From Candidatus Roizmanbacteria bacterium (GTDB lineage Bacteria; Patescibacteriota; Microgenomatia; UBA1406; GWC2-37-13): DNA of 64,000 bases. The notes beneath the pieces are model-generated. The model saw only the letters and a list, made by a program, of their open reading frames with translations. It had not been told where the DNA came from and ran no database searches. This document shows positions 1 to 64,000 of the stretch, in pieces (position 1 is the stretch's first letter; each line of letters starts with the position of its first letter). Position numbers and translations under genes: made by a program. The stretch is taken from positions 1 through 64,000 of the forward strand of contig JAAXWC010000003.1 in assembly GCA_013335175.1 (NCBI GenBank), in the 5' to 3' direction.

Positions 1-39
1 TATCTCGTTTAGGTTTGCGTCGATCATAGTTATGTTCAT
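1..39 (-). CDS. 5' end of an unidentified gene leaving the window
   Basis: An ATG at 39 on the minus strand opens a frame of 13 codons that stays open to the window edge. The box TAGAAT (46-51) ends exactly 6 nt before this ATG, the same spacing seen at many convincing starts in this window. The product cannot be named from 13 residues. The call rests on the promoter pattern only. Confidence 0.3.
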   Translation of the reverse strand, partial: MNITMIDANLNEI

Positions 40-61
40 CCTATGATTCTACCTGCCGCTT

Positions 62-113
62 TTTTTCATGCTCATCTTGTATGAGAATGCTTTCTTTTTC
101 ATGCTCATCTTGT
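62..113. repeat. Two 19-bp direct repeats with small palindromes
   Basis: The sequence TTTTTCATGCTCATCTTGT occurs at 62-80 and again at 95-113, a 33-bp period. Each copy contains a small palindrome (CTCA...TGAG). It lies just before the transposase remnant, so it could be element-end debris; function unknown. Confidence 0.5.
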
Positions 114-149
114 GTGAGACAAGACTAGAAGAAGAAAAAGGGTTACAAT

Positions 150-401
150 CATGATATAATCACACACAAGAAAGAATACGTACGAGGTGAAGTACATACG
201 CAGAACATTGAGAACGTATGGTCTCACTTGAAACGAGGAATATACGGCGTATATAGACATGTATCAAAGAAGTATTTATAGGCTTATGCAGATGAGTTTG
301 CGTTTAGATATAATCACAGGAAAAACCCAAACAAAATGTTTGAGGTTTTGCTTCAAGAAGTCATGCAAGTTAGGATGATTTCGTTGAAACAGCTCGTTTA
401 A
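150..401 (+). pseudogene. IS1595/ISXO2-like transposase, C-terminal remnant
   Basis: Reading from 150 gives about 83 codons resembling the C-terminal end of ISXO2-like (IS1595 family) DDE transposases: a HDIITH...EYVRGEVHT stretch, then NIENVWSHLKRGIYG and a YADEFAFRYNHRK segment. An in-frame TAG at about 279-281 interrupts it, and stops close the frame upstream of 129, so the N-terminal and central catalytic parts are missing. The stop at 399-401 looks like the original C-terminus. Family assignment comes from motif recognition; the element must be inactive. Confidence 0.75.
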
Positions 402-442
402 GAAGCAGAGTAAATTGGTTTCTTTTTATAGAAACATTACCC

Positions 443-850
443 TTAACCTGTTGTTGCTTTTGTTTTTGGAAGTTTCTTTTTTTCATAGCTTTTTTTACTT
501 TTTGGTAAATATAAATAATGACCTTCAATATCTTTTCTACTTATTTTTCTCATCAAGTTTTCATATTTTATTACATACTCAGATTCTTCATCTTTAGTTG
601 TACTATCTAAGTAGACATAACCAATAAATCCTTGTGGTACATTGTTTGTATGTGCTGTTTTATCTTCTGTTACTAAGATACTCTTATTCTTTCCATATTT
701 TTTTGCAATCTCTGGATCGGTTAATTCATGATCGTATGGCTGAACTCTCTTTTCAGTCCATCCAGCATTAGTGGTAGCCTTTCTATAAGGTGGTCCCAAC
801 TTCGCATCTGATGTTGCGACTCCATGTGTTGTGTGCTTCCGGTTTGTCAT
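443..850 (-). CDS. DUF5615/PIN-like toxin candidate (divergent)
   Basis: A 135-residue basic protein. The middle (LTDPEIAKKY...SILVTEDK) resembles the core of DUF5615/Mut7-C PIN-like proteins, which usually sit directly downstream of a DUF433 antitoxin, as here. The N-terminal part (SDAKLGPP) could correspond to the usual acidic VDENLPP segment, but that match is weak. The reading frame starts inside the DUF433 gene and overlaps it by 68 bp, unusually long, so either the start is further in or one frame has shifted. The C-terminus is Lys-rich. A TA-type role is inference from position and the partial motif. Confidence 0.5.
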   Translation of the reverse strand: MTNRKHTTHGVATSDAKLGPPYRKATTNAGWTEKRVQPYDHELTDPEIAKKYGKNKSILVTEDKTAHTNNVPQGFIGYVYLDSTTKDEESEYVIKYENLMRKISRKDIEGHYLYLPKSKKSYEKKKLPKTKATTG

Positions 851-1079
851 CTTCTAATTTGTTAATTTCTTTTGACAATAGCTTTACAATTTTTACTAGG
901 TACCAATAGTTAATTTCTGGGTACCTGCTCTTTATTTCTTTAATGTTCCAACCTAATACAAATTGATCTAATATAAATGATACGGGAAGACGTGTGCCTT
1001 TTAAGAGAGGTTTACCATGTTCAACACCTGGTTTTATAGTTATATAATCCTTAATCAGACTTAGTTTTTTTTGATTCAT
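783..1079 (-). CDS. DUF433 family protein (antitoxin-like)
   Basis: A 98-residue protein with the DUF433 signature in residues 15-60: PGVEHGKPLLKGTRLPVSF, then a helix with EIKSRYPEI. DUF433 proteins are small winged-HTH-like proteins commonly paired with DUF5615 PIN-like toxins. It overlaps the upstream DUF3467-like gene by 29 bp and the downstream PIN-like gene by 68 bp, so the three are translationally coupled. The last 20 residues (after KLEDDKPEA) have no obvious family match and lie in the overlap, which may mean the original C-terminus was altered by a frameshift. Confidence 0.7.
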   Translation of the reverse strand: MNQKKLSLIKDYITIKPGVEHGKPLLKGTRLPVSFILDQFVLGWNIKEIKSRYPEINYWYLVKIVKLLSKEINKLEDDKPEAHNTWSRNIRCEVGTTL

Positions 1080-1317
1080 GTTTTTTTATTGTTTCATCAA
1101 TTATCTTACTTATATCTTCAGCAGCTTTTCTAGGAAGTGTTACTCTAGATACTATTTGCCCTTCCGTAACACCAGCATTAGGATGAATATAGATGAAATC
1201 TAGCGTTACATCATTATCAGTAACAGTAATAGTTACTGTTTGAGCATACAGTGTACCTATAAAGGAAAGGGCATTAACTTTCACTTCCCTTGTGTTTAGA
1301 GCTTTATTATCTGCCAT
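1051..1317 (-). CDS. DUF3467-like small protein
   Basis: An 88-residue protein with the pattern TVTVTDNDVTLDFIYIHPN followed by GQIVSRVTLP and an amphipathic C-terminal helix, as in DUF3467 proteins of unknown function. It is first in the operon with the DUF433 and PIN-like genes. The TATAAT box at 1326-1331 ends 8 nt before the ATG, so the transcript may be leaderless. The family call comes from the short conserved pattern and is not certain. Confidence 0.55.
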   Translation of the reverse strand: MADNKALNTREVKVNALSFIGTLYAQTVTITVTDNDVTLDFIYIHPNAGVTEGQIVSRVTLPRKAAEDISKIIDETIKKHESKKTKSD

Positions 1318-1325
1318 ATTTATAT

Positions 1326-1363
1326 ATTATACCTTAATAACAAGTATAAGTCTACACTTATAC
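1326..1363 (-). promoter_or_regulatory. Promoter with inverted-repeat operator candidate
   Basis: A -10 box TATAAT lies at 1331-1326 (minus strand), and upstream of it is a perfect 7-bp inverted repeat GTATAAG-6 nt-CTTATAC at 1344-1363, overlapping the -35 area. The position fits an autoregulatory operator for the small DUF433 operon. No binding evidence is available. Confidence 0.4.
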
Positions 1364-1461
1364 GATTAAGTCAATAATATACTGATTGAAAAGTTAAAGT
1401 CAAGTGTTTAATATAAAATCATCTTACTTGTCTTGACGGTGTATGTGCCGAATTCAACCTC

Positions 1462-2790
1462 TTAGGCTGCGACTACGCCGGAGCCACGTTTTTTTCTAAC
1501 GGGTATTTTTTCTGGTTCTGGCAAGTGTCGATACTCAACAAACGAAGCTACAGACATAATAATGGTTGCGGCAAGGAGGCCAGCACCTATTGCGTACGGA
1601 GGGCCATACATTCCCAAAGAAGGTATAAGTATGTAGCAACCGGCGGTCAGGATAATGAAAAAAACAATGTTGGCATATAAAATGTATCGCGGTTTTTTTA
1701 CGGTATAGAGTAAAAATAGTAAAGGCAAGTTTGATATCGAATAGATGATAAAGGGAATGGCAAGGGCATGGGTAATGCCGGTTGTATGAGAAAACTTCTG
1801 CGTAAAAAATGCCGTGAAAATAAATTCAGGAACAAAAGCCAATATAATGAATAAGGCTGTTGGGCCGAGCAGATACAGTACTCCGGTTTTCAGTTTATGC
1901 AAGATGTCTTCTTTTGTACTTACCCGAGAGAATGAAGGGGAAAGTACCTGGGTAATACTAATTACCGTGGTCATAATGGTTAAAATTATCTTTTGTGCCA
2001 ATCCGTAAAATCCTACCTGATCCCCCATTTGAAAATACGATAAAAGAAAGAGATCCATGCGTAGGCCTAAATTTAAAAACTGAGAAGCAACAAAATAAGT
2101 CATGGTGTAGCGAAACCGAAACTCTTCTCGACGTACATCGGATTTTGCCAAAAGGAACACCAACTCTTTTTTCTCCATAAAAAGCAGTGCAAAAAAAATG
2201 ACGGGTCCCAGTATTCCGAAAACAAAAATAATGTTTCCAATACTTGCAGTGTGGGTAAGGATAAGGCCAAAAATAACCAGAGTCTTTATTACGTTGGATA
2301 TAAGCATGTATACATTTGTTTTTAAGAAGTGTTTTGCGGCGAACAAACAGTTGATAACAAAATTTTGCCAGATAAAGAAAAGCACCGATATCGCGGTAAG
2401 ATAAAGCTCGATAACGGGCGCACCGGTTTTAAAGAAAACTTTATCTAAAAAGGGGAAGAAAATAAAAAGTCCTCCAATGATAAAAAATGAAAATAATGTC
2501 TGATAGAAAAAAGTACTTTTAATAAAGCGATACAGACCAAACGATCGGTTCTCAAGGAGTGGTGGCAGGTATGAATAAATGGTCGCGGTAGTGCCAAAAT
2601 CAAGAATGTTTGCCAAAACGTAGGCGATGCCCAACAGTACACTCAAAACACCATATTCACTCGGTGAAAGGATGCGCACCAGAATGTATACCGTAAATAC
2701 GGTAAAAAAAGTGTTTACGTAGTTGCCAATCGTGTTAATGATAATGTGTTTACTGTCTTGATGCTTTAAAAATGCATATACTCGTTTCAT
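1462..2790 (-). CDS. Wzx-type polysaccharide flippase
   Basis: A 442-residue protein, almost entirely hydrophobic with about 12-14 predicted membrane helices, of the MATE/MOP flippase superfamily (polysaccharide biosynthesis protein). The N-terminal helix with GNYVNTFFTVFTVYILVRILSP is typical of Wzx/RfbX proteins. It should move lipid-linked sugar repeat units across the membrane. The start is placed at 2790, not 24 nt further upstream, because TATAAT (2803-2798) lies between the two ATGs and ends 7 nt before 2790. It opens the glycan locus and is divergent from the EamA gene. Confidence 0.85.
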   Translation of the reverse strand: MKRVYAFLKHQDSKHIIINTIGNYVNTFFTVFTVYILVRILSPSEYGVLSVLLGIAYVLANILDFGTTATIYSYLPPLLENRSFGLYRFIKSTFFYQTLFSFFIIGGLFIFFPFLDKVFFKTGAPVIELYLTAISVLFFIWQNFVINCLFAAKHFLKTNVYMLISNVIKTLVIFGLILTHTASIGNIIFVFGILGPVIFFALLFMEKKELVFLLAKSDVRREEFRFRYTMTYFVASQFLNLGLRMDLFLLSYFQMGDQVGFYGLAQKIILTIMTTVISITQVLSPSFSRVSTKEDILHKLKTGVLYLLGPTALFIILAFVPEFIFTAFFTQKFSHTTGITHALAIPFIIYSISNLPLLFLLYTVKKPRYILYANIVFFIILTAGCYILIPSLGMYGPPYAIGAGLLAATIIMSVASFVEYRHLPEPEKIPVRKKRGSGVVAA

Positions 2791-2855
2791 AGACCTTATT
2801 ATACCCCGTTTCAATTCATTTTACATTTCCCTATTTTTCTTTTACAGTTAGCACT

Positions 2856-3776
2856 ATGCATCCAGTTTTAGCCCTGATTATTGCCAATACCATTTGGGGG
2901 GCAGCCTCACCAATTTTTAAGCTAGCGTTGGAAAATATTCCGCCATTTACGCTTGCATTTATTCGGTTTTACTTTGCTGCGCTCCTCTTTTTCCCATTCA
3001 TTCGGTTTGAGCCGCTTCGTGCTTTATCGAAAAAAGAATGGTTCCTTTTATTTTTGGGAGCGTTCCTTACCATATCTCTCAATATTGTGTTCTTCTTTTT
3101 AGGGTTGCAGCGTACCCAAAGTATCAATGCCCCGATTATTGCATCTGCTGCACCACTTTTTTTATTTTTGGGATCGATTTTTGTGTTGAAAGAAAAACCA
3201 ACATTTCGTGTTTTAGTTGGGATGACAATCTCATTTTTGGGAGTTCTTATTATCATTTTTATACCATATTTTCTAAAAGAAGGGACATTTCAGGCAAAAG
3301 ACGAGCTGTTGGGGAATATGCTATTTGTGGGTTCGGTGCTTGCAAACATTGCAGGTACATTGGTACTCAAAAAGGTCATGGATAAAGTTTCCCCTCTGGT
3401 GGTAACGGGCAGTGGATTTCTTTTTTCGGCGGTTACCTTTGCTCCGTTTATGATAGTTGAGTTCCAGACATGGGATATTAGTATGCTAAATGGTGCGGGT
3501 TGGCTTGGAATTGTGTTTGGTGTTTTCTTTTCATCAGCGGCAGCATATTTCTTGTACTACTACGGAATTTCAAAAATCAAAGCTCAGGAAGTGGGTGTCT
3601 TTTCGTACCTAGATCCGGTGGTTGGGGTTCTGTTGGCTGCACTGCTCCTGCACGAGTATCCTACGCTTTATTTTTTCATTGGTTCTGTATTTGTTTTTGG
3701 GGGAATTCTCATTGCACAGCGGCGTATCCCGTACCATCCCTTTCGTCGATTGAAGGAAACGGTCTGGCCACTATGA
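2856..3776 (+). CDS. EamA-family (DMT superfamily) transporter
   Basis: A 306-residue protein with about ten membrane helices arranged as two EamA repeats (roughly residues 3-135 and 150-290). The N-terminal motif ANTIWGAASPIFKLAL is typical of RhaT/EamA transporters. The substrate cannot be told from sequence; export of small metabolites or nucleotide-sugar-like compounds is usual for the family. TACAGT ends 7 nt before the ATG. The gene ends with TGA. Confidence 0.85.
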   Translation: MHPVLALIIANTIWGAASPIFKLALENIPPFTLAFIRFYFAALLFFPFIRFEPLRALSKKEWFLLFLGAFLTISLNIVFFFLGLQRTQSINAPIIASAAPLFLFLGSIFVLKEKPTFRVLVGMTISFLGVLIIIFIPYFLKEGTFQAKDELLGNMLFVGSVLANIAGTLVLKKVMDKVSPLVVTGSGFLFSAVTFAPFMIVEFQTWDISMLNGAGWLGIVFGVFFSSAAAYFLYYYGISKIKAQEVGVFSYLDPVVGVLLAALLLHEYPTLYFFIGSVFVFGGILIAQRRIPYHPFRRLKETVWPL

Positions 3777-3804
3777 TGCTGTACGATGTGAATGTTCTCT
3801 GCTT

Positions 3805-3850
3805 CAAAAAGAATGGCGGCCTGCTACTGGCGTCATTCCTCGTATTCCCC
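3805..3850. repeat. Half-copy of the AATGGCGGCCTG repeat
   Basis: The stretch AAAAAGAATGGCGGCCTG followed by a GTCATTCC fragment matches the one at 30607-30645 and the outer arm of the structured repeats at 43651 and 44344. It lies in the gap between the EamA gene and gmd. Confidence 0.55.
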
Positions 3851-3912
3851 TAGCCTTTCCAGATTCCTTACAGTACAATATATCTTTAACGTTACCATTT
3901 GAACATAAAAAT

Positions 3913-4896
3913 ATGAAAAAAACGGCTCTTATTACCGGAATTCTCGGACAGGATGGACCTTATTTAGCACAGTTTCTTTTAGAAAAAGGGTATAAAGTAT
4001 ATGGCCTTATGCGACGATATTCCAACCCAAACTATGGAAATCTGGAGTACCTGGGTATAACCAAAGACATCGATTTTGTTGAAGGCGATCTTACCGACGA
4101 ATCTTCACTCTACACAATTATCAAAAACGTTCGGCCACAGGAAGTATACAATTTGGGAGCACAGTCGTTTGTCGGACAGTCTTGGGAAATTTCCAAACTT
4201 ACCACAGAAGTAAATGCATTAGGCGTTCTGTACCTTCTGAATGCAATAAAGCAATTCTCCCCTACTTCCAAATTTTATCAGGCCTCTACCAGTGAAATTT
4301 TTGGAAACAGTAATGTGGATGGATTTTTAGATGAAAACTCTCCGTTCAAACCACGAAGTCCCTATGGCATCGCTAAGCTCTATGCATACTGGATGACCAT
4401 CAATTTCCGCGAATCGTATGGAATGTTTACCTGCAATGGTATTTTATTTAATCACGAATCGCCTCTTCGGGGAATTCAGTTCGTAACGCGCAAGATTACC
4501 GATGCCGTCGCACGAATTAAATTGGGTCTTCAGGATAAACTGTACTTGGGAACCTTGGATACAAAGCGAGATTGGGGTTTTGCCGGAGACTATGTCGAGG
4601 CAATGTACCTTATGCTTCAACAGGAAAATCCAGATGATTATGTTGTTGCAAGCGGATCCACTCACAGTGTCCGGGATTTTGTCGACGCAGCATTTAACGT
4701 AGTCGGTATTTCCGATTGGGAAAATTATGTAGCGATAGATCCACAACACAAACGGCCCGCCGAGGTATTCCATTTGCAAGGAAACGCAAAAAAAGCAGAG
4801 GAAACGCTGAATTGGAAACCACGAGTTACCTTTGAAGAACTCGTAACAATGATGGTTGAAGCGGATCTTAAGCGTTTGCAACCTCAGGTAAAATGA
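3913..4896 (+). CDS. gmd: GDP-mannose 4,6-dehydratase
   Basis: A 327-residue extended short-chain dehydrogenase converting GDP-D-mannose to GDP-4-keto-6-deoxymannose, the entry step to GDP-fucose, GDP-rhamnose or GDP-perosamine. The Rossmann motif TGILGQDG is at residues 8-15, STSE at 125-128 and the catalytic YGIAK at 151-155. The FNHESP segment and the RDWGFAGDYVEAM stretch are GMD signatures; the usual RRG after FNHESP is replaced by LRG. No GDP-fucose synthase or RMD is obvious nearby, so the end sugar is open. Its TGA overlaps the next gene's ATG (ATGA), indicating coupling. Confidence 0.92.
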   Translation: MKKTALITGILGQDGPYLAQFLLEKGYKVYGLMRRYSNPNYGNLEYLGITKDIDFVEGDLTDESSLYTIIKNVRPQEVYNLGAQSFVGQSWEISKLTTEVNALGVLYLLNAIKQFSPTSKFYQASTSEIFGNSNVDGFLDENSPFKPRSPYGIAKLYAYWMTINFRESYGMFTCNGILFNHESPLRGIQFVTRKITDAVARIKLGLQDKLYLGTLDTKRDWGFAGDYVEAMYLMLQQENPDDYVVASGSTHSVRDFVDAAFNVVGISDWENYVAIDPQHKRPAEVFHLQGNAKKAEETLNWKPRVTFEELVTMMVEADLKRLQPQVK

Positions 4897-6308
4897 AATC
4901 TCGTTTGGAGCAAGTATACGTAATCGGCGCCGGACCTGCTGGAATGGGTACTGCGTACGAACTAACCAAAGGGAACACTGCTCATTCGTTTGATCTGCAT
5001 ATTCTTGACAAAGATTCTGTAGTCGGTGGATTAGCGCAAACTTCTGAGTTTCATGGCTACAAATTTGACATTGGCCCCCATAGATACTACACAAAAAATA
5101 AAGAAGTTCTTGCTTTGTGGCAATCCATTCTCGGGAAAGATCTTTTAACCATACCCAGATTAACGCGTATCCTTTATCGCCATCGATTTTTTCGGTACCC
5201 TATCCATATACCCGATGTCATCGTAAATTTGGGTCTACCGGAAGCGATTCGTTGTTTTTTGAGTTATTGCCGGGCGCGTATTTTTCTCCGGAAATTGCAA
5301 CCAAAAACATTTGAACAGTGGATCACCAAACATTTTGGGTCGAAACTGTATCACATTTTTTTCAAAACGTATACGGAAAAAGTATGGGGTATCTCCTGTT
5401 CTCAAATTGGCGCAGAGTGGGCAGCACAGCGGATTAAAAATCTCAATTTTGTCGCGGTCGCCAAAAATGCTTTGTTGAAAAAAAAGGGAGATACAGAAGC
5501 AAAAAGTCTTATCTCTACGTTCTGGTATCCACGTTTTGGTTCTGGTTCGTTTTTTACCCGATTACAGCTGCAATGTGAAAAAAAAGGTGCGCAGTTTTAT
5601 TTCAACCAAACAGTGGGTACGCTTTATCATGAGAATAATCTCATTACACATCTGGAAGTAAACGGGAAAAAATATCCAGTAGATTCTGTTTTTTCGAGTA
5701 TGCCTCTGCCTCAGCTTATTCAATCGCTCGATCCGCTACCTCCGGAATCCATCTTAAAGGCTGCTGCACAGCTCTCTTTTCGCGATCATATTACCGTAAA
5801 TATCATAGTCGACAATCCTCGGGTTGTTCCCGATAATTGGATGTATATTCACGCTCCCGAAGTGCAGATGGCGCGGATTGCCAATTACACCAATTTTTCC
5901 TCTTGTATGATTGGGAAAAAAGGAACTTCTGGTCTTTCTGTGGAGTACTTTGTATTTCAAAAAGACCCCCTTTGGAACAGTACCGACGCCGAAATTATTG
6001 CGCTTGCAAAAAAGGAGTTAGTTCAACTCCATCTCTGTACAGACGATGAGTTAAAAGAGGCCTTTGTAACAAAAGAACGCGATGCTTACCCCATGTACTA
6101 TTTGGGGCATAAAAAGTATTTTGAAATCATTCAGTCCTATGTCTCTCAGTTTACGAACCTCGCGCTTATCGGGCGTGGTGGTATGTTCCGCTACAATAAC
6201 ATGGATCACTCACTGTATTCAGGAATGTTGGCTGCGCGAAACTATCTTGCGGGGAAACAGGTTTACAATATATGGAACATAAACGAAGATGCAGAGTACC
6301 ACGAGTAA
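4893..6308 (+). CDS. FAD-dependent oxidoreductase, UDP-galactopyranose mutase/HemY-like
   Basis: A 471-residue flavoprotein. The N-terminal dinucleotide fold has VYVIGAGPAGMGTAYEL (residues 8-24), an acidic FAD-ribose segment ILDKDSVVGGLAQT and the GPHRYY motif seen in UDP-galactopyranose mutase/protoporphyrinogen-oxidase-like proteins of glycan loci. The C-terminus has the FAD-contacting GRGGMFRYNNMDHSLYSG motif. It probably acts on a nucleotide- or lipid-linked sugar, but the substrate is unknown. It overlaps gmd by 4 bp and converges on rmlC. Confidence 0.75.
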   Translation: MKSRLEQVYVIGAGPAGMGTAYELTKGNTAHSFDLHILDKDSVVGGLAQTSEFHGYKFDIGPHRYYTKNKEVLALWQSILGKDLLTIPRLTRILYRHRFFRYPIHIPDVIVNLGLPEAIRCFLSYCRARIFLRKLQPKTFEQWITKHFGSKLYHIFFKTYTEKVWGISCSQIGAEWAAQRIKNLNFVAVAKNALLKKKGDTEAKSLISTFWYPRFGSGSFFTRLQLQCEKKGAQFYFNQTVGTLYHENNLITHLEVNGKKYPVDSVFSSMPLPQLIQSLDPLPPESILKAAAQLSFRDHITVNIIVDNPRVVPDNWMYIHAPEVQMARIANYTNFSSCMIGKKGTSGLSVEYFVFQKDPLWNSTDAEIIALAKKELVQLHLCTDDELKEAFVTKERDAYPMYYLGHKKYFEIIQSYVSQFTNLALIGRGGMFRYNNMDHSLYSGMLAARNYLAGKQVYNIWNINEDAEYHE

Positions 6309-6315
6309 AAAAGTA

Positions 6316-6948
6316 TTACCAGTTTAAGAAAATATCTGCCCGGGGATCATTTCTCCACTGTTCAACGGTTAAGCCCTGCTTGTCTTTTGGAGACATCGGA
6401 GGATTGTCGCGTGCATAAGAATCAAATACTTCTTTTAATGGGGCTTCACAGAGCGACCAATCAATGTCTTGTGCCAATGGAAAAATTCCAGCTTCGTTTC
6501 CCGGACTGTATTCTCCGGTACAAAAATACTCAATTGCGCCATCTTCAGGATAGACATTTCCGTGCGCGAAACCAGGAGGAATCCAGATCCACTCACCAAA
6601 ATCTTGCTCCGGTGCAGATGGCATGTCGTAGGCAATAATTTTTCCAAAGTTTGCGGAGTTTTTTCGTATGTCCAGAACCAAATCTATCATTCTTCCCCGG
6701 ACTGTCCGAACAAGCTTTCCCTGGAATGGATTCCACTGGGTGTGGAGGCCTCGGATGGTTCCTTTTTGCGAGGAACTTTCGTTGGTCTGTACAAATTCAT
6801 ACCCTTGTATAAACTGCATGTCTGGGTGTGCAAAAAAGTCGGATTTTCGATAATGCTCGGTAAAATATCCGCGCTCATCGCGGAAACGTGCATAGCGAAT
6901 TACTTTTACTTCGGGGTGAGCAAGTGTTTTTACTTCAAGAATTTTCAT
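6316..6948 (-). CDS. rmlC: dTDP-4-dehydrorhamnose 3,5-epimerase
   Basis: A 210-residue cupin-fold epimerase of dTDP-L-rhamnose synthesis. The core motif TIRGLHTQ (catalytic His69), the second cupin motif PPGFAHG (His129) and the IEYFCTGEY segment with Tyr141 are visible. The start at 6948 (MKILEVK) is chosen because the family begins here and TACACT ends 7 nt before it; a longer in-frame extension runs into tandem repeats. The other rml genes are not in the window, so they must lie elsewhere or the enzyme serves another dTDP-sugar. Confidence 0.9.
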   Translation of the reverse strand: MKILEVKTLAHPEVKVIRYARFRDERGYFTEHYRKSDFFAHPDMQFIQGYEFVQTNESSSQKGTIRGLHTQWNPFQGKLVRTVRGRMIDLVLDIRKNSANFGKIIAYDMPSAPEQDFGEWIWIPPGFAHGNVYPEDGAIEYFCTGEYSPGNEAGIFPLAQDIDWSLCEAPLKEVFDSYARDNPPMSPKDKQGLTVEQWRNDPRADIFLNW

Positions 6949-6993
6949 AAGGTACAGTGTATCGAGAAATACGTTCGTTGTCCAGAGAAATAT

Positions 6994-7265
6994 ATTCTCA
7001 ATCGTCACCGTCATCCTCGACATAATCAAAGATTCATAGATCGTCATTGTCATCCTCGATCTGATCAAAGATTCATAGATCATCATTGTCATCCTCGACC
7101 TGATCAAAAATTCATAGATAGTCACCGTCATCCTCGATATAATCAAAGATTCATAGATCGTCATTGTCATCCTCGACCTGATCAAAAATTCATAGATAGT
7201 CACCGTCATCCTCGATATAATCAAAGATTCATAGATCGTCATTGTCATCCTCGACCTGATCGAGG
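6994..7265. repeat. Tandem array of 39-bp repeats
   Basis: Six full 39-bp units start at 7032, 7071, 7110, 7149, 7188 and 7227, each beginning ATTCATAGAT, with a degenerate unit before them from about 6994. Variant A (GTCATTGTCATCCTCGACCT) and variant B (GTCACCGTCATCCTCGATAT) alternate over the later units, giving a 78-bp higher-order period. Because 39 is divisible by 3, both strands stay open as 13-residue repeats, which explains the long spurious frames here. There are no unique spacers, so it is not CRISPR. It lies between a DUF2142 gene and the rmlC promoter. Confidence 0.9.
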
Positions 7266-7324
7266 ATCCATGGGCAATAGCATATACCTTTCTCAGGAAA
7301 TAATGAGGTGAGAATTTTGTAGGA

Positions 7325-8677
7325 TTACCCAAAATACCGCGAGAGGATCGAGTGGATAATAGAAAGCGCAATGGCGGTAAAAAGGATAGCAAGAAGAATG
7401 GGAGGGGGCGAAAACCGGAGATTAAGTTTTGGAAAATATCGAGATTTCAATTGGGCAAGGAGCAGTAGAAAGAACGGAAAAAAGATAAGGAAATATCTCC
7501 CCTGAACTCCATCGGTAACGGGTGCGCCTACTTTTGCCCACACAATATAAAATAGAGTAAGAATGTACGCATAGGAAGAAATGAGAATTACCGTTAGTAT
7601 TCCTAACTGAACAGGACTCAACAGTTTTGCACGAGGTACAGACGTCGTAAGTATCAGTATTCCAAATGCAAGGCAGTATCCGGCATAAACCGGCAGATCT
7701 AACCCATAGTCCAGCCATCCGAACATGCCAATCAGTCCCTGCGCATAAAACGAAAACCGATGCGCGGTAGTTGTTACCAGCATGCTTATTTCGGTGAACG
7801 GATTTCCCAGCAATCCGGCAATTTGTGCAGAGGGGTTTGCTCCGTTTGGATAGACACCGTACGTGGTAAAGGCTAATACCGTTAGCCATTTTGTGAACAC
7901 AATAATTCCACCGATAAGCACAACAAGCACCAGTTGTTTCTTTATGGTTTGTTTCTGCAACGGGAGAAGGAAGAGGAGAAAAATAAGCAGTTCGTATCCG
8001 GCAATTTTGCTGAAATACAGACAAAAAAAGGCGATACACAGAAGGAAATACGGTATTCGCGCCCGAAAAAGTAAACTAAAAATAGCAAGCCCCGAGACAA
8101 TCCACAGTCCGTCGTAGCTATACGATGTAATCTGGTGAAGAGCCATAGGAAGGGCAAATGTACACAGAAGAATTGGTTTATATAATCTGGCAGTATTTTT
8201 ATAGATCCAAACAAATGCAGTAAAAATAAACAAAAATAGTGTTAATCTTCCGAGAAAAAAAGTAATAAAGGCATTGGTGTGAAACCAAGTCCCGAGCATA
8301 ATTCCGATTGTTGAAGGGAGGTACGGAAGGAGCGGATAGGTGCAAAATTCTTTGAATGAAAAGCGAACGGTTTTCAAATCGTTTTGTGTTGCAAAGATTG
8401 GTTTTTGATAAACTGTAGCCGAAAATTTGTTATTTTTATGGTTTGGAAGGTGGAAGGAATCAATGGTTTTTTCCAGGGCAAGGTACTGATTTTCCAGTGT
8501 CGTCTCCGTTTGTTTTGAGTCGCAAAAAATAGCTCCTTTGGTTATCCCGAGTGTTCGCATAAAGTGAGATTTTTCGTCTGGTTTTTGAAACGGAGGAACG
8601 AGGAATACAAAGGCAAGTCCGACAAGAAATAGAAGGATAAACGTGTACATTTCCAGCCATTGTTTCCGAAAGAACAT
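7325..8677 (-). CDS. DUF2142 family membrane protein
   Basis: A 450-residue polytopic membrane protein with about 11-12 helices. After the first helix comes PPFQKPDEKSHFMR, the DUF2142 motif (usually PPDEPAHF) that resembles the catalytic acidic loop of GT-C lipid-linked sugar transferases. DUF2142 proteins are common in surface-glycan loci and are thought to transfer sugars outside the cell. Start 8677 (MFFRKQW) is preferred because TACAAT ends 7 nt before it. Confidence 0.8.
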   Translation of the reverse strand: MFFRKQWLEMYTFILLFLVGLAFVFLVPPFQKPDEKSHFMRTLGITKGAIFCDSKQTETTLENQYLALEKTIDSFHLPNHKNNKFSATVYQKPIFATQNDLKTVRFSFKEFCTYPLLPYLPSTIGIMLGTWFHTNAFITFFLGRLTLFLFIFTAFVWIYKNTARLYKPILLCTFALPMALHQITSYSYDGLWIVSGLAIFSLLFRARIPYFLLCIAFFCLYFSKIAGYELLIFLLFLLPLQKQTIKKQLVLVVLIGGIIVFTKWLTVLAFTTYGVYPNGANPSAQIAGLLGNPFTEISMLVTTTAHRFSFYAQGLIGMFGWLDYGLDLPVYAGYCLAFGILILTTSVPRAKLLSPVQLGILTVILISSYAYILTLFYIVWAKVGAPVTDGVQGRYFLIFFPFFLLLLAQLKSRYFPKLNLRFSPPPILLAILFTAIALSIIHSILSRYFG

Positions 8678-8752
8678 GAGAGTAATTGTACCATAGAGAT
8701 AGGTTCGGCTTTTCCCACAGGTGAAGTCGTTGTTACTTTGTGTGTTGACGTA

Positions 8753-8975
8753 CGTCATTCCGGACTGAGGAGCCTGCCCCGGACTGTGCCGATCCGGGGG
8801 AATCTATTTCATCGTACCTTTATTAAGGTTAAATTGAATAGATGCTGAATCTGGGTTCAGCATGACACAATACATGGATCCCCGCCTTCGCGGGGATGAC
8901 GAAGAGAGACGGGGGGATGACAAGAGAAACATGGATCCCCGCCTTCGCGGGGATGACGAAGAGAGACGACGGGAT
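8753..8975. repeat. Dispersed palindromic repeat cluster
   Basis: This is the 8678-9032 gap. It holds a GTCATTCCGG-type repeat with a long GC-rich loop (8754-8804), a small hairpin GCTGAA...TTCAGC (8843-8862) and two copies of the GGATCCCCGCCTTCGCGGGG hairpin (around 8876-8900 and 8934-8958) in direct orientation, separated by near-identical spacer sequence. No gene was found in the gap. Confidence 0.9.
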
Positions 8976-9032
8976 GACCTATTCGTTTTTAGGCACCCAA
9001 TTATTTCATAACGTGCTAATATATACGTATCA

Positions 9033-9728
9033 ATGAAATCAAAAAACACTATTTCACATCGTTCGAGTATTTTTGTGGTTATGCCGGCATGTAACGAGGA
9101 AAAAATAATAAAAAAAGTAATCGAGTCGGTACAAAAACAAGGGTACGAAAATATTATTGTGGTGGACGACGGTTCTTCCGACGATACGGGTGAAAAAGCA
9201 TTGGAAACACAGGTACTAGTACTCCGGCATAGCATTAATCGAGGAAAGGGTGCGGCGGTGAAAACGGGAATAGAGGCGGCAAAAAAGCTCAATGCATCGG
9301 CAGTTGTTACCATGGACAGCGATGGTCAACACAACCCAAAGGATATCGCTCCGATGGTCGAGTATATCGAAAATGGATACGATGTAGTGCTTGGGTCCCG
9401 TCTTTTGAAATCGAAGGGAATGCCGTTCATAAAAATTATTGCGAATTATCTGGGAAATTTTTTCACCTGGATTATCTATGGGCTCTGGGTAACGGATAGT
9501 CAGTCGGGATTTCGCGCTTATTCAAAACGGGCAATCGCAGAGATAGATACCAAGCATGATCGCTATGAATACGACAGCGAGGTAATCCGCGAAATTGTGA
9601 AAAACAAGCTTCGGTTTATCGAAATTCCGGTCCAGGTTCGCTATTCCAAATACTCTATGAATAAAGTTCAAAAACAATCCTTTTATACTGGTATTAAAAC
9701 ATTAGTACGTCTGGTACTGTCGTCATAA
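9033..9728 (+). CDS. GT2 glycosyltransferase, DPM1-like
   Basis: A 231-residue soluble GT-A transferase of family 2. The nucleotide site VVDDGSSDDT (about residues 49-58) and the metal-binding MDSDGQH motif are clear, as is NRGKGAAVKTGI. The family typically makes dolichol/undecaprenyl-phosphate mannose or glucose, the donor for GT-C enzymes outside the cell. The next gene is a DUF2304 membrane protein 3 bp downstream, a common partner. Confidence 0.88.
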   Translation: MKSKNTISHRSSIFVVMPACNEEKIIKKVIESVQKQGYENIIVVDDGSSDDTGEKALETQVLVLRHSINRGKGAAVKTGIEAAKKLNASAVVTMDSDGQHNPKDIAPMVEYIENGYDVVLGSRLLKSKGMPFIKIIANYLGNFFTWIIYGLWVTDSQSGFRAYSKRAIAEIDTKHDRYEYDSEVIREIVKNKLRFIEIPVQVRYSKYSMNKVQKQSFYTGIKTLVRLVLSS

Positions 9729-9731
9729 ACT

Positions 9732-10100
9732 ATGCATGTATCCGTAACACCCTATCAACTTTTTCTTGCAGCAATCGCTCTCTATTTTATTGGAGAACGA
9801 ATAGCAAAAGTAATTCGTCGAGAAAAAACACAAACAATTTTTAAAGTAATAATGACTATAGGAATTTGGTCTGTTATTTTGGCAATATCTCTGTTCCCTA
9901 AAACAGCACTCTACCTTTCTAAACAACTGGGAATGGGAGAAAATCTCAATACTCTTATTTTTTCCGGGTTTATTTTGGTTTTTATCATCTTATTTAAAAT
10001 GTTAAATATACTTGAACGAAATGAACGAAATATTACCGAACTTGTGCGAAAAGAAGCGTTGAAAGGAATCGCACAATCGAAACATAAGTCTCGAATCTAA
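9732..10100 (+). CDS. DUF2304 family membrane protein
   Basis: A 122-residue protein with three hydrophobic segments and a charged C-terminal helix (LERNERNITELVRKEAL), matching DUF2304. These proteins sit next to DPM1-like GT2 enzymes and probably anchor or assist them; the exact role is not known. It is in the same operon as the flanking GT2 genes. Confidence 0.75.
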   Translation: MHVSVTPYQLFLAAIALYFIGERIAKVIRREKTQTIFKVIMTIGIWSVILAISLFPKTALYLSKQLGMGENLNTLIFSGFILVFIILFKMLNILERNERNITELVRKEALKGIAQSKHKSRI

Positions 10101-10105
10101 TACCT

Positions 10106-10897
10106 ATGCAGCATCAATTTATAATTCTTGCCTATAAAGAATCTCCCTATCTGGAAGCGTGTATTCAGTCTCTTCTTCGTCAAACGGTTAAAAGCGAAAT
10201 TAGTATCTCGACCTCTACTCCATCGATTTTTTTGCAAAGAATTGCGAAAAAATATGGTCTCAAACTGGTGGTGAATACGGAGCGAAAAGGGATCGCTGCC
10301 GATTGGTCTTTTGCGTACAAAATTGCGACTGCCCCTTATGTTACGTTGGTACACCAAGACGACACCTACGATTCAGAGTTTACGAAATTATGTATTACAG
10401 AAAATCTCAACCGTGAAGAAAGTTCGATACTATTTTCCAATTATGCAGAGCAGATACAGGAAAGAGTAATACACAATTCGCATAATTTAATAGTGAAGGA
10501 TTTTATTCTTTTTCTCTTTTTTTTAGTAACGAGCTCTCTTAAAAATACAGCAGCGAAAAAACTATTTCTTTCTTTTGGCTCCCCTATCCCCTGCCCGGCT
10601 GTTACCTTTCATAAAGCAGCAATTGGACCGTTCCAATTTAATAATTCATTTCATATTAATTTAGACTGGGACGCATGGCTACGATTGGCAGAGCTGCCGG
10701 GAAATTTTGTGTATATCAAGAAGCGATTAGTACGGCATCGTATTCACTCGCTTTCCGCAACTACTGAGGGAATTGCATCGAATGTACGATATAAAGAAGA
10801 CAAAATTATGCTCGAAAAAATATGGCCAAAACCAATTTCAGCTTTTTTATTATTTTTCTATACCGGGAGCTATCGGTCGAATAAAGTGGAGGGCTAA
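10106..10897 (+). CDS. GT2-type glycosyltransferase
   Basis: A 263-residue protein with a GT-A fold: N-terminal FIILAYKESPYLEACIQSLL, then LVHQDDTYD as the divalent-metal DxD region, and a late LDWDAWLRLAELPG segment followed by an RHRIHSLS motif, typical of WcaA-like family 2 enzymes. The usual D-D-G-S motif near residue 40 is replaced by SISTSTPS, so the donor may differ. It lies 5 bp after the DUF2304 gene. Confidence 0.75.
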   Translation: MQHQFIILAYKESPYLEACIQSLLRQTVKSEISISTSTPSIFLQRIAKKYGLKLVVNTERKGIAADWSFAYKIATAPYVTLVHQDDTYDSEFTKLCITENLNREESSILFSNYAEQIQERVIHNSHNLIVKDFILFLFFLVTSSLKNTAAKKLFLSFGSPIPCPAVTFHKAAIGPFQFNNSFHINLDWDAWLRLAELPGNFVYIKKRLVRHRIHSLSATTEGIASNVRYKEDKIMLEKIWPKPISAFLLFFYTGSYRSNKVEG

Positions 10898-10902
10898 CTA
10901 CT

Positions 10903-11604
10903 ATGCTTTGTCTTACCTGTCGTTCTTATTATGCTTTTATCAAGAAATCAAAGGGCAAAAAAACCTATTGCCGCAAATGCGGAACAGCAAAAAAATTTGT
11001 TCCACCCAATTATGAACACTATCACGAAACGCGGTATTCCTACGAGCGGGTTCGTACGGTACACAACGATCCCCTTCTCAAAAAAATATGCGATCTCCTG
11101 AGGTTCCAAAAAAATGATACGGTCTTAGATTTTGGTTGCGGAGCGGGTGATTATGTTTCTCAAGTAAGTTTGATGAGTAAAAAAACAAAGGGCGTTGATC
11201 GCGATGTTACTACCGCAAAAAAACGATTTCCAAAAAACAGTTTTCTTACTCAAAAAGCTGAAAAATTGCCGTTTCCTGATAACTCATTTGATAAAATAAT
11301 GGCAATTAATGTGATAGAACATGTGTATGATTTTGATGGATTACTGAAGGAATTAAAACGTGTTCTCAAACCTCAGGGAAAACTATTTATTACTACCTAC
11401 GATACCCGTTTTATTCTCCATTTTTTGCATAACGATCCGACACATGTAATAGAGTGGACCAAAGAAGAATTTGAGACACTAATTTCGAAATATTTTACGA
11501 TTGAACATAGTTTTCGCTACGGCACATTTTTTAATTACTTTCCTTTCAATAAATGGATTGTACAATTTCTCAAACCCGAGTTATGTATAGTTGGGAGAAA
11601 ATAA
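10903..11604 (+). CDS. SAM methyltransferase with N-terminal zinc ribbon
   Basis: A 233-residue protein. Residues 3-27 carry two Cys pairs (CLTC and CRKC), a likely zinc ribbon. From about residue 60 there is a class I methyltransferase: DTVLDFGCGAGDY (SAM motif I), LPFPDNSFDKIMAINVIEH and LKRVLKPQGKLFI. Such enzymes modify sugars or lipid carriers in glycan loci; the substrate is unknown. It ends the first GT operon; the following 254 bp are AT-rich with no gene found. Confidence 0.8.
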   Translation: MLCLTCRSYYAFIKKSKGKKTYCRKCGTAKKFVPPNYEHYHETRYSYERVRTVHNDPLLKKICDLLRFQKNDTVLDFGCGAGDYVSQVSLMSKKTKGVDRDVTTAKKRFPKNSFLTQKAEKLPFPDNSFDKIMAINVIEHVYDFDGLLKELKRVLKPQGKLFITTYDTRFILHFLHNDPTHVIEWTKEEFETLISKYFTIEHSFRYGTFFNYFPFNKWIVQFLKPELCIVGRK

Positions 11605-11858
11605 AAGATACTCTCTCCTACTCATATTTAGATATGAAATCGAGGTTATCAGAGTAAGTAATTCAAAACAGCTCCCTATTGTAAATAATAATATATTATA
11701 TATTTCCAATTAGTGGTTACTTAAATTATTGAAAATTCAACAAAAAGAAGATTATAATGATGCATTAAAGGTATTGAAGAAGAAATAATAATAGCGTATT
11801 ATGAGCATGACTAGCAACATTGTAGGGTAGCTTTGATATTATTAATTTATTATTTTAT

Positions 11859-12881
11859 ATGAAAGAGCGTATATTGGTTACAGGTGCAGGGGGTTTTATT
11901 GGTCATCACATGGTTAAATATTTAAAAGAAAAAGGCTATTATGTTCGAGGCGCAGATATTAAAAAACCTGAATATGAAAAAACACATGCTGATGAATTTT
12001 TATTACTAGATTTGCGTGAAAAAACAAATGCTGATATTGCTACACAAGGGATAAATCATGTTTATAACTTCGCTGCAAATATGGGAGGAATTGGGTTTAT
12101 TGAGACTGTTCATGCAGAAGTAATGCATGACAATGTTTTGATCAATACTCACATGCTTGATCGTGCATATAGAAACGGTGTAAAACGATATTTTTATTCT
12201 TCATCAGCATGTATTTATCCGCGCTACAAGCAACAAGAAACAATCAATATGGGACTTAGAGAGTCTGATGCGTATCCTGCCGATCCGGATAATGAATATG
12301 GATGGGAAAAACTTTATACTGAACGATTGTGTCAAGCATATTATCAAGATCATAAGTTTGAGACTCGTATTGCACGGTTCCACAATATTTATGGACCGTT
12401 AGGGAGTTGGCAAGGAGGTAGAGAAAAATCACCTGCTGCTATGTGTAGAAAGATTGCGATGGCAAAAAAAAACGATACAATTGAAGTTTGGGGCGATGGC
12501 GAACAAGGCAGATCTTATTGTTTTGTTAGAGATTGTATTGAAGGGGTATATAGACTTATGATGTCTGATATAAGAGTGCCAATTAATATTGGTTCAGATA
12601 GATTAGTAACTATTAATCAACTCATTGATATAATTTCAAAATTTGAAAACAAAACAATTCATAGAAAATATGATAAAACAAAACCTCAAGGTGTCAGAGG
12701 CAGAAATTCAGATAATACGCTTATTAATGAATTGTTGCAATGGGAGCCATCAATAACGTTAGAAGAAGGATTGAAAGAAACATATTATTGGATAAAAAGT
12801 GAAATAGAAAAAAACAACTATTTAGAGGCAGAACATCAAAATAGTACTGAACCGGTCGCAGCTAGATGTTCAAACTTATGA
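11859..12881 (+). CDS. GDP-mannose 3,5-epimerase-like enzyme
   Basis: A 340-residue extended SDR. Beyond the Rossmann motif (TGAGGFIG, residues 7-14) it carries the specific landmarks of plant-type GME: NMGGIGFIE, SSSACIYP with KQQET, the acidic ESDAYPADP, YGWEKL (catalytic Tyr/Lys), RFHNIYGPLGSWQGGREKSPAA and GVRGRNSDN near the end. GME interconverts GDP-mannose with GDP-L-galactose/GDP-L-gulose. Together with gmd this points to a GDP-sugar pool for the surface glycan. It is in the AT-rich segment; a TATTAT-like box lies about 5 nt from the ATG. Confidence 0.85.
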   Translation: MKERILVTGAGGFIGHHMVKYLKEKGYYVRGADIKKPEYEKTHADEFLLLDLREKTNADIATQGINHVYNFAANMGGIGFIETVHAEVMHDNVLINTHMLDRAYRNGVKRYFYSSSACIYPRYKQQETINMGLRESDAYPADPDNEYGWEKLYTERLCQAYYQDHKFETRIARFHNIYGPLGSWQGGREKSPAAMCRKIAMAKKNDTIEVWGDGEQGRSYCFVRDCIEGVYRLMMSDIRVPINIGSDRLVTINQLIDIISKFENKTIHRKYDKTKPQGVRGRNSDNTLINELLQWEPSITLEEGLKETYYWIKSEIEKNNYLEAEHQNSTEPVAARCSNL

Positions 12882-12891
12882 CGCACTATAT

Positions 12892-13650
12892 ATGAAAATA
12901 TCAATCATAACGCCTTCATATAATCAGGGTTTATTTATTGAAGAAACGATTAAAAGTGTCCTTTCTCAAAACTACCCTGATTTAGAATATATTGTTGTTG
13001 ATGGAGGTTCTACTGACAATACTCTAGCCATTTTGAAAAAATATACCCATAAATTAAAGTGGATTTCTGAAAAAGATAAGGGGCAAACGGATGCAATCAA
13101 TAAGGGGTTAAAGATGTCTTCCGGGGATATTGTCGCGTTCATTAATTCAGACGATGTGTATCTGCCTGGAACATTGCGGAAAATAAGTAAAATTTTTAAA
13201 CGTAATAAAAATGTTCATTGGTTAAGTGGAGATTATGTCATAATTGACCAAGATGGAAAAAAAATTCAGTTTTTTATTGTATGGTATAAAAAAATACTAC
13301 GATTATTCCCGTTTTTTTCGATGCTTTCTATTGCAAATTTTGTGATTCAACCTAGCACTTTTTGGAGAAAAAATATTGTAAAAGAGATTGGTTTTTTTGA
13401 TGAACGTTTGCGATATACGATGGATTATGATTATTGGCTTCGAGTTATACAAAAATATCCACTCTATATCATCCACGAGCCTCTTTCGCTTTTTAGGATA
13501 CACAAATTGTCTAAAGGAGGTTCTCAGTTTGAGAAACAGTTCCAAGAAGAGTTTCAGGTGATAAAAAAATATACTTCTAATAAATTCCTTCAGTATTTAC
13601 ATGCATTTCATAATTTTTTCATTATTAATATTTACAAATGGATAAAATGA
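12892..13650 (+). CDS. GT2-type glycosyltransferase (WcaA-like)
   Basis: A 252-residue family 2 transferase: ISIITPSYNQGLFIEETIKS at the N-terminus, VVDGGSTDNT, GQTDAINKGL and the FINSDDVY metal region, then a late MDYDYWLRVIQ and FRIHKLSKGG. This subtype transfers hexoses or deoxyhexoses in O-antigen-like clusters. The C-terminal tail overlaps the start of the next epimerase gene by 13 bp. AT-rich codon use like its neighbours to 19.6 kb. Confidence 0.85.
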   Translation: MKISIITPSYNQGLFIEETIKSVLSQNYPDLEYIVVDGGSTDNTLAILKKYTHKLKWISEKDKGQTDAINKGLKMSSGDIVAFINSDDVYLPGTLRKISKIFKRNKNVHWLSGDYVIIDQDGKKIQFFIVWYKKILRLFPFFSMLSIANFVIQPSTFWRKNIVKEIGFFDERLRYTMDYDYWLRVIQKYPLYIIHEPLSLFRIHKLSKGGSQFEKQFQEEFQVIKKYTSNKFLQYLHAFHNFFIINIYKWIK

Positions 13651-14627
13651 AAGGTAAAAAAATATTAGTAACAGGCGGTGGTGGTTTTATTGGTACGAAT
13701 TTGGTGTATGAATTAATCAAACAAGGTGCGGATGTAAAGGTTATTGAGTTGCCCACAAAAGATTGTAAGCATTTGCCAAAAAACGTTTCAGTTATAAAGG
13801 CGGACATCAATAAAAAAATTCAACTAAAAAACGCTTTTAAAGATGTAGAAATAGTGTTTCATTTAGCGGCAAGAACAGACCTAAATGGAACTTCTCTTGA
13901 TGATTACAAAACTAATACATCGGGGACAAAAAATGTCATTGAAGAAGCAGTTACTTCAAAAAAATTAAAACGGATTGTCGTCTATTCAACTCAATTAGTA
14001 ACAGGTCTTTTTAATGAAACTCGATTTATTGATGAAACTGAACAGTATAAAACGAAGACGATATATGGACAGTCAAAAATTCAAACGGAAAGAATAACGG
14101 TGTCACTGTGTAATAAGTACAAAGTCCCCTATACCATAATACGACCTACTTCAGTATACGGTCCGTACGGTGAAGAGCCATACAAAAACTATTTTAAGAT
14201 GGTTAAGATTGGTAAATATTTCCATTTTGGAAAAGCAGATAATCTTGTGAGTATGGCTTATGTAAAAAATTTGGTAAACCTTACTATCCTTCTTTCAGAT
14301 CATTCGAAGGCAAAGAATGAAATATTTTATGGAACAGATTTCCATCCTTATACAATGCGACAGTTTACCAATGCGGTCGCTACTTACTATGATAAAAAAA
14401 TTATGACAGTTCCCTACCCTGTTGCATTTTTGGTTGCGTATATTTTAGGTATCGTTAAGTTTTTTGGTATCCCGGTACCTTTATATCCCTTCCGTTTAAA
14501 AAATATTGTGATGAACTACTGCTATGATATTCAAAAATCAGTTCGCCTTGGATATAACCCAGAGTTTGATTTAACACTCGGTATCAAAGAAACTCTTGAC
14601 TGGTATGAGAAAAATAAACAGTTATGA
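13638..14627 (+). CDS. NAD-dependent sugar epimerase/dehydratase
   Basis: A 329-residue extended SDR with TGGGGFIGTNL (residues 12-22), VFHLAARTD and the YGQSK catalytic motif. Similar to UDP-glucose 4-epimerase/4-ketoreductase-type enzymes; the exact reaction cannot be read from sequence. The hydrophobic stretch near residues 258-280 (PVAFLVAYILGIVKFFGIPV) is a membrane-associated segment seen in several such enzymes. Two possible ATGs lie 9 nt apart (13638, 13647). Its stop overlaps the next ATG. Confidence 0.78.
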   Translation: MDKMKGKKILVTGGGGFIGTNLVYELIKQGADVKVIELPTKDCKHLPKNVSVIKADINKKIQLKNAFKDVEIVFHLAARTDLNGTSLDDYKTNTSGTKNVIEEAVTSKKLKRIVVYSTQLVTGLFNETRFIDETEQYKTKTIYGQSKIQTERITVSLCNKYKVPYTIIRPTSVYGPYGEEPYKNYFKMVKIGKYFHFGKADNLVSMAYVKNLVNLTILLSDHSKAKNEIFYGTDFHPYTMRQFTNAVATYYDKKIMTVPYPVAFLVAYILGIVKFFGIPVPLYPFRLKNIVMNYCYDIQKSVRLGYNPEFDLTLGIKETLDWYEKNKQL

Positions 14628-15607
14628 AAACGAATTTAATCACAAAAAAATATACAACTTGTATACGGTGTAATGGTATTATTGTTTTTCGATATAGAGG
14701 ATTGCGCGATCGTTTGGATACCGTACGTAATGCATACTCTATTTGCGAATGTCAAGATTGTGGTATTACCTTTACTAACCCTTTTCCTGTAGATCATTTA
14801 GAAGTGATGTATCCAAACCTGTATTTATCTACTCGGGAGATACATAAAAAGAAAAAGGTTTCTTTAGAAGAACGATACCGAAACGATCAGTATAGATTTG
14901 ATTTCTCTCTATTTTCAACTACAATCAGAAAGCAACTTGCTGACATATCTTCATATCTTGATATTGGATGTGGAACTGGTGAACGAATACAGTATGTTGA
15001 AAAACAGGGGTGTAAAAGAGTATTTGGAATTGATTTTTCCGATAACTATACGATTGTTTTACCAAAAAAGCATTATTTTAAAAAAACAGCTATTTTAGAT
15101 TATATACCTAAAAATAAATTTGAATGTGTATCGCTTTTTCATGTCATTGAGCATCTATCAGAACCTGAAAAAATTCTTTCCCATATTTACAATAATGTAC
15201 TAGCTGATAATGGCTATTTGATAATTCAAGTTCCCAACTATAATAGCATTGAACGAAGATTTTTTAAAAATAAATGGTTCTGCTTTGATGTACCGCGCCA
15301 TATATGGCACTTTTCCCCTATTACTCTTTCAAACCTGTTAGTAAAAAATGGATTTACGGTGAAATCTATTTACCAAAAAAATGCTTTTTTTCACCCTGTC
15401 TCAATCAATGCCTCGGTATATAAAGATTTAGATATTCAAAGAATTTGGGTTAAATTATCAAAACCTTCTCTTTCTCGTTATGCGAGTTATTGGCATATAA
15501 TGAAACTTGGGTGGGTTATTACAACATTCGCAACGATACCGATATCCTTACTTGCAAATATATTCTCAAGAGGATCAATGTTGACGATAATTTGTGTTAA
15601 AAGATAA
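14624..15607 (+). CDS. SAM methyltransferase with Cys-rich N-terminus
   Basis: A 327-residue protein: an N-terminal zinc-finger-like region (CIRC ... CECQDC), then a class I methyltransferase domain with YLDIGCGTGERI, FHVIEHLSEPEKIL and a late DVPRHIWHFSP motif, as in methyltransferases of sugar or hydrocarbon-chain metabolism found in glycan clusters. Overlaps the previous gene by 4 bp (ATGA), so probably co-translated. Confidence 0.78.
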   Translation: MKTNLITKKYTTCIRCNGIIVFRYRGLRDRLDTVRNAYSICECQDCGITFTNPFPVDHLEVMYPNLYLSTREIHKKKKVSLEERYRNDQYRFDFSLFSTTIRKQLADISSYLDIGCGTGERIQYVEKQGCKRVFGIDFSDNYTIVLPKKHYFKKTAILDYIPKNKFECVSLFHVIEHLSEPEKILSHIYNNVLADNGYLIIQVPNYNSIERRFFKNKWFCFDVPRHIWHFSPITLSNLLVKNGFTVKSIYQKNAFFHPVSINASVYKDLDIQRIWVKLSKPSLSRYASYWHIMKLGWVITTFATIPISLLANIFSRGSMLTIICVKR

Positions 15608-15698
15608 ATTACGAACTTTCATTAAAAGAGAAAAACAATGCAATGTGAAGTTAATTTATACAATAGCATATCATTAATGAATACGATAGAATAACTAC

Positions 15699-17651
15699 AT
15701 GATTATGAATATATTTGACAGAATACCAAAGCCCGTATATTTCCCTATCTTGCTAACTATTATAGTAATGATATTGTCCTTATTTAATCTACAAGGTTCA
15801 TCTGTTGGTATGTACAATAAATATTTTTATGGAGCTTCATATAAAGATTCAAATGTCATTATGGGGCAGCCGCGCGCTATTAGAAGTGATGAATGGATTG
15901 TACAGACAACACTATTACAGTCACAAGCGGAACTAGATTTTCCTCTGATAAACAATATTTCTGGATTAAAGGAGAATATTAGCAGTATTTCAGATGTACC
16001 GGCGAAAAACTGGAAAGTATTATTTCACCCATCAAGTTGGATATATTTTATTTTCCCCGCAGAAAATGCATTTGCATTTAAATGGTGGATAAGGGCTGCA
16101 TTGATGCTAATATCCATTTATAGTGTTTTTTACCTTCTTAGCAAAAAGATATCATTCTCAGTTATTGGTTCCCTATTGTTTTTTTTCACACCGTTTGTTC
16201 AATGGTGGTATTCAACCTATGCGATTGAGTGTATAACCTATGGATCTTTCATTATTTACTTTTTTATCAAATTTTATACTGCTTCTTCTTTATTACAGAG
16301 ATTAAAATCATATATTTTCTTAACCTACTTTAGCATTTGTTTTGCATTTACAATGTACCCTCCTTTTCAAATTTCGGTATTCTATTTTTGCTTATTTTTT
16401 CTTTTGGGGTACGTAATTCAAAATGGCTCTTTTCTAAGGAACAAAAACAATATCATCTCATATGTGTTGATGGGTATAAGTTATATAGGAATTGTAGGCT
16501 TATCACTGTATTTATACTATATGGATAACAAAGACGTTATCGATATATTACGTCATACTGTATATCCGGGATCCAGAGATGTTGCGGGGGGTGGGTATGA
16601 TATGTTCCAATTTATAAGCGGATTTTATAACATTCAACTGTTATCCGATTCAAAAAAATTGCCTCCAATATTAGGGAACCAGTGCGAAGCATCTACTTTC
16701 TTCATGTTATTCCCCTATTTATTTCCAGTCACAATATTCATTACTGTTAAACAGTTTATTCAGAACAAAAAAGTAGATTTTATTTTGATTTTTATAATGA
16801 TGTATTTATTCCTTTGTACACTTTGGTTATTTACAGGGTTGCCACATATTCTTGCTCGTATTACTTTTCTTAATCAGGTTACACAAAATAGATTGATTAT
16901 TGGGGTAGGTATGGCAAATTTATTTTTCTTACTTTATTACTTATTGTTTGTAAAAATTCCGCAAAACATTGATTTTAAGATTGCTGCTTTTATTAGTGCG
17001 TTGTATGCTTTTTTTATAAATCTTTATGTAGGTTTTTACTTTCAATCTCAAAGTAGCTTATTTATAAAAAATAACGGAAAAATCATCTTAATTTCTCTTA
17101 TTGTGGCTGTGCTAGTATGGCTGTTAATATTGAAAAAGCGGAATCTATTCCTTGGTCTATTTTTGTTCTTTTCAATAGCAAGTACATTAGGGATAAACCC
17201 TCTTTATCATAGTTTAGGCCCCTTACTTCACAGTACGTTGTCTGAAAAAGTTCAGGCAATTCATAAGTCTGATCCATCAGCTCGCTGGGCAGTTTATGAT
17301 AATATCATATTGGGTAATTTTCTAAGGGCAAACGGTGTAAGATCATTAAGTGGAGTATATCTTTATCCGCAACTCGATTTATGGAAAAATTTCGATGTTA
17401 CTGAAAAGTATATAAATATATATAACCGCTATGCTCATGTATATTTTGTTTATAATAATAAAGAACCTTCTTTATTTAAAAAACTTGGCGAAGATATTTT
17501 TGTAGTGAATATTGATCCTTGTAATAAGGATTTTGCCAAGCTGAATGTTAAATATTATGTATTTTTAACAAAGGTGGAATCTGCTTGTTTAAAACAAAAA
17601 GCAAATATACCCTATTCTTCAATGCCTGTCTTCATTTATGAAAGAATTTAG
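15699..17651 (+). CDS. Large polytopic membrane protein of the glycan locus
   Basis: A 650-residue protein with about 12-14 membrane helices and a C-terminal extracytoplasmic domain of about 130 residues. After helix 1 comes GQPRAIRSDEWIVQT, an RSDEW motif I associate with large uncharacterised membrane proteins of cell-surface loci, likely GT-C-like. Substrate and reaction are not known. TAGAAT ends 6 nt before the ATG, so it has its own promoter. It converges on the minus-strand double glycosyltransferase with a 4-bp gap. Confidence 0.65.
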   Translation: MIMNIFDRIPKPVYFPILLTIIVMILSLFNLQGSSVGMYNKYFYGASYKDSNVIMGQPRAIRSDEWIVQTTLLQSQAELDFPLINNISGLKENISSISDVPAKNWKVLFHPSSWIYFIFPAENAFAFKWWIRAALMLISIYSVFYLLSKKISFSVIGSLLFFFTPFVQWWYSTYAIECITYGSFIIYFFIKFYTASSLLQRLKSYIFLTYFSICFAFTMYPPFQISVFYFCLFFLLGYVIQNGSFLRNKNNIISYVLMGISYIGIVGLSLYLYYMDNKDVIDILRHTVYPGSRDVAGGGYDMFQFISGFYNIQLLSDSKKLPPILGNQCEASTFFMLFPYLFPVTIFITVKQFIQNKKVDFILIFIMMYLFLCTLWLFTGLPHILARITFLNQVTQNRLIIGVGMANLFFLLYYLLFVKIPQNIDFKIAAFISALYAFFINLYVGFYFQSQSSLFIKNNGKIILISLIVAVLVWLLILKKRNLFLGLFLFFSIASTLGINPLYHSLGPLLHSTLSEKVQAIHKSDPSARWAVYDNIILGNFLRANGVRSLSGVYLYPQLDLWKNFDVTEKYINIYNRYAHVYFVYNNKEPSLFKKLGEDIFVVNIDPCNKDFAKLNVKYYVFLTKVESACLKQKANIPYSSMPVFIYERI

Positions 17652-17655
17652 AAAG

Positions 17656-19662
17656 TTATTGGCGAAGAGAAAAATCATTCGATGTTAGGGTTAAATTACG
17701 ATTATACAGTGGGTCATTAACGATTAATTTATTCCATTTATTGTACATATCGTTATTCTCTTTCATAAATTCTTTAAAATTTCGTGTTCCCTCAAATGGA
17801 TTCCCCACAGATACATTCTCATAATGGTACAGTTGAACAAATGGTGTATATACATTAAATAATCCGTAGCTCGAAACTCGCAGACATAGATCAATATCGT
17901 TAAATGCAATTTTAAAGGCGGGGTCAAATCCATTTAAACGGAAGAAAAGTGATTTTTTAATCATTAAACATGCCCCTGTCACAGCAGATATGTCCCTAAT
18001 TGCATCTTTTGCGTAGAGCATTGGAAAACTTTGTGGCCTTTCATCTAATTCATTATTCATAACGTGGTTTGCTACCCCATTTAATCCAAGGATTACTCCT
18101 GCATGTTGAATATGTCGATTTGCATAGTAAAGTTTTGGTCCGACTGTACCAATATGTGGTAACTGTGCTAGTTCTAGCAAACCCTCAATCCAATCCGGAG
18201 TAATTACTTCAGTATCATTGTTTAAAAATATGAGAAACTCTCCATTGCTTGCATGTGCCCCAACATTACAAACATCTGAAAAGTTAAAAATTTTATCCCA
18301 ATTAAGTAGTTTAAATTTCGATTGAACTTTTGACAGTTCTTCGTAGAGTTTAATCACTTTTTGATCTGAACTACCAGTATCTACCACAATGACTTCAAAA
18401 TTATTATAAGTGGTTTTACTATAAATGGAGTTTAAGCATGAACGGATGTATTCAAATTTGTCCTTTGTAGGGATAATAATAGAAACTAAAGGGTTTTTTT
18501 GTATAAAATATCTTACCCGCCATAAGCCTAAATATTTAGTTTCAAGTACTTCACTAGACGGGAAGCGTGCCTTAGCGTCGCTTTCTAACGCTTTTTTTTG
18601 ATTTATAAATGCATAACTTTTCGCACTGGTCACATGTTTCTCCGAGGCTGTAGACGTTTCTGATTTTCTCCAACTATATAAAATGGTTGGTATATGAGCA
18701 ATGGCGTTAGTTTTTCGTGTAAATCTTAAAAGCAAGTCCCAATCTTGTGCCCCTTCGTATCCTTTTCTGAAACCTCCAATTTTGACCAAATCTGATTTAC
18801 GCAGTACTGAAAAATGAGTGATATAGTTGATCGATCGTAAATAATCTGGGCTCCAATCAGGTTTAAAAAATGGGTCGACATGAGTTATACCATCAAAATC
18901 AATTTTGTCTTCATCAGAATATATTAAATCTAATTTTTTGTTGCTATTTAAAATATTCACCACTTCAAAAAGTGCGTTTGGCCATAATATATCATCATGA
19001 TCTAATAATCCCACAAATTCCCCGGTTGTGAGGGCAAGAGCATCATTTGAAGCTAAAGATATATGCCCATTACTTTTTCTAAATTGATATTTGATTCGTC
19101 TGTTTTTATGGGCATATTCCTTAATAATTGTTCTTATTTCTGGGTCGGAAGAATTATCATCTACTATGCATAATTCCCAGTTTTGATAAGATTGATTGAG
19201 TACAGATTGGATACATTCTCTTAAATATACGTGGTTTGTGTTATATGTGGGTACTACAATAGAGATTAGTGGCTTGTACTGAAGTAATAGGCTTTTTGAC
19301 TGCTGTATATCAAGATCCTTTTTGTTTGGCCAATGTTTTTTAAACCACACTTGGTATTGTTCATTAATTGAACCAATATATTGACTTGTTTTTTCATATG
19401 CAAGGTAATTTTGGTAGAGAGTTTTAGGTCCTTGAGTAATTAAAACCTTCCCTACTTTTAGCACTTTCGAAGGGTTTTGTAGAATGTACTTAACTATTTT
19501 TTTCCCTTTATTGTAATTCTGCCATAGTTTAAATGCTTTTGCATTTGTGATCTTGTTTAAGATAATTTCCAGATTTTGTGTATGAGTCATTAAGTATTCA
19601 ATCTTCGCTTTTAATTCATCATTTTCCTTGATCAATGTATCAGTTTGGTCTTTATTATTCAT
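17656..19662 (-). CDS. Two-domain GT2 glycosyltransferase with coiled-coil start
   Basis: A 668-residue protein. Residues 1-60 are a predicted coiled coil (Asp/Glu/Lys-rich), then a basic linker. GT2 domain A spans about 130-345 (ISIVVPTYNTNH, VDDNSSDPE, LLDHDDIL, GAQDWDLLLR), and domain B about 390-630 (VSIIIPTKDKFEY, VDTGSSDQ, FLNNDTEV, GACLMIKKS, FNDIDLCLR). This layout is that of bifunctional O-antigen/rhamnan-type transferases that add two sugars in turn or polymerise. Domain A resembles GT-A chondroitin-polymerase-like modules. Confidence 0.85.
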   Translation of the reverse strand: MNNKDQTDTLIKENDELKAKIEYLMTHTQNLEIILNKITNAKAFKLWQNYNKGKKIVKYILQNPSKVLKVGKVLITQGPKTLYQNYLAYEKTSQYIGSINEQYQVWFKKHWPNKKDLDIQQSKSLLLQYKPLISIVVPTYNTNHVYLRECIQSVLNQSYQNWELCIVDDNSSDPEIRTIIKEYAHKNRRIKYQFRKSNGHISLASNDALALTTGEFVGLLDHDDILWPNALFEVVNILNSNKKLDLIYSDEDKIDFDGITHVDPFFKPDWSPDYLRSINYITHFSVLRKSDLVKIGGFRKGYEGAQDWDLLLRFTRKTNAIAHIPTILYSWRKSETSTASEKHVTSAKSYAFINQKKALESDAKARFPSSEVLETKYLGLWRVRYFIQKNPLVSIIIPTKDKFEYIRSCLNSIYSKTTYNNFEVIVVDTGSSDQKVIKLYEELSKVQSKFKLLNWDKIFNFSDVCNVGAHASNGEFLIFLNNDTEVITPDWIEGLLELAQLPHIGTVGPKLYYANRHIQHAGVILGLNGVANHVMNNELDERPQSFPMLYAKDAIRDISAVTGACLMIKKSLFFRLNGFDPAFKIAFNDIDLCLRVSSYGLFNVYTPFVQLYHYENVSVGNPFEGTRNFKEFMKENNDMYNKWNKLIVNDPLYNRNLTLTSNDFSLRQ

Positions 19663-19842
19663 ATTTTATAACAGGATAGTTAACCTTATTATTAAATAGT
19701 ATAAGATGTTATTTATAGTATAGTATTTTGCTATATTTAAAAAGGCCTTAGCTCTTTAATTGACTCCATATTTTTACAGGTAAAAGCTAGTAAATCCGTA
19801 AAGTTGATAAGATGATGGGTGGAAAGAAGAATTTTCATCCCT

Positions 19843-20181
19843 TTAGTGTAACACGCGGACGGTAATAAATCTGAGTGTTTCTTCTCCCGTATTTTTAACA
19901 GAGTGTTGTTCGTCTTTTTCGATAACAATAACACCCCCAGGGGTTATGTCGAATGTTTCTCCATCTACGGTCATTTCGCCATATCCTTCTAAGAAATAAA
20001 ATATTTCTTCGGAGTCGGCATGTGCATGGGGCTCAAAGGTTTCTCCTGGTTCGAGGTGAGCGTCGTTCATGGTTTGAAGATGAGAGCTAGAGTGTCCCTG
20101 GTCTTTTGCTATAAGAAGTTTCCGTTTTGCGCCGCCATGAACAACTGTTTCTTGGATTTGTGAAGTGTGCAGTTTTTTCAT
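19843..20181 (-). CDS. Cupin_2 domain protein
   Basis: A 112-residue single-domain cupin. The first metal motif HLEPGETFEPHAHADSEEIF (two His and Glu) and the second GGVIVIEKDEQHSVKN (His) are complete, so a metal site is likely. Small cupins act as isomerases, dioxygenases or sensors; the substrate is not known. A GGGG run 5 nt before the ATG could be a Shine-Dalgarno site. The 180 bp between it and the GT gene downstream are AT-rich with no gene. Confidence 0.75.
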   Translation of the reverse strand: MKKLHTSQIQETVVHGGAKRKLLIAKDQGHSSSHLQTMNDAHLEPGETFEPHAHADSEEIFYFLEGYGEMTVDGETFDITPGGVIVIEKDEQHSVKNTGEETLRFITVRVLH

Positions 20182-20261
20182 AATTCCCCTATCTTATCAT
20201 GTATCCGATAAGTCTTCAAGATGGTGATGATTCTCGTAAATGTACATTCGTTCACATATCC

Positions 20262-20277
20262 TGTACATATATGTACA
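20262..20277. promoter_or_regulatory. 16-bp perfect palindrome upstream of the cupin gene
   Basis: TGTACATATATGTACA is a perfect palindrome about 80 bp before the cupin start and downstream of the GT2 gene. A TGTACATT copy lies 21 bp away. It could be a dimeric regulator site or a weak terminator; no evidence decides. Confidence 0.3.
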
Positions 20278-20341
20278 TATTAAAATATCGCTAGATTTCT
20301 GTCAAGCGTAAGGTATTGGGATTTTTAGTTCCATCATCTCG

Positions 20342-21040
20342 TTACTTTGCAAACTTCAGTCGGAGAAGCCCGATCTGATTCCGTACGGCAATCGAGGGAA
20401 TTTTTTTTAGATGATAGACCTGGGTATCCCCCATAAGGCGTTGCCGATGATTCATCGGAAGTTCGAATAAAGAAAGACCTTTTTTTACCGCCATGCCAAT
20501 AAACCCCCACCAAAAACCCTCTTTCATAAATTTCAGATACGGAATATATTTTGAGATTTTTTTCTTTTTAAAGAGGACAAATGGTGCACTTGGATCGTGA
20601 ATTTCTGTCGGGAATAAAAACTTAAAAGATTGTTTAAAAGCCCCAGAAAAGATTTTTCGTTGCAATGCATCGGCGCGATTGGTTCTCCATCCAATAAGAA
20701 TGTCGGCCTTTGCTTTTTGTTTCCAAAACGCGTGGAAGTCTTTTGGGTCACACTGTCCGTCGGAATCGATGCACAAAATATAGGTGGAATTTGCTGTTTT
20801 TATTCCGTCGATTACGGCACCCCCATATCCCCGTCGTTCCGCTTTTTGGCTTAAAACAAGCTTGTATTTTTTTTGAATTTTGTTTAACAGCTCTTTGGTA
20901 CCATCGGTTGAGCCATCTTCACAGATAACAAAATGGTAGGAAATGCCTACCGTATCGAGTTCTTTTTTCCATTCTTTCAAAACCAGTTCGATAGAATCGA
21001 CTTCGTTAAAAACGGGAAGGATAATATTGAGATCGTCCAT
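20342..21040 (-). CDS. GT2 glycosyltransferase, DPM1/ArnC-like
   Basis: A 232-residue family 2 transferase: LNIILPVFNEVDSIELVLK, VICEDGSTDGT, ERRGYGGAVIDGI and the CIDSDGQCDP metal motif. It has no membrane helices, so it resembles the soluble polyprenyl-phosphate sugar synthases rather than ArnC. The late NHRQRLMGDTQVY segment is also typical of this group. It would supply lipid-linked sugar for the GT-C-like membrane proteins. Confidence 0.85.
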   Translation of the reverse strand: MDDLNIILPVFNEVDSIELVLKEWKKELDTVGISYHFVICEDGSTDGTKELLNKIQKKYKLVLSQKAERRGYGGAVIDGIKTANSTYILCIDSDGQCDPKDFHAFWKQKAKADILIGWRTNRADALQRKIFSGAFKQSFKFLFPTEIHDPSAPFVLFKKKKISKYIPYLKFMKEGFWWGFIGMAVKKGLSLFELPMNHRQRLMGDTQVYHLKKIPSIAVRNQIGLLRLKFAK

Positions 21041-21089
21041 ATTTTGTATTAAATGTTAAATATAAAAAAATCAGATTCCCGACGCACGA

Positions 21090-21240
21090 TTGTCATTCCG
21101 GCTTGTCCGGAATCGTTGTGAAAAGGACCCCTTGGATCCCCGCCTTCGCGGGGATGACGAGAAAGATGGATCCCTCCCGAGTACTCGGGGAGGATGACGT
21201 TGCTACGCCCTTTGACACGGCTCGTTGGAATGACAGCGTT
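21090..21240. repeat. Dispersed palindromic repeat cluster
   Basis: This lies in the 21041-21263 gap. There is a canonical GTCATTCCGG palindrome at 21091-21119, a GGATCCCCGCCTTCGCGGGG hairpin near 21134-21157 and a variant hairpin CTCCCGAGTACTCGGGGAG near 21173-21192. No gene is present. Confidence 0.9.
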
Positions 21241-21263
21241 CGTCCGAAAATGATGTCGAGACC

Positions 21264-22319
21264 TTATACAATTGTCTCGACGGTTTTTGGTTTGTTCTTT
21301 AAAAACCATGCAATCGTTTTTTCGAGTCCGGTTTTAAAATCATTTTTTGGTTCCCAGCCAGTTAACTTTTTTGCTTTTGAAATGTCGAGTGCCCGTGTTT
21401 TTACTCCCTCCGGTTTCGTTTTATCGAAAATTAATTTTTTCGGTTTCCATCCTAAAATATCAAAAATAAGATTGACTGATTCTATCATGGTATAGCGGAC
21501 ACTGGTTCCCAAATTAATGGGATCGGCAGTGGTTATATGTTCGCATGCGGCGAGTGTCCCAGAGACTATATCGTCTACATAGGTAAAATCGCGATCTTGT
21601 TTTCCGCTTCCCCAGATAAGATAGGGATCATTTTTATCTACGGCGCGGCGGATAAGCATCATAATAGCGTGGGTGTCATTTTCCCACGGACCGTATGCGG
21701 TAACATAGCGCGTAATGGAGCCCTTTAACCCATACTGGTTATGATACCCCTTGAGCATCATTTCTCCCATAAGTTTTGCCCATCCATATTCTTTGTCTGC
21801 ATTCCCCCATTCGTTTTTAAAAGCATCTTCCTCTTTGAGAAGATACTGCGAATTATATTCTTTTTGCAAATCTGAAGGGTAGACACAGGCAGAAGACGCA
21901 ATCTGAATGCGATCTACTCCGGCAAGATGGGCGGCTTTAATAACATTCTGATTGATAGAAAAGCATTCACAGCAATCGCCAGGATGCGTGTCTATATATC
22001 CCCTTCCTCCAAAATTTGCCGCCAGATGAAATACTATTTCACTGTTTTTAAACGCTTTTATATTCTCTTTTAGCTCTTCGCAGTTTAAATATAGAAACGA
22101 GTGTTTTCCATCGGTGGTTTTGTATCCGGTCGCAGTTTTTTTATAATCTAATCCATTTTCTTTCCACACGCGAAACACATTTTTTAACGAACCGCTAAAA
22201 AGATTATCGCCAATTTTTGTTGAAGCCCCTTGCTGTATAAGTTCACTTATTAAATGCGAGCCGATAAAGCCCGCTCCTCCGGTAACAAATACCTTTTTAT
22301 CGTGGTAAAAACTTTGCAT
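21264..22319 (-). CDS. NAD-dependent sugar epimerase/dehydratase
   Basis: A 351-residue extended SDR with TGGAGFIGSHL (residues 13-23), FHLAANFGGRGYIDTHPGD, ASSACVYPSDLQ, YGWAKLMGEM (catalytic Tyr/Lys) and FTYVDDIV. It is close to the GDP-mannose epimerase/UDP-sugar 4-epimerase branch; the NFGG segment recalls the NMGG of GME-like enzymes. The actual substrate is open. The repeat cluster starts just past its stop. Confidence 0.8.
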   Translation of the reverse strand: MQSFYHDKKVFVTGGAGFIGSHLISELIQQGASTKIGDNLFSGSLKNVFRVWKENGLDYKKTATGYKTTDGKHSFLYLNCEELKENIKAFKNSEIVFHLAANFGGRGYIDTHPGDCCECFSINQNVIKAAHLAGVDRIQIASSACVYPSDLQKEYNSQYLLKEEDAFKNEWGNADKEYGWAKLMGEMMLKGYHNQYGLKGSITRYVTAYGPWENDTHAIMMLIRRAVDKNDPYLIWGSGKQDRDFTYVDDIVSGTLAACEHITTADPINLGTSVRYTMIESVNLIFDILGWKPKKLIFDKTKPEGVKTRALDISKAKKLTGWEPKNDFKTGLEKTIAWFLKNKPKTVETIV

Positions 22320-22366
22320 AGGTACAAAGAGAATAAATAAATGGGAATAATGGTACCATTGTTTTT

Positions 22367-23242
22367 TTATCGGTGCAATCGATATTGCAAAATGAGATGA
22401 ATTGTTTCTTTTACGATTCTAATTGTAAATGTAACTGTGCATAAAAAAAACAATTTTAGACGAAACAGAGGAGTGTTCGACGAGTTTTTGAGAAAGTATC
22501 GATACATCCCTTTGGTAGATTCCCACACTTTGCGATATCTTCGTTTGTTGACACTCATGCCGTGAACATGTATTGCCTGAGCACTAGGGACATACAGACA
22601 CTTTTTCCCCAGAGCATTAAAACGATAAAACCAATCGGTATCGTTCCAAAGCAATGGAAACTGCTCATCCATCTCTCCGACAGTATCCCAGCAATCCCGG
22701 GTTAGAAGCATACACGAAAACATTGGTTGACCGTTAAGAATAATCTGTTTTTTATGTGGATTACAGTACGATCGCATCCAGTTATCAAATTTGGGCGAAA
22801 GAAAATTGAGACCGACTACGAGATACAAAATATCGGAAAGAGTCGGAAGGCCATAGATGTTCTTTTGAATTGAACCATCTCTATTGAGAAGTTGTGGCAC
22901 AACACAATCAATACCAGAACTAAGTTCTTGAAGCAAGGTTTTTAGACAATTTTTTTTCAAAATAATATCGTTGTTTAATAAAAAAAGAAGATTGCCTGAC
23001 GATAACTGAGTGCTTTGATTTGTCCCTTTTGCAAAGCCGAGATTATGCGTATTTTTTTGAATTCGTACCACTTTTATTTGAGAAAAATAGGTAGTATCAA
23101 AATCATCCGAGTGATTATCGACGATAATAATTTCAAATGAATTCAGATGAATATCCTGTGCATTTTCACGAATAGATTGTACACATTTTTTTAACATCTC
23201 TCCCCCATTCCAGTTCACAATAAGGAAAGATATTTGTTTCAT
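22367..23242 (-). CDS. GT2-type glycosyltransferase (rhamnosyltransferase-like)
   Basis: A 291-residue protein with ISFLIVNWNGGEMLKKCVQS, VDNHSDDFD, LGFAKGTNQ, FLLNNDIIL and a late LLWNDTDWFYR motif, as in WbbL/RfbF-like rhamnosyltransferases. A membrane-associated C-terminal stretch follows. The start is placed at 23242 (MKQISF), because upstream codons show no family similarity and the frame there overlaps the divergent methyltransferase gene. The divergent starts are only 24 bp apart, sharing an AT-rich promoter core. Confidence 0.85.
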   Translation of the reverse strand: MKQISFLIVNWNGGEMLKKCVQSIRENAQDIHLNSFEIIIVDNHSDDFDTTYFSQIKVVRIQKNTHNLGFAKGTNQSTQLSSGNLLFLLNNDIILKKNCLKTLLQELSSGIDCVVPQLLNRDGSIQKNIYGLPTLSDILYLVVGLNFLSPKFDNWMRSYCNPHKKQIILNGQPMFSCMLLTRDCWDTVGEMDEQFPLLWNDTDWFYRFNALGKKCLYVPSAQAIHVHGMSVNKRRYRKVWESTKGMYRYFLKNSSNTPLFRLKLFFLCTVTFTIRIVKETIHLILQYRLHR

Positions 23243-23266
23243 AAATTTATATAATACGCTAATACT

Positions 23267-23857
23267 ATGAAAAAAAGAAGGATACTCAATATTGGATGCG
23301 GCAAAACACGTATCCCAAATTCTCTTGGTTTGGATATCGCGCCCATTCCTGAGTATGTCGATGTAGTGCACGACCTCAATGTATTCCCCTATCCATTTTC
23401 AAGCGCATCGTTTGAGGAAATACATATGTATCATATTTTAGAGCATCTGGAAGATCCATTGAAAGTTTTACAGGAAGTTTACCGTTTGTTGAAGCCCGGC
23501 GGATACGCGTTTATTCGTGTTCCTCATTTTTCTTCGAAGGGTGCGTTTACCGACATTACTCACAAACGGCCATTTGGATACAATTCTTTTGATTGTTTAG
23601 AAAAGCAAAATGCACAACATTACTATACGATGAGTAGTTTTTTCATTGAGGAAAAAGAAATACGCTATTTAGGGCTTTTACAAGACCTTTCCTACCATGG
23701 TACACAATCTACCTCGGTTGTGCTTGAATTTGCAAAACTTGTGGAACGCGGAATGAATCTACTTATTCGTCTCTCCCCTCTTCTGTTTGAACGCTTGTGG
23801 TGCTATTGGGTGGGAGGTGCTACTGAGGTGTATATAAAACTGCGGAAAGAGGAATGA
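23267..23857 (+). CDS. Class I SAM methyltransferase
   Basis: A 196-residue methyltransferase of the Methyltransf_11 type: RILNIGCGKTRIPNSLGLD (motif I), IHMYHILEHLEDP and VYRLLKPGGYAFIRVPHFSS. These appear next to GT2 genes in surface-glycan loci and probably methylate a sugar or carrier. TATAAT lies at 23250-23255, 11 nt before the ATG. Repeats begin right at its stop codon. Confidence 0.82.
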   Translation: MKKRRILNIGCGKTRIPNSLGLDIAPIPEYVDVVHDLNVFPYPFSSASFEEIHMYHILEHLEDPLKVLQEVYRLLKPGGYAFIRVPHFSSKGAFTDITHKRPFGYNSFDCLEKQNAQHYYTMSSFFIEEKEIRYLGLLQDLSYHGTQSTSVVLEFAKLVERGMNLLIRLSPLLFERLWCYWVGGATEVYIKLRKEE

Positions 23858-24040
23858 CGACGCAACGTCCGGAATGACGACGCTGAGCCTGAAATGACGC
23901 TGCTACTCCCTTTCACAACGATTCCGGATGCGCTAACGCTTACCGGAATGACGACGTTGAGCCTGGAATGACAACCTTGAGGCCGGAATGACGTCAGCGG
24001 TGCCTGCACTCTCAGAAGATACTACATTGTCATTGTCATT
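23852..24040. repeat. Palindromic repeat cluster upstream of GIY-YIG element
   Basis: Several GGAATGAC fragments and one long-loop palindrome (ACAACGATTCCGG ... CCGGAATGAC, about 23916-23951) precede the element. The block of about 110 bp at 23884-23993 recurs almost exactly at 24534-24644 on the other side of the element. A short TTGTCAT triplet repeat (24025-24040) abuts the left end. Confidence 0.88.
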
Positions 24041-24452
24041 GTCATTCCGGCTTGCCCGGCGACCGTAAGGAAGTCCCCGTATGAAAAAGGGCATGTGGTC
24101 GAGGGAAATCGTTGTTTAGGGTACACTACTTCCGATGCAAAAAGCAGGATACGTCTACATCATGGCAAATACTAGACCCACGCTCTATGTGGGAGTAACC
24201 AGTAATCTCATCAAGCGCGTATACGAACACAAACAGGAGAAAGGATCTAAGTTTACGGCTCGATATCTCCTCACGAAACTTGTGTACTACGAGGTACTTC
24301 CTACCATTGATGCCGCTATCATTTGTGAAAAGCAACTCAAGAACTTATCCAGAAAAGAAAAGCTTGATTTAATTAGTAGGAATAATCCCTCGTTTGCCGA
24401 TTTATACGATTCCATAAAACAGTAACAACGATTCCGGACAAGCCGGAATGAC
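24041..24452 (+). mobile_element. GIY-YIG palindromic element, copy 1
   Basis: A 412-bp unit bounded by inverted ends: left GTCATTCCGGCTTGCCCGG and right CCGGACAAGCCGGAATGAC. Inside are a structured left arm (24060-24118) with GGTCGAGGGAAATCGTTG, a TACACT promoter box and one GIY-YIG gene. The right end is the same sequence as the solo palindromes scattered through the window. A nearly identical copy, also 412 bp, is at 34312-34723 in opposite orientation. No clear target duplication is seen. Mobility is inferred from the two near-identical copies. Confidence 0.8.
24135..24425 (+). CDS. GIY-YIG nuclease domain protein (element-borne)
   Basis: A 96-residue single-domain GIY-YIG nuclease of the UPF0213/YhbQ type. 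The GIY part is YVYIMA (residues 6-11), YIG is LYVGVT (17-22), the catalytic Arg is in RVYEHK, and a Glu-containing helix (CEKQLKN) follows. There is no DNA-binding module, so targeting would depend on the short fold itself or a host partner. Start: TACACT ends 7 nt before the ATG. It is the only gene in a 412-bp element with palindromic ends. Copy 2 at 34339-34629 differs at three residues. Confidence 0.88.
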
Positions 24453-24645
24453 GACGTTACTCCTTTTTTCACAACGATTCCGGATGCGCTAACGCTTACC
24501 GGAATGACGACCTTGAGCCTGGAATGACGACGCTGAGCCTGAAATGACGCTGCTACTCCTTTTTTCACAACGATTCCGGATGCGCTAACGCTTACCGGAA
24601 TGACGACGTTGAGCCTGGAATGACAACCTTGAGGCCGGAATGACA
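24453..24645. repeat. Palindromic repeat cluster downstream of GIY-YIG element
   Basis: Two long-loop palindromes (ACAACGATTCCGG, a GCGCTAACGC loop, CCGGAATGAC; about 24471-24505 and 24567-24604) are joined by GCCTGGAATGAC fragments. The stretch 24534-24644 duplicates 23884-23993 with only small length changes in a T-run. It ends 22 bp before the next gene's stop. Confidence 0.88.
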
Positions 24646-24666
24646 ACAAAGTTGCGCCCAACGAAG

Positions 24667-26175
24667 TTACTGATACACACGAACCTCATATTTTTTCCCT
24701 GCTTGTGTACAGTACCCGGCTACCGTATACAGATTGGTTTGTAACCAGTTTTCAATTTTCTTGCAGGATTTCATCGAACTCGATTTATTGGGCTCCTTAT
24801 AATTTTCTCGTTCATACTCAAGATACGCAAGCATTGGTTTTTTTGCATGGTGCAGATCGGATGCGATAACGTTTCCATCTTCACAATTATTTTGCAGTCC
24901 TGGTTCATCGCTAATATAGCGAGTTGCCGGTTTTATGGCAGGGTTTATAAGATAGAGCATGGCGTGGTTAATATTGTAGTTGGAATAGTCTGTTCTTCCG
25001 ACAAAAAGCGATTGGTAGGCATTTGCCAGTGCAACGGCATTGCAGTTTTTATTTACCTCATTTAGTGCCCCATAGTAAGGGGTGTCCGGAACACTGTTTA
25101 CCAAATTCGTTACCGGAAACTGGAAACAGATGTACAGCGCAAACAGAACGAGCACCGGATAGAGTTTTTTATATTCGCTGCTGTATAAAATAACTGCCAG
25201 GAATAATGAAAAAAGCAATGGGAGGGCATGAGGGAAATCTGCTCTGCCCATACTATAGGGCAACGTGGTAAGCGGAAACAAAAGCAAAAAGCAGAGATGC
25301 CATTTGGCAGATTTCAATTTAGGATATGCCGATACAATAAACGTTGCACACAGCAGTAGAAATAGCGCAATTAAAAAGTAGACGACGTACTCTGTTCCGA
25401 ACGGGTGTGGCATGTGTATACCGAGTGATGGAAGGGGTAATCGGCGGTACGGCATAATTTTTAAGGGAACAACAAAAATCCAGTACAGCGCATCTGAAAG
25501 GGCAATATGATGTAGTGCCAGGTATACCAGGAGAGATCCGAAAGAGGCAACCAACGAACCAACAAGAGTTCCGATAAATAGCACTACCGAGCGGAGTGGT
25601 TTCCTTAATATGCCTTGCAAGACACCATACACAAGAGAAATCGCAAGGAAAAAAAGAGGCCATTCCCAGCGAAGAAGGAACAACGAAAAATTCAGGAAAA
25701 AAATAAACAGAAGATAGCGAATATCTGGTAATTTAAAATAGTAAAAACTCACCGTCGCAAGGGCAAAGAACAGTATCATCTGAAAGGGATCTGCTGCAAT
25801 AGACACATTGCACATAAGGATAAAAATGAAGAGTGCCGTATGAAAAAAAGACTTTGTTTTTTTATAAAAGAAATATAAAAGGGGAAGAGCAATGCACAAA
25901 AAAAGCAGAGCAAATATACGATATCGCGAAGAAAAGTTCAGATGAAACAATTCGCTCAGCATGAGCAATCCGGGAGGATATACGAATCCAAAATCTTTAT
26001 ACGGGATAAATCCCTTTGCTGCATATAAACCGGTAACAAGTCGAAGTGAGTGATCGAATATATCAACCGTAAATTTCAGGCGAAAGGCACTCAGCCAAAC
26101 GTACAGAAAGGTTAAAAACGACCAAGCGAAAAAGATAAATTCAAAGAGAGGAAATTTTTCAAGTTTTTCTTTCAT
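24667..26175 (-). CDS. Polytopic GT-C-like membrane protein
   Basis: A 502-residue protein with about 11 membrane helices. After helix 1 comes GFIPYKDFGFVYPPG, the acidic loop pattern (PYxDF...YPPG) shared by GT-C enzymes of the GT39/GT87/ArnT groups, where the Asp is catalytic. The C-terminal 130 residues are soluble with several Cys. It likely transfers a lipid-linked sugar outside the membrane; acceptor unknown. Start 26175 (MKEKLEKF) is chosen over a longer frame that runs into the divergent GT gene. Confidence 0.72.
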   Translation of the reverse strand: MKEKLEKFPLFEFIFFAWSFLTFLYVWLSAFRLKFTVDIFDHSLRLVTGLYAAKGFIPYKDFGFVYPPGLLMLSELFHLNFSSRYRIFALLFLCIALPLLYFFYKKTKSFFHTALFIFILMCNVSIAADPFQMILFFALATVSFYYFKLPDIRYLLFIFFLNFSLFLLRWEWPLFFLAISLVYGVLQGILRKPLRSVVLFIGTLVGSLVASFGSLLVYLALHHIALSDALYWIFVVPLKIMPYRRLPLPSLGIHMPHPFGTEYVVYFLIALFLLLCATFIVSAYPKLKSAKWHLCFLLLFPLTTLPYSMGRADFPHALPLLFSLFLAVILYSSEYKKLYPVLVLFALYICFQFPVTNLVNSVPDTPYYGALNEVNKNCNAVALANAYQSLFVGRTDYSNYNINHAMLYLINPAIKPATRYISDEPGLQNNCEDGNVIASDLHHAKKPMLAYLEYERENYKEPNKSSSMKSCKKIENWLQTNLYTVAGYCTQAGKKYEVRVYQ

Positions 26176-26239
26176 GGTAATGGGATCAGTATAGAAAACG
26201 AATAAGGAATATACAAATATATTTTTGTACAATAGAGAG

Positions 26240-27112
26240 ATGCAGCTTTCTATAATTATCCCGACATGGAATGGCAAACACCTTCTGGAGCAAATGCTCC
26301 CCTCGCTCATTCGTTCGTTAGCTGTATTTCAGGATTCAGAAATCATTGTTGTTGATAACGGTTCAACCGACGAGACAGTTGCATTTGTAAAAGAAGTATA
26401 CCCAAAGATAAAAGTAAGAACGCTCCCAAAAAATAAAGGGTTTAGCGGTGCTGTTTCGCAGGGAGCAGAACATGCACAAGGCACATGGCTCGTATTTTTA
26501 AATAATGATTGCTATCTGTATCCCGACACGATAGAAAAAATGATGCATTTGGTACAGTCAAATTCCGATATTATTGCGACCTCACCCGTAATACTCAAAT
26601 CCGGAAAGACATCTTTGATCGAAAACGCAGGGTATGTCGTCGATTTGAAAAAAGGAAAAGCAGAGGTTGTTACTGATATCAATTTCCCTCGAAAAAACAA
26701 AGAAGAAACAACGATTCCGGACGGAGCCGGAATGACACATGTAGCTTTTAGATCAGGAAAGGTGTATGGTTTATCTGGGACCTGTCTTCTGATTCGTCGT
26801 GATGTGTACGAAACGGTAGGTGGCTTTGATCCAGCGTTTCATTCCTATCTGGAAGACGTGGATTTGTGCATTCGACTGGCAAAGGCAGGGTATCGGTATG
26901 CGATCACTCCCGACGCATTTTGCGATCATAAACACATGGCGACCTCTTCACGAATGGGTCTCTATAAACAGCGGCAGGATTTTAAAAACTGGATACGTAT
27001 TATTGTGAAAAACTATCCCTTCTCCTTTTTGTTGCGGAACTCCCCCACTCTTCTTGTGGAACGCCTCCGGAATGTGAATGGACTTATTAAAAAATCATTT
27101 TTAGCGCATTAG
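26240..27112 (+). CDS. GT2-type glycosyltransferase with embedded repeat
   Basis: A 290-residue family 2 transferase of the rhamnosyltransferase type: LSIIIPTWNGKHLLEQML, VVDNGSTDET, FLNNDCYL, LSGTCLLIRRDVY, GGFDPAF and LEDVDLCIRL are all present. Residues about 158-168 (TIPDGAGMTH) are not family sequence: they are encoded by an in-frame copy of the palindromic repeat. The Start 26240 is supported by TACAAT ending 6 nt before it. The gene ends just before a terminator shared with the ABC permease gene. Confidence 0.87.
   Translation: MQLSIIIPTWNGKHLLEQMLPSLIRSLAVFQDSEIIVVDNGSTDETVAFVKEVYPKIKVRTLPKNKGFSGAVSQGAEHAQGTWLVFLNNDCYLYPDTIEKMMHLVQSNSDIIATSPVILKSGKTSLIENAGYVVDLKKGKAEVVTDINFPRKNKEETTIPDGAGMTHVAFRSGKVYGLSGTCLLIRRDVYETVGGFDPAFHSYLEDVDLCIRLAKAGYRYAITPDAFCDHKHMATSSRMGLYKQRQDFKNWIRIIVKNYPFSFLLRNSPTLLVERLRNVNGLIKKSFLAH
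26708..26737 (+). repeat. Palindromic repeat inside a GT2 coding region
   Basis: ACAACGATTCCGG, loop, CCGGAATGACA lies within the GT2 gene, in frame. Compared with the lepA copy it carries one extra G in the loop (GACGGAGCC instead of GACGAGCC) and is read in a different frame, giving TIPDGAGMT. Confidence 0.9.
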
Positions 27113-27120
27113 GAGAACAT

Positions 27121-27143
27121 AATCAACCCCCGAGGTTGATTTT
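27121..27143. terminator. Shared terminator between convergent genes
   Basis: A hairpin AATCAACC, CCCGA loop, GGTTGATT, followed by TT. It lies in the 29-bp gap between the GT2 gene and the ABC permease gene and could serve both strands, since the left arm begins with a short A-run on the other strand. Confidence 0.7.
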
Positions 27144-27909
27144 AGACCACGTCGGCGAACATGCCTTCTGCTTTTTTGAAGATAGAGAATGCAACAATAA
27201 AAAGTAATCCAGAGACAAGAATCCCGATGCCAAGGGATGCCCAGTTTGGCGCATCTCCCCCAAGGAGAACTTCCCGATAGGCATTAATAAAAACGGCCAT
27301 CGGATTTATCTTAAAAATCCATCGGTATTGCTCTGGAAAAAAATCAATAGAATAGATAACTGGGGTAAGATAGAACCATAAAGTAAGAATAAGCGTAAAC
27401 AGATACTGTACATCGCGGTAGAGCAGATTCATTACCGACAGCAGTAAGGAAATGCCTAAGGTAAACACAAATTGCAGGGCAAAAAGAGGAATGAATAACA
27501 GCATATATGCCGTGAATGGAATGTGAAACCAGAACATAAGAAGAATAAATACAATAGTTGAGAGGGCAAAGTCAAAGGCTTTGGCAAGAAGGGTAGAAAT
27601 AATTAAAATTTCGCGCGGGAAATAGATTTTTTTTATGAGTGATCCATTTTCAGGAAGGATACTCATGGAGTTGCTAATAGAGTTGGCAAAAAAAGTCCAC
27701 GGGAGAAGACCGGCATATAAAAAGATCGGAAACGGGACTCCCAAGTTTTGAACTTTCATAATATGAGAAAACACAAAGCTCATAATAAGCATCTGAAAAA
27801 ATGGATTGAGGATAACCCAGAACAATCCTAAGAAGGATTGTTTGTAGCGAGCTTTTATTTCTCGCATGGTAAGATGTTTGATAAGTTCCCAATGGGCAAA
27901 AAGTTTCAT
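27142..27909 (-). CDS. ABC-2 polysaccharide export permease (Wzm/TagG-like)
   Basis: A 255-residue protein with six membrane helices. The N-terminal LIKHLTMREIKARYKQSFLG amphipathic helix, the NPFFQM segment and YLTPVIYSIDFFP are characteristic of Wzm/TagG/KpsM permeases of ABC-2 type polyol or O-polysaccharide exporters. It pairs with the ATPase encoded 2 bp upstream. Together they would export a finished polymer, alongside the Wzx flippase at 1.5-2.8 kb, so the locus may use two export routes. Confidence 0.88.
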   Translation of the reverse strand: MKLFAHWELIKHLTMREIKARYKQSFLGLFWVILNPFFQMLIMSFVFSHIMKVQNLGVPFPIFLYAGLLPWTFFANSISNSMSILPENGSLIKKIYFPREILIISTLLAKAFDFALSTIVFILLMFWFHIPFTAYMLLFIPLFALQFVFTLGISLLLSVMNLLYRDVQYLFTLILTLWFYLTPVIYSIDFFPEQYRWIFKINPMAVFINAYREVLLGGDAPNWASLGIGILVSGLLFIVAFSIFKKAEGMFADVV

Positions 27910-27911
27910 AG

Positions 27912-28643
27912 TTATTTTTGATGGTACAGTTCTAACCCTTTCTTTGTTTCTCCGTCATAAAGTATTTTTCCTTCTTGTAAATAAATGACTCGATCACAAA
28001 AATTCTTTACCGTATCCATACTGTGTGAAACAAAAATAATTGTGGTACCGTTTTTTTTAAACTCATTCATTTTTTGTAAGCATTTTTCCTGAAATGCAGT
28101 ATCTCCTACTGCCAAAATTTCATCGATCAGTAAAATTTCCGGTTCAATAAATATGGCGACAGAAAAAGCAAGTCGCATATACATCCCGGAAGAATAATAT
28201 TTGACCGGCATGTCTATAAATTCGTTGAGCTCTGCAAACTGTACGATATCAGCGAATTTTTTTTTGATAAACGATTCTTTCATTCCAAGAATAACCCCAT
28301 TTAAAAAAACATTTTCCCGACCAGTAAGTTCGGGGTGAAAGCCTGCCCCAAGCTCGATAAGCGGGGCTACTTTGCCGTTGATCGTGGCAGTTCCGGAAGT
28401 AGGAGAAGAAACCTGAGCTATGAGTTTGAGCAGGGTCGATTTTCCTGCTCCATTTTTCCCGATAATACCGACGCATTCTCCTTTTTCAACGGTAAACGAA
28501 AGGTCTTTGAGTGCATGAATTCTCTCCAGTGTTTTTTGTTTTATGAACAATGCCTGTACCAGTTCTTTTAATGTTTTTTGATGCTGAAGAAAAAAATATT
28601 TTTCTACGTTTGAAAAGGCAATGACTGAGTGTTCGTGGGTCAT
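27912..28643 (-). CDS. Polysaccharide ABC exporter ATPase (Wzt/TagH-like)
   Basis: A 243-residue ATP-binding subunit with Walker A GKNGAGKST, signature YSSGMYMRLAFS, Walker B EILLIDEI and the H-loop SHSMD. The stretch VAPLIELGAGFHPELTGREN is diagnostic of Wzt/TagH ATPases. The C-terminal carbohydrate-binding domain found in long Wzt proteins is absent, so substrate choice probably does not depend on it. Start 28643 (MTHEHS) is used because TACAAT sits 10 nt before it; a longer frame exists. It is divergent from the secreted FN3-like gene. Confidence 0.85.
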   Translation of the reverse strand: MTHEHSVIAFSNVEKYFFLQHQKTLKELVQALFIKQKTLERIHALKDLSFTVEKGECVGIIGKNGAGKSTLLKLIAQVSSPTSGTATINGKVAPLIELGAGFHPELTGRENVFLNGVILGMKESFIKKKFADIVQFAELNEFIDMPVKYYSSGMYMRLAFSVAIFIEPEILLIDEILAVGDTAFQEKCLQKMNEFKKNGTTIIFVSHSMDTVKNFCDRVIYLQEGKILYDGETKKGLELYHQK

Positions 28644-28685
28644 GATAGTGTACATTGTAACATAAATCCATGCTATCATCTTCTT

Positions 28686-30593
28686 ATGCGTTTACTTAGC
28701 ATAATTACGTTTTTTCTCGGTATATTCTTTATTGCAGCGAGATCTGTTTCAGCAGGAGCGGTGTCTGGAACCCTTGCCGGGCCGCATGGTGAAACTGGGC
28801 GATTTGATTATAGTTTTGTCCGCTCTGATCCTCCGACTACCGAATGGGGTACTACGGAAAAAGATGGAAGTTTTTCTCAACTCTTGGAAGAAGGCAATTG
28901 GCAGTTTGTGGCAACTCCGCCCGCCTCTCTTAGTTTTACCGATCGCTCTGTTATCTCTTCTATTCCACTCGGGACGGATCAGAATTATGATCTTGGGCTA
29001 CTTCGCTTTCCGTTTGTGTCTTCTGCATCTTCTCATGCAACAGCTCTCCCTCCTCAGTGTACCGCGCCTCCGGGCGAGCCGGTTATTATCCGCGCTTTTT
29101 ATGAAGATGAAACGAAAGGATCGTATCTATACGCTACCCGATCGGCTGCTATTATTGTGGTTGCCGACAAACCAGATTATACGGTCTGGGGAGATTATTC
29201 GTTACTTGAGAATTTGCCTCTTGGTACGGCAAGCAGTGCCGGCGTTCTCAAAGGCGAAACAGGAACTACCTACCGGATAGATTATGCATTAAAAAATCCG
29301 CAACCAACGTTTGGGTTTCCGATTATTTCTGTTTCGAATGGCGTGTCCACTTCGTATGTTTGTTTAGAGCCTGGTCCGACGAACCTCGATATTCGCTCTC
29401 CGTTCCGTGGACTTCAAACGACAGATTTTACCCATCCGCTTGTCGATTTTCGGGCAGTACAGAACTTTACCATTCACCAAGAAGATCTGTTTAAACTTGT
29501 CTTTCACAAACCACTCAATTTTCGTGACCCAGAGGTACAAACCTGGGTTGCTTCTTTGTCTGCAAAGCTTATCGCGGGGAAGGGGAAAATAGACCTCGAT
29601 GCAGGAGCAGTTCCCGAAATACAGCAGTCTGGTGCCTCTGTTTCGTTGTACGGTCTTACGAATTATCTTTCTACACCGACGGTCCTCTTAAACGGATATG
29701 AAGGCGGTTCGGATATTTCTTCTGTGGAATTTGATACGGAAAAAGGAATCCTTTCGTTTGATGTTTCGCATTTTTCTGAGTACAGAGCAGTCCCTAAAAT
29801 AGAAGCTCCTAATCTGCTAAATAACATTGTTACGACCAATACAACGATCACGATAGATGGTATGGTAAACGATCCAACCGCAACGGTTAAAATTCTCAAT
29901 GGTGTAGAAGATCAGGGAGTAATTGGCGTTTCGGCACATGGACGGTTCCAGAAAAAAGTTCCGTTGGTTTATGGAAAAAATTCTATTGTTATTTCTGCAT
30001 CGAACGCTATCGGAGCAGCCCCGGAATTAACTCGAATAATAACCCTTGTTCCCCCCAGACAGCCCTGTACAGAAGCTATGCAGCCGCCTGCTCCGGTAGT
30101 GATGAAAGTTGCAAGAGATGGCACTACCGTTACCCTTTCTTTTATTGCATCGGAAGGAAAGGTTTCTGATTATCTTATTTTATATGGGCTAACATCGGCA
30201 GATGAACGATTTGGCGATTTTTTTTCTACTTCGCAAAAGACCGGGATTATAGAACACACAATCGGGAGTTTGAGTTCCTCTGAGACGTATTATTTCAAAA
30301 TTCGTGCTGCCAATACCTGTGCTGCGGGGCCGTGGAGTGCGATTCAGGAATCGAAACCCGCGCGGATCGCACCTCCTGTTGAGTTGCTAAAAACGGTGAG
30401 TGCTGTTCAGTTAGCAAACGGAAGTGTGGAAGGCGCATCGGACGCAGTATATCGATTGCCCCGACGGAAGGAGTATGATAAATACGAAGATACGTTTTCC
30501 CCTCCTGATAAGCCAAAAGACATTCGTAGTGTAACTGGTTGGTGGGAACGGTTTGTTGCCTGGCTCAAGGAAGGAATTGGATTTGAGGAGTAA
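28686..30593 (+). CDS. Secreted FN3-like surface protein
   Basis: A 635-residue exported protein. Residues 1-23 form a signal peptide (hydrophobic, ending SVSAG). The rest is beta-rich. There is a bacterial Ig/carboxypeptidase-like segment near residues 24-90, an Ig-like segment at about 385-455 (NNIVTTNTTITIDGMVN ... YGKNSIVISASN) and a fibronectin type III domain at about 465-560 ending in SSETYYFKIRAANTCAAGPWS. No anchor is visible at the C-terminus. It is probably a cell-surface or adhesion-type protein. TATCAT ends 6 nt before ATG 28686. Confidence 0.7.
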   Translation: MRLLSIITFFLGIFFIAARSVSAGAVSGTLAGPHGETGRFDYSFVRSDPPTTEWGTTEKDGSFSQLLEEGNWQFVATPPASLSFTDRSVISSIPLGTDQNYDLGLLRFPFVSSASSHATALPPQCTAPPGEPVIIRAFYEDETKGSYLYATRSAAIIVVADKPDYTVWGDYSLLENLPLGTASSAGVLKGETGTTYRIDYALKNPQPTFGFPIISVSNGVSTSYVCLEPGPTNLDIRSPFRGLQTTDFTHPLVDFRAVQNFTIHQEDLFKLVFHKPLNFRDPEVQTWVASLSAKLIAGKGKIDLDAGAVPEIQQSGASVSLYGLTNYLSTPTVLLNGYEGGSDISSVEFDTEKGILSFDVSHFSEYRAVPKIEAPNLLNNIVTTNTTITIDGMVNDPTATVKILNGVEDQGVIGVSAHGRFQKKVPLVYGKNSIVISASNAIGAAPELTRIITLVPPRQPCTEAMQPPAPVVMKVARDGTTVTLSFIASEGKVSDYLILYGLTSADERFGDFFSTSQKTGIIEHTIGSLSSSETYYFKIRAANTCAAGPWSAIQESKPARIAPPVELLKTVSAVQLANGSVEGASDAVYRLPRRKEYDKYEDTFSPPDKPKDIRSVTGWWERFVAWLKEGIGFEE

Positions 30594-30603
30594 TGAGTAT
30601 GAG

Positions 30604-30860
30604 CCTCCAAAAGAATGGCGGCCTGCCACTGGTGTCATTCCGGACTCAACGTCGTCATTCCGGTAAGCGTTAGCGCATCCGGAATCGTTGTGAAAGGGAG
30701 TAGCAGCGTCATTTCAGGCTCAGCGTCGTCATTCCCCTGGACAGGGGAATCCAGTGTAAAAATATGCATTCGATGAGATCTCTCCTCAGGTGATTGGTAC
30801 TCTGGACCCCTGCGTCCGCAGGGGTGACGTTGCATCGTCATTCCGGACAATCGTTGTGAA
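30604..30860. repeat. Dispersed palindromic repeat cluster
   Basis: This fills the 30594-30901 gap before pyk. In order: an AATGGCGGCCTG half-repeat (30610), a GTCATTCCGG fragment, a long-loop palindrome (about 30654-30693), CATTCCCCTGGACAGGGGAAT (30730-30751), ACCCCTGCGTCCGCAGGGGT (30806-30826) and a partial palindrome at 30837-30858. The block at 30655-30735 is the reverse complement of the duplicated block around the GIY-YIG copy at 24 kb. Confidence 0.9.
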
Positions 30861-30901
30861 AAAAACATGCGAATAGTGCCTGTGTACAGTATAATGAACT
30901 C

Positions 30902-32332
30902 ATGAAAAAACTTACAAAAATAATCGCAACCATCGGTCCTGTTACCGATTCTCCAGAACAAATTGAAGCTCTCATACACGCCGGTGTGAATATTTTTCGC
31001 TTTAACTTTAAACACAATACGGTTGAATGGCACAATGAACGTATTGAACGAGTAAATGCCGTGGCGGAGCGTTTGGGTGTTTCTATTGGGAAGCTTATTG
31101 ATTTGCAGGGGCCTGAAATCCGTATTGTTATGAATCGGGAAGAACTTGATTTACAGATAGACGATAAAATTCTTTTTGGAAAAGAAGCTTTAGAAAGCTC
31201 TGAAAAGGGATTTTCTCTTACCCATCCAGAAATTGTTTCTCATTTAAAAGAAGGGCAACATTTGGTTGCTGAAGACGGAAAATTTCACTTTCATGTTACG
31301 TTTGAGGGAACTACCTGCTACCTTATTTCCGAATCTGCCGGGATTCTCAAAGATAAAAAAACACTCAATATCCCTGGAGCAGATTTTCCCTTTCCCGTTC
31401 TTATTGATCGCGATTTAGAAGGTATTCAGTTGGCTGTTCGCGGAGAGGTAGATTATGTGGCGCTTTCTTTTGTTCGCTCGGCAGAAGATATTCAGATATT
31501 GCGAGAAGAGATGAAGAAATATAATTTAAAGGCAAAAGTTGTCGCCAAAATTGAAACGCAACGCGCGATTCATGATCTGGACGCGATTGTTGCTTCTTCC
31601 GATGCAGTTATGGTTGCACGCGGAGATTTGGGAGTGGAACTTTCGTTGGCAGAGGTCCCCTATTATCAGAAGGTAATTATTCGTAAGTGTTTAGAGCAAG
31701 GTGTCCCGGTAATTACGGCAACGCAAATGCTCGAGTCGATGATTGAAAACCCGTACCCGACGCGCGCCGAAGTTTCTGATGTCGCCAACGCAACCTACGA
31801 TTTAACCGATGCAGTTATGCTCTCTGGAGAAACAGCAACGGGGAAACATCCGGTTCAGGCAGTTTCGGTTATGGCGCATACGTTAAAATTTAACGAAACG
31901 AAATTTCCAGACGACCAGCGGCAGCATTTTCATTTTCAGTTAGAAGATCAGGGCTCGATTATTTGTGACGCGGCCTATACCATTTACGTTGAGATGCTCA
32001 AGGCCGGTAAAAAGATAAAAGGTTTTATTATTTTTAGTAATTCAGGGCGTTCGGTACGTCTGCTTTCTCGGTACCATGCCTTGGCTCCTATTTATGCATT
32101 TACTCCTAAAAAAGAGGTGTGCGAGTCGCTGAGCATTAATTTTGGAGTAATCCCCTACGCCCAAGAGACGCCCCAGGAGCGTTGCTTTATAGACGAAGAT
32201 TATTCCCGTGCAATACGCTTTTTGAAAGAAAAAGGTGAAGTAGAATCGGGCGATGCTCTTATTATTCTTCATGGCGATACATGGGCCGTTGAGGGAGGAA
32301 TTTCTACGGTAAAAGTGGCAGAGGTGGTATAA
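30902..32332 (+). CDS. pyk: Pyruvate kinase
   Basis: A 476-residue enzyme for the last ATP-forming step of glycolysis, phosphoenolpyruvate to pyruvate. The catalytic KIE (VAKIETQRAI) and ARGDLGVEL motifs and the ITATQMLESMI signature are intact. Two potassium-site positions differ from the usual pattern: NFSHG is NFKHN and DTKGPEIR is DLQGPEIR, replacing a Ser and a Thr that normally bind the ion. TATAAT ends 6 nt before the ATG. lepA follows after 12 bp. Confidence 0.93.
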   Translation: MKKLTKIIATIGPVTDSPEQIEALIHAGVNIFRFNFKHNTVEWHNERIERVNAVAERLGVSIGKLIDLQGPEIRIVMNREELDLQIDDKILFGKEALESSEKGFSLTHPEIVSHLKEGQHLVAEDGKFHFHVTFEGTTCYLISESAGILKDKKTLNIPGADFPFPVLIDRDLEGIQLAVRGEVDYVALSFVRSAEDIQILREEMKKYNLKAKVVAKIETQRAIHDLDAIVASSDAVMVARGDLGVELSLAEVPYYQKVIIRKCLEQGVPVITATQMLESMIENPYPTRAEVSDVANATYDLTDAVMLSGETATGKHPVQAVSVMAHTLKFNETKFPDDQRQHFHFQLEDQGSIICDAAYTIYVEMLKAGKKIKGFIIFSNSGRSVRLLSRYHALAPIYAFTPKKEVCESLSINFGVIPYAQETPQERCFIDEDYSRAIRFLKEKGEVESGDALIILHGDTWAVEGGISTVKVAEVV

Positions 32333-32344
32333 TATCCTATAAAA

Positions 32345-34090
32345 ATGAAATCATTTATCCGTAATTTTGCCATTATTGCACACATTGACCACGGGAAGTC
32401 TACCCTTGCTGATCGTCTTTTGGAAATTACGGGTGTGGTAAAAGCAGGAGATCATAACGAGCAGATGCTCGATCAGAATCCTATCTCGCGTGAGCGTGGA
32501 ATCACTATCAAACTTGCCCCCGTACGGATGAACTATGGGGAGTACATTCTGAACCTTATCGATACTCCCGGACATGTGGATTTTTCCTATGAAGTAGATC
32601 GTACATTAGCCTGCGTTGAAGGGGTAATTCTGTTGGTAGATGCAACCAAAGGTATTCAAGCGCAGACAATTGCCAACGCATACAAAGCGATTGAAAAGAG
32701 TCTGGTTATTATACCAGTTATCAATAAAGTCGATCTTCCAAACGCCGAGGTAGAAAAAACAAAACAACAGATTGTCGATTTTTTAGGAATTCCTGAGGAA
32801 GAAATTCATTATATTTCCGCAAAAACGGGGTTGAATGTTCCTGAGTTGCTAGATTATACGGTACGAAATATTCCGGGACCGAATCACAACGATTCCGGAC
32901 GAGCCGGAATGACAAACAGTGCACAACAGTCTTTAATTTTTGATTCGTACTACGATACACACCGAGGAGTTATTGCCTTTGTTCGTGTATTTCACGGTTC
33001 ATTAAAAAAAGGGATGAAGGTGCGTCTTGCGGCAACAAAAAATGTATTCGAGATAAATGAAATCGGAAGATTTACCCCGGAGTTAGTTCCTGCTGCGGAG
33101 CTTCTGGAGGGGGAAATTGGCTATGTTGTTACCAACTTAAAAGATATTCACGAGGTTCAGGTCGGAGATTCTCTCATAGATGAAAAAGGACAAACTCCTG
33201 CTGTTTCGGGGTACAAAAAGGTACAGCCGATGGTGTTTGCTTCTATGTTTACGACCGATACAGCCGATTACTTGAATTTAAAGAAAGCATTGGAAAAGCT
33301 GACACTCAACGATTCGTCCTTAGAGTATACGGCAATTTATAGCCAAGCCCTGGGAGCAGGCTTTCGCGTCGGTTTTTTGGGCCTTCTCCATGCCGATGTA
33401 GTTCGTGAACGGTTAGAACGAGAGTTTAATTTAAATCTTGTGCTTACGCCCCCGCAGGTAGACTATCCGGAAGAGAATGGTTCGTATTTAGAGCCTATTA
33501 TCAGGCTGATGATCGTTACCCCTCATGAATATCTGGGCGATGTGATGCAGCTTTGTGAATCGTACCGGGCAACTTTTTCTACCATGGATAATAAGAATCA
33601 GATTACGATTATGTATGAGATGCCATTGGCAGAAATGGTTTCTGATTTTTTTGACAAACTCAAAAGTGTCACCAGTGGGTATGCTTCTTTAGACTGGGAG
33701 TTTCTGCGCTATGAACCGGTCAAAGCCGATAAACTTTCGGTTATGTTAAATGGCGACGTGGTTGAGGAGTTTTCAGAAATTGTGGTTGCCGATCGGGCGT
33801 ACGATAAAGCCGCCGATTTAGTTCGTCGTATGAAAGAGGTTATTCCCCGCCAGCAGTATGAGGTAAAAATTCAGGCAACGTATAAAGGGAAAATTATCGC
33901 TTCTGAGCGAATTTCTGCCTATCGGAAAGACGTATTAGTCCATGGAAGTAAGACCGTGGGAGGTGGAGATTATGGACGTAAGCGCAAGCTGCTTGAAAAG
34001 CAGAAAGAGGGGAAAAAACGTATGAAGATGATCGGATCCGTAGAAATTCCTAAAGAGGCCTTTGTGAAGCTCTTCCGTAAAGAAGGATAA
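32345..34090 (+). CDS. lepA: Elongation factor 4 (LepA) with embedded repeat
   Basis: A 581-residue ribosomal back-translocation GTPase. G1 is AHIDHGKST, G2/switch region RERGITI, G3 DTPGHVDF and G4 NKVDL; domains 2-5 follow, and the C-terminus has the typical YGRKRKLLEKQKEGKKRMK. At about residues 180-190 (NHNDSGRAGMTN) the linker between G domain and domain 2 is encoded by an in-frame copy of the dispersed palindrome in place of the usual short loop. TATAAT lies 11 nt before the ATG, overlapping the pyk 3' end. Confidence 0.95.
   Translation: MKSFIRNFAIIAHIDHGKSTLADRLLEITGVVKAGDHNEQMLDQNPISRERGITIKLAPVRMNYGEYILNLIDTPGHVDFSYEVDRTLACVEGVILLVDATKGIQAQTIANAYKAIEKSLVIIPVINKVDLPNAEVEKTKQQIVDFLGIPEEEIHYISAKTGLNVPELLDYTVRNIPGPNHNDSGRAGMTNSAQQSLIFDSYYDTHRGVIAFVRVFHGSLKKGMKVRLAATKNVFEINEIGRFTPELVPAAELLEGEIGYVVTNLKDIHEVQVGDSLIDEKGQTPAVSGYKKVQPMVFASMFTTDTADYLNLKKALEKLTLNDSSLEYTAIYSQALGAGFRVGFLGLLHADVVRERLEREFNLNLVLTPPQVDYPEENGSYLEPIIRLMIVTPHEYLGDVMQLCESYRATFSTMDNKNQITIMYEMPLAEMVSDFFDKLKSVTSGYASLDWEFLRYEPVKADKLSVMLNGDVVEEFSEIVVADRAYDKAADLVRRMKEVIPRQQYEVKIQATYKGKIIASERISAYRKDVLVHGSKTVGGGDYGRKRKLLEKQKEGKKRMKMIGSVEIPKEAFVKLFRKEG
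32886..32914 (+). repeat. Palindromic repeat inside lepA
   Basis: ACAACGATTCCGG, loop, CCGGAATGACA lies in frame in the lepA coding region at the end of the G domain, translated NDSGRAGMT. The flanking lepA sequence aligns with the family, so the repeat sits in a variable surface loop. Confidence 0.93.
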
Positions 34091-34100
34091 AAATATCTCT

Positions 34101-34311
34101 CGTCATTCCTGAGCTGAAACGTTCATCGCGCGCCGCCTTTCTTTTTCGAGACCAGGTGGGTTCCCTCTCTGCGGGCGATCCCAAGTCTCTCAAAAAAAGG
34201 ATGGCACGCTCAGGAGGAGCAACGTCATTCCTGACAGCGAATAGAATGAGCTCAAGGTCGTCATTCTGGCAAACGTAGTGCGTCCAGAATCGTTGATCAG
34301 GTTTAGCGTAC
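34101..34311. repeat. Degenerate repeat cluster downstream of lepA
   Basis: The gap after lepA holds GTCATTCCT fragments, a GC-rich stretch and a variant palindrome at 34259-34295 whose stem is ATTCTGG/CCAGAAT, differing from the canonical ATTCCGG/CCGGAAT by matched changes. No gene was found. Confidence 0.75.
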
Positions 34312-34723
34312 GTCATTCCGGCTTGCCCGGAATCGTTGTTACTGTTTTATGGAATCGTATAAATCGACAAATGAGGGATTATTTATACTAATTAAATCAA
34401 GCTTTTCTTTTCGGGATAAGTTCTTGAGTTGCTTTTCACAAATGATAGCGGCATCAATGGTAGGAAGTACCTCGTAGTACACAAGTTTCGTGAGGAGATA
34501 TCGGGCTGTAAACTTAGATCCTTTCTCCTGTTTGTGTTCGTATACGCGCTTGATGAGATTACTGGTTACTCCCACATAGAGCGTGGGTCTAGTATTTGCC
34601 ATGATGTACACGTATCCTATTTTTTGCATCGGAAGTAGTGTACCCTAAACAACGATTTCCCTCGACCACATGCCCTTTTTCATACGGGGACTTCCTTACG
34701 GTCGCCGGGCAAGCCGGAATGAC
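34312..34723 (-). mobile_element. GIY-YIG palindromic element, copy 2
   Basis: The second 412-bp copy, inverted relative to copy 1 (24041-24452). It shares the left arm, promoter box, gene and right end almost base for base; the right end has GCTTGCCCGG where copy 1 has GCTTGTCCGG. The high identity implies recent spread or gene conversion. Confidence 0.8.
34339..34629 (-). CDS. GIY-YIG nuclease domain protein (element-borne)
   Basis: A 96-residue GIY-YIG nuclease, the copy-2 product. It differs from the 24-kb copy only at residue 4 (Ala to Ile), in ISRNNPS (here ISINNPS) and in SFADLYD (here SFVDLYD). All catalytic landmarks (YVYIMA, LYVGVT, RVYEHK, CEKQLKN) are kept, so both copies may be active. 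TACACT ends 7 nt before the ATG, inside the element, so it carries its own promoter. Confidence 0.88.
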
Positions 34724-34815
34724 GATGCTGTGCCTGGAATGACAAGCTTGAGCCTGGAATGATAACCTTGAGCCTGGAATGACAGGAAAGAGCGGGGATG
34801 ACGGGGGGACATGGA
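34724..34815. repeat. GCCTGGAATGACA repeat fragments
   Basis: Three tandem-like GCCTGGAATGACA/GATAA fragments follow copy 2 on its left side, like those flanking copy 1. A short GGGGATGACGGGGGG stretch ends the cluster just before the surface-protein stop codon. Confidence 0.75.
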
Positions 34816-34840
34816 TTCAGGGGGCAAGCTCGAAGTACTC

Positions 34841-35941
34841 TTATAACAAAATGCCAATAGCTACCAATACGATTGGTACTGCGAGGATAAGCCATGGAGT
34901 AATACCTGCCGAAGGGATAGTTGGTGCCGGTGTAGTTGCGCGTGGGGCGCTGGTGGGAGTATTTTGTGCCTGAGCGATATACGTTGTAGGTGCACTAGTG
35001 GGTTTTGGAGTTAAGGTTGGGGTGCTGGTGGGGACTGCGGTAGGAGTGGGTGTTACGGTACTTGTCGGGGTAGGGGTATTGGATGGCGTTGGGGTTGCCG
35101 TTGCAGAGGGAGTTGGGGTGCTGGTACTTGTAGGCGCAGGGGTGGTTGTTGGGCTTGGCGTGTTGGTTGGAGCTGGTGTAACGGTAGGTGTCCCGGGTCC
35201 GGTAGTAGGTGTCGGAGTTGGTGTCTTCGTTGGAGTTGCTGTCGGGCTAGTTGGTGTGGGTGTTGTCGTTGGTGTTGCACTCGGGCAGCAATCAGTCCCT
35301 GCTGAGTACGTTTTTTGTCCACAGACATTTTTTTCAGTAACATTTTTACAGTAAAATTTTTTGTCATCATCGAGGTTTGATACATGCCAGGTTTGGCAGT
35401 AGGTATTCTCGACCGGCGTACAGGTAGTAGGAGTCGGGGTTGCAGTTACACTACAGGCAATGCCTATATGCCCAAGCGATTCGTTCCCGTTGTTTGTGCA
35501 CATATCAGCGGGTTGATACGCAACCGTGCAGTTACTGGGGACATTTTTTATGGTTGGAGCCGAACCACAGCGTTTTACTCCATCTGCATTGTAACAACTA
35601 CAGCCAGTGAGGGTAAGTACGGTATCTTTTCCTGCTACACTTGTTACGCTCCCCTGCTGCCCACGACAGCAACCATCGACTGCATCTGGGTTGGGATCGC
35701 CGGGACAGCTTGCCGAGAGTTCGATCCCGGAGGGCACACCTTCGGCACTTTCTAACTGATATTTAATGGTTGCACAATGTTGTCGGATAAGATCGGCATT
35801 CCCATCACAAGAATTAGCCCGCGTTTTTGTTCCCACATTTGTTTTTTTAGTAGTGAGCGAGGTAATAATTAACACTGCGGAGAACGCAAGCAACAAGAAA
35901 AATATACCAAGTCGCAATAATGGTAAAACTGTCTTCTTCAT
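34841..35941 (-). CDS. Thr/Pro-rich membrane-anchored surface protein
   Basis: A 366-residue protein. One N-terminal membrane helix (about residues 6-30), a Cys-rich domain of about 180 residues with some 16 Cys, a low-complexity linker of about 120 residues built from TPTPT/TPTST units, and a C-terminal helix ([20 protein letters not shown]) preceded by PSAG. The layout is that of a wall-spanning stalk with a folded head; such proteins are common in Microgenomates. The linker codons form a repetitive GTNGG tract. The function is unknown. Start 35941 is preferred to the upstream ATG at 35974. Confidence 0.7.
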
Positions 35942-35954
35942 AGCATCATACCAA

Positions 35955-36860
35955 TCAAGGAACCCGAGCTTCAATTAACTCATTGTACGTTTTAAACTGC
36001 GAACTTCCGACGGCTTGCACATAAAGCAAATAACCTCCGGTCCCATAGCGTGGATCTTCGGCAAATTGATAGGTTTCGACAGCTTTCATTGTAAATAATT
36101 TGTTGTATAACGGTGTTTTAAGATTTATCAATCCGTACTCATAACTTGCGGGGTAATCAAGGAGTTTATTCGCATTTTCTTTGGTATACCGAATTCCATT
36201 TACCGAAAATACGCCACTCAGCAAGGGATACGCTTCAATAAGGGCGGGAATAATTTCATTTAAAATCTTTCCCTGCCGGAGTTGATTCTCAATCTCGATA
36301 TTCATTTTCACGAGATCTTGCCGTTGTTTTGCAACCTTCGCTTTCTCCTCTTCGGGTTTACTCGCTAAAAAAACGTCGGTAGGAAGCCATGCTCCCAGAA
36401 TATATCCAGTACGCGATTCTACTTCTTTTTTGGTCACTTCTTGTCTGGCAATCTCATACCAAATAGTTGTTTTTAAGGTAGTATCGAGTACATTGGGAGG
36501 GGTGGGTGAAGCATAAAAATCGTTAAATCGTTTCAACAATAATGGATCGGGAATAACAATCCCCAAACGAGCAACTTCCTGCTTCAAAAAATCACGATCC
36601 GGTTTGAGTGGCTGTTGGGTTTGAGCTGCAAGAACTTCCTGTACCGTTGGGATGGGTGCAGATGCTTTGAACGTGGTAGAAATGGACTGTCGTTGAAGTG
36701 TGAATCCAATGCTGGAGATAAAAATGAGTAATCCAAGGCCGAGGATAAGTGTGGTAAGTGGTGGTTTAATTTGGCGATGCGAAGTCGCTGAACCATGCTT
36801 CGTTTCAAACTCATGAATATTCAACGGACTAAAAGAAAGCGGTGTGTAGTTTTTTCCCAT
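35955..36860 (-). CDS. Membrane-anchored protein of unknown function
   Basis: A 301-residue protein with a short cytoplasmic N-terminus, one membrane helix at about residues 35-55, and an Ala/Lys/Glu-rich helical outer region (about 85-215) followed by a compact domain ending in [11 protein letters not shown]. It resembles an export-associated chaperone-like layout (SurA-like helices) but no PPIase motif is seen, so no function is assigned. TAGAAT ends 6 nt before the ATG. It is 13 bp upstream of the Thr/Pro-rich gene, suggesting a shared envelope role. Confidence 0.6.
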
Positions 36861-36907
36861 TAATACATTCTATCGTATAAAATTCTACCGCACATTGCAA
36901 TACCTAT

Positions 36908-37840
36908 TCATCCTATAGAGGGGAAATATTTGTTCATAAAGGTGAGTTGGCGTTTCGCGTAGGACACCTCCGCCTGAATCCATTTTTGTACCATTGTTTT
37001 TTCATCCCACTCCCCTCTCAGAAATGCGGTAATTTCTTTACAGCCAATTGTTTTTAATCCAGGATCTTCTGCGGTGTATCCCTTGGCTAAAAGATCCTGA
37101 ACTTCTTGTACGGCACCTGCACGGATACGTTTTTCTACTCTATCGGTAATGGCAGAACGGGCTTCCTCAGGAGTAGCATGACTGCACGTCTTTATGTTGA
37201 TGCTTAGGTCTGGAAGATTTAATTTTTTTTGAAGTGTACATTCAGGATTCATGCGCGTATAGTTTTCCAAGGAAAGTCCATGCATGGTAAGTTCGATTTT
37301 TCGGATAAGTCGTTGCGGATTATTCCGATCTGAGTTATTGAGTTCTTGATACAGGTCTGGATTGAGGGTTTGTAATTTTTCTTGAAGCTCAGAAACGGTC
37401 TGAGTATTGAGGGTTTCCCGTAATTTCCAGTCTGCACCAATGTGCTGTGAAGGTATTTCGTAGAGGAGATGACGAAGATAAAAGAAACTGCCACCGACAA
37501 TAATGGGTATTTTTCCGCGTTTAAGGATGTCTAGAATTACCGATGTTGCGCAGGATTGAAAATCGTACGATGAATATTCCTGGTGGGGATTTGCTACGTC
37601 GTACAACCAAAGCGGCACTCCCTGAAGTTCATAAAATCCGAGACGATACTCCCCTATCTGAGAAACAGGGTGAAACCTACTTCCGGGAGTAATATCTTTT
37701 CCGGTTACTATATCAAGACCGGAATAGGCTTGTCGTGAATCGCAGCTTATCAACTCGCCATCGAGTTCTTTTGCTTTTTGAAGAGCTAATTTTGTTTTTC
37801 CCGTTGCCGTTTGGCCGGTTATGATGAGAATATGACTCAT
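36908..37840 (-). CDS. miaA: tRNA dimethylallyltransferase
   Basis: A 310-residue enzyme that adds dimethylallyl to A37 of tRNAs reading UNN codons. The P-loop GQTATGKTK (residues 8-16), the SCDSRQAYSGLDIVTGK segment and the IIVGGSFFYLRHLL motif are diagnostic. The length is standard. TATTCT ends 6 nt before the ATG. Confidence 0.93.
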   Translation of the reverse strand: MSHILIITGQTATGKTKLALQKAKELDGELISCDSRQAYSGLDIVTGKDITPGSRFHPVSQIGEYRLGFYELQGVPLWLYDVANPHQEYSSYDFQSCATSVILDILKRGKIPIIVGGSFFYLRHLLYEIPSQHIGADWKLRETLNTQTVSELQEKLQTLNPDLYQELNNSDRNNPQRLIRKIELTMHGLSLENYTRMNPECTLQKKLNLPDLSINIKTCSHATPEEARSAITDRVEKRIRAGAVQEVQDLLAKGYTAEDPGLKTIGCKEITAFLRGEWDEKTMVQKWIQAEVSYAKRQLTFMNKYFPSIG

Positions 37841-37903
37841 AGGTATAGAATAGTATGTTCGTTCTGTGAATAATGTTTGATGTCTCTGCGCATACCTACT
37901 TTT

Positions 37904-38794
37904 TTAGTGGGATGTTGTTGTATGTACGTTCTGCATGCACGTTGCATCGATCAAGTTCTGGTAGAGATACAGTACGTCTATGGGGCCGAGGCCGCCGGGA
38001 GTTTTATTATAAAATGCAGCAATATTCTTTATTTCACTTTCGTCAAAATCACCCGTTAGTTTTTCTCCCTGTTTTCGTAATCCTACATTCAAAAGTACTA
38101 CCCCAGGTTTTAGATATTCAGGTGAAAGTATTTTTTTACCGGTGGCGGTAATAATAATATCGGCTTCCTTGTAATACGCCTCGGGTTCCGGGGTTTGTGA
38201 GGAGACATTCAAAAAGGGTATGTTAAGAAGAGAAAGTGCGCGTGCGATAAACTTTCCTCCTGTTGCTCCGCGTCCGGCAATGACAATATTCTTTCCTTTT
38301 ACTGCTTTGCGAAGTTCTATTCCATCTTTTTTCATATCAAATATTTCGTGATCATGTTGATCAGATGTTAAATATACATATTTCATTGCGGTAAGTACGG
38401 CTAAACCAAGGGGAGGCAAGAACGTAGATTTTGCTTTATGACCTTCTATTTCCTTTGATAGGGATATGTAATTGTAAATGCTATCAGTTTGTAAACACAT
38501 GGGAAGCGGTTGTTGAATAATAATCCCCGTTACCTTTGGATCGGAAGCGTATTTTTTGAGAATTCCTGCGAATTTTTCAAATGACGGAGGCTTGGTAAAA
38601 TGCACAAACTCAAACTTTGCCCCAATTTTTTCTGCAATTTTTCGTTTTATTTCTACGAATGAAAGTTGCTCGGGAGAGTCTTCTGCAAGAATAGTGACCA
38701 AATAAGGAGTAATACCACGTTGTTTGAGTTCCTGAACTTGGAGTTTTAGATGTTTCTCGAATGCTTGCCGAATATCATTACACGGGATCATCAT
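37904..38794 (-). CDS. folD: Divergent FolD-like methylenetetrahydrofolate dehydrogenase/cyclohydrolase
   Basis: A 296-residue protein of FolD type. The catalytic Lys region (SFVEIKRKIAEKIG), GIIIQQPLP and the closing PGGLGPIDVLYL match the family. But the DVDGF substrate motif is EIEGHKAKS, the PCTP segment is PPLG, and the nucleotide loop GxSxxVGxP is GRGATGGKF with a 15-residue insertion before it. Either it is a functional but divergent FolD using other contacts, or it has changed reaction. TATAAT is 12 nt before the ATG. Confidence 0.75.
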   Translation of the reverse strand: MMIPCNDIRQAFEKHLKLQVQELKQRGITPYLVTILAEDSPEQLSFVEIKRKIAEKIGAKFEFVHFTKPPSFEKFAGILKKYASDPKVTGIIIQQPLPMCLQTDSIYNYISLSKEIEGHKAKSTFLPPLGLAVLTAMKYVYLTSDQHDHEIFDMKKDGIELRKAVKGKNIVIAGRGATGGKFIARALSLLNIPFLNVSSQTPEPEAYYKEADIIITATGKKILSPEYLKPGVVLLNVGLRKQGEKLTGDFDESEIKNIAAFYNKTPGGLGPIDVLYLYQNLIDATCMQNVHTTTSH

Positions 38795-38848
38795 AAATTA
38801 TGTCTTATTATAGCAGAAATTTTATGAGATGGCTAGGGAGGAAAAAAC

Positions 38849-40957
38849 TCAGCTTTCTCTGTCCGCATTCACGCCACCCCATTCAACTACGTGGAAAACG
38901 TCAGTTTGTCTTTTAGTAGGAGATATTAGTGGAGCCTCAAGTTGCATCGGTTTCAATACTTTCTTAAAGGCCATAAATACACGTATTATTTGCATGGGCT
39001 GTGGAGTGATAGTTAATGTTGAGAGTGCAGAATATTGAGCTAAGGGAAAACTGATAACTGAAAACTCATTTTTCTGTAATTCAGGAAGCCAATAGGTAAT
39101 AAAATCAGTTTTTTCTCTCGAATTAAATGCAAATTTTTCTAAGATATTTTCAAGAAAGTGCTCTGCTTCATCACCTGCTATGCAATATCCAGTTGAAAAA
39201 TCCCATAGAGTTTTTGAAGGTGTAGTACCTTCCCAAAATAGGTAGGGGTACTGTTTTCCATCAATTTCAATCGTTCCATTTGGCAATGCATTCCCCTGCC
39301 AATTACCTGATTTTCGACGGGGATATTCTGTAATAATTTCCCCAGCATAGTTAAGATGAATATTCACTTCTTGTTTTATTGGTGAATAAACATATACTAC
39401 TGGTTTTCTCACCATTGTCATAAAATGAAGCGGTTCACCAAATGGTACAGAAGTCACATTTTTTTGATTTCCTAAAGCGTCAAGACAAATAAAATTTAGC
39501 TGAGGTAATGTGCTATGATCATGTTGAATTTGAATTAAGTAAGTTTCTTCGCCCATTGCGTTACGTTCAGAAATACGATAGGTCTCCCCTTTTGCGTCAG
39601 TTTCTATAAGCTCTGGTGGGTGGGTAAAATAGTTTGGCAAATTTTCAAAATCTAAGATAATATCTCCAGAAAACTCATCCAAATCAATGTTTCCCCCAAA
39701 ACCTCTGTATGTCATCATTGGCGAAATCGGAGTAGGATTCTTGAACGTTACTGTCTTCGGATTAAACTGGTCCCACGTAGAATGTACCCAAGTATCAATT
39801 TGCTGAGGCATTGGTTTAACAGATCGAGCGAGAGCTTTCTTCCTTAATTGTTCAATCATTCTTTCTATTGCTTCTTTTTTCAGAGGTTCTGCATTATTTG
39901 GATCTCCCCATCGCCGAATTGCTTCTTCTTCAGCGGTTTTTCTGATTTGTTGGATTTCTTCTTCGGTTAGTTGTAGCTCCTTAAGTCTTTCTTCATAGTT
40001 TTTTTTAAATTCATCGAATTTTGCTTGTTTAGAGGCTTCATCTGGATACACTAGCCTTTCATGTTGAATATATTCCTCGTGCAGTTTGTCACACAGTCTT
40101 TGTAAGGTAGCAAAATCAATCTCATTGAGTGAAGAAATACGCTTGCCGTTCGCTAGAGTAATTCCGTCTATGGAATATCTCACTTGTAGGTTTAAATCTT
40201 GCTTAATATTGTTAAAATCGTATCTTTTAGCAAAAAAATCGCTATTGTAAAACATTTTGGTTCTTTGAATTACATGCCATAGTAAAGCGGCAGAGGTATC
40301 AGAACTGCTTGCTGCTTCCTGAATTTTTGGTAGTAACGTGTTTTCGAAAACGGGTTCAAATGACCTTAGTGGAACTTGATCCACCTTAAACCATAAATTT
40401 GACTCAATAACTTTAGGGTCTTTTACCCTTGGTACTCCTTGCATTCTTTTTTCCTGTTCATCTTTCACTGCTTTTTCCACAGCACGATTCACATCTGTTT
40501 GTATTTCTATTTGTTTTTCCCTTTGTAGGTTTATTGTGATTGATGGTACAGTTTTATCGAACTCTGCTTCTGCTATCGCCCTTAATGTAAGGTTTTCCTC
40601 TTCGTATGGTTTCAGGACTTCCTTTCTATATTTTTCAAACTTGGCGTCTGCTTCTGCGAAATCGGGATTTGACAATAGCGATTCCACATATACAATTTCA
40701 TTCAAACGATTAACCAGTTGCCATTTGCTAGGGAGGGAACCAGCAGCTATGTTTTTGCGATATTCTTGTATTTTCTCACGATTTATTCGTGTAGCATAAG
40801 GACTTGCTTCAATCTGTTCTAGTGATAAATCTACGTGTTTGGAAAAGAGGTCTATTAATTCGGAGCTTTGGGGATTGTCACCAAACATCTCTACGGTATA
40901 TCTTGGTATTACGGGTAAATTGAGTTGTTCTTGTGGTGGAGGAACTGGCTCAGTCAT
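38849..40957 (-). CDS. Protein of unknown function with C-terminal conserved domain
   Basis: A 702-residue protein without membrane helices or signal peptide. Residues 1-430 are helical and charged, with a coiled-coil-like Glu/Lys segment near 330-400. From about 490 it has a beta-rich domain: RKPVVYVYSPIKQEVNIHL, GEIITEYPRRKSGNW, YPYLFWEG, then FLENILEKFAFNSREKTDFI and YWLPEL. I recall that YLFWEG/YWLP pattern from uncharacterised bacterial proteins, but no function is known to me. Start 40957 is chosen because a consensus promoter overlaps the longer 40993 start. Confidence 0.65.
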   Translation of the reverse strand: MTEPVPPPQEQLNLPVIPRYTVEMFGDNPQSSELIDLFSKHVDLSLEQIEASPYATRINREKIQEYRKNIAAGSLPSKWQLVNRLNEIVYVESLLSNPDFAEADAKFEKYRKEVLKPYEEENLTLRAIAEAEFDKTVPSITINLQREKQIEIQTDVNRAVEKAVKDEQEKRMQGVPRVKDPKVIESNLWFKVDQVPLRSFEPVFENTLLPKIQEAASSSDTSAALLWHVIQRTKMFYNSDFFAKRYDFNNIKQDLNLQVRYSIDGITLANGKRISSLNEIDFATLQRLCDKLHEEYIQHERLVYPDEASKQAKFDEFKKNYEERLKELQLTEEEIQQIRKTAEEEAIRRWGDPNNAEPLKKEAIERMIEQLRKKALARSVKPMPQQIDTWVHSTWDQFNPKTVTFKNPTPISPMMTYRGFGGNIDLDEFSGDIILDFENLPNYFTHPPELIETDAKGETYRISERNAMGEETYLIQIQHDHSTLPQLNFICLDALGNQKNVTSVPFGEPLHFMTMVRKPVVYVYSPIKQEVNIHLNYAGEIITEYPRRKSGNWQGNALPNGTIEIDGKQYPYLFWEGTTPSKTLWDFSTGYCIAGDEAEHFLENILEKFAFNSREKTDFITYWLPELQKNEFSVISFPLAQYSALSTLTITPQPMQIIRVFMAFKKVLKPMQLEAPLISPTKRQTDVFHVVEWGGVNADRES

Positions 40958-40963
40958 CTTTTC

Positions 40964-40993
40964 ATTATATTCTATAGGCCAATAGTTTGTCAA
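40964..40993 (-). promoter_or_regulatory. Consensus promoter overlapping a longer start
   Basis: TTGACA (40993-40988), an 18-bp spacer, TATAAT (40969-40964), then 6 nt to the ATG at 40957. The transcript would start almost exactly at the start codon. This rules out the ATG at 40993 as a start, which falls in the -35 box. Confidence 0.8.
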
Positions 40994-41054
40994 CTACTAT
41001 GACGATTACAAAAAAAGAAGTTTCATAGATAATAGCCAATCGCTACGAGCTCTC

Positions 41055-43631
41055 TTACACAAACGTCGCACTGACTACCTTGTCTTCTTTTTCAGAGAAT
41101 CGCATAAGAATGACTCCTTTTGCCGCACGAGATCGGGTAGGAATAGATTCGAGAGGAATCTTTACCACCTGGCCATTCGTAGAGGTAATGATGAGTGTTG
41201 AATCTTCTGTATCGATAATTTGAACAAAGGCAATATTTCCCATTTTTTCATCCACAGATGCTACTTTTACGCCTTTTCCCCCGCGATGTTGGCCTTTAAA
41301 GAACGAGAGTTTTGTCTTTTTCCCAATGCCACGTTCTCCAATAACCAAGATATCTTTATCAAATTCTTTCGTAGAAAATACATCTGCTGAAGCTACTTCG
41401 TCTCCCTTTTCGAGATCAATTCCGCGCACTCCGATAGAAGAACGTCCGGTTGTTCGAATTTCACTTTCATTAAAGATAATTGCTTTTCCAAATTTTGTGG
41501 TTAAAATAGCCTGATGCTTACCATCGGTCAGATTTACCCAGAGCAGTTCGTCTTTTTCTTCGAGTTTTATTGCAATAATGCCATTCGTGCGAATATTTGC
41601 AAAATCTATAAACGGCGTTTTCTTTACTGTCCCCTTTTTAGTTGTCATGAGAACAAAATTTGTGCTGTAATCGGTTCCATTACTGAGACTGTAGGTCAAA
41701 ATTGAGGTGACTTTTTCTTCCGGTCGCAAAGATAGGAGATTTACGATTGCCTTGCCTTTGGAAATACGGGAACCTTGGGGAATATCCCAAACACGATTTT
41801 GGAACACACGGCCTTGGTTTGTATAGAACAAGATCTGATCGTGTGTCATGGCAGTCGTAATGTAATATACGTTATCTGTTTCTTTGGTCTCCATACCGGA
41901 AACGCCTTTTCCTCCCCTATTTTGAATCCTAAAAGTTTCTCTTGGAATCTGTTTTATGTATCCTTCTTTTGTCAAAACGACAATTACCTCTTTGTTTTCA
42001 ATGAGCTCTTCGTCGGATATCTCACCCGGGCGCATTTTTACCACTTTAGTTTTTCGTTCATCTCCGTATTTTTCTTTCAAATACAAAAGCTCAGTTTTGA
42101 TGACTGCAAGTATTTTGAAAACATCACTGAGTAAATCTTCTAGGTAGGCAATGATTTCACGGAGTTTTGCCAGTTCCTCTTCTATTTTATCGCGTTCCAA
42201 ACCGGTTAATCGCTTGAGTTGCATATCTAAAATTGCCTGTGACTGAATATCTGAAAGTCCAAAACGGCTCATCAATTCTGCTTTTGCAATTGGCTCCGTT
42301 TTCGAACCGCGGATAATTTTGATTACCTCATCGATATGATCGAGTGCAATAAGATATCCTTCTAAAATGTGAGCGCGTGCTTTTGCTTGCTTTAATTCGA
42401 ATTCGGATCGTTTCGTGACGATATCTACTCGATGATGAATATAATGCTCGAGAATCGTAGGAAGCGATAAAGTTTGCGGAACGCCATCTACCAATGCGAC
42501 GATGTTGACGGGGAAAGAAGTTTGTAGTTCGGTGTATTTAAACAAGTTGTTGAGCACCTGTTTGTAGGTAGCATCTTTCTTTAGTTCAATTACCACTCGA
42601 ATTCCATCACGATCAGATTCATCTCTCAAATCTGCAATACCATTTATTTTTTTGTCAGTTGCCAAATGGGCAATTTTTTCTACCAAGTTTGCTTTGTTTA
42701 CCTGGTACGGAAGTTCGTTTACCACGATTGCCATGCGATCTTTGCGGACCTCTTCTTCTTCTACCTTTGCTCGAATTAATACTTTTCCTTTTCCTGTTGC
42801 ATAGACTTGTCGAATATCAGCAGCACCATAAATAATACCTGCTGTTGGGAAGTCGGGGCCTTTAATATGTTTGAGTAGTTCATCGAGTTCGACGTTGAAC
42901 GCAAGTTTTTTTTCTGTTGCGACGGGTTGCTCGGCGGCACCTTTTTCTTCTGGTGAAATTTCTTCAGATGAGGTCGGTTCTGCTTGCTCTGACGGGATAA
43001 CGACATCTGCTAGTTTTGCACTATCAATCATGACCATAATGCCATCGACGAGTTCATTTAAGTTGTGAGGTGGGATTTTTGTCGCCATACCTACCGCAAT
43101 TCCCTCTGCTCCCATAAGTAACAAGTTCGGAAGTTTTGCTGGTAAATAATCGGGCTCTTTCAATGTGCCATCGAAATTGTCTGCCCATCGTACTGTCTCT
43201 TTATCAATATCAAGAAGCATTTCTTCAGCGATTTTGGTAAGTTTTGCTTCGGTGTAACGCATGGCAGCTGGAGGATCGCCATCGACTGATCCAAAGTTTC
43301 CCTGTCCTTTCACCAATGGATAGCGCATTGAAAAATCCTGTGCCATACGAACTAAAGAGTCGTACACAGGGACATCACCGTGCGGGTGGTATTTACCTAA
43401 CACTTCTCCGACAACCTTCGCAGATTTAGAAAAACGAGCACCGGAGGTGAGTCCCAGTTTGTACATCGCGTACAAAATTCGTCGGTGAACTGGCTTTAGG
43501 CCGTCACGAACGTCTGGAAGGGCACGAGACACGATAACAGACATCGCATAATCCAAGTATGCCCGCTTCATTTCGGTAGAAATTTCTGATTGAATTATGT
43601 GTTGTTTTGGTGTGATGTCTGTATCTGCCAT
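41055..43631 (-). CDS. gyrA: DNA gyrase subunit A
   Basis: An 858-residue type II topoisomerase subunit. The catalytic Tyr is Tyr126 in [11 protein letters not shown]; the [14 protein letters not shown] and [11 protein letters not shown] motifs are standard. Between the tower and the DNA-gate region (residues about 204-247) there is an acidic, Glu/Ser/Pro-rich insert not found in most GyrA proteins. The C-terminal wheel has NRGGKGV and HRGGKGV blades. Start 43631 (MADTD) is chosen over an 11-codon longer frame. ppa lies upstream, with a structured repeat between them. Confidence 0.95.
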
Positions 43632-43644
43632 AAATATATATTTA

Positions 43645-43737
43645 CAAAAACGGCGGCCTGTCATTCGCTATTTCCCACCCATGCTCACTTTCGTTGCGCG
43701 TGCGTGGGATCCCTTAGCTCAGACACCCGTTTTTTAA
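43645..43737. repeat. Structured repeat A between ppa and gyrA
   Basis: Nested inverted repeats: an outer stem AACGGGTGTC / GACAGGCCGCCGTT (minus strand) and an inner CCCACG...GGGTGGG hairpin, flanked by A and T runs. Its sister at 44339-44432 keeps the pairing with different bases. It lies downstream of ppa and may act as a terminator for the minus strand. Confidence 0.7.
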
Positions 43738-43765
43738 TAGGTACTGCTGTTAAATAAATCCAAAT

Positions 43766-44278
43766 TTATTTCATAGAACTCGTAATTGCTTCGTATGCTT
43801 TTTCCTTCCCTAAGAAATTTCGGGTTTTTACCCATTTATTGGGCTCTAACTCTTTATAGTGATCAAAAAAATGTTTAATTTTCTTTTTGGTGGTTTCGTC
43901 GATATCGGTAATATCTTCGATATCTGCAAAAAATGGATCTACTTTTTTTGTTGGAACGGCGATAATTTTGGTGTCTATCCCCTCTTCATCTTCCATTTCG
44001 AGCATTCCAATCGGACGAACCGGAATTGCGCATCCTGGTGCAACTGAGTAGGTTGAAATGACCAAAACATCTGTTGGGTCGCCATCTTCTGCGGTTGTTC
44101 CGGGAATAAATCCATAATTAAATGGGTAAAACATCGCGGTATATCCAAAGCGGTCAACCATAATCACGCCAGATTCTTTGTCTAATTCGTACTTGATAGA
44201 AGATCCTTGAGGGATTTCTACTACTACATTAACTTCTGCTGGTGGGTTTTTTCCGATTGAAAGTTTTGATATGTCCAT
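43766..44278 (-). CDS. ppa: Inorganic pyrophosphatase
   Basis: A 170-residue soluble family I pyrophosphatase that clears PPi from biosynthesis. The metal-binding [12 protein letters not shown] and the ENGxPxDV-type landmarks are present ([11 protein letters not shown]), along with [11 protein letters not shown] and [12 protein letters not shown]. Length matches bacterial homohexameric enzymes. It lies between gyrB and gyrA. Confidence 0.95.
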
Positions 44279-44308
44279 AGTAAAAAAAATTGTTAATTTT
44301 TATTTGAT

Positions 44309-44337
44309 TGTCATTCCGGCTTGTCCGGAATCGTTTT
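44309..44337. repeat. Solo palindrome between gyrB and ppa
   Basis: A canonical GTCATTCCGG/CCGGAATC palindrome, followed by GTTTTT rather than GTTGT. It lies beside structured repeat B. Confidence 0.9.
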
Positions 44338-44338
44338 T

Positions 44339-44432
44339 ACAAAAAATGGAGGCCTGTCATTCGCTTTTTCCCACATATGCTCGTATTACTGTGCGTATGT
44401 GGGTGCCCTAAGCTCAGACACCCATTTTTTTC
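44339..44432. repeat. Structured repeat B downstream of gyrB
   Basis: Sister of the element at 43645-43737: the outer stem is AAATGG/CCATTT instead of AACGG/CCGTT and the inner stem CCCACATA/TATGTGGG instead of CCCACGC/GTGGG, so base changes are compensated on both sides. The shared central part is GCTTAGGG / AGCTCAGACACCC. Likely a structured terminator-like element after gyrB. Confidence 0.7.
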
Positions 44433-44439
44433 AAAATGA

Positions 44440-46434
<1,995 letters not shown>

Positions 46435-46481
46435 TTAAAAAATTAATTCGTCAGCATTACATCTTACACTATTCAAAGCTA

Positions 46482-46868
46482 TTATTTCAATTCCACTTTT
46501 GCGCCTGCATCGGTTAGTTTCTTTGCGGCTGCGTCTGCTTCTTCTTTCTTTACATTTTCAAGAACAGGTTGTGGGGCTGATTCCACCAATTTTTTAGCAT
46601 CCATAAGGCCAAGAGCTGGTACGATTTCTCGGACTGCTTTAATGACATTAAGTTTGTTTTCACCAGCTGCGGTGATAACAACAGTAAATGATGTTTTTTC
46701 TTCTGCAGGTGCTGCTGCTGCGCCGTTGGCTGCAGGTGCTGCCGCTGCTACTGGCATTGCGGATACACCAAATTTCTCTTCGAGATATTTGGCAAGATCA
46801 GCCATTTCAATTACGGTTAAAGTTTCAAGTTCAGTTGCAATTTTTTGAAGTTTTTCTGAAAGTTCCAT
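46482..46868 (-). CDS. rplL: 50S ribosomal protein bL12 (L7/L12)
   Basis: A 128-residue stalk protein. The N-terminal dimerisation helices ([17 protein letters not shown]), an Ala-rich hinge (about residues 35-55) and the C-terminal factor-binding domain ([28 protein letters not shown]) are clear. A GAGGTGA Shine-Dalgarno-like site lies 10 nt before the ATG. It follows rplJ by 45 bp in the usual order. Confidence 0.96.
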
Positions 46869-46913
46869 TGTTTAGTTTCACCTCGCTTTCGTATAAATTG
46901 AAATAATAATTCC

Positions 46914-47450
46914 TTACGCTTGTTTAGAACGTTCGCTTAAGATATAAGCGAATTTTTGCATATTAAATTTCAATGCATATACAAAATGAGTTGAAGGACT
47001 TTGCATTCCTCCCAGGATTTTTGCGATCAGTTGATCTTTTCCAGGAAGTGTAGCAATTCTTTCAAGCTGAGTTTTGTCGTACGTAGTATTGTCTAAGAAT
47101 CCAGCTTTAAACGAAAGACTTTTTTCTTTTTCTGCAAATTTTTGAAATGCAGATAGTCCAGAATTCCATTCTTCTCCTAAAGAAATAATTGCGGTACTTT
47201 CTTTTACCGGTACGGCATGTTTTACCATAGGGTGAAGTTCCATTTTCTTTTCTGCCATTTTCTGGAGTGCTTTGTCGAATAAGCTTGTTTTAATTACTTT
47301 TAGTTGTGCACCATTTTTTTTCAGTTCACGACGAAGTTGTTCGAGCGTCAAATGGGGGGTGCGATCAAATTTGATGAGCGCAAAATGGGACGTTGTTTCT
47401 AAAAATGAAAGAGTACTTTGCAGTAATTCCTGCTTTTTTAAGCTTGCCAT
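46914..47450 (-). CDS. rplJ: 50S ribosomal protein uL10
   Basis: A 178-residue protein that anchors bL12 dimers to 23S rRNA. The N-terminal domain (residues 1-100) with VIKTSLFDKALQKMAEKK and ESTAIISLGEEWNSG matches uL10, and the C-terminal helix that binds bL12 is present. rplL follows. A leader with its own promoter and hairpin lies upstream, so feedback control is plausible. Confidence 0.93.
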   Translation of the reverse strand: MASLKKQELLQSTLSFLETTSHFALIKFDRTPHLTLEQLRRELKKNGAQLKVIKTSLFDKALQKMAEKKMELHPMVKHAVPVKESTAIISLGEEWNSGLSAFQKFAEKEKSLSFKAGFLDNTTYDKTQLERIATLPGKDQLIAKILGGMQSPSTHFVYALKFNMQKFAYILSERSKQA

Positions 47451-47463
47451 ATTTTTCTCGCCT

Positions 47464-47481
47464 GACCCGCCTTGGCGGGTC
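47464..47481 (-). promoter_or_regulatory. Hairpin in the rplJ leader
   Basis: A perfect 8-bp stem GACCCGCC/GGCGGGTC lies 14 bp before the rplJ ATG. It could be the L10-binding leader structure or a block on ribosome access. Part of an approximately 100-nt leader. Confidence 0.5.
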
Positions 47482-47553
47482 GTCTTCCAGGAACTTATTT
47501 TCTATCATTCAATAATTAGGGTGAATGAAAACCTGAAGTCTTGGTGTAGATCA

Positions 47554-47581
47554 ATTATACTGGAAAAAAATAATGATTCAA
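47554..47581 (-). promoter_or_regulatory. Promoter of the rplJ-rplL operon
   Basis: TTGAAT (47581-47576), 16-bp spacer, TATAAT (47559-47554). The predicted start is about 100 nt before rplJ, so unlike many genes here this operon has a true leader. The gap 47451-47789 otherwise holds only a solo palindrome and short fragments. Confidence 0.7.
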
Positions 47582-47705
47582 GAGCAAAATATGAAGCGAT
47601 CTTATTCACTTCGTTTGCACCCCGATTTTTCGAAATACCAGGCAGCTCCCCTACAGGGTGCCCCTCCTGAAAGTATCGGAAAAATGAGGCGCTGCGCTCT
47701 TTAAT

Positions 47706-47734
47706 TGTCATTCCGGCTTGACCGGAATCGTTGT
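47706..47734. repeat. Solo palindrome between rpmE and rplJ
   Basis: A canonical GTCATTCCGG/CCGGAATCGTTGT copy with a CTTGA loop. Next to it (47741-47768) is a GAGACACCCTTTTTT stretch, related to the outer arm of the gyr/ppa structured repeats. Confidence 0.85.
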
Positions 47735-47789
47735 TCATGTTCAGCTAGAGTGCGAGACACCCTTTTTTATTTTAATGGAGCAATCTCTA

Positions 47790-48083
47790 TTACACTTCTC
47801 CTAATAGCTCACGGAGCGATTTTGATTTTTTTTCCTCTTTTGCGCCTTTTTTCTTTTTTTGAGCAGCAGTAGCCTGATAGGTTTTTGCTTGTTGCATTGC
47901 AAGTCGGAATTTGTCTACACGGCCCGTTGCGTCTATAAAGCGATGTTCTCCCGTGTAGAGAGGATGACATTTATAGCATACTTCGACAGAGATATTCTGC
48001 TTGGTTGAGCCTGTTTGAAAACTATTCCCGCAGGAACAAACGACCGTTATTTGGTGATAGGGAGGGTGGATCTGTGCTTTCAT
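47790..48083 (-). CDS. rpmE: 50S ribosomal protein bL31
   Basis: A 97-residue zinc-type bL31: HPPYHQITVVCSCGNSFQTGS and EVCYKCHPLYTGEHRFIDATGRVDKF give the four Cys ligands and signature. After about residue 70 there is a Lys-rich extension (KKKKGAKEEKKSKS) beyond the usual length, probably disordered rRNA-contacting. TATAAT ends 9 nt before the ATG. Confidence 0.92.
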   Translation of the reverse strand: MKAQIHPPYHQITVVCSCGNSFQTGSTKQNISVEVCYKCHPLYTGEHRFIDATGRVDKFRLAMQQAKTYQATAAQKKKKGAKEEKKSKSLRELLGEV

Positions 48084-48175
48084 AATGGAAGGATTATATC
48101 AGATAACGGGGGCAGAAGTCAAAGGGAAAAAACAACGATGCAACGGCAATGAGAAATAAACGATTATGCACCCGT

Positions 48176-48640
48176 CATTTCGGTAAGCGTTAGCGCATCC
48201 CCACAGAACCTCGCCTATCGGCAGGCAGGCAAGGGGAAAAATTTTACATTGGATTCCCCTGTCCAGGGGAATGACGACGTTGAGCCTGAGCAACGATTTC
48301 CCTCGACCATTTGCCTCTTTTTACGGGGACTTCCTTACGGTCGCCCGACAAGCGGGAATGACGATGCATTGTCATTCCGGTAAGCGTTAGCGCATCCGGA
48401 ATCGTTGTGAAAAAGGGTATTGTCATTCCACAGAGCCTCGCCTATCGGCAGGCAGGCAAGGGGAAAAATTTTACATTGGATTCCCCTGTCCAGGGGAATG
48501 ACGACGTTGAGCCTGAACAACGATTCCCGTCAAGCGGGAATGACGACGTTGAGCCTGAGCAACGATTTCCCTCGACCATTTGCCTCTTTTTACGGGGACT
48601 TCCTTACGGTCGCCCGACAAGCGGGAATGACGAAGAGGAG
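48176..48640. repeat. Complex composite repeat cluster
   Basis: This fills the 48084-48659 gap. Two composite units occur (48201-48362 and 48428-48632). Each has CACAG(A)GCCTCGCC, a GGCAGGCAGGCAAGGGG tract, a hairpin ATTCCCCTGTCCAGGGGAAT, and the left arm of the GIY-YIG element (CAACGATTTCCCTCGACC ... GCGGGAATGAC). A long-loop palindrome lies at 48371-48409. The second unit also contains a palindrome at 48517-48544 with the variant stem ATTCCCG/CGGGAAT. No gene is present. Confidence 0.92.
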
Positions 48641-48659
48641 CCTGAGAGCGAGAAGAATA

Positions 48660-48953
48660 TCATTTCAAAATCAACTTTTTCTTAAATCCTCCTCGTTTCG
48701 CGGCCTTTTGCTTTCGCATCATTTCGAGCTGTCCCACATTGCATCCTTGTACTGCTGCAAGCGCGTAAACTACTTCCAGAATATCGGCAAGTTCTTCAAG
48801 TTTTTGCGATGCTTTAAATTCATCGCACTCTTCCTGTAATTTCTCCATCAATTTTTCTCGATATTCTTTTTCATCGGCAGTATGAAACTGGGGATTCTTT
48901 CCTTCCTGACGCATTATTTCGGGAATTATATCTCGAACGAGTTTTGAGTACAT
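48660..48953 (-). CDS. MazG-like NTP pyrophosphohydrolase domain protein
   Basis: A 97-residue all-alpha protein of the MazG/PRA-PH type: YSKLVRDIIPEIM, then KLQEECDEF (EExxE metal motif), LEELADILEVVYAL (ExxD motif) and KRGGFKKK. Such proteins hydrolyse non-canonical or excess nucleotides. TATAAT ends 6 nt before the ATG. Confidence 0.82.
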   Translation of the reverse strand: MYSKLVRDIIPEIMRQEGKNPQFHTADEKEYREKLMEKLQEECDEFKASQKLEELADILEVVYALAAVQGCNVGQLEMMRKQKAAKRGGFKKKLILK

Positions 48954-48983
48954 GAGGTTATTATATCACTCTGTTTAGAGATG

Positions 48984-49271
48984 TTAGTACGACGTTTTTA
49001 TTTTATCATTCACGAATTGGTGAAGTACAGAAGAAACAAGTGTTTGATACGGCATTCCTGCTTCAGCAGCTCTCCGCTTCAGCTTATATACATCACTGGT
49101 AGACAGCCTGATATTGATATTCTTATTTTTTTCCAAATAATTTACAGCCGCCTCTTTTGCTTCAGTTAGCAGCTTTTTTTCGTCATCTGCTGTTTGCATC
49201 TCTTCTTGTTCGAGTACATCCAGCAATTCTTTTTCCTCGTTATCGAGTGGTTCAAATAAATTTTTTTTCAT
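48984..49271 (-). CDS. CopG/BrnA-like antitoxin
   Basis: A 95-residue protein with a charged N-terminal region that would wrap the toxin and a C-terminal ribbon-helix-helix: NINIRLSTSDVYKLKRRAAEAGMPYQTLVSSVLHQF. This matches CopG-type antitoxins of BrnT/RelE-family systems. It lies 21 bp downstream of the toxin gene on the same strand. Confidence 0.75.
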   Translation of the reverse strand: MKKNLFEPLDNEEKELLDVLEQEEMQTADDEKKLLTEAKEAAVNYLEKNKNINIRLSTSDVYKLKRRAAEAGMPYQTLVSSVLHQFVNDKIKTSY

Positions 49272-49292
49272 ATAGATAATTCAAACTCATAA

Positions 49293-49559
49293 TTATGGTA
49301 AATATTTTTTGGTTCTTTTTCTATCAGGAAAAATCGTTTTTAAAATTAAGATATCGTTTTCTCGCTTCACAAACGGAACCACGTACACATAATCGTTGAT
49401 ATTCACTATAAAGAAAAGTTGATGCCGATATTTTACATTCAGTGGTTGCTCCACCGATATTAGTTTTCCTTCTTGTATCGCAACAACGATATCTTCAAAA
49501 CAAATTCCTCGTTGTTGTCGCAGCACACTATTCTTTTCTTCATTCCACTCAAAATTCAT
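49293..49559 (-). CDS. BrnT-like toxin
   Basis: An 88-residue basic protein starting FEWNEEKNSVLRQQRGICFEDI, the BrnT (RelE-fold RNase) N-terminus. In family members a downstream sheet with RxxY...R forms the active site; here the sheet is KYRHQLFFIVNINDYVYVVPFVKR. Toxin first then antitoxin is the usual brnTA order. The promoter has an inverted repeat, suggesting autorepression, and the transcript would be leaderless. Confidence 0.75.
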   Translation of the reverse strand: MNFEWNEEKNSVLRQQRGICFEDIVVAIQEGKLISVEQPLNVKYRHQLFFIVNINDYVYVVPFVKRENDILILKTIFPDRKRTKKYLP

Positions 49560-49565
49560 ACCTTC

Positions 49566-49594
49566 ATTTTATGACAAATAGTATGCAATGTCAA
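49566..49594 (-). promoter_or_regulatory. TA-operon promoter with inverted repeat
   Basis: TTGACA (49594-49589), a 17-bp spacer, TAAAAT (49571-49566), 6 nt to the ATG. An inverted repeat TGACA-12 nt-TGTCA spans the spacer from the -35 box to the -10 box, a natural operator site for the antitoxin. Confidence 0.7.
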
Positions 49595-49668
49595 TGTTAT
49601 TTTGGATGAATATTTGAATATTCCAAACGTCAATTGGTTTTTATTGATACTGTATAATTATCCTGTCT

Positions 49669-50622
49669 ATGAAGAATATACTATTTTGGCATACTTTGAA
49701 TAAATGGTCAGAATTAACTCTCAAAATCTACTTTTATGGAACACTTTTATTGGCGATTTTATTCTTTATTCTGATGATGTCCACCAGTATTTTTCCGTAC
49801 TCCCCTATTCCATCATTATTGCCGATAATCGGAGCACCCTTATTTTTTTGTTTTTTGATTATTGTTCCGTTCAATACTTTTATTCTCAGTTCTCTCTTTT
49901 TGCTTTCTAAGGTTCTTTCTTTGGTAAAGCACGGGAAAAGAATTTCACATCATTTTTTTTCTCAGCAACAGATGTCCCCGATACTCCGTGTTTATTTTTT
50001 TGTTCTCGTTCCGTATGTTATTTTTCTGCTCATCGTTCAATTCACATCATTTGTATCTTCTGCAACAGGCATGTTTTATGTTTATTCATTTATTGTCTTA
50101 TTTATTGCTTGGTATGTTGTTTTTTTTATAGGATATTTTGCTTTAAAGAAACATATTTTCAATAAATATACAATTCTTCCGAAGATATTATCCATAATGG
50201 TAGCCCTGGGATTATGTGGATTTTTCTGTTATTACGCTTATATATGGTATGATGAAACTCAGCCTCATGAATACTTTACATTCCGTCTCGATGATCCCAA
50301 AGGGATCTACAAACTAAACTACGATGGAGATTACTGGCTTACCTATTATGTCAAAAAGACAGATTGTTTTGATGTTTGGGGTAAAACAACCTGTCGGGAA
50401 TTTTTAGATAAAAAAGGTAATACGGCAATTACTGAAACACCAGTCGATCTTACCCCTTATCTGGATAAAGATATTGAAATTACGGGCTCATTTGTCCCTT
50501 CACATGGGGCCACAACAGGGAATGATAAAAAATTGTGTGTGAAAGGGAAATGTTCCGTAAGTCCTGGGCCGGGGTATTGGTATGCTTCTCCTTTAAAAAT
50601 AAAAACGATACGGTTGAAGTAG
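49669..50622 (+). CDS. Membrane protein of unknown function
   Basis: A 317-residue protein with five to six membrane helices in residues 1-195, followed by an outer domain of about 115 residues with three Cys (KTDCFDVWGKTTCRE, CVKGKC). No family recognised. TATAAT lies 10 nt before the ATG. It stands alone between two repeat clusters. Confidence 0.7.
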   Translation: MKNILFWHTLNKWSELTLKIYFYGTLLLAILFFILMMSTSIFPYSPIPSLLPIIGAPLFFCFLIIVPFNTFILSSLFLLSKVLSLVKHGKRISHHFFSQQQMSPILRVYFFVLVPYVIFLLIVQFTSFVSSATGMFYVYSFIVLFIAWYVVFFIGYFALKKHIFNKYTILPKILSIMVALGLCGFFCYYAYIWYDETQPHEYFTFRLDDPKGIYKLNYDGDYWLTYYVKKTDCFDVWGKTTCREFLDKKGNTAITETPVDLTPYLDKDIEITGSFVPSHGATTGNDKKLCVKGKCSVSPGPGYWYASPLKIKTIRLK

Positions 50623-50700
50623 GGGCACCTCTTGTGTCCGCCCCTACAGAAAATCTCCGCGCGACAGCCACGTTTGACGTGGTAGAGAATCATTGTTCAG

Positions 50701-50900
50701 GCGCAACGTCGTCATTCCGGTAAGCGTTAGCGCATCCCCACAGAACCTCGCCTATCGGCAGGCAGGCAAGGGGAAAAATTTTACACTGGATTCCCCTGTC
50801 CAGGGGAATGACGATGTTGAACCTGGGCAACGATTTCCCTCGACCATTTGCCTCTTTTTACGGGGACTTCCTTACGGTCGCCCGACAAGCGGGAGTGACG
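50701..50900. repeat. Composite repeat, third copy
   Basis: This lies in the 50623-50910 gap. It repeats the composite unit of 48 kb: a GTCATTCCGG long-loop start truncated into the GCCTCGCC tract, the ATTCCCCTGTCCAGGGGAAT hairpin and a GIY-YIG left-arm copy (50828-50899), ending GCGGGAGTGAC. Confidence 0.92.
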
Positions 50901-50910
50901 ATGCTATCAT

Positions 50911-51600
50911 TTACCCCTCAAACACCTTATCCCATTTTCCTTCGGAGATGATGTCATCGAGGTTATGGTAGCTTTTGTTAATGCGGTGATCGGTGAGGCG
51001 ATTCTGGGGGAAGTTATAGGTGCGAATTTTGTCTGCCCGTTCCCCTGTTCCTACATCTTTCACAAAGGAATTGACAACCCCTTTTGTTTTTTCCTCTTCG
51101 AGTTGATAGAGTTTTCCCAAAAGTAAATCCATTGCAATTTTTCGATTTGCTTCCTGGTACCGTTCTTGCGAGGCGGTGGTAACTAATCCGGTTGGTTTAT
51201 GCGTTAATCGAACTGCTGTAGCAACCTTATTCACGTTTTGGCCACCATGCCCACCTGCTCGAAAAAACTGCCAGTCTAAATCTGCAGGATTGATGCGTAC
51301 ATCGCTGGAAATAATCTGAGGAAGTACTACGATAATGGCAGTTGAGGTGTGAATGCGCCCTTTTCGTTCAGTTGTGGGAATGCGCTGCACCCGGTGTACA
51401 CCCGTTTCACCTTTAAAAAGTTTATAGGCATTTTCTCCGCTAATTTTAATAATATCTTCATCTAAATAGATATATTTAAACCCTCGTCTTTGGGCAAAAC
51501 GAATATACGAAAGAAGAAGCTCTCGCTCCCAGATTTTGGATTCGTCGCCTCCCACCCCGGGGCTTGCTTCAATGATGACAATGTTTGGATTAATTTGCAT
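50911..51600 (-). CDS. prfA: Short peptide chain release factor 1
   Basis: A 229-residue release factor. The stop-codon-reading PxT-type tripeptide is PTT (residues 75-77, in [16 protein letters not shown]) and the catalytic GGQ is at 119-121 ([10 protein letters not shown]); [14 protein letters not shown] is also RF1-like. The usual N-terminal helical domain of about 110 residues is absent: the protein begins where domain 2 begins in full-length RF1, and an in-frame TAA stands a few codons upstream. A repeat cluster lies beyond the start. It may still be functional, since mitochondrial and other short RFs work without domain 1. Confidence 0.85.
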
Positions 51601-51639
51601 AGTATTTATTTAATGGTGGTCTGTCACTCAATGTATTTG

Positions 51640-51935
51640 TTGTCATTCCGGACTGGGGAGCCTGCCCCGGACTGCGCCGATCCGGGGGAATCTATTCAAT
51701 TCAACAATACATGGATCCCCGATCAAGTCGGGGATGACGAGAGAAACATGGATCCCCGATCCCAACTTCGCCAAGGCTTCTATGGGCAGGCAGGTCCGGA
51801 ATGACGACCTTACCCCTTGGATCCTCCCCAAGTACTCGGGGCGAGGATGACGTCTAAAAGGTAAAAGCCAATAGCTAACATTCACAGGCTACCGTTCTTT
51901 TTGAAAACAACGATTGCCGACATTGCGGCAATGAC
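51640..51935. repeat. Repeat cluster between prfA and hisS
   Basis: The 51601-51946 gap holds a GTCATTCCGG repeat with the long GC-rich loop as at 8754, two GGATCCCCGAT-type hairpins, a CCTCCCC/GGGGCGAGG hairpin and, at 51907-51935, a palindrome with stem ATTGCCG/CGGCAAT, a matched-pair variant of the canonical stem. No gene was found. Confidence 0.9.
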
Positions 51936-51946
51936 GTAACAGTTAT

Positions 51947-53182
51947 TTAAAAATTATGAACGGCCTCTTCCCTCTTTACTTCCCTTTGTTCTCCGGTTTT
52001 CATGTTTTTTACCTTTACAATCCCCTTTTCTATCTCATCTGGTCCGAGAATTACAACGTAGGGCACTTCTTTTTTATTCGCATATTTTAATTGAGCGTCC
52101 AATTTTTTGTTTTCATCCAGTGCGCATTCGGCAGAAATTCCTGCTTCTCGGAGTGTGTTTGTGAGTCGAAACGATTCTTTTTTTGTGTCGGGCGAAAAAA
52201 TGGATACAAATACCTGTGCCCCTGCAATCTGAGAAGGAATAAGTCCAGCCGCATCTGCCGCTTCGAGAGTGCGGTCAAATCCAATACCAAACCCTACCGC
52301 CGGCATATCGATGCCGACTAAATTCGCGATTAAATTGTCGTATCGTCCTCCCCCACCTACAGAGACAGTTCCATATTCCGGAATACATCCTTCAAAGATA
52401 AGGCCGGTATAATAATCTAAACCACGTGCTAGTGTGGGTACAAATTCAAATGTTTCTTTTGGTACACCGAGCTGCTCTGCAATTTCTACAATTTTTTGCA
52501 GGTTTTCAGGGAGTTCGGCATTTTGCAATGTTAACAGTAAATTTTTTGCATTACTGCCATATCCTTTGGCGATCAGTTCTTGAATTACTTCCTCTTCTGT
52601 TTTTTTATCCAGCTTGTCTATTGTTTGAATGACGGAAAAGACATCTGCGCCATCAATTCCAAAGCTTTGGATGGTTTCAATTAGTTCCTGGCGGTCATTT
52701 ATTTTAATTTTTAGGGAAGTAAAGCCAATGGCACGGTAAATACCGGCGTAAACTGCGAGAATTTCAGCGTCGGCTGTTTCGGAAGTGCTTCCAATAATAT
52801 CGGCGTCGCACTGATAGAACTCCCGGTATCTTCCTTTCTGCGGTTTTTCTGCTCGCCAAACTAACTGAATCTGATACCGTTTGAAAGGTACCGTAAGCTC
52901 ATTTCGATACTGCGCAATAATGCGGGCTGTTGGAACAGTCTGATCGTATCTTAGTGCAACTTTTCTCCCACCCTGATCTTCAAATTTATAAATCAGTTTT
53001 TCCGCTTCTTCTCCATATTTACCTAACAAAAGCGATTCATATTCAATAGCGGGCGTTTCCAACGGTTCATACCCAAAACGTTCAAATACCTGACTCATTT
53101 TGTTCTTGAGCCATTGACGCTTTTTTGCTTCAACAGATAGAAAATCGCGAAACCCTTTGAGAGTTTGTGGTGCCTGATTCAT
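51947..53182 (-). CDS. hisS: Histidyl-tRNA synthetase
   Basis: A 411-residue class II synthetase that charges tRNA-His. Motif 2 region KGRYREFYQCDADIIG, the HisA motif LARGLDYYTG, GGGGRYDNLI and motif 3 VGFGIGFDRTLE are present. The C-terminal anticodon domain is normal. TATAAT ends 8 nt before the ATG. Confidence 0.95.
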   Translation of the reverse strand: MNQAPQTLKGFRDFLSVEAKKRQWLKNKMSQVFERFGYEPLETPAIEYESLLLGKYGEEAEKLIYKFEDQGGRKVALRYDQTVPTARIIAQYRNELTVPFKRYQIQLVWRAEKPQKGRYREFYQCDADIIGSTSETADAEILAVYAGIYRAIGFTSLKIKINDRQELIETIQSFGIDGADVFSVIQTIDKLDKKTEEEVIQELIAKGYGSNAKNLLLTLQNAELPENLQKIVEIAEQLGVPKETFEFVPTLARGLDYYTGLIFEGCIPEYGTVSVGGGGRYDNLIANLVGIDMPAVGFGIGFDRTLEAADAAGLIPSQIAGAQVFVSIFSPDTKKESFRLTNTLREAGISAECALDENKKLDAQLKYANKKEVPYVVILGPDEIEKGIVKVKNMKTGEQREVKREEAVHNF

Positions 53183-53243
53183 ATGTAGGTATTATAGCAG
53201 ATTCCCGTCCTTTCCGTTTTTGGTCATGGGTTGGATTACCTTT

Positions 53244-54389
53244 TTACTGTTTAGCCGTTTCAAGTGTGACGATTACGGTGATAACCTGCCCTTTTCTCCA
53301 TATTTTTACCTGGACCTTATCGCCGACTTTTTTGGTTGCAATGAGTTTGGCGACGGTTTGGTCGTTATCGCCATTAATAGCCTGACCATCTATTTCGGTT
53401 ATGATATCGTCTGGTTTTATATTCGCTTTGTCTGCCGGTGAACCAGATATGACATCGGTCACGTAGGCTCCCTGAACTACCTTATTGAGAATGGCGGTGC
53501 GTTGATCTATGAGTTGGTATCTTACTCCAATATATGGCCGTTCAAAAGACCCCCCATTTTTGTTAAAGGTATCCATGAGCGTTTTAATGACATCGGAAGG
53601 AATAGCAAAGCCAATATTTTGCCCTTCCGCAGCGACGGCAGTATTAATACCAATAACTTTGCCAGATGAATTTAGTAGCGGTCCTCCTGAATTGCCTGGG
53701 TTGATAGGTGCGTCGGTTTGGATAACGTTATCAAGTTTTTCAACATATCCTTCAAGCGGAGAACCGGCGGTTATTCCTCGACCAAGACCGGAAATAATTC
53801 CTTGGGTTACCGTATTTTTAAACTCACCAAGGGGTGTCCCAATGGCGATAACGAGCTGGCCAAGTTTTAGTTTCGTAGAATCACCAAGAGGAAGAGGTTT
53901 GAGATTTGTTGCGTTTATTTTAAGAATTGCGAGGTCGTTTAACGGGTCGCGGTAAATTTTTTCAACATTATATTTTTGATTGTCATTCGTTAAAATTTGG
54001 TACGTTGCTGTTGTATCGGACACCACGTGTTTATTGGTAATAATAAGTCCATCTTGAGAGATAATAAAACCGCTCCCAATATTTGCTTCTATCGATTTTT
54101 GTGTTGGAACAACTCGCAATCCTCCAAAGGGATTCATAGGATCTATCTGGTAATAGTTTTGAGCTTGGGTTTTACTGATACCCACGGTTACTACAGAAGG
54201 AAGGGATTCTTCAACAACTTTCGTAATTACCGATTCTTCGTAAACTACCGTCTGAGTAGATGAATTATTTTGTGTGGTATTTACATTTTTGGGCAGGTAC
54301 TGTTCCAGTTTTAACTGGGGAAACAGTTGTTTATCGGCTATTGCGGCTACAAGTAAAAGTAATGCGATTACAATGAGTAAACGTTTCAT
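53244..54389 (-). CDS. HtrA/DegP-like serine protease
   Basis: A 381-residue envelope protease. Residues 3-20 form a signal anchor. The trypsin-like domain has His121 (TNKHVV), Asp152 (NDLAILKI) and Ser234 (PGNSGGPL), and a single PDZ domain follows at about 280-375. It likely degrades or refolds misfolded exported proteins. It lies 3 bp downstream of a C-terminal processing protease gene, forming an envelope quality-control operon. Confidence 0.93.
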   Translation of the reverse strand: MKRLLIVIALLLLVAAIADKQLFPQLKLEQYLPKNVNTTQNNSSTQTVVYEESVITKVVEESLPSVVTVGISKTQAQNYYQIDPMNPFGGLRVVPTQKSIEANIGSGFIISQDGLIITNKHVVSDTTATYQILTNDNQKYNVEKIYRDPLNDLAILKINATNLKPLPLGDSTKLKLGQLVIAIGTPLGEFKNTVTQGIISGLGRGITAGSPLEGYVEKLDNVIQTDAPINPGNSGGPLLNSSGKVIGINTAVAAEGQNIGFAIPSDVIKTLMDTFNKNGGSFERPYIGVRYQLIDQRTAILNKVVQGAYVTDVISGSPADKANIKPDDIITEIDGQAINGDNDQTVAKLIATKKVGDKVQVKIWRKGQVITVIVTLETAKQ

Positions 54390-54392
54390 AGG

Positions 54393-55658
54393 CTATTTTC
54401 CTATTTGCTCCAGCGCAGTCTGCAATTGGTTGTCAGTTTCTTTCGTGAGGGTATTGCCTTCTTTTGGCTCCTGGAGCGTAACTTTTATTTCAGGCTCAAT
54501 CCCTTTTCCATTAATCCAATCCCCTTTTGGGAGAATCCACTTGGCAACGGTTACATGAAGACCGGCGCCATCTTTAAGATCTAATGCTTCCTGGACAGAT
54601 CCTTTTCCGAAACTTTTTTCACCAATCAATTTTGCCCGTCCATAGTCTCGCAAAGCTCCAGATAAAATTTCTGAAGCAGACGCAGAACCTTTATTGATAA
54701 GTACGACCAAAGGAATATCGAGCAATTTTCCCTCTCGGATAGATTCGTATGTGTGGGAAGAAGTGGTTGTAGACTCCTGTTTGACCACTACTTTTCCTGT
54801 GGGGATAAACTCAGATGCCGTGTAGACCGCTGATTCCAAATAGCCACCTGGATTGTCTCGAAGATCTAAAACCATACCTTTAATTTCTTTATTTTGCCAT
54901 TTTTCAGCAATATCAGCGGTGTATTTTTCCCAGTCGCGATTTGTATTGTCTCCAAATTGATTCATTTTCAGGTAGGCAATTTTTCCACAGGTGGGGCAGC
55001 TTACCGGTGTCTCATAGGAAAGCTCTACGGGTGAAACAACAATAGTGTCTCGCATGAGTGTTAGATCGAATTCTTTTCCATTTCGCTCGAAGGTAAGGGT
55101 AACCTTTGAACCTTTGTCACCGCGAATTTTAGAAACAGCTTGCGGGAGTGTCCAGCCCTTTGTGGACGTTCCTTCTACTTTGTTCACATAGTCCCCTGCT
55201 TTTACCCCCGCTTTTTCTGCGGGAGAGTTTTTAAGTGGAGCAACTACGACGATTTTATTTTCCTTCAATCCAAGCTGAGCTCCGATTCCCTCAAATTTGC
55301 CTCCAAGGTCGTCTTTGGTTTGCTTGTTTTCGTCGGGAGTGAGGAAGAAGGTGTAAGGATCTTCAACAGAAGCGACCATTCCTTTTATCGCACCATAATA
55401 CATTTTTTTTACATCGAGTTTTTTCTTATCAACATATTTTTGATCAAGCTGATCCCAGGTATCCCAAAATAGACTAAAATCAAGGTTTTTTACCTGCTGA
55501 TTTTTTGATTGAGAATTTGAAAAATTGGTGATAGAAACGTTGCTTGTTTGACGGCTTCCATTTTGGCCATTGTATTCTCCAATTTTATAACCGGTCCCAA
55601 AAATAAAGATACCGAGGGAAAGGAAAAGTAATATGTCGATAATACGTTTAGATTTCAT
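54393..55658 (-). CDS. S41-family C-terminal processing protease
   Basis: A 421-residue protein with an N-terminal membrane anchor (about residues 8-26), a PDZ domain (GGKFEGIGAQLGLKENKIVVV ...) and the S41 core with the catalytic Ser in KGSASASEIL and Lys in GEKSFGKGSVQ. Between them, VSCPTCGKIAYLK contains a CPTC pair unusual for the family. CtpA-like enzymes trim or degrade periplasmic substrates. Co-transcribed with the HtrA gene. Confidence 0.92.
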   Translation of the reverse strand: MKSKRIIDILLFLSLGIFIFGTGYKIGEYNGQNGSRQTSNVSITNFSNSQSKNQQVKNLDFSLFWDTWDQLDQKYVDKKKLDVKKMYYGAIKGMVASVEDPYTFFLTPDENKQTKDDLGGKFEGIGAQLGLKENKIVVVAPLKNSPAEKAGVKAGDYVNKVEGTSTKGWTLPQAVSKIRGDKGSKVTLTFERNGKEFDLTLMRDTIVVSPVELSYETPVSCPTCGKIAYLKMNQFGDNTNRDWEKYTADIAEKWQNKEIKGMVLDLRDNPGGYLESAVYTASEFIPTGKVVVKQESTTTSSHTYESIREGKLLDIPLVVLINKGSASASEILSGALRDYGRAKLIGEKSFGKGSVQEALDLKDGAGLHVTVAKWILPKGDWINGKGIEPEIKVTLQEPKEGNTLTKETDNQLQTALEQIGK

Positions 55659-55674
55659 AAAGGTTTGTTAATTA

Positions 55675-56397
55675 TTACACGCCGTAAAGATACATTTTAT
55701 TATTTTTCCCGTCTACGATGCAATAGGGAAAATTATGTTCCTTCAGCTTTTGCCAATCTTCTAATTGATGGAATTTCGCTTTGGGTAGTTGTGTCGGCTC
55801 GGGTAGCTCGTGGATGGTAACATATCCGTCTACTCCGAGTGTTTCCAGTTTTACCTGTTCAAACGGGGTAAGTGATACCGAAAAGACAATTTTTTGGTCG
55901 GTAATGTCAAACTTTAGATTATAGGGCTCATCTCCGTTGTACCATAAAATTTCTCCTCCAAAGCTATTGGTTGGTTCTGCAATCGTAATTTCTTTGAGGT
56001 GTTTTACTTTTATTTTTACGTCCTCGTCGCCGACCTCGGCCACTTCTCCACAGAAATAGCAGACAAGATCGCTCACATTCTCGGAATCAGTCTCTATCGT
56101 AATGGAGCCGTCCGTATGATTAATTTCTTTCAAAACACCTCGTACCGGACTTTTATATTTTTTTGTGCCCAAAAAAGATTTTGCTTCGGCAATCAGTTCA
56201 TCTTTCTCGATTTGTTCGCCTACAAATTTTTTTAAGTACTGAAATATTTTTTTTTCTGGTTTATGGAGCAGTGAAGCGAGGGGAACCTTTATTTCCTTTT
56301 TATCTTTTTGCTTTACAAATGGAGTACCGTAATCTACGGTCTGACCAACCGTTATGGCGAGTTCTCCATCTTTGGGAATAGGAATAGAAAGATACAT
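55675..56397 (-). CDS. Barrel-sandwich-like protein of unknown function
   Basis: A 240-residue soluble protein. The N-terminal stretch with PIPKDGELAITVGQTVDYGTPF and KYKSPVRGVLKEIN resembles lipoyl/RnfC-like barrel-sandwich hybrid segments; a CYFC pair lies near residue 130. No clear family. The start is placed at 56397 because TATAAT ends 6 nt before it; the longer frame has no support. It lies 16 bp upstream of the S41 gene, so it may belong to the same operon. Confidence 0.6.
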   Translation of the reverse strand: MYLSIPIPKDGELAITVGQTVDYGTPFVKQKDKKEIKVPLASLLHKPEKKIFQYLKKFVGEQIEKDELIAEAKSFLGTKKYKSPVRGVLKEINHTDGSITIETDSENVSDLVCYFCGEVAEVGDEDVKIKVKHLKEITIAEPTNSFGGEILWYNGDEPYNLKFDITDQKIVFSVSLTPFEQVKLETLGVDGYVTIHELPEPTQLPKAKFHQLEDWQKLKEHNFPYCIVDGKNNKMYLYGV

Positions 56398-56447
56398 GCC
56401 CTCATTATAGCGAGTTTTACTGCAAAAATGCAAAGGAGAAATTCCTC

Positions 56448-56654
56448 TTACACTCCGTGGTAGGAGATATATGGAAGTAATGCTAAAAATCGTGCGTATT
56501 TTATCTGTTTTGTGAGTTCGCGTTGATGTTTTGCACAAACACCAGATCGATCACGAGAAACGATTTTCTTTCGTGCAGATAAAAATTTTTCAATATTTTC
56601 AACATCACGATACGAAGGAGCAGAACCGAATTTGCAAAAAAAACATTTATCCAT
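56448..56654 (-). CDS. rpsR: 30S ribosomal protein bS18
   Basis: A 68-residue protein: a zinc-finger-like CFFCKFG N-terminus, FLSARKKIVSRDRSGVCAKHQRELTKQIKYARFLALLPY. This is standard bS18 and binds bS6. It ends the rpsF-ssb-rpsR operon, 36 bp after ssb. Confidence 0.95.
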   Translation of the reverse strand: MDKCFFCKFGSAPSYRDVENIEKFLSARKKIVSRDRSGVCAKHQRELTKQIKYARFLALLPYISYHGV

Positions 56655-56690
56655 AATAAAAAAGATTTAATAAGTAAATAATTGTCAAAC

Positions 56691-57170
56691 TTAGAACGGG
56701 ATATCATCGGGACCGACGTCCTCTTTAGCTCGTTCTGGCTCTTCATAATGGGCTATTTCTTCGTGTGGGATAGTAAATTCTTCGTCAATAGCATGTTCTC
56801 CACGTACTTCTTCTGGCGTGCCATTTTTTCTGGCTCCATCTCCAAATACGATAAAGTCATCTAAAATAATTTCAGCGACTGTTTTTTGAATACCATCTTT
56901 CCCGGTGAAATTTCGATATGTAAGGCGGCCTTCAAGGTAGATTTTTCTTCCTTTTGTAAGAAGTTTACCGGAAAGTTCAGCTAATTTCTGCCAGGCTACA
57001 ATGCGGTGATACTGGGTTTCTTCCTTGGTTTGGCCGTCTGCGGTTGTCCAAGACCGATTCGTAGCTACTCCAAAGGTACACACAGCTGTTCCCGCAGGAG
57101 TATATTTTAATTCTGGGTCTCTTGTTAAATTACCAATGAGCGTGACTCGATTCAAAGATCTGCTTGCCAT
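56691..57170 (-). CDS. ssb: Single-stranded DNA-binding protein
   Basis: A 159-residue OB-fold protein: SLNRVTLIGNLTRDPELKYTPAG, FGVATNRSW, RIVAWQKLAELSGKLLTKGRKIYLEG. The acidic C-terminal tip EDVGPDDIPF, which recruits partner proteins, is conserved. It lies between rpsF and rpsR, the classic order. Confidence 0.96.
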   Translation of the reverse strand: MASRSLNRVTLIGNLTRDPELKYTPAGTAVCTFGVATNRSWTTADGQTKEETQYHRIVAWQKLAELSGKLLTKGRKIYLEGRLTYRNFTGKDGIQKTVAEIILDDFIVFGDGARKNGTPEEVRGEHAIDEEFTIPHEEIAHYEEPERAKEDVGPDDIPF

Positions 57171-57182
57171 AGGTGTCGGTTA

Positions 57183-57446
57183 TTAGTCAATTTTTAATAA
57201 CAAATAACGAAGCATTTTGCCACTAAAATTTAATTTAGTTTTGAGGGCAGTTACCTCTTTTGGAGCGATTTCTACGTCCCAACTGAAGTAATATGCTGCG
57301 TTATTTTTATCTATCGAGTATGCTAAATCACGTTTTCCCCATTTTTCTTCTTTTGTAATTTTAGTTTCAAATCCACTTAAAACTTCTTTCACATCTTTTG
57401 CTTGGGCTTCTTCGGTAACTAAAAAGGTAAATTGGTACTTGTTCAT
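57183..57446 (-). CDS. rpsF: 30S ribosomal protein bS6
   Basis: An 87-residue protein: YQFTFLVTEEAQAKDVKEVLSGFE, KRDLAYSIDKNNAAYYFSWDVE and a C-terminal LRYLLLKID that match bS6. It is the first gene of the operon. A leader of about 60 nt contains a hairpin, so bS6:bS18 feedback control is plausible. Confidence 0.94.
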   Translation of the reverse strand: MNKYQFTFLVTEEAQAKDVKEVLSGFETKITKEEKWGKRDLAYSIDKNNAAYYFSWDVEIAPKEVTALKTKLNFSGKMLRYLLLKID

Positions 57447-57479
57447 AGGTTTTTTTCTCGATCAATAAATAGTAAGTAT

Positions 57480-57503
57480 GGGTTTTTCCCTTGAGGAAAA
57501 CTT
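57480..57503 (-). promoter_or_regulatory. Leader hairpin of the rpsF operon
   Basis: On the minus strand GTTTTCC, TCAA loop, GGGAAAAAC form a stem about 35 nt before the ATG, below a TATGATATAC -10-like region. The position suits the known bS6:bS18 autoregulation, but the conserved CCG motif of that RNA was not verified. Confidence 0.35.
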
Positions 57504-57620
57504 GTACGGTATATCATAATAAGAACCTGTTGAAAAATCAAGGGGAAAAAAGAAAGCAAATAATGAAGAATGAATGGTAGATTATAAAACTATTTTCAAA
57601 TTTCAGGTAAAATATGCAAT

Positions 57621-59318
57621 ATGAAGATTCGCTATCTGCTTCTGGGAATGATGTTTCTCCTTTTTTTCACTCGTTTTGTTAATCTTGGCTGGGGACTTCC
57701 CTACCCTCTGCACCCGGATGAACGGAATATGGCCGACGCTATAATGAAGCTGTCATGCACGCAGTTTGATCTCAACTGTTTTAATCCTCATTTTTTCGCG
57801 TATGGTCAGCTCCCTTTGTATCTTTCCTATGCGCTTGTTTCTTTGTATCACCTGGTACTTGGGCGATTGAGCGATCCGGTATCTTATTTTGAAGCAGTTT
57901 TTGCCTTGCGCATTTTTTCTGCTTTCGCCTCTGTCGGTACCGTATTCTATCTGGTGAAGACTGCATTTGTCCTTTTCCCGCAATGGAAAAAGCGGCCTTT
58001 TCTGTTGCTGCCCTTTTTTATTTTTTCACCAGGACTCATTCAGTATGCCCATTTTGGAACGACAGAATCCCTCCTCATGCTTTTCTATACCATACTTACC
58101 TATCTATCAGTTCGACTGATTACTCATTCCCTTTCGCCTCTTCGCTTTACCGTGTTTTCGGGACTCGTATGGGGAATCGCACTGGGTACCAAAGTTTCGG
58201 CCCTCGTATTTGGAGGAGTCCCGTTGCTTACGATAGTTTTATTCTTTCATCTGCAAAAAAAACGAGATCTTCGATTATTATTTCGTACGTTGTTGCTCTT
58301 ACTGGTACTCGCTGGTTTTGTTTTTGTGATAAGCTCTCCGTACAATTTGCTTGCCTGGAAAGAGTTTCAGGGGTCTATGAAATATGAATCAGAGGTGGGG
58401 TTGGGAGCACTATCTGTTTTTTATACCCGCCAGTTTGACAAAACGCTCCCGTTTATCTTTCAGATGCTCGCCGTTTTTCCGTATGCCCTTGGGATTCCGG
58501 TACTTGTTTGTGCGGTTTTGAGCTTTTTTTTGCTTCCGAAAACACCTGGATTATTTGTATTGCGGATGGCTACCGTTATCTTTATCATGTCCCAAATGGC
58601 TCTTTATACCAAATGGACCCGGTTCATGGCCCCGGTATTTCCTCTTATGATTCTGTTGGCGGTAGGAATGTATACGATAAAGATTCGTTTTCGGAGAAAG
58701 AAATGGATACAGTGGGGGATCATAGGTTTTGCTGGTGTATCGCTTCTTCCGGGTATTGCCTTTTTATCTATTTACCTAAACTCCGATGTTCGATATCAGG
58801 CTTCGCACTGGATTTATACCAACGTTCGGCCAAGTTCGCTTATTTTATCGGAAACGGCGAATGTTATTGATCTGCCGCTTCCCGACCCCTCATGGGATAT
58901 TCGAGTTCCGTCCTATCATACGATTTCTTTTAACTCATACGATTTGGATACCGAGGTTGAGTTGCAACGGCAGTTTGAAAACTATGTTTCTGTTGCGGAT
59001 TATATCTTTGTCCCGTCGCGTCGTGTTTTTATGAATCACACGTGCCTGAGGCCAGAAACTTCAATGAATTTGACCGAATTTGCCATTCATTCCGACGGGT
59101 ACTGTGAATATTTAGAAACGAAATATCCGCGCTTAAATCAGTTTTATCAGCAGTTATTTTCTGGGAAATTGGGGTTTGAGCTTGTGGCGACCTTTACCTC
59201 TTTTCCAAAAATTGAGTTGGGAGGAGTGACTTTTTTTGAGTTCCCAGATGAACAAATGGAAGAAACCGGTACCGTGTTCGACCACCCAGTGGTACGGATT
59301 TATAAACGGGTAAAGTAG
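57621..59318 (+). CDS. GT39-like (PMT/ArnT) membrane glycosyltransferase
   Basis: A 565-residue polytopic protein with about 12 helices. The first outer loop has WGLPYPLHPDERNMADAIM, the HPDE catalytic-loop motif of GT39-type mannosyltransferases and ArnT-like enzymes; the C-terminal 170 residues are soluble. It would transfer a sugar from a polyprenyl phosphate to an acceptor outside the cell. TAAAAT ends 7 nt before the ATG. It converges on the Nudix gene with a 3-bp gap. Confidence 0.8.
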   Translation: MKIRYLLLGMMFLLFFTRFVNLGWGLPYPLHPDERNMADAIMKLSCTQFDLNCFNPHFFAYGQLPLYLSYALVSLYHLVLGRLSDPVSYFEAVFALRIFSAFASVGTVFYLVKTAFVLFPQWKKRPFLLLPFFIFSPGLIQYAHFGTTESLLMLFYTILTYLSVRLITHSLSPLRFTVFSGLVWGIALGTKVSALVFGGVPLLTIVLFFHLQKKRDLRLLFRTLLLLLVLAGFVFVISSPYNLLAWKEFQGSMKYESEVGLGALSVFYTRQFDKTLPFIFQMLAVFPYALGIPVLVCAVLSFFLLPKTPGLFVLRMATVIFIMSQMALYTKWTRFMAPVFPLMILLAVGMYTIKIRFRRKKWIQWGIIGFAGVSLLPGIAFLSIYLNSDVRYQASHWIYTNVRPSSLILSETANVIDLPLPDPSWDIRVPSYHTISFNSYDLDTEVELQRQFENYVSVADYIFVPSRRVFMNHTCLRPETSMNLTEFAIHSDGYCEYLETKYPRLNQFYQQLFSGKLGFELVATFTSFPKIELGGVTFFEFPDEQMEETGTVFDHPVVRIYKRVK

Positions 59319-59321
59319 TAT

Positions 59322-59732
59322 TTACGGCAGCCAACCGATTTTTTTGAAGAGCGATACGGTAGGACGATTGAGCGGAATGGCGGCAAATTCTGAAGGAGAA
59401 AACCAGGCTAGCTCAGCGATATCATCTCCGGGTGTTACGTCGCCCGAGGCATACTTCGTTTTAAAGACATGAAAGATGTAATGAATCATTTCACCGTGTT
59501 TATTGAGTTCGTCATCTTCAGCAACGTTTATTTCTTCAAGATCAGAAACGCGGATATGACCTTCTTCCCATAATTCGCGTTCAATTGCTTGGGTAAGCGT
59601 TTCCCCTTCCTCCACTCCACCACCCAGAATGTGCCATGTGTTGGGATACGGAGGTACATCTTTTGCTTTTTTGCCAAAAAGGTACTTCCCGTCTTTTTCT
59701 ACAATGGCGGCAACAATAACGCGTGTTTTCAT
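59322..59732 (-). CDS. Nudix hydrolase
   Basis: A 136-residue protein with a complete Nudix box: GGGVEEGETLTQAIERELWEEGHI (GX5EX7REUXEEXGU). It hydrolyses a nucleoside diphosphate derivative; substrate unknown (MutT-like 8-oxo-dGTPase is one option). Start 59732 (MKTRV) is used: the upstream ATG at 59753 lies in the promoter region with TATAAT. Confidence 0.88.
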   Translation of the reverse strand: MKTRVIVAAIVEKDGKYLFGKKAKDVPPYPNTWHILGGGVEEGETLTQAIERELWEEGHIRVSDLEEINVAEDDELNKHGEMIHYIFHVFKTKYASGDVTPGDDIAELAWFSPSEFAAIPLNRPTVSLFKKIGWLP

Positions 59733-59823
59733 ATGAAACCTATTATAAAACATTTTTTTTTCACCGATTGAGGATGAAATGGTATCTTGACACTTTTGTC
59801 ATTTCCTGAAATAATCAAGTCAT

Positions 59824-60576
59824 ATGAATACTACAAAAATTGTTTTATCAACGGCGGCTATTTGTGTAATGGTTTTTGTATTTTTATCACTCATAAAAGC
59901 ACTCAATGTTGCCTACCCTATTAGCATTACTACCGAAACAAAAACGAATTCTGAGATCTCTGTTTCCGGTGTGGGGAAAGTAGACGTGGTCCCAGACACA
60001 GCAACGGTCGATGTGGGTATTTCGGTAAACAACGCAGCAACGGTTGATGATGCACAAAAGAAAATAGATACCGTCAATAATAAAATTATCGAAGCGATGA
60101 AATTGCTGGGAATAGAGAAAAAAGATATCCGTACGTCTAACTACTCTATTTATCCAAATTACACCTACTCAGGTTCGGATAATAAAATCACCGGATACAA
60201 TGGAAATGTAAACATTACCATTACTTCTAAAAATTTGAATCTTGTTTCAAAAATTATTGAAGAGTCTACAAAAGCTGGTGCCAATCAGATTCAAGGCTCC
60301 CGTTTTATAGTGGCTCATCCTGAGAAATATCGGGAACAGGCTCGCGATTTAGCAATTGCAAACGCGAAAGAACAAGCAGCGAAAATGGCAAAAACCTTAG
60401 GAATTAATCTTGGCAAAGTATCTAATATTATAGAGAATAGTGGCTCAGATTCTGTAGCGTATCCAGTAATGGCAGAGAAGACACTCAATTTGCGTGCCAA
60501 TGTTGCCTCCTCGGCAGATATGGAACCCGGAACTCAAACGGTAACTTCGAACGTTACCTTATTTTTTGAAAAGTAA
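59824..60576 (+). CDS. SIMPL (DUF541) domain protein
   Basis: A 250-residue protein with an N-terminal membrane helix (residues 5-28) and then a SIMPL domain: ISVSGVGKVDVVPDTATVDVGISV, VNNKIIEAMKLLGIEKKDIRTSNYSIYP, ALNIANAKEQAAKMAKTLG-like helix. DUF541 proteins are periplasmic or surface oxidative-stress-related proteins of unknown mechanism. Convergent with the ABC ATPase gene through a shared hairpin. Confidence 0.88.
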   Translation: MNTTKIVLSTAAICVMVFVFLSLIKALNVAYPISITTETKTNSEISVSGVGKVDVVPDTATVDVGISVNNAATVDDAQKKIDTVNNKIIEAMKLLGIEKKDIRTSNYSIYPNYTYSGSDNKITGYNGNVNITITSKNLNLVSKIIEESTKAGANQIQGSRFIVAHPEKYREQARDLAIANAKEQAAKMAKTLGINLGKVSNIIENSGSDSVAYPVMAEKTLNLRANVASSADMEPGTQTVTSNVTLFFEK

Positions 60577-60590
60577 GAGCATTACTTTTC
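60568..60590. terminator. Bidirectional terminator hairpin overlapping both stop codons
   Basis: GAAAAGTAA, GAGCA loop, TTACTTTTC form a perfect 9-bp stem. The left arm is the final codons and stop of the SIMPL gene (Glu-Lys-stop) and the right arm, read on the other strand, the final Glu-Lys-stop of the ATPase gene. So it lies inside both coding regions. Confidence 0.7.
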
Positions 60591-61544
60591 CTGGTACATT
60601 TTTTTAATAACATCTTCCAACGACTCTTCTTCTATGGAAAGATCGTTGAACTCGACGTTGGGAAGGAGTCGTGAGAGTACATCACTGAGCTGTTCTTTTT
60701 TGACGCATAGTCGGAGCTTCGGAAACGTGTAATCTTCCGTTTGAATAGAGAATTGCTTCTGTACTTCTTTCGAAATTGGTGTAGAAAGGGTCAGTTCAAT
60801 TGTTTTGTCGGTACTGTAGGTACTCAGGAGTTTTTCTAAGGTTCCATCGTAAATAATGGTTCCTTTGTTAATAAACAAAATCCGTTTTGCAAGGCGTTGT
60901 ACGTCTTGCATGTAATGTGAGGTAAGGATAATAGTTGCTTTTTTTTCTTCCTGATACTGCTTTATAAAATTGACAATAATCTGTTGAGCGAAAATATCGA
61001 GTCCAATGGTTGGTTCGTCTAAAAACAGGATTTTAGGATTATGAAGCAACGATGCAATGAGTTCAACGCGCATCCGTTGTCCGAGAGAAAGTGTTTTTAC
61101 CTGCTGATGAATGAAGTCTTTACACTCGAGAAGGGTTATCAGTTCATCTACATTTTTTTTATAAACATTTTCAGGAATTTCATAAATTTCTTTATTCAAA
61201 CGAAAGGAATCGGTCGCTGGAAGATCCCAAAGTAGTTGATTTTTTTGTCCCATTACAAAACCGATCTGTTTTAAAAATGCCGATTTTTTCTCCCACGGTG
61301 TAAACTTTAAGACCTGAATTTCTCCATGAGACGGGTATAAAATTCCCGATAGAATTTTCATGGTGGTTGTTTTTCCAGCTCCATTTGGCCCGATAAACCC
61401 AATAAGTTCGCCTTGCTCTATTTCAAATGAAATGTCGTCGAGGGCTTTTTGATTTTTGTATACGGGGTGAAAAAAGTCTTTGTATATATTCCCCGTTTTT
61501 ACCTGGCTTCGGTATAGTTTGGTTAGTTTTTTTACTGAGATCAT
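60582..61544 (-). CDS. ABC-2 transporter ATPase (COG4586-type)
   Basis: A 320-residue ATPase with Walker A GPNGAGKTT, signature LSLGQRMRVEL, Walker B KILFLDEPTIGLD and the H-loop LTSHYMQDV, plus a C-terminal accessory region. It is the ATP-binding partner of the two following permeases, the COG4586/4587/3694 set of uncharacterised ABC-2 exporters. Substrate unknown. Confidence 0.9.
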   Translation of the reverse strand: MISVKKLTKLYRSQVKTGNIYKDFFHPVYKNQKALDDISFEIEQGELIGFIGPNGAGKTTTMKILSGILYPSHGEIQVLKFTPWEKKSAFLKQIGFVMGQKNQLLWDLPATDSFRLNKEIYEIPENVYKKNVDELITLLECKDFIHQQVKTLSLGQRMRVELIASLLHNPKILFLDEPTIGLDIFAQQIIVNFIKQYQEEKKATIILTSHYMQDVQRLAKRILFINKGTIIYDGTLEKLLSTYSTDKTIELTLSTPISKEVQKQFSIQTEDYTFPKLRLCVKKEQLSDVLSRLLPNVEFNDLSIEEESLEDVIKKMYQEK

Positions 61545-61554
61545 AGGTGTGTTT

Positions 61555-62334
61555 CTAACTCCCTGCGCTTTGGTATTGCATCAGTGCTTTGTTCCACAAA
61601 ATAAGTGAAAAAATAAATCCACCGATAGAAATACCGAAACTGATTATAATCATAGGGACCGATAGAAGTCCCAACAGTGCCTCTACCGGGACAGTCATCA
61701 TAATACCAATAGGTATTACAAACATCAATAAAGAACGAATCGGTTCGGTGTAGATGGTTATAGGGATTGATGCCATCCGGCTTATATCTCGAAAAATCAT
61801 GGTTACATGATCTACCTCCGTTGTGAGGATTCCCAGAGCTAAAACGATAATATAAAATGTTGTCATAAGAAGCATTCCATTTATAAAAAGGATGAAAAAG
61901 AGAAGGAGTTCAAACGGACTTGAGGAGAGTTTTGACATAAAATACCCCAAAATAAGTGCATACGGGATAATTGTTACAAGATCAGAAAGATCAATTCCTC
62001 CCACGAGAACACGGAGAAATGGATGATATGGTTTTACGAGTACCGTATCAAAATCTCCCGAAATAATAAGCTGACGAAATCGATATACCTCGCGAAACAG
62101 AAACTGTCCGAGGGTATCGATAAGATTGTACGTAAGGAAAAAGATAAGTGCTTCGTTGAGGGTGTACTCCCCCATCACCTTTGTTCGGGAAAGTAAAAAA
62201 TAGACAAATAAAAAATACAACCCAACTCGAACGAATTTAGTTAGCGTAAACAGTACGACTCCCACCGGGTGCTGGAGCGTTGTTTTGAGCGAATTTACCG
62301 AAAAAAGCCAGAATAACATAAGATTTTTTTTCAT
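61555..62334 (-). CDS. ABC-2 transporter permease (COG3694-like)
   Basis: A 259-residue protein with six membrane helices and the ABC-2 segment GDFDTVLVKPYHPFLRVLVGG typical of COG3694/DUF990 permeases. It pairs with the other permease and the ATPase encoded on either side; gaps are 6 and 10 bp, so one operon. Confidence 0.85.
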   Translation of the reverse strand: MKKNLMLFWLFSVNSLKTTLQHPVGVVLFTLTKFVRVGLYFLFVYFLLSRTKVMGEYTLNEALIFFLTYNLIDTLGQFLFREVYRFRQLIISGDFDTVLVKPYHPFLRVLVGGIDLSDLVTIIPYALILGYFMSKLSSSPFELLLFFILFINGMLLMTTFYIIVLALGILTTEVDHVTMIFRDISRMASIPITIYTEPIRSLLMFVIPIGIMMTVPVEALLGLLSVPMIIISFGISIGGFIFSLILWNKALMQYQSAGS

Positions 62335-62340
62335 TGGTGG

Positions 62341-63135
62341 TTACCTTCCGTAAAAACTAAAATTTTTCATGCCTGCTTTCCAAATATTTTTTGCTGCAAA
62401 ATACAAAACGCCTACCCATACAAAGCTTATTACAAAGGGAAGAATTAAATCCGGCTGTAATCCGGAAATAAAGAGTTTTGCCGGGAAATAGACCAAATAC
62501 GGAAATGGGGTGAGTAAGAGAGCAATCTCTAATGGTTTTGGCAAAATATCTATGGGGAAAAACGAGCCGGAAAGCATGGAAACGAGAATAAAAAATATAA
62601 ACCGCGGTGCCCACACTTCTTCTGTCCAGAATGCGATAAACGAGAGTACAAGAGAGATAAAAAAAGAGATTCCACACGCGGAAATAAGTGCGAGCAAAAT
62701 AAAGGGTAGTGTTGCACTATCGTGGAGAGGAACCAGTTTTGGTTGGAACAGGAGAATGAGCAATCCGATTTCAACGACGGCAAAACCGACGTTTATAGCC
62801 TTATCAGCGAGCTCTCGTGCAATGGTATAGGAAAATATTGAAATCGGTTTTAAGAGATTATTGATAATCGCACCGCTCAAAATATCTCCTGCAAGATCGG
62901 CAGTACGTCCGGAAAGTACAATGGCGTACACTAAATTGGAGAATAAAATATAGGTGACCATGGTTTCTTTGGAATATCCAAAGAGCGTTCCGCTTGTTTG
63001 GTAAACACTAGTCCAGAGAAAATAGATGAGTACAAAATTCATGACATTTCGTACACGCCAGAGTACAAAGCTCAGTCGGTAGTTGAGGTACTGCGCAACG
63101 GTTACGACAAATATCCTCCAAAGTTTTTTGAACAT
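62341..63135 (-). CDS. ABC-2 transporter permease (COG4587-like)
   Basis: A 264-residue protein with six membrane helices and a DLAGDILSGAIINNLLKPIS segment characteristic of COG4587 permeases. First gene of the three-gene operon. TAAAAT ends exactly 6 nt before its ATG, so the operon mRNA is probably leaderless. Confidence 0.85.
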   Translation of the reverse strand: MFKKLWRIFVVTVAQYLNYRLSFVLWRVRNVMNFVLIYFLWTSVYQTSGTLFGYSKETMVTYILFSNLVYAIVLSGRTADLAGDILSGAIINNLLKPISIFSYTIARELADKAINVGFAVVEIGLLILLFQPKLVPLHDSATLPFILLALISACGISFFISLVLSFIAFWTEEVWAPRFIFFILVSMLSGSFFPIDILPKPLEIALLLTPFPYLVYFPAKLFISGLQPDLILPFVISFVWVGVLYFAAKNIWKAGMKNFSFYGR

Positions 63136-63192
63136 ACGTATATTTTAGCCTATTCGAGCGGGAAAAGGTGTATAATACGAATTCTAAATTCT

Positions 63193-64000
63193 ATGGGACA
63201 GATTGAACAAGTATCTGATCTTTCAGATACAAACATTCCAGATATATTTTTAAATCCTAATTCAACTCTTCTTGAACAAGCAGATTTGTGCTTGTTCGGA
63301 ATACAGTCCCAGTTTAGCAAGAATTTTTCGTATCAAATTCTTGTACTAAACAAGGAGGATACCGCTCATATTCACAAAATTTGCGAAGGTCAGAAAGAAA
63401 TTATCAACGATCTAGCTGGCGATCCCCTTTTATCCATTGGGTATCAACAAGGATATGAAAAAGCTATCAATATCATAAAAAATAATCCCAAATACATGTT
63501 GCAGTGGAGTAAATATGTAGGTGTACACATGACTCAAGTAAAAGATCTTCAGCATCAACTCAGTAATGGATATACAGAAGCGCACCGACCTACAGCATTT
63601 GTGGTAGGGTTTGCAGAGGCAATGCACGAGGTATCCGAACATTATTTATTGATACAACAGGCCAAAGAAGAAAAAGAAGTTCTCATAAATGCTCCTGCAG
63701 AACTGAGGGAAATATCGGGAATCTTTATGTTCTTTGATCATCTTGCAGGAACAAATATTCGAGATGCAGTGAATGAGGGGTTTGCTTTTCAAAAAAGGGC
63801 TATGGTAAAGTATAATCCCAACCTGTCACCTCACCTCGTTTCCATAGACAAGGTTATTTCTGACTACGAATGTGAAGCTTTATTGCAGAAATCGAGAATG
63901 AGCATTTATCTCATGTTACAAAAATTAGAAGATACTTTAAGACCTATTATAACTACAAATAGCAATTTATATGAAAATCCCCATGCACAGGCAATGACCG
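63193..64000 (+). CDS. Unidentified gene, 5' part (runs off the window)
   Basis: An open frame of 269 codons from ATG 63193 to the window end. It is soluble, without membrane helices, rich in helices, with several Cys; no family recognised. TATAAT at 63171-63176 is 16 nt before the ATG. The divergent ABC permease gene starts 57 bp away. Confidence 0.7.
   Translation, partial: MGQIEQVSDLSDTNIPDIFLNPNSTLLEQADLCLFGIQSQFSKNFSYQILVLNKEDTAHIHKICEGQKEIINDLAGDPLLSIGYQQGYEKAINIIKNNPKYMLQWSKYVGVHMTQVKDLQHQLSNGYTEAHRPTAFVVGFAEAMHEVSEHYLLIQQAKEEKEVLINAPAELREISGIFMFFDHLAGTNIRDAVNEGFAFQKRAMVKYNPNLSPHLVSIDKVISDYECEALLQKSRMSIYLMLQKLEDTLRPIITTNSNLYENPHAQAMT

Follow-up and report, generated by a model that had tools for sequence, protein, structure and literature searches.

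Gene-free arms of a GIY-YIG element as probable copies of a dispersed palindromic repeat that brackets a small nuclease gene

Introduction

Three short sequences in the 64,000-nt stretch of DNA analyzed here (the window) match one arm of a GIY-YIG nuclease element and carry no gene. Where do such solo arms come from, and how are they related to the nuclease? In the initial annotation, they were taken for non-autonomous derivatives of the element that had lost the gene. We consider it reasonably likely that they are copies of a dispersed palindromic repeat, of which head-out pairs bracket the nuclease gene, and that the nuclease cuts and host repair spreads the repeat units.

Full elements and solo arms in the window

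The features on which the analysis is based are as follows (coordinates, strand, description).

24041-24452, +, full element A, 412 bp, with leader and GIY-YIG gene between the long and the short arm
24041-24114, -, long arm of element A
24135-24425, +, GIY-YIG nuclease gene of element A, 96 aa (PF01541, E 9.8e-15)
24426-24452, +, short arm of element A, directly adjoining the stop codon
34312-34723, -, full element B, 412 bp
34312-34338, -, short arm of element B (hairpin fold z -3.24)
34339-34629, -, GIY-YIG nuclease gene of element B, 96 aa
34650-34723, +, long arm of element B
48173-48367, +, composite block, copy 1, with CGTCAT at its start and its end just beyond ATGAC
48252-48275, -, ATTCCCC..GGGGAAT hairpin unit; further copies at 48479-48502 and 50789-50812
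48291-48362, +, solo long arm 1, an interrupted palindromic unit with the head GTCAT at its right end
48371-48407, -, plain unit whose inner loop is longer (hairpin fold z -4.84)
48518-48544, +, plain uninterrupted unit (CAACGATTCCCG..CGGGAATGAC; hairpin fold z -3.38), 15 nt from arm 2
48560-48631, +, solo long arm 2, identical in sequence to arm 1
50710-50904, +, composite block, copy 2, with its end just beyond GTGAC
50828-50899, +, solo long arm 3, differing by one base from arms 1 and 2

Elements A and B are identical at 401 of 412 positions, and the GIY-YIG domain was found in both encoded proteins (PF01541, E 9.8e-15 and 1.1e-14). Seven residues (Y8, Y18, G20, R28, H32, E65, and N84) are invariant in an alignment of 22 sequences that includes the window protein; these positions have catalytic roles in GIY-YIG nucleases.

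The three gene-free arms reported in the initial annotation are indeed present, within 2 nt of the coordinates given there. Their length is 72 nt in each case, with CAACG at the gene-side end. Each of the two half-motifs of the arm occurs five times in the window, that is, in the three solo arms and the two full elements (with one mismatch to the right-half motif in the full elements), compared to 0.06 and 0.00 matches in shuffles. The reported location of the arms in composite blocks together with hairpins also holds: the ATTCCCC..GGGGAAT hairpins could be located, and the block at 48173-48367 is repeated at 50710-50904 with 189 of 195 positions identical.

Structure of the repeat unit

The basic form of the unit is GTC-ATTCCSG(loop)CSGGAAT-CGTTG. 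According to folding, the plain units in the window have a 7-bp stem with AT at the stem base. The window arms are a long variant of this dispersed palindromic unit (GTC-AT...AT-C), in which a module of 45-47 nt splits the stem near its inner foot. Long arms 1-3 fold no better than shuffled sequences (z -0.02, 0.21, and 0.02) and may be inactive forms; folding gives no support to the long arm being a single long hairpin. No Rfam family matched in the window at gathering scores.

A search for GTC units returned 42 in the window, compared to 3 each in the reversed and the complemented control, and the general unit pattern has 292 matches in the window's own genome, some of them possibly nested, compared to 3 in the control. 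In both lists, GTC itself was a search criterion, so that they are no independent test of the tag. Such a test is provided by the nearest hairpins in 206 gene flanks, which were found without using the tag. Among these 125 hairpins, GTC lies outside the stem in 61 (TGTC in 36 and CGTC in 20 of them), the stem starts with AT in 69, and the tail is CCA in 31. The main unit type in the window has the tail CGTTG, and other window units have CCA.

Copy numbers and the origin of the solo arms

At the DNA level, the genome holds three copies of the gene body, at least 6 long arms on their own, and at least 31 short arms on their own. The solo-arm counts are lower bounds, 40 of 87 candidates having been scored, and the short-arm count excludes four rows (the arm of the C32 gene copy, two inverse long-arm matches, and one tail-only match). 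That the opposite, short arm also occurs solo, and more often than the long one, is an observation absent from the initial annotation. The long-arm module, in two merged searches, was found at 18 places in the genome and directly flanks a GIY-YIG gene at only 2 of them. Its tail is CAACGATT in seven cases and GGATC in eight, with another left side in the remaining three; only the CAACGATT-tailed form flanks the gene. The 14 head-side bases of the 18 modules occur in 13 different forms.

The third close gene copy (C32) is 80% identical at the DNA level and has the long arm replaced by a short unit; its homology to the window element ends within the inner ends of the units. Another of the 18 module copies (C32:67277) is separated from the upstream side of this gene by about 160 nt, with two other units in between.

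These data bear on the possibility that the arms arose from the GIY-YIG element by deletion, each being what remained after loss of the gene and the other arm. Six solo long arms are 84%-93% identical to the element arm and occur in one genome with it, as such an origin would predict. We nevertheless regard it as very improbable. The 18 module copies, which fall mainly into two tail types and have 13 forms on the head side, are at odds with it, as are the solo occurrence of both arms, with the short arm more frequent, and the C32 gene copy that lacks a long arm. Nor was any relic of the gene or leader found in the window: the 20-nt gene leader (at most 4 edits) is confined there to elements A and B, and when the region 47.6-51.6 kb was searched by tblastn with the GIY-YIG protein, the best E was 0.66. 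A MITE-like deletion derivative, with both ends kept and the interior lost, was likewise rejected, the solo arms consisting of one arm only, with no relic of leader or gene. What stands of the earlier proposal is a non-autonomous relationship of the arms to the GIY-YIG element, which is plausible and in line with the pattern seen more widely; their origin by gene loss is unsupported. Because the module places are mostly gene-free, the solo short arm is commoner, and the C32 copy has a short unit, the repeat is self-standing, with the gene sitting between two repeats.

Of 372 genomes sampled within the class, only the window's own contained the exact pattern of the long arm. A similar predominance of single arms was seen in a relative: with the element of G036 and its flanks as DNA query in G036 and G007, 47 of 52 matches lie within one arm only (one place being counted twice, once per strand), and the 5 rows set aside are the self match, two whole-element matches, one gene-only match, and one elsewhere. 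This DNA search, in genus g8, thus revealed solo arms and no orthologous empty site.

Bracketing of the nuclease gene

A strict test was applied, which requires head-out units on both sides of a gene within 100 nt. It was passed at 41 of 103 loci of the GIY-YIG subfamily, compared to 4 for the mirror orientation, and bracketing is thus incomplete by this test at over half of the loci. The bracketed genes belong to bacteria from several phyla. The 41 comprise 28 of 80 named loci (the best 80 of at least 562 confirmed) and 13 of 23 loci from relatives, with mirror counts of 2 and 2. When stems starting with AC were also admitted, the counts for both sides were 32 among the 80 named loci and again 13 among the 23 from relatives. 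The 5-nt stem starts upstream and downstream are equal in 25 of the 41 pairs (mean 8.75 and maximum 18 in 2000 shuffles).

Individual loci show how the strict test may fail: elements A and B of the window pass on the short-arm side only, Neisseria gonorrhoeae has units on both sides of the gene in reverse orientation, and Azospirillum lipoferum fails despite units on both sides. In a plasmid collection (33 records), 2 of 11 examined loci are strictly bracketed. Phage records gave no match with one subfamily member (L102) as query.

It might be argued that bracketing reflects the abundance of hairpins between genes, where they would act as ordinary terminators or as regulatory structures, units being common in the genomes studied and single units occurring beside a few other ORFs (4 upstream and 4 downstream, n=282). 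We consider this most improbable, since none of the 282 other ORFs of at least 100 aa in the same loci is bracketed, the orientation is biased outward with the tag outside the stem, and none of 35 other GIY-YIG genes is bracketed. The latter set was 36 as scored; one bracketed gene (L233, 63.5 bits) belongs to the subfamily, which leaves 35. None of 7 distant GIY-YIG genes is bracketed, four of them being common to the set of 35.

A RAYT-like Y1 transposase encoded in the same genome could also move the units, as for GTAG REPs, with the GIY-YIG gene as a hitchhiker between two of them. PF01797 does match the genome five times, including matches in two ORFs of 220 and 224 aa. Units flank none of 19 Y1 genes from 10 genomes, however, five of these genes being from the window's own genome (the 19 include a broken gene and another truncated at a contig end; L202, one of 20 stretches, was left out). 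This makes a Y1 mover quite improbable.

In Sphingomonas parapaucimobilis (L204), a DUF559 gene lies between sufB and sufC. It was rejected as a second partner gene, as the part of its flanks that was inspected carries other inverted repeats and no GTC-tagged unit.

Co-occurrence of units and nuclease

The subfamily, defined by an arbitrary threshold of at least 57 bits, is present in 22 of 57 relatives, none of which is from the window's own genus. These 22 genomes have a median of 78.5 units above control, compared to 10 in the 35 without the subfamily (Mann-Whitney p 3e-9, Spearman 0.78, kinship being ignored). Near misses at the threshold are G032 (54 bits) and L211 and L227 (55 bits each), and one genome, G028, has 73 units without the subfamily.

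In Azospirillum lipoferum 4B, the gene and four units are located between sufB and sufC. The sufB-sufC spacers of three relatives are 91, 87, and 129 nt long, with neither the gene nor a GTC-tagged unit. The comparison shows presence or absence between species: owing to divergence of the spacers around the insertion, its junction is not defined to the base, and a target duplication was not seen.

Free-standing GIY-YIG homing endonucleases are single-gene mobile elements with a GIY-YIG nuclease, and GIY-YIG nucleases are classical homing enzymes. The nuclease gene might accordingly home into existing repeat pairs, whose spread would have another cause and which would serve as its target and flanks. 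The C32 copy would agree with this, having different arms and an identity that ends inside the inner unit ends, as if the gene had been copied between pairs. We nonetheless find homing doubtful: the three relatives compared with A. lipoferum lack tagged units as well as the gene, unit number follows the presence of the subfamily, and Y1, the sole other enzyme family tested, is unbracketed (0 of 19). The window element also differs from homing endonucleases in being flanked by two palindromic repeats that have many solo copies.

Comparison with known repeat systems

CGTC-tagged REPs occur in high copy number, also as dimers, in several phyla (Di Nocera et al. 2013, PMC3733652), with dRS3 of Neisseria and RPE-4/6 of Rickettsia among the members named. 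In that paper, they are described as having an unpaired tag (CGTC, or also TGTC or CCTC) at one end, a stem starting with AT, and a short tail that is often CCA, and as showing no association with transposase genes and apparently lacking a dedicated transposase; their mover is left open there. A text search of PMC3733652 did not find the word GIY-YIG.

The units described here resemble these repeats in the tag at one end, the AT stem base, the high copy number, the formation of dimers, and the occurrence in several phyla. They differ in the 7-bp stem of the plain window units (8-9 bp in the four described families), in the CGTTG tail of the main type (often CCA there), and in the long arm, which is split by the 45-47 nt module. 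By tag and stem base only, the window units can be assigned to the CGTC-REP superfamily, outside the four described families.

Likenesses also exist to the REP/REPIN system with RAYT (Bertels and Rainey 2011, PMC3116915; Nunvar 2010, PMC2817692): dispersed palindromes, inverted pairs, a gene bracketed by repeats, and non-autonomous copies that far outnumber gene copies. The enzyme here is a 96-aa GIY-YIG nuclease and the tag GTC, whereas REP/REPIN has a HUH/Y1 transposase and the tag GTAG. An actual REPtron (RAYT plus REP) was rejected, since the flanked gene encodes a GIY-YIG protein and none of the 19 Y1 genes is flanked; the composite of unit, gene, and unit may be viewed as an analogue of the REPtron with an unrelated enzyme.

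Among the matches listed in the open-licence PMC literature, which excludes preprints, none connects GIY-YIG with REPs, and earlier publication elsewhere is possible. Both terms occur in PMC9465073, where they are unrelated.

Proposed mechanism and significance

GIY-YIG enzymes cut hydrolytically, so that unit copying would need host repair. In the mechanism that we favor, the nuclease would recognize the foot of its cognate palindrome, with GTC outside and AT at the stem base, and would cut there. Units, unit pairs, or whole unit-gene-unit blocks would then be copied by host repair into the break or into new sites. What is observed are the units with their orientation and copy numbers, the bracketing, the co-occurrence with the nuclease, the unbracketed state of the Y1 genes tested, and one insertion that relatives lack. 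That the nuclease cuts, that repair makes the copies, and that solo units are acted on in trans is what we infer; the solo arms would be non-autonomous passengers of unit spread and no remnants of gene loss. The GIY-YIG subfamily is thus a candidate partner of the units, and may be what moves them. The wider proposal, that this subfamily of small nucleases is the dedicated enzyme of CGTC-tagged repeats in many bacterial phyla, with each nuclease lineage serving a stem sequence of its own, has in our view an even chance of being correct.

If true, this would be a second, independent REP system, with a hydrolytic nuclease in place of a HUH transposase, and REP systems would have arisen at least twice with unrelated enzymes. 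A role would then be assigned to many genes labeled only "GIY-YIG nuclease family protein". The 96-aa nuclease can be made and assayed in vitro on its cognate hairpin, which turns the question of the mover into a simple experiment. The sole relatives of solved structure that were found for it, at a sequence-profile E of at most 0.01, are the UPF0213 GIY-YIG proteins 1zg2 and 1ywl of the PDB (5.2e-10 and 1.8e-6), which are annotated merely as hypothetical.

Solo arms and full elements in the window

The three solo long arms described in the initial annotation are present, with coordinates that agree within 2 nt. Two of them are identical, and the third has a single-base difference. The window also carries two full elements of 412 bp each (401/412 identical), in which a long and a short arm flank the gene for a GIY-YIG protein of 96 aa. 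The arms and the associated repeats are:

23849-23995, array of half units beside element A
24041-24452, full element A
24443-24647, array of half units beside element A
34312-34723, full element B
34714-34786, array of half units beside element B
48291-48362, solo long arm 1
48518-48544, solo-arm unit without the interruption, separated from arm 2 by 15 nt
48560-48631, solo long arm 2
50828-50899, solo long arm 3

The half units (like GGAATGACGACGTTGAGCCT) are partly spaced at 20 bp. At the head of element A (24029-24046), GTCATT occurs three times in tandem, which might reflect joining or slippage of ends at the tag.

The arms end with CAACG on the gene side, and in both full elements this is followed by a 20-nt leader. 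No further copy of the leader was found within the window, nor was a protein remnant found around the solo arms. We find no support for the earlier proposal that the solo arms arose from the 412-bp element by deletion of the gene. They belong to a widespread class of palindromes, of which they are stand-alone repeats.

Arm structure and copy numbers

The short arm consists of GTC, ATTCCGG, a 5-nt loop, CCGGAAT, and CGTTG, and folds as a plain hairpin: a unit with its GTC tag outside a stem that starts with AT. The long arm is the short-arm unit with 45-47 extra nt (CCCTCGACC...GGGGACTTCCTTACGGTCG) inserted in the stem near its inner foot. Compared to shuffled sequences, plain units fold with z values of -3.24, -4.84, and -3.38, and long arms do not fold better (z -0.02 to 0.21). 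Across the genome, the long-arm module is found in two unit types, and in either type it occupies an equivalent structural position, immediately ahead of AATC or GATC.

Two genome searches combined revealed 18 places with the long-arm module. The tail is CAACGATT in 7 and GGATC in 8, with another left side in 3, and the head-side sequences have 13 different forms. The GIY-YIG gene is directly flanked by 2 of the 18; one further module is located ca. 160 nt from the third gene copy (contig C32), with two other units in between. This copy has a short unit in the position held by the long arm in the window copies, and homology stops within the inner ends of the units. In a sample of 372 genomes from the class, the exact long-arm pattern was detected in one, the window's own, so the long form looks as if it had been elaborated locally from a more widespread unit.

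When the genome was searched with element B and its flanks (40 of 87 candidates scored), at least 3 copies of the gene body, at least 6 solo long arms, and at least 31 solo short arms were obtained. With the element of a relative (G036) as query in its own genome and that of G007, 47 of 52 matches were confined to one arm. The general-unit pattern, which does not require complementarity and permits nested matches, occurs at 292 places in the window's genome versus 3 for a control pattern. In this genome the repeats thus normally occur as arm-only copies, and only exceptionally in the gene-bearing form.

Bracketing of the GIY-YIG gene by units

The window protein was aligned with 21 homologues from relatives; proteins close to it are referred to as the subfamily. 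A gene counts as bracketed when it has, at a distance of up to 100 nt upstream as well as downstream, a unit with GTC outside an AT-starting stem in head-out orientation (tag end facing away from the gene).

Table. Bracketing of GIY-YIG genes and controls
Named loci from species genomes (best 80 of 562): 28/80; mirror orientation on both sides, 2/80
Relatives: 13/23; mirror orientation on both sides, 2/23
Distant GIY-YIG genes: 0/7
Other ORFs in the same loci: 0/282
GIY-YIG genes outside the subfamily, same genomes: 0/35 (a 36th locus, L233, is a bracketed subfamily member and was left out)
Y1 genes: 0/19 (five from the window's genome)

The window's own elements pass on the short-arm side only, because the long arm is split. 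Going by taxonomy and record titles, we take the 28 bracketed named loci to represent Patescibacteria, Pseudomonadota, Omnitrophota, Chloroflexota, Bacteroidota, Bacillota, Thermotogota, the Melainabacteria line, and others. Metagenome assemblies account for the majority, and contamination is possible in these. Two points argue against generality: loci from the plasmid collection (33 records) were strictly bracketed in 2 of the 11 examined, and in N. gonorrhoeae units are present on both sides of the gene in reversed orientation (not head-out).

Independent of the tag, the nearest hairpins in 206 flanks (n = 125) had GTC just outside in 61/125 and AT as stem start in 69/125, and were followed by CCA in 31/125. 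Upstream and downstream stem starts matched in 25 of 41 pairs, above the chance level (2000 shuffles: mean 8.75, maximum 18). Another GIY-YIG lineage of the window's genome (L017, protein 51% identical) is flanked on either side by a stem type of its own, ATCCTCGCG.

Among 57 relatives, the median number of units above control is 78.5 in the 22 with the subfamily (range 13 to 310) and 10 in the 35 without it (range -6 to 73; the ranges overlap). Unit number is associated with subfamily presence (Mann-Whitney p 3e-9, Spearman 0.78, uncorrected for kinship).

Insertion between sufB and sufC

Azospirillum lipoferum 4B carries the gene and four units between sufB and sufC. The corresponding spacers of A. 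ramasamyi (91 nt), A. oryzae (87 nt), and sp. B510 (129 nt) contain neither the gene nor a GTC-tagged unit; that of sp. B510 has a different inverted repeat. Because the spacers have diverged, the junctions are not base-precise. According to the main rival explanation, another agent spreads the unit pairs and the gene homes into them. That the C32 copy has differing arms would fit this, but Azospirillum relatives devoid of tagged units argue against homing into pre-existing pairs, and we consider it rather unlikely.

In Shinella sp. PSBB067, sufB and sufC are separated by a different subfamily member, whose flanking units on either side have another stem. In Sphingomonas parapaucimobilis, this spacer contains a DUF559 gene lying between inverted CCCCTCCCCT..AGGGGAGGGG-like repeats, perhaps another nuclease-hairpin pair (L159, L175, and L204 are the spacer loci of the GIY-YIG elements and, for L204, the DUF559 gene).

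Relation to known systems and proposed mechanism

CGTC-tagged REPs (Di Nocera et al. 2013; PMC3733652) have the tag, the stem base, and often the tail in common with the units. Their authors describe them as unlinked to transposase genes and apparently without a transposase of their own. Plain window units have a different stem length (7 bp), and those of the main type a different tail as well. Because of these differences, the units are placed with CGTC-tagged REPs at superfamily level only. No report tying GIY-YIG proteins to REPs was found in the open-licence literature searched. We offer the GIY-YIG nuclease as a candidate enzyme for this widespread palindrome class: most likely, it would cut its cognate unit at the foot, with units, pairs, or unit-gene-unit blocks then being copied by host repair. 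Units and nuclease together would operate in the manner of the REP/RAYT system (PMC3116915), with an unrelated enzyme. A 195-bp composite block common to 48.2 and 50.7 kb, which begins with CGTCAT and extends to just beyond ATGAC (in the second copy, GTGAC), may be a passenger of unit copying.

Other observations

Further GIY-YIG genes of the window's genome are located at tRNA genes for Lys, Gln, and Pro (C32:98303, L013; C31:3436 and 3767, L021 and L016; C32:7075, L014). In the tandem pair on C31, the 5' part of tRNA-Gln (GCCCGGTCGTCTAACGG) precedes each gene and recurs within the complete tRNA. A tRNA gene lies within 200 nt in 16 of 36 control-sample loci, including these four. This looks like a second insertion class of GIY-YIG genes, which duplicates the 5' part of tRNAs. 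A relative's genome has twelve tandem GIY-YIG matches with identical scores and a 357-bp period (G004:C2:272-4396).

Two further features were noted in the window:

50911-51600, release factor 1-like ORF, 229 aa
6962-7312, tandem array with a 39-bp period

The N-terminal part of the former is absent, since its match starts at position 106 of the 347-position RF1 profile. The tandem array overlaps ORFs on both strands.
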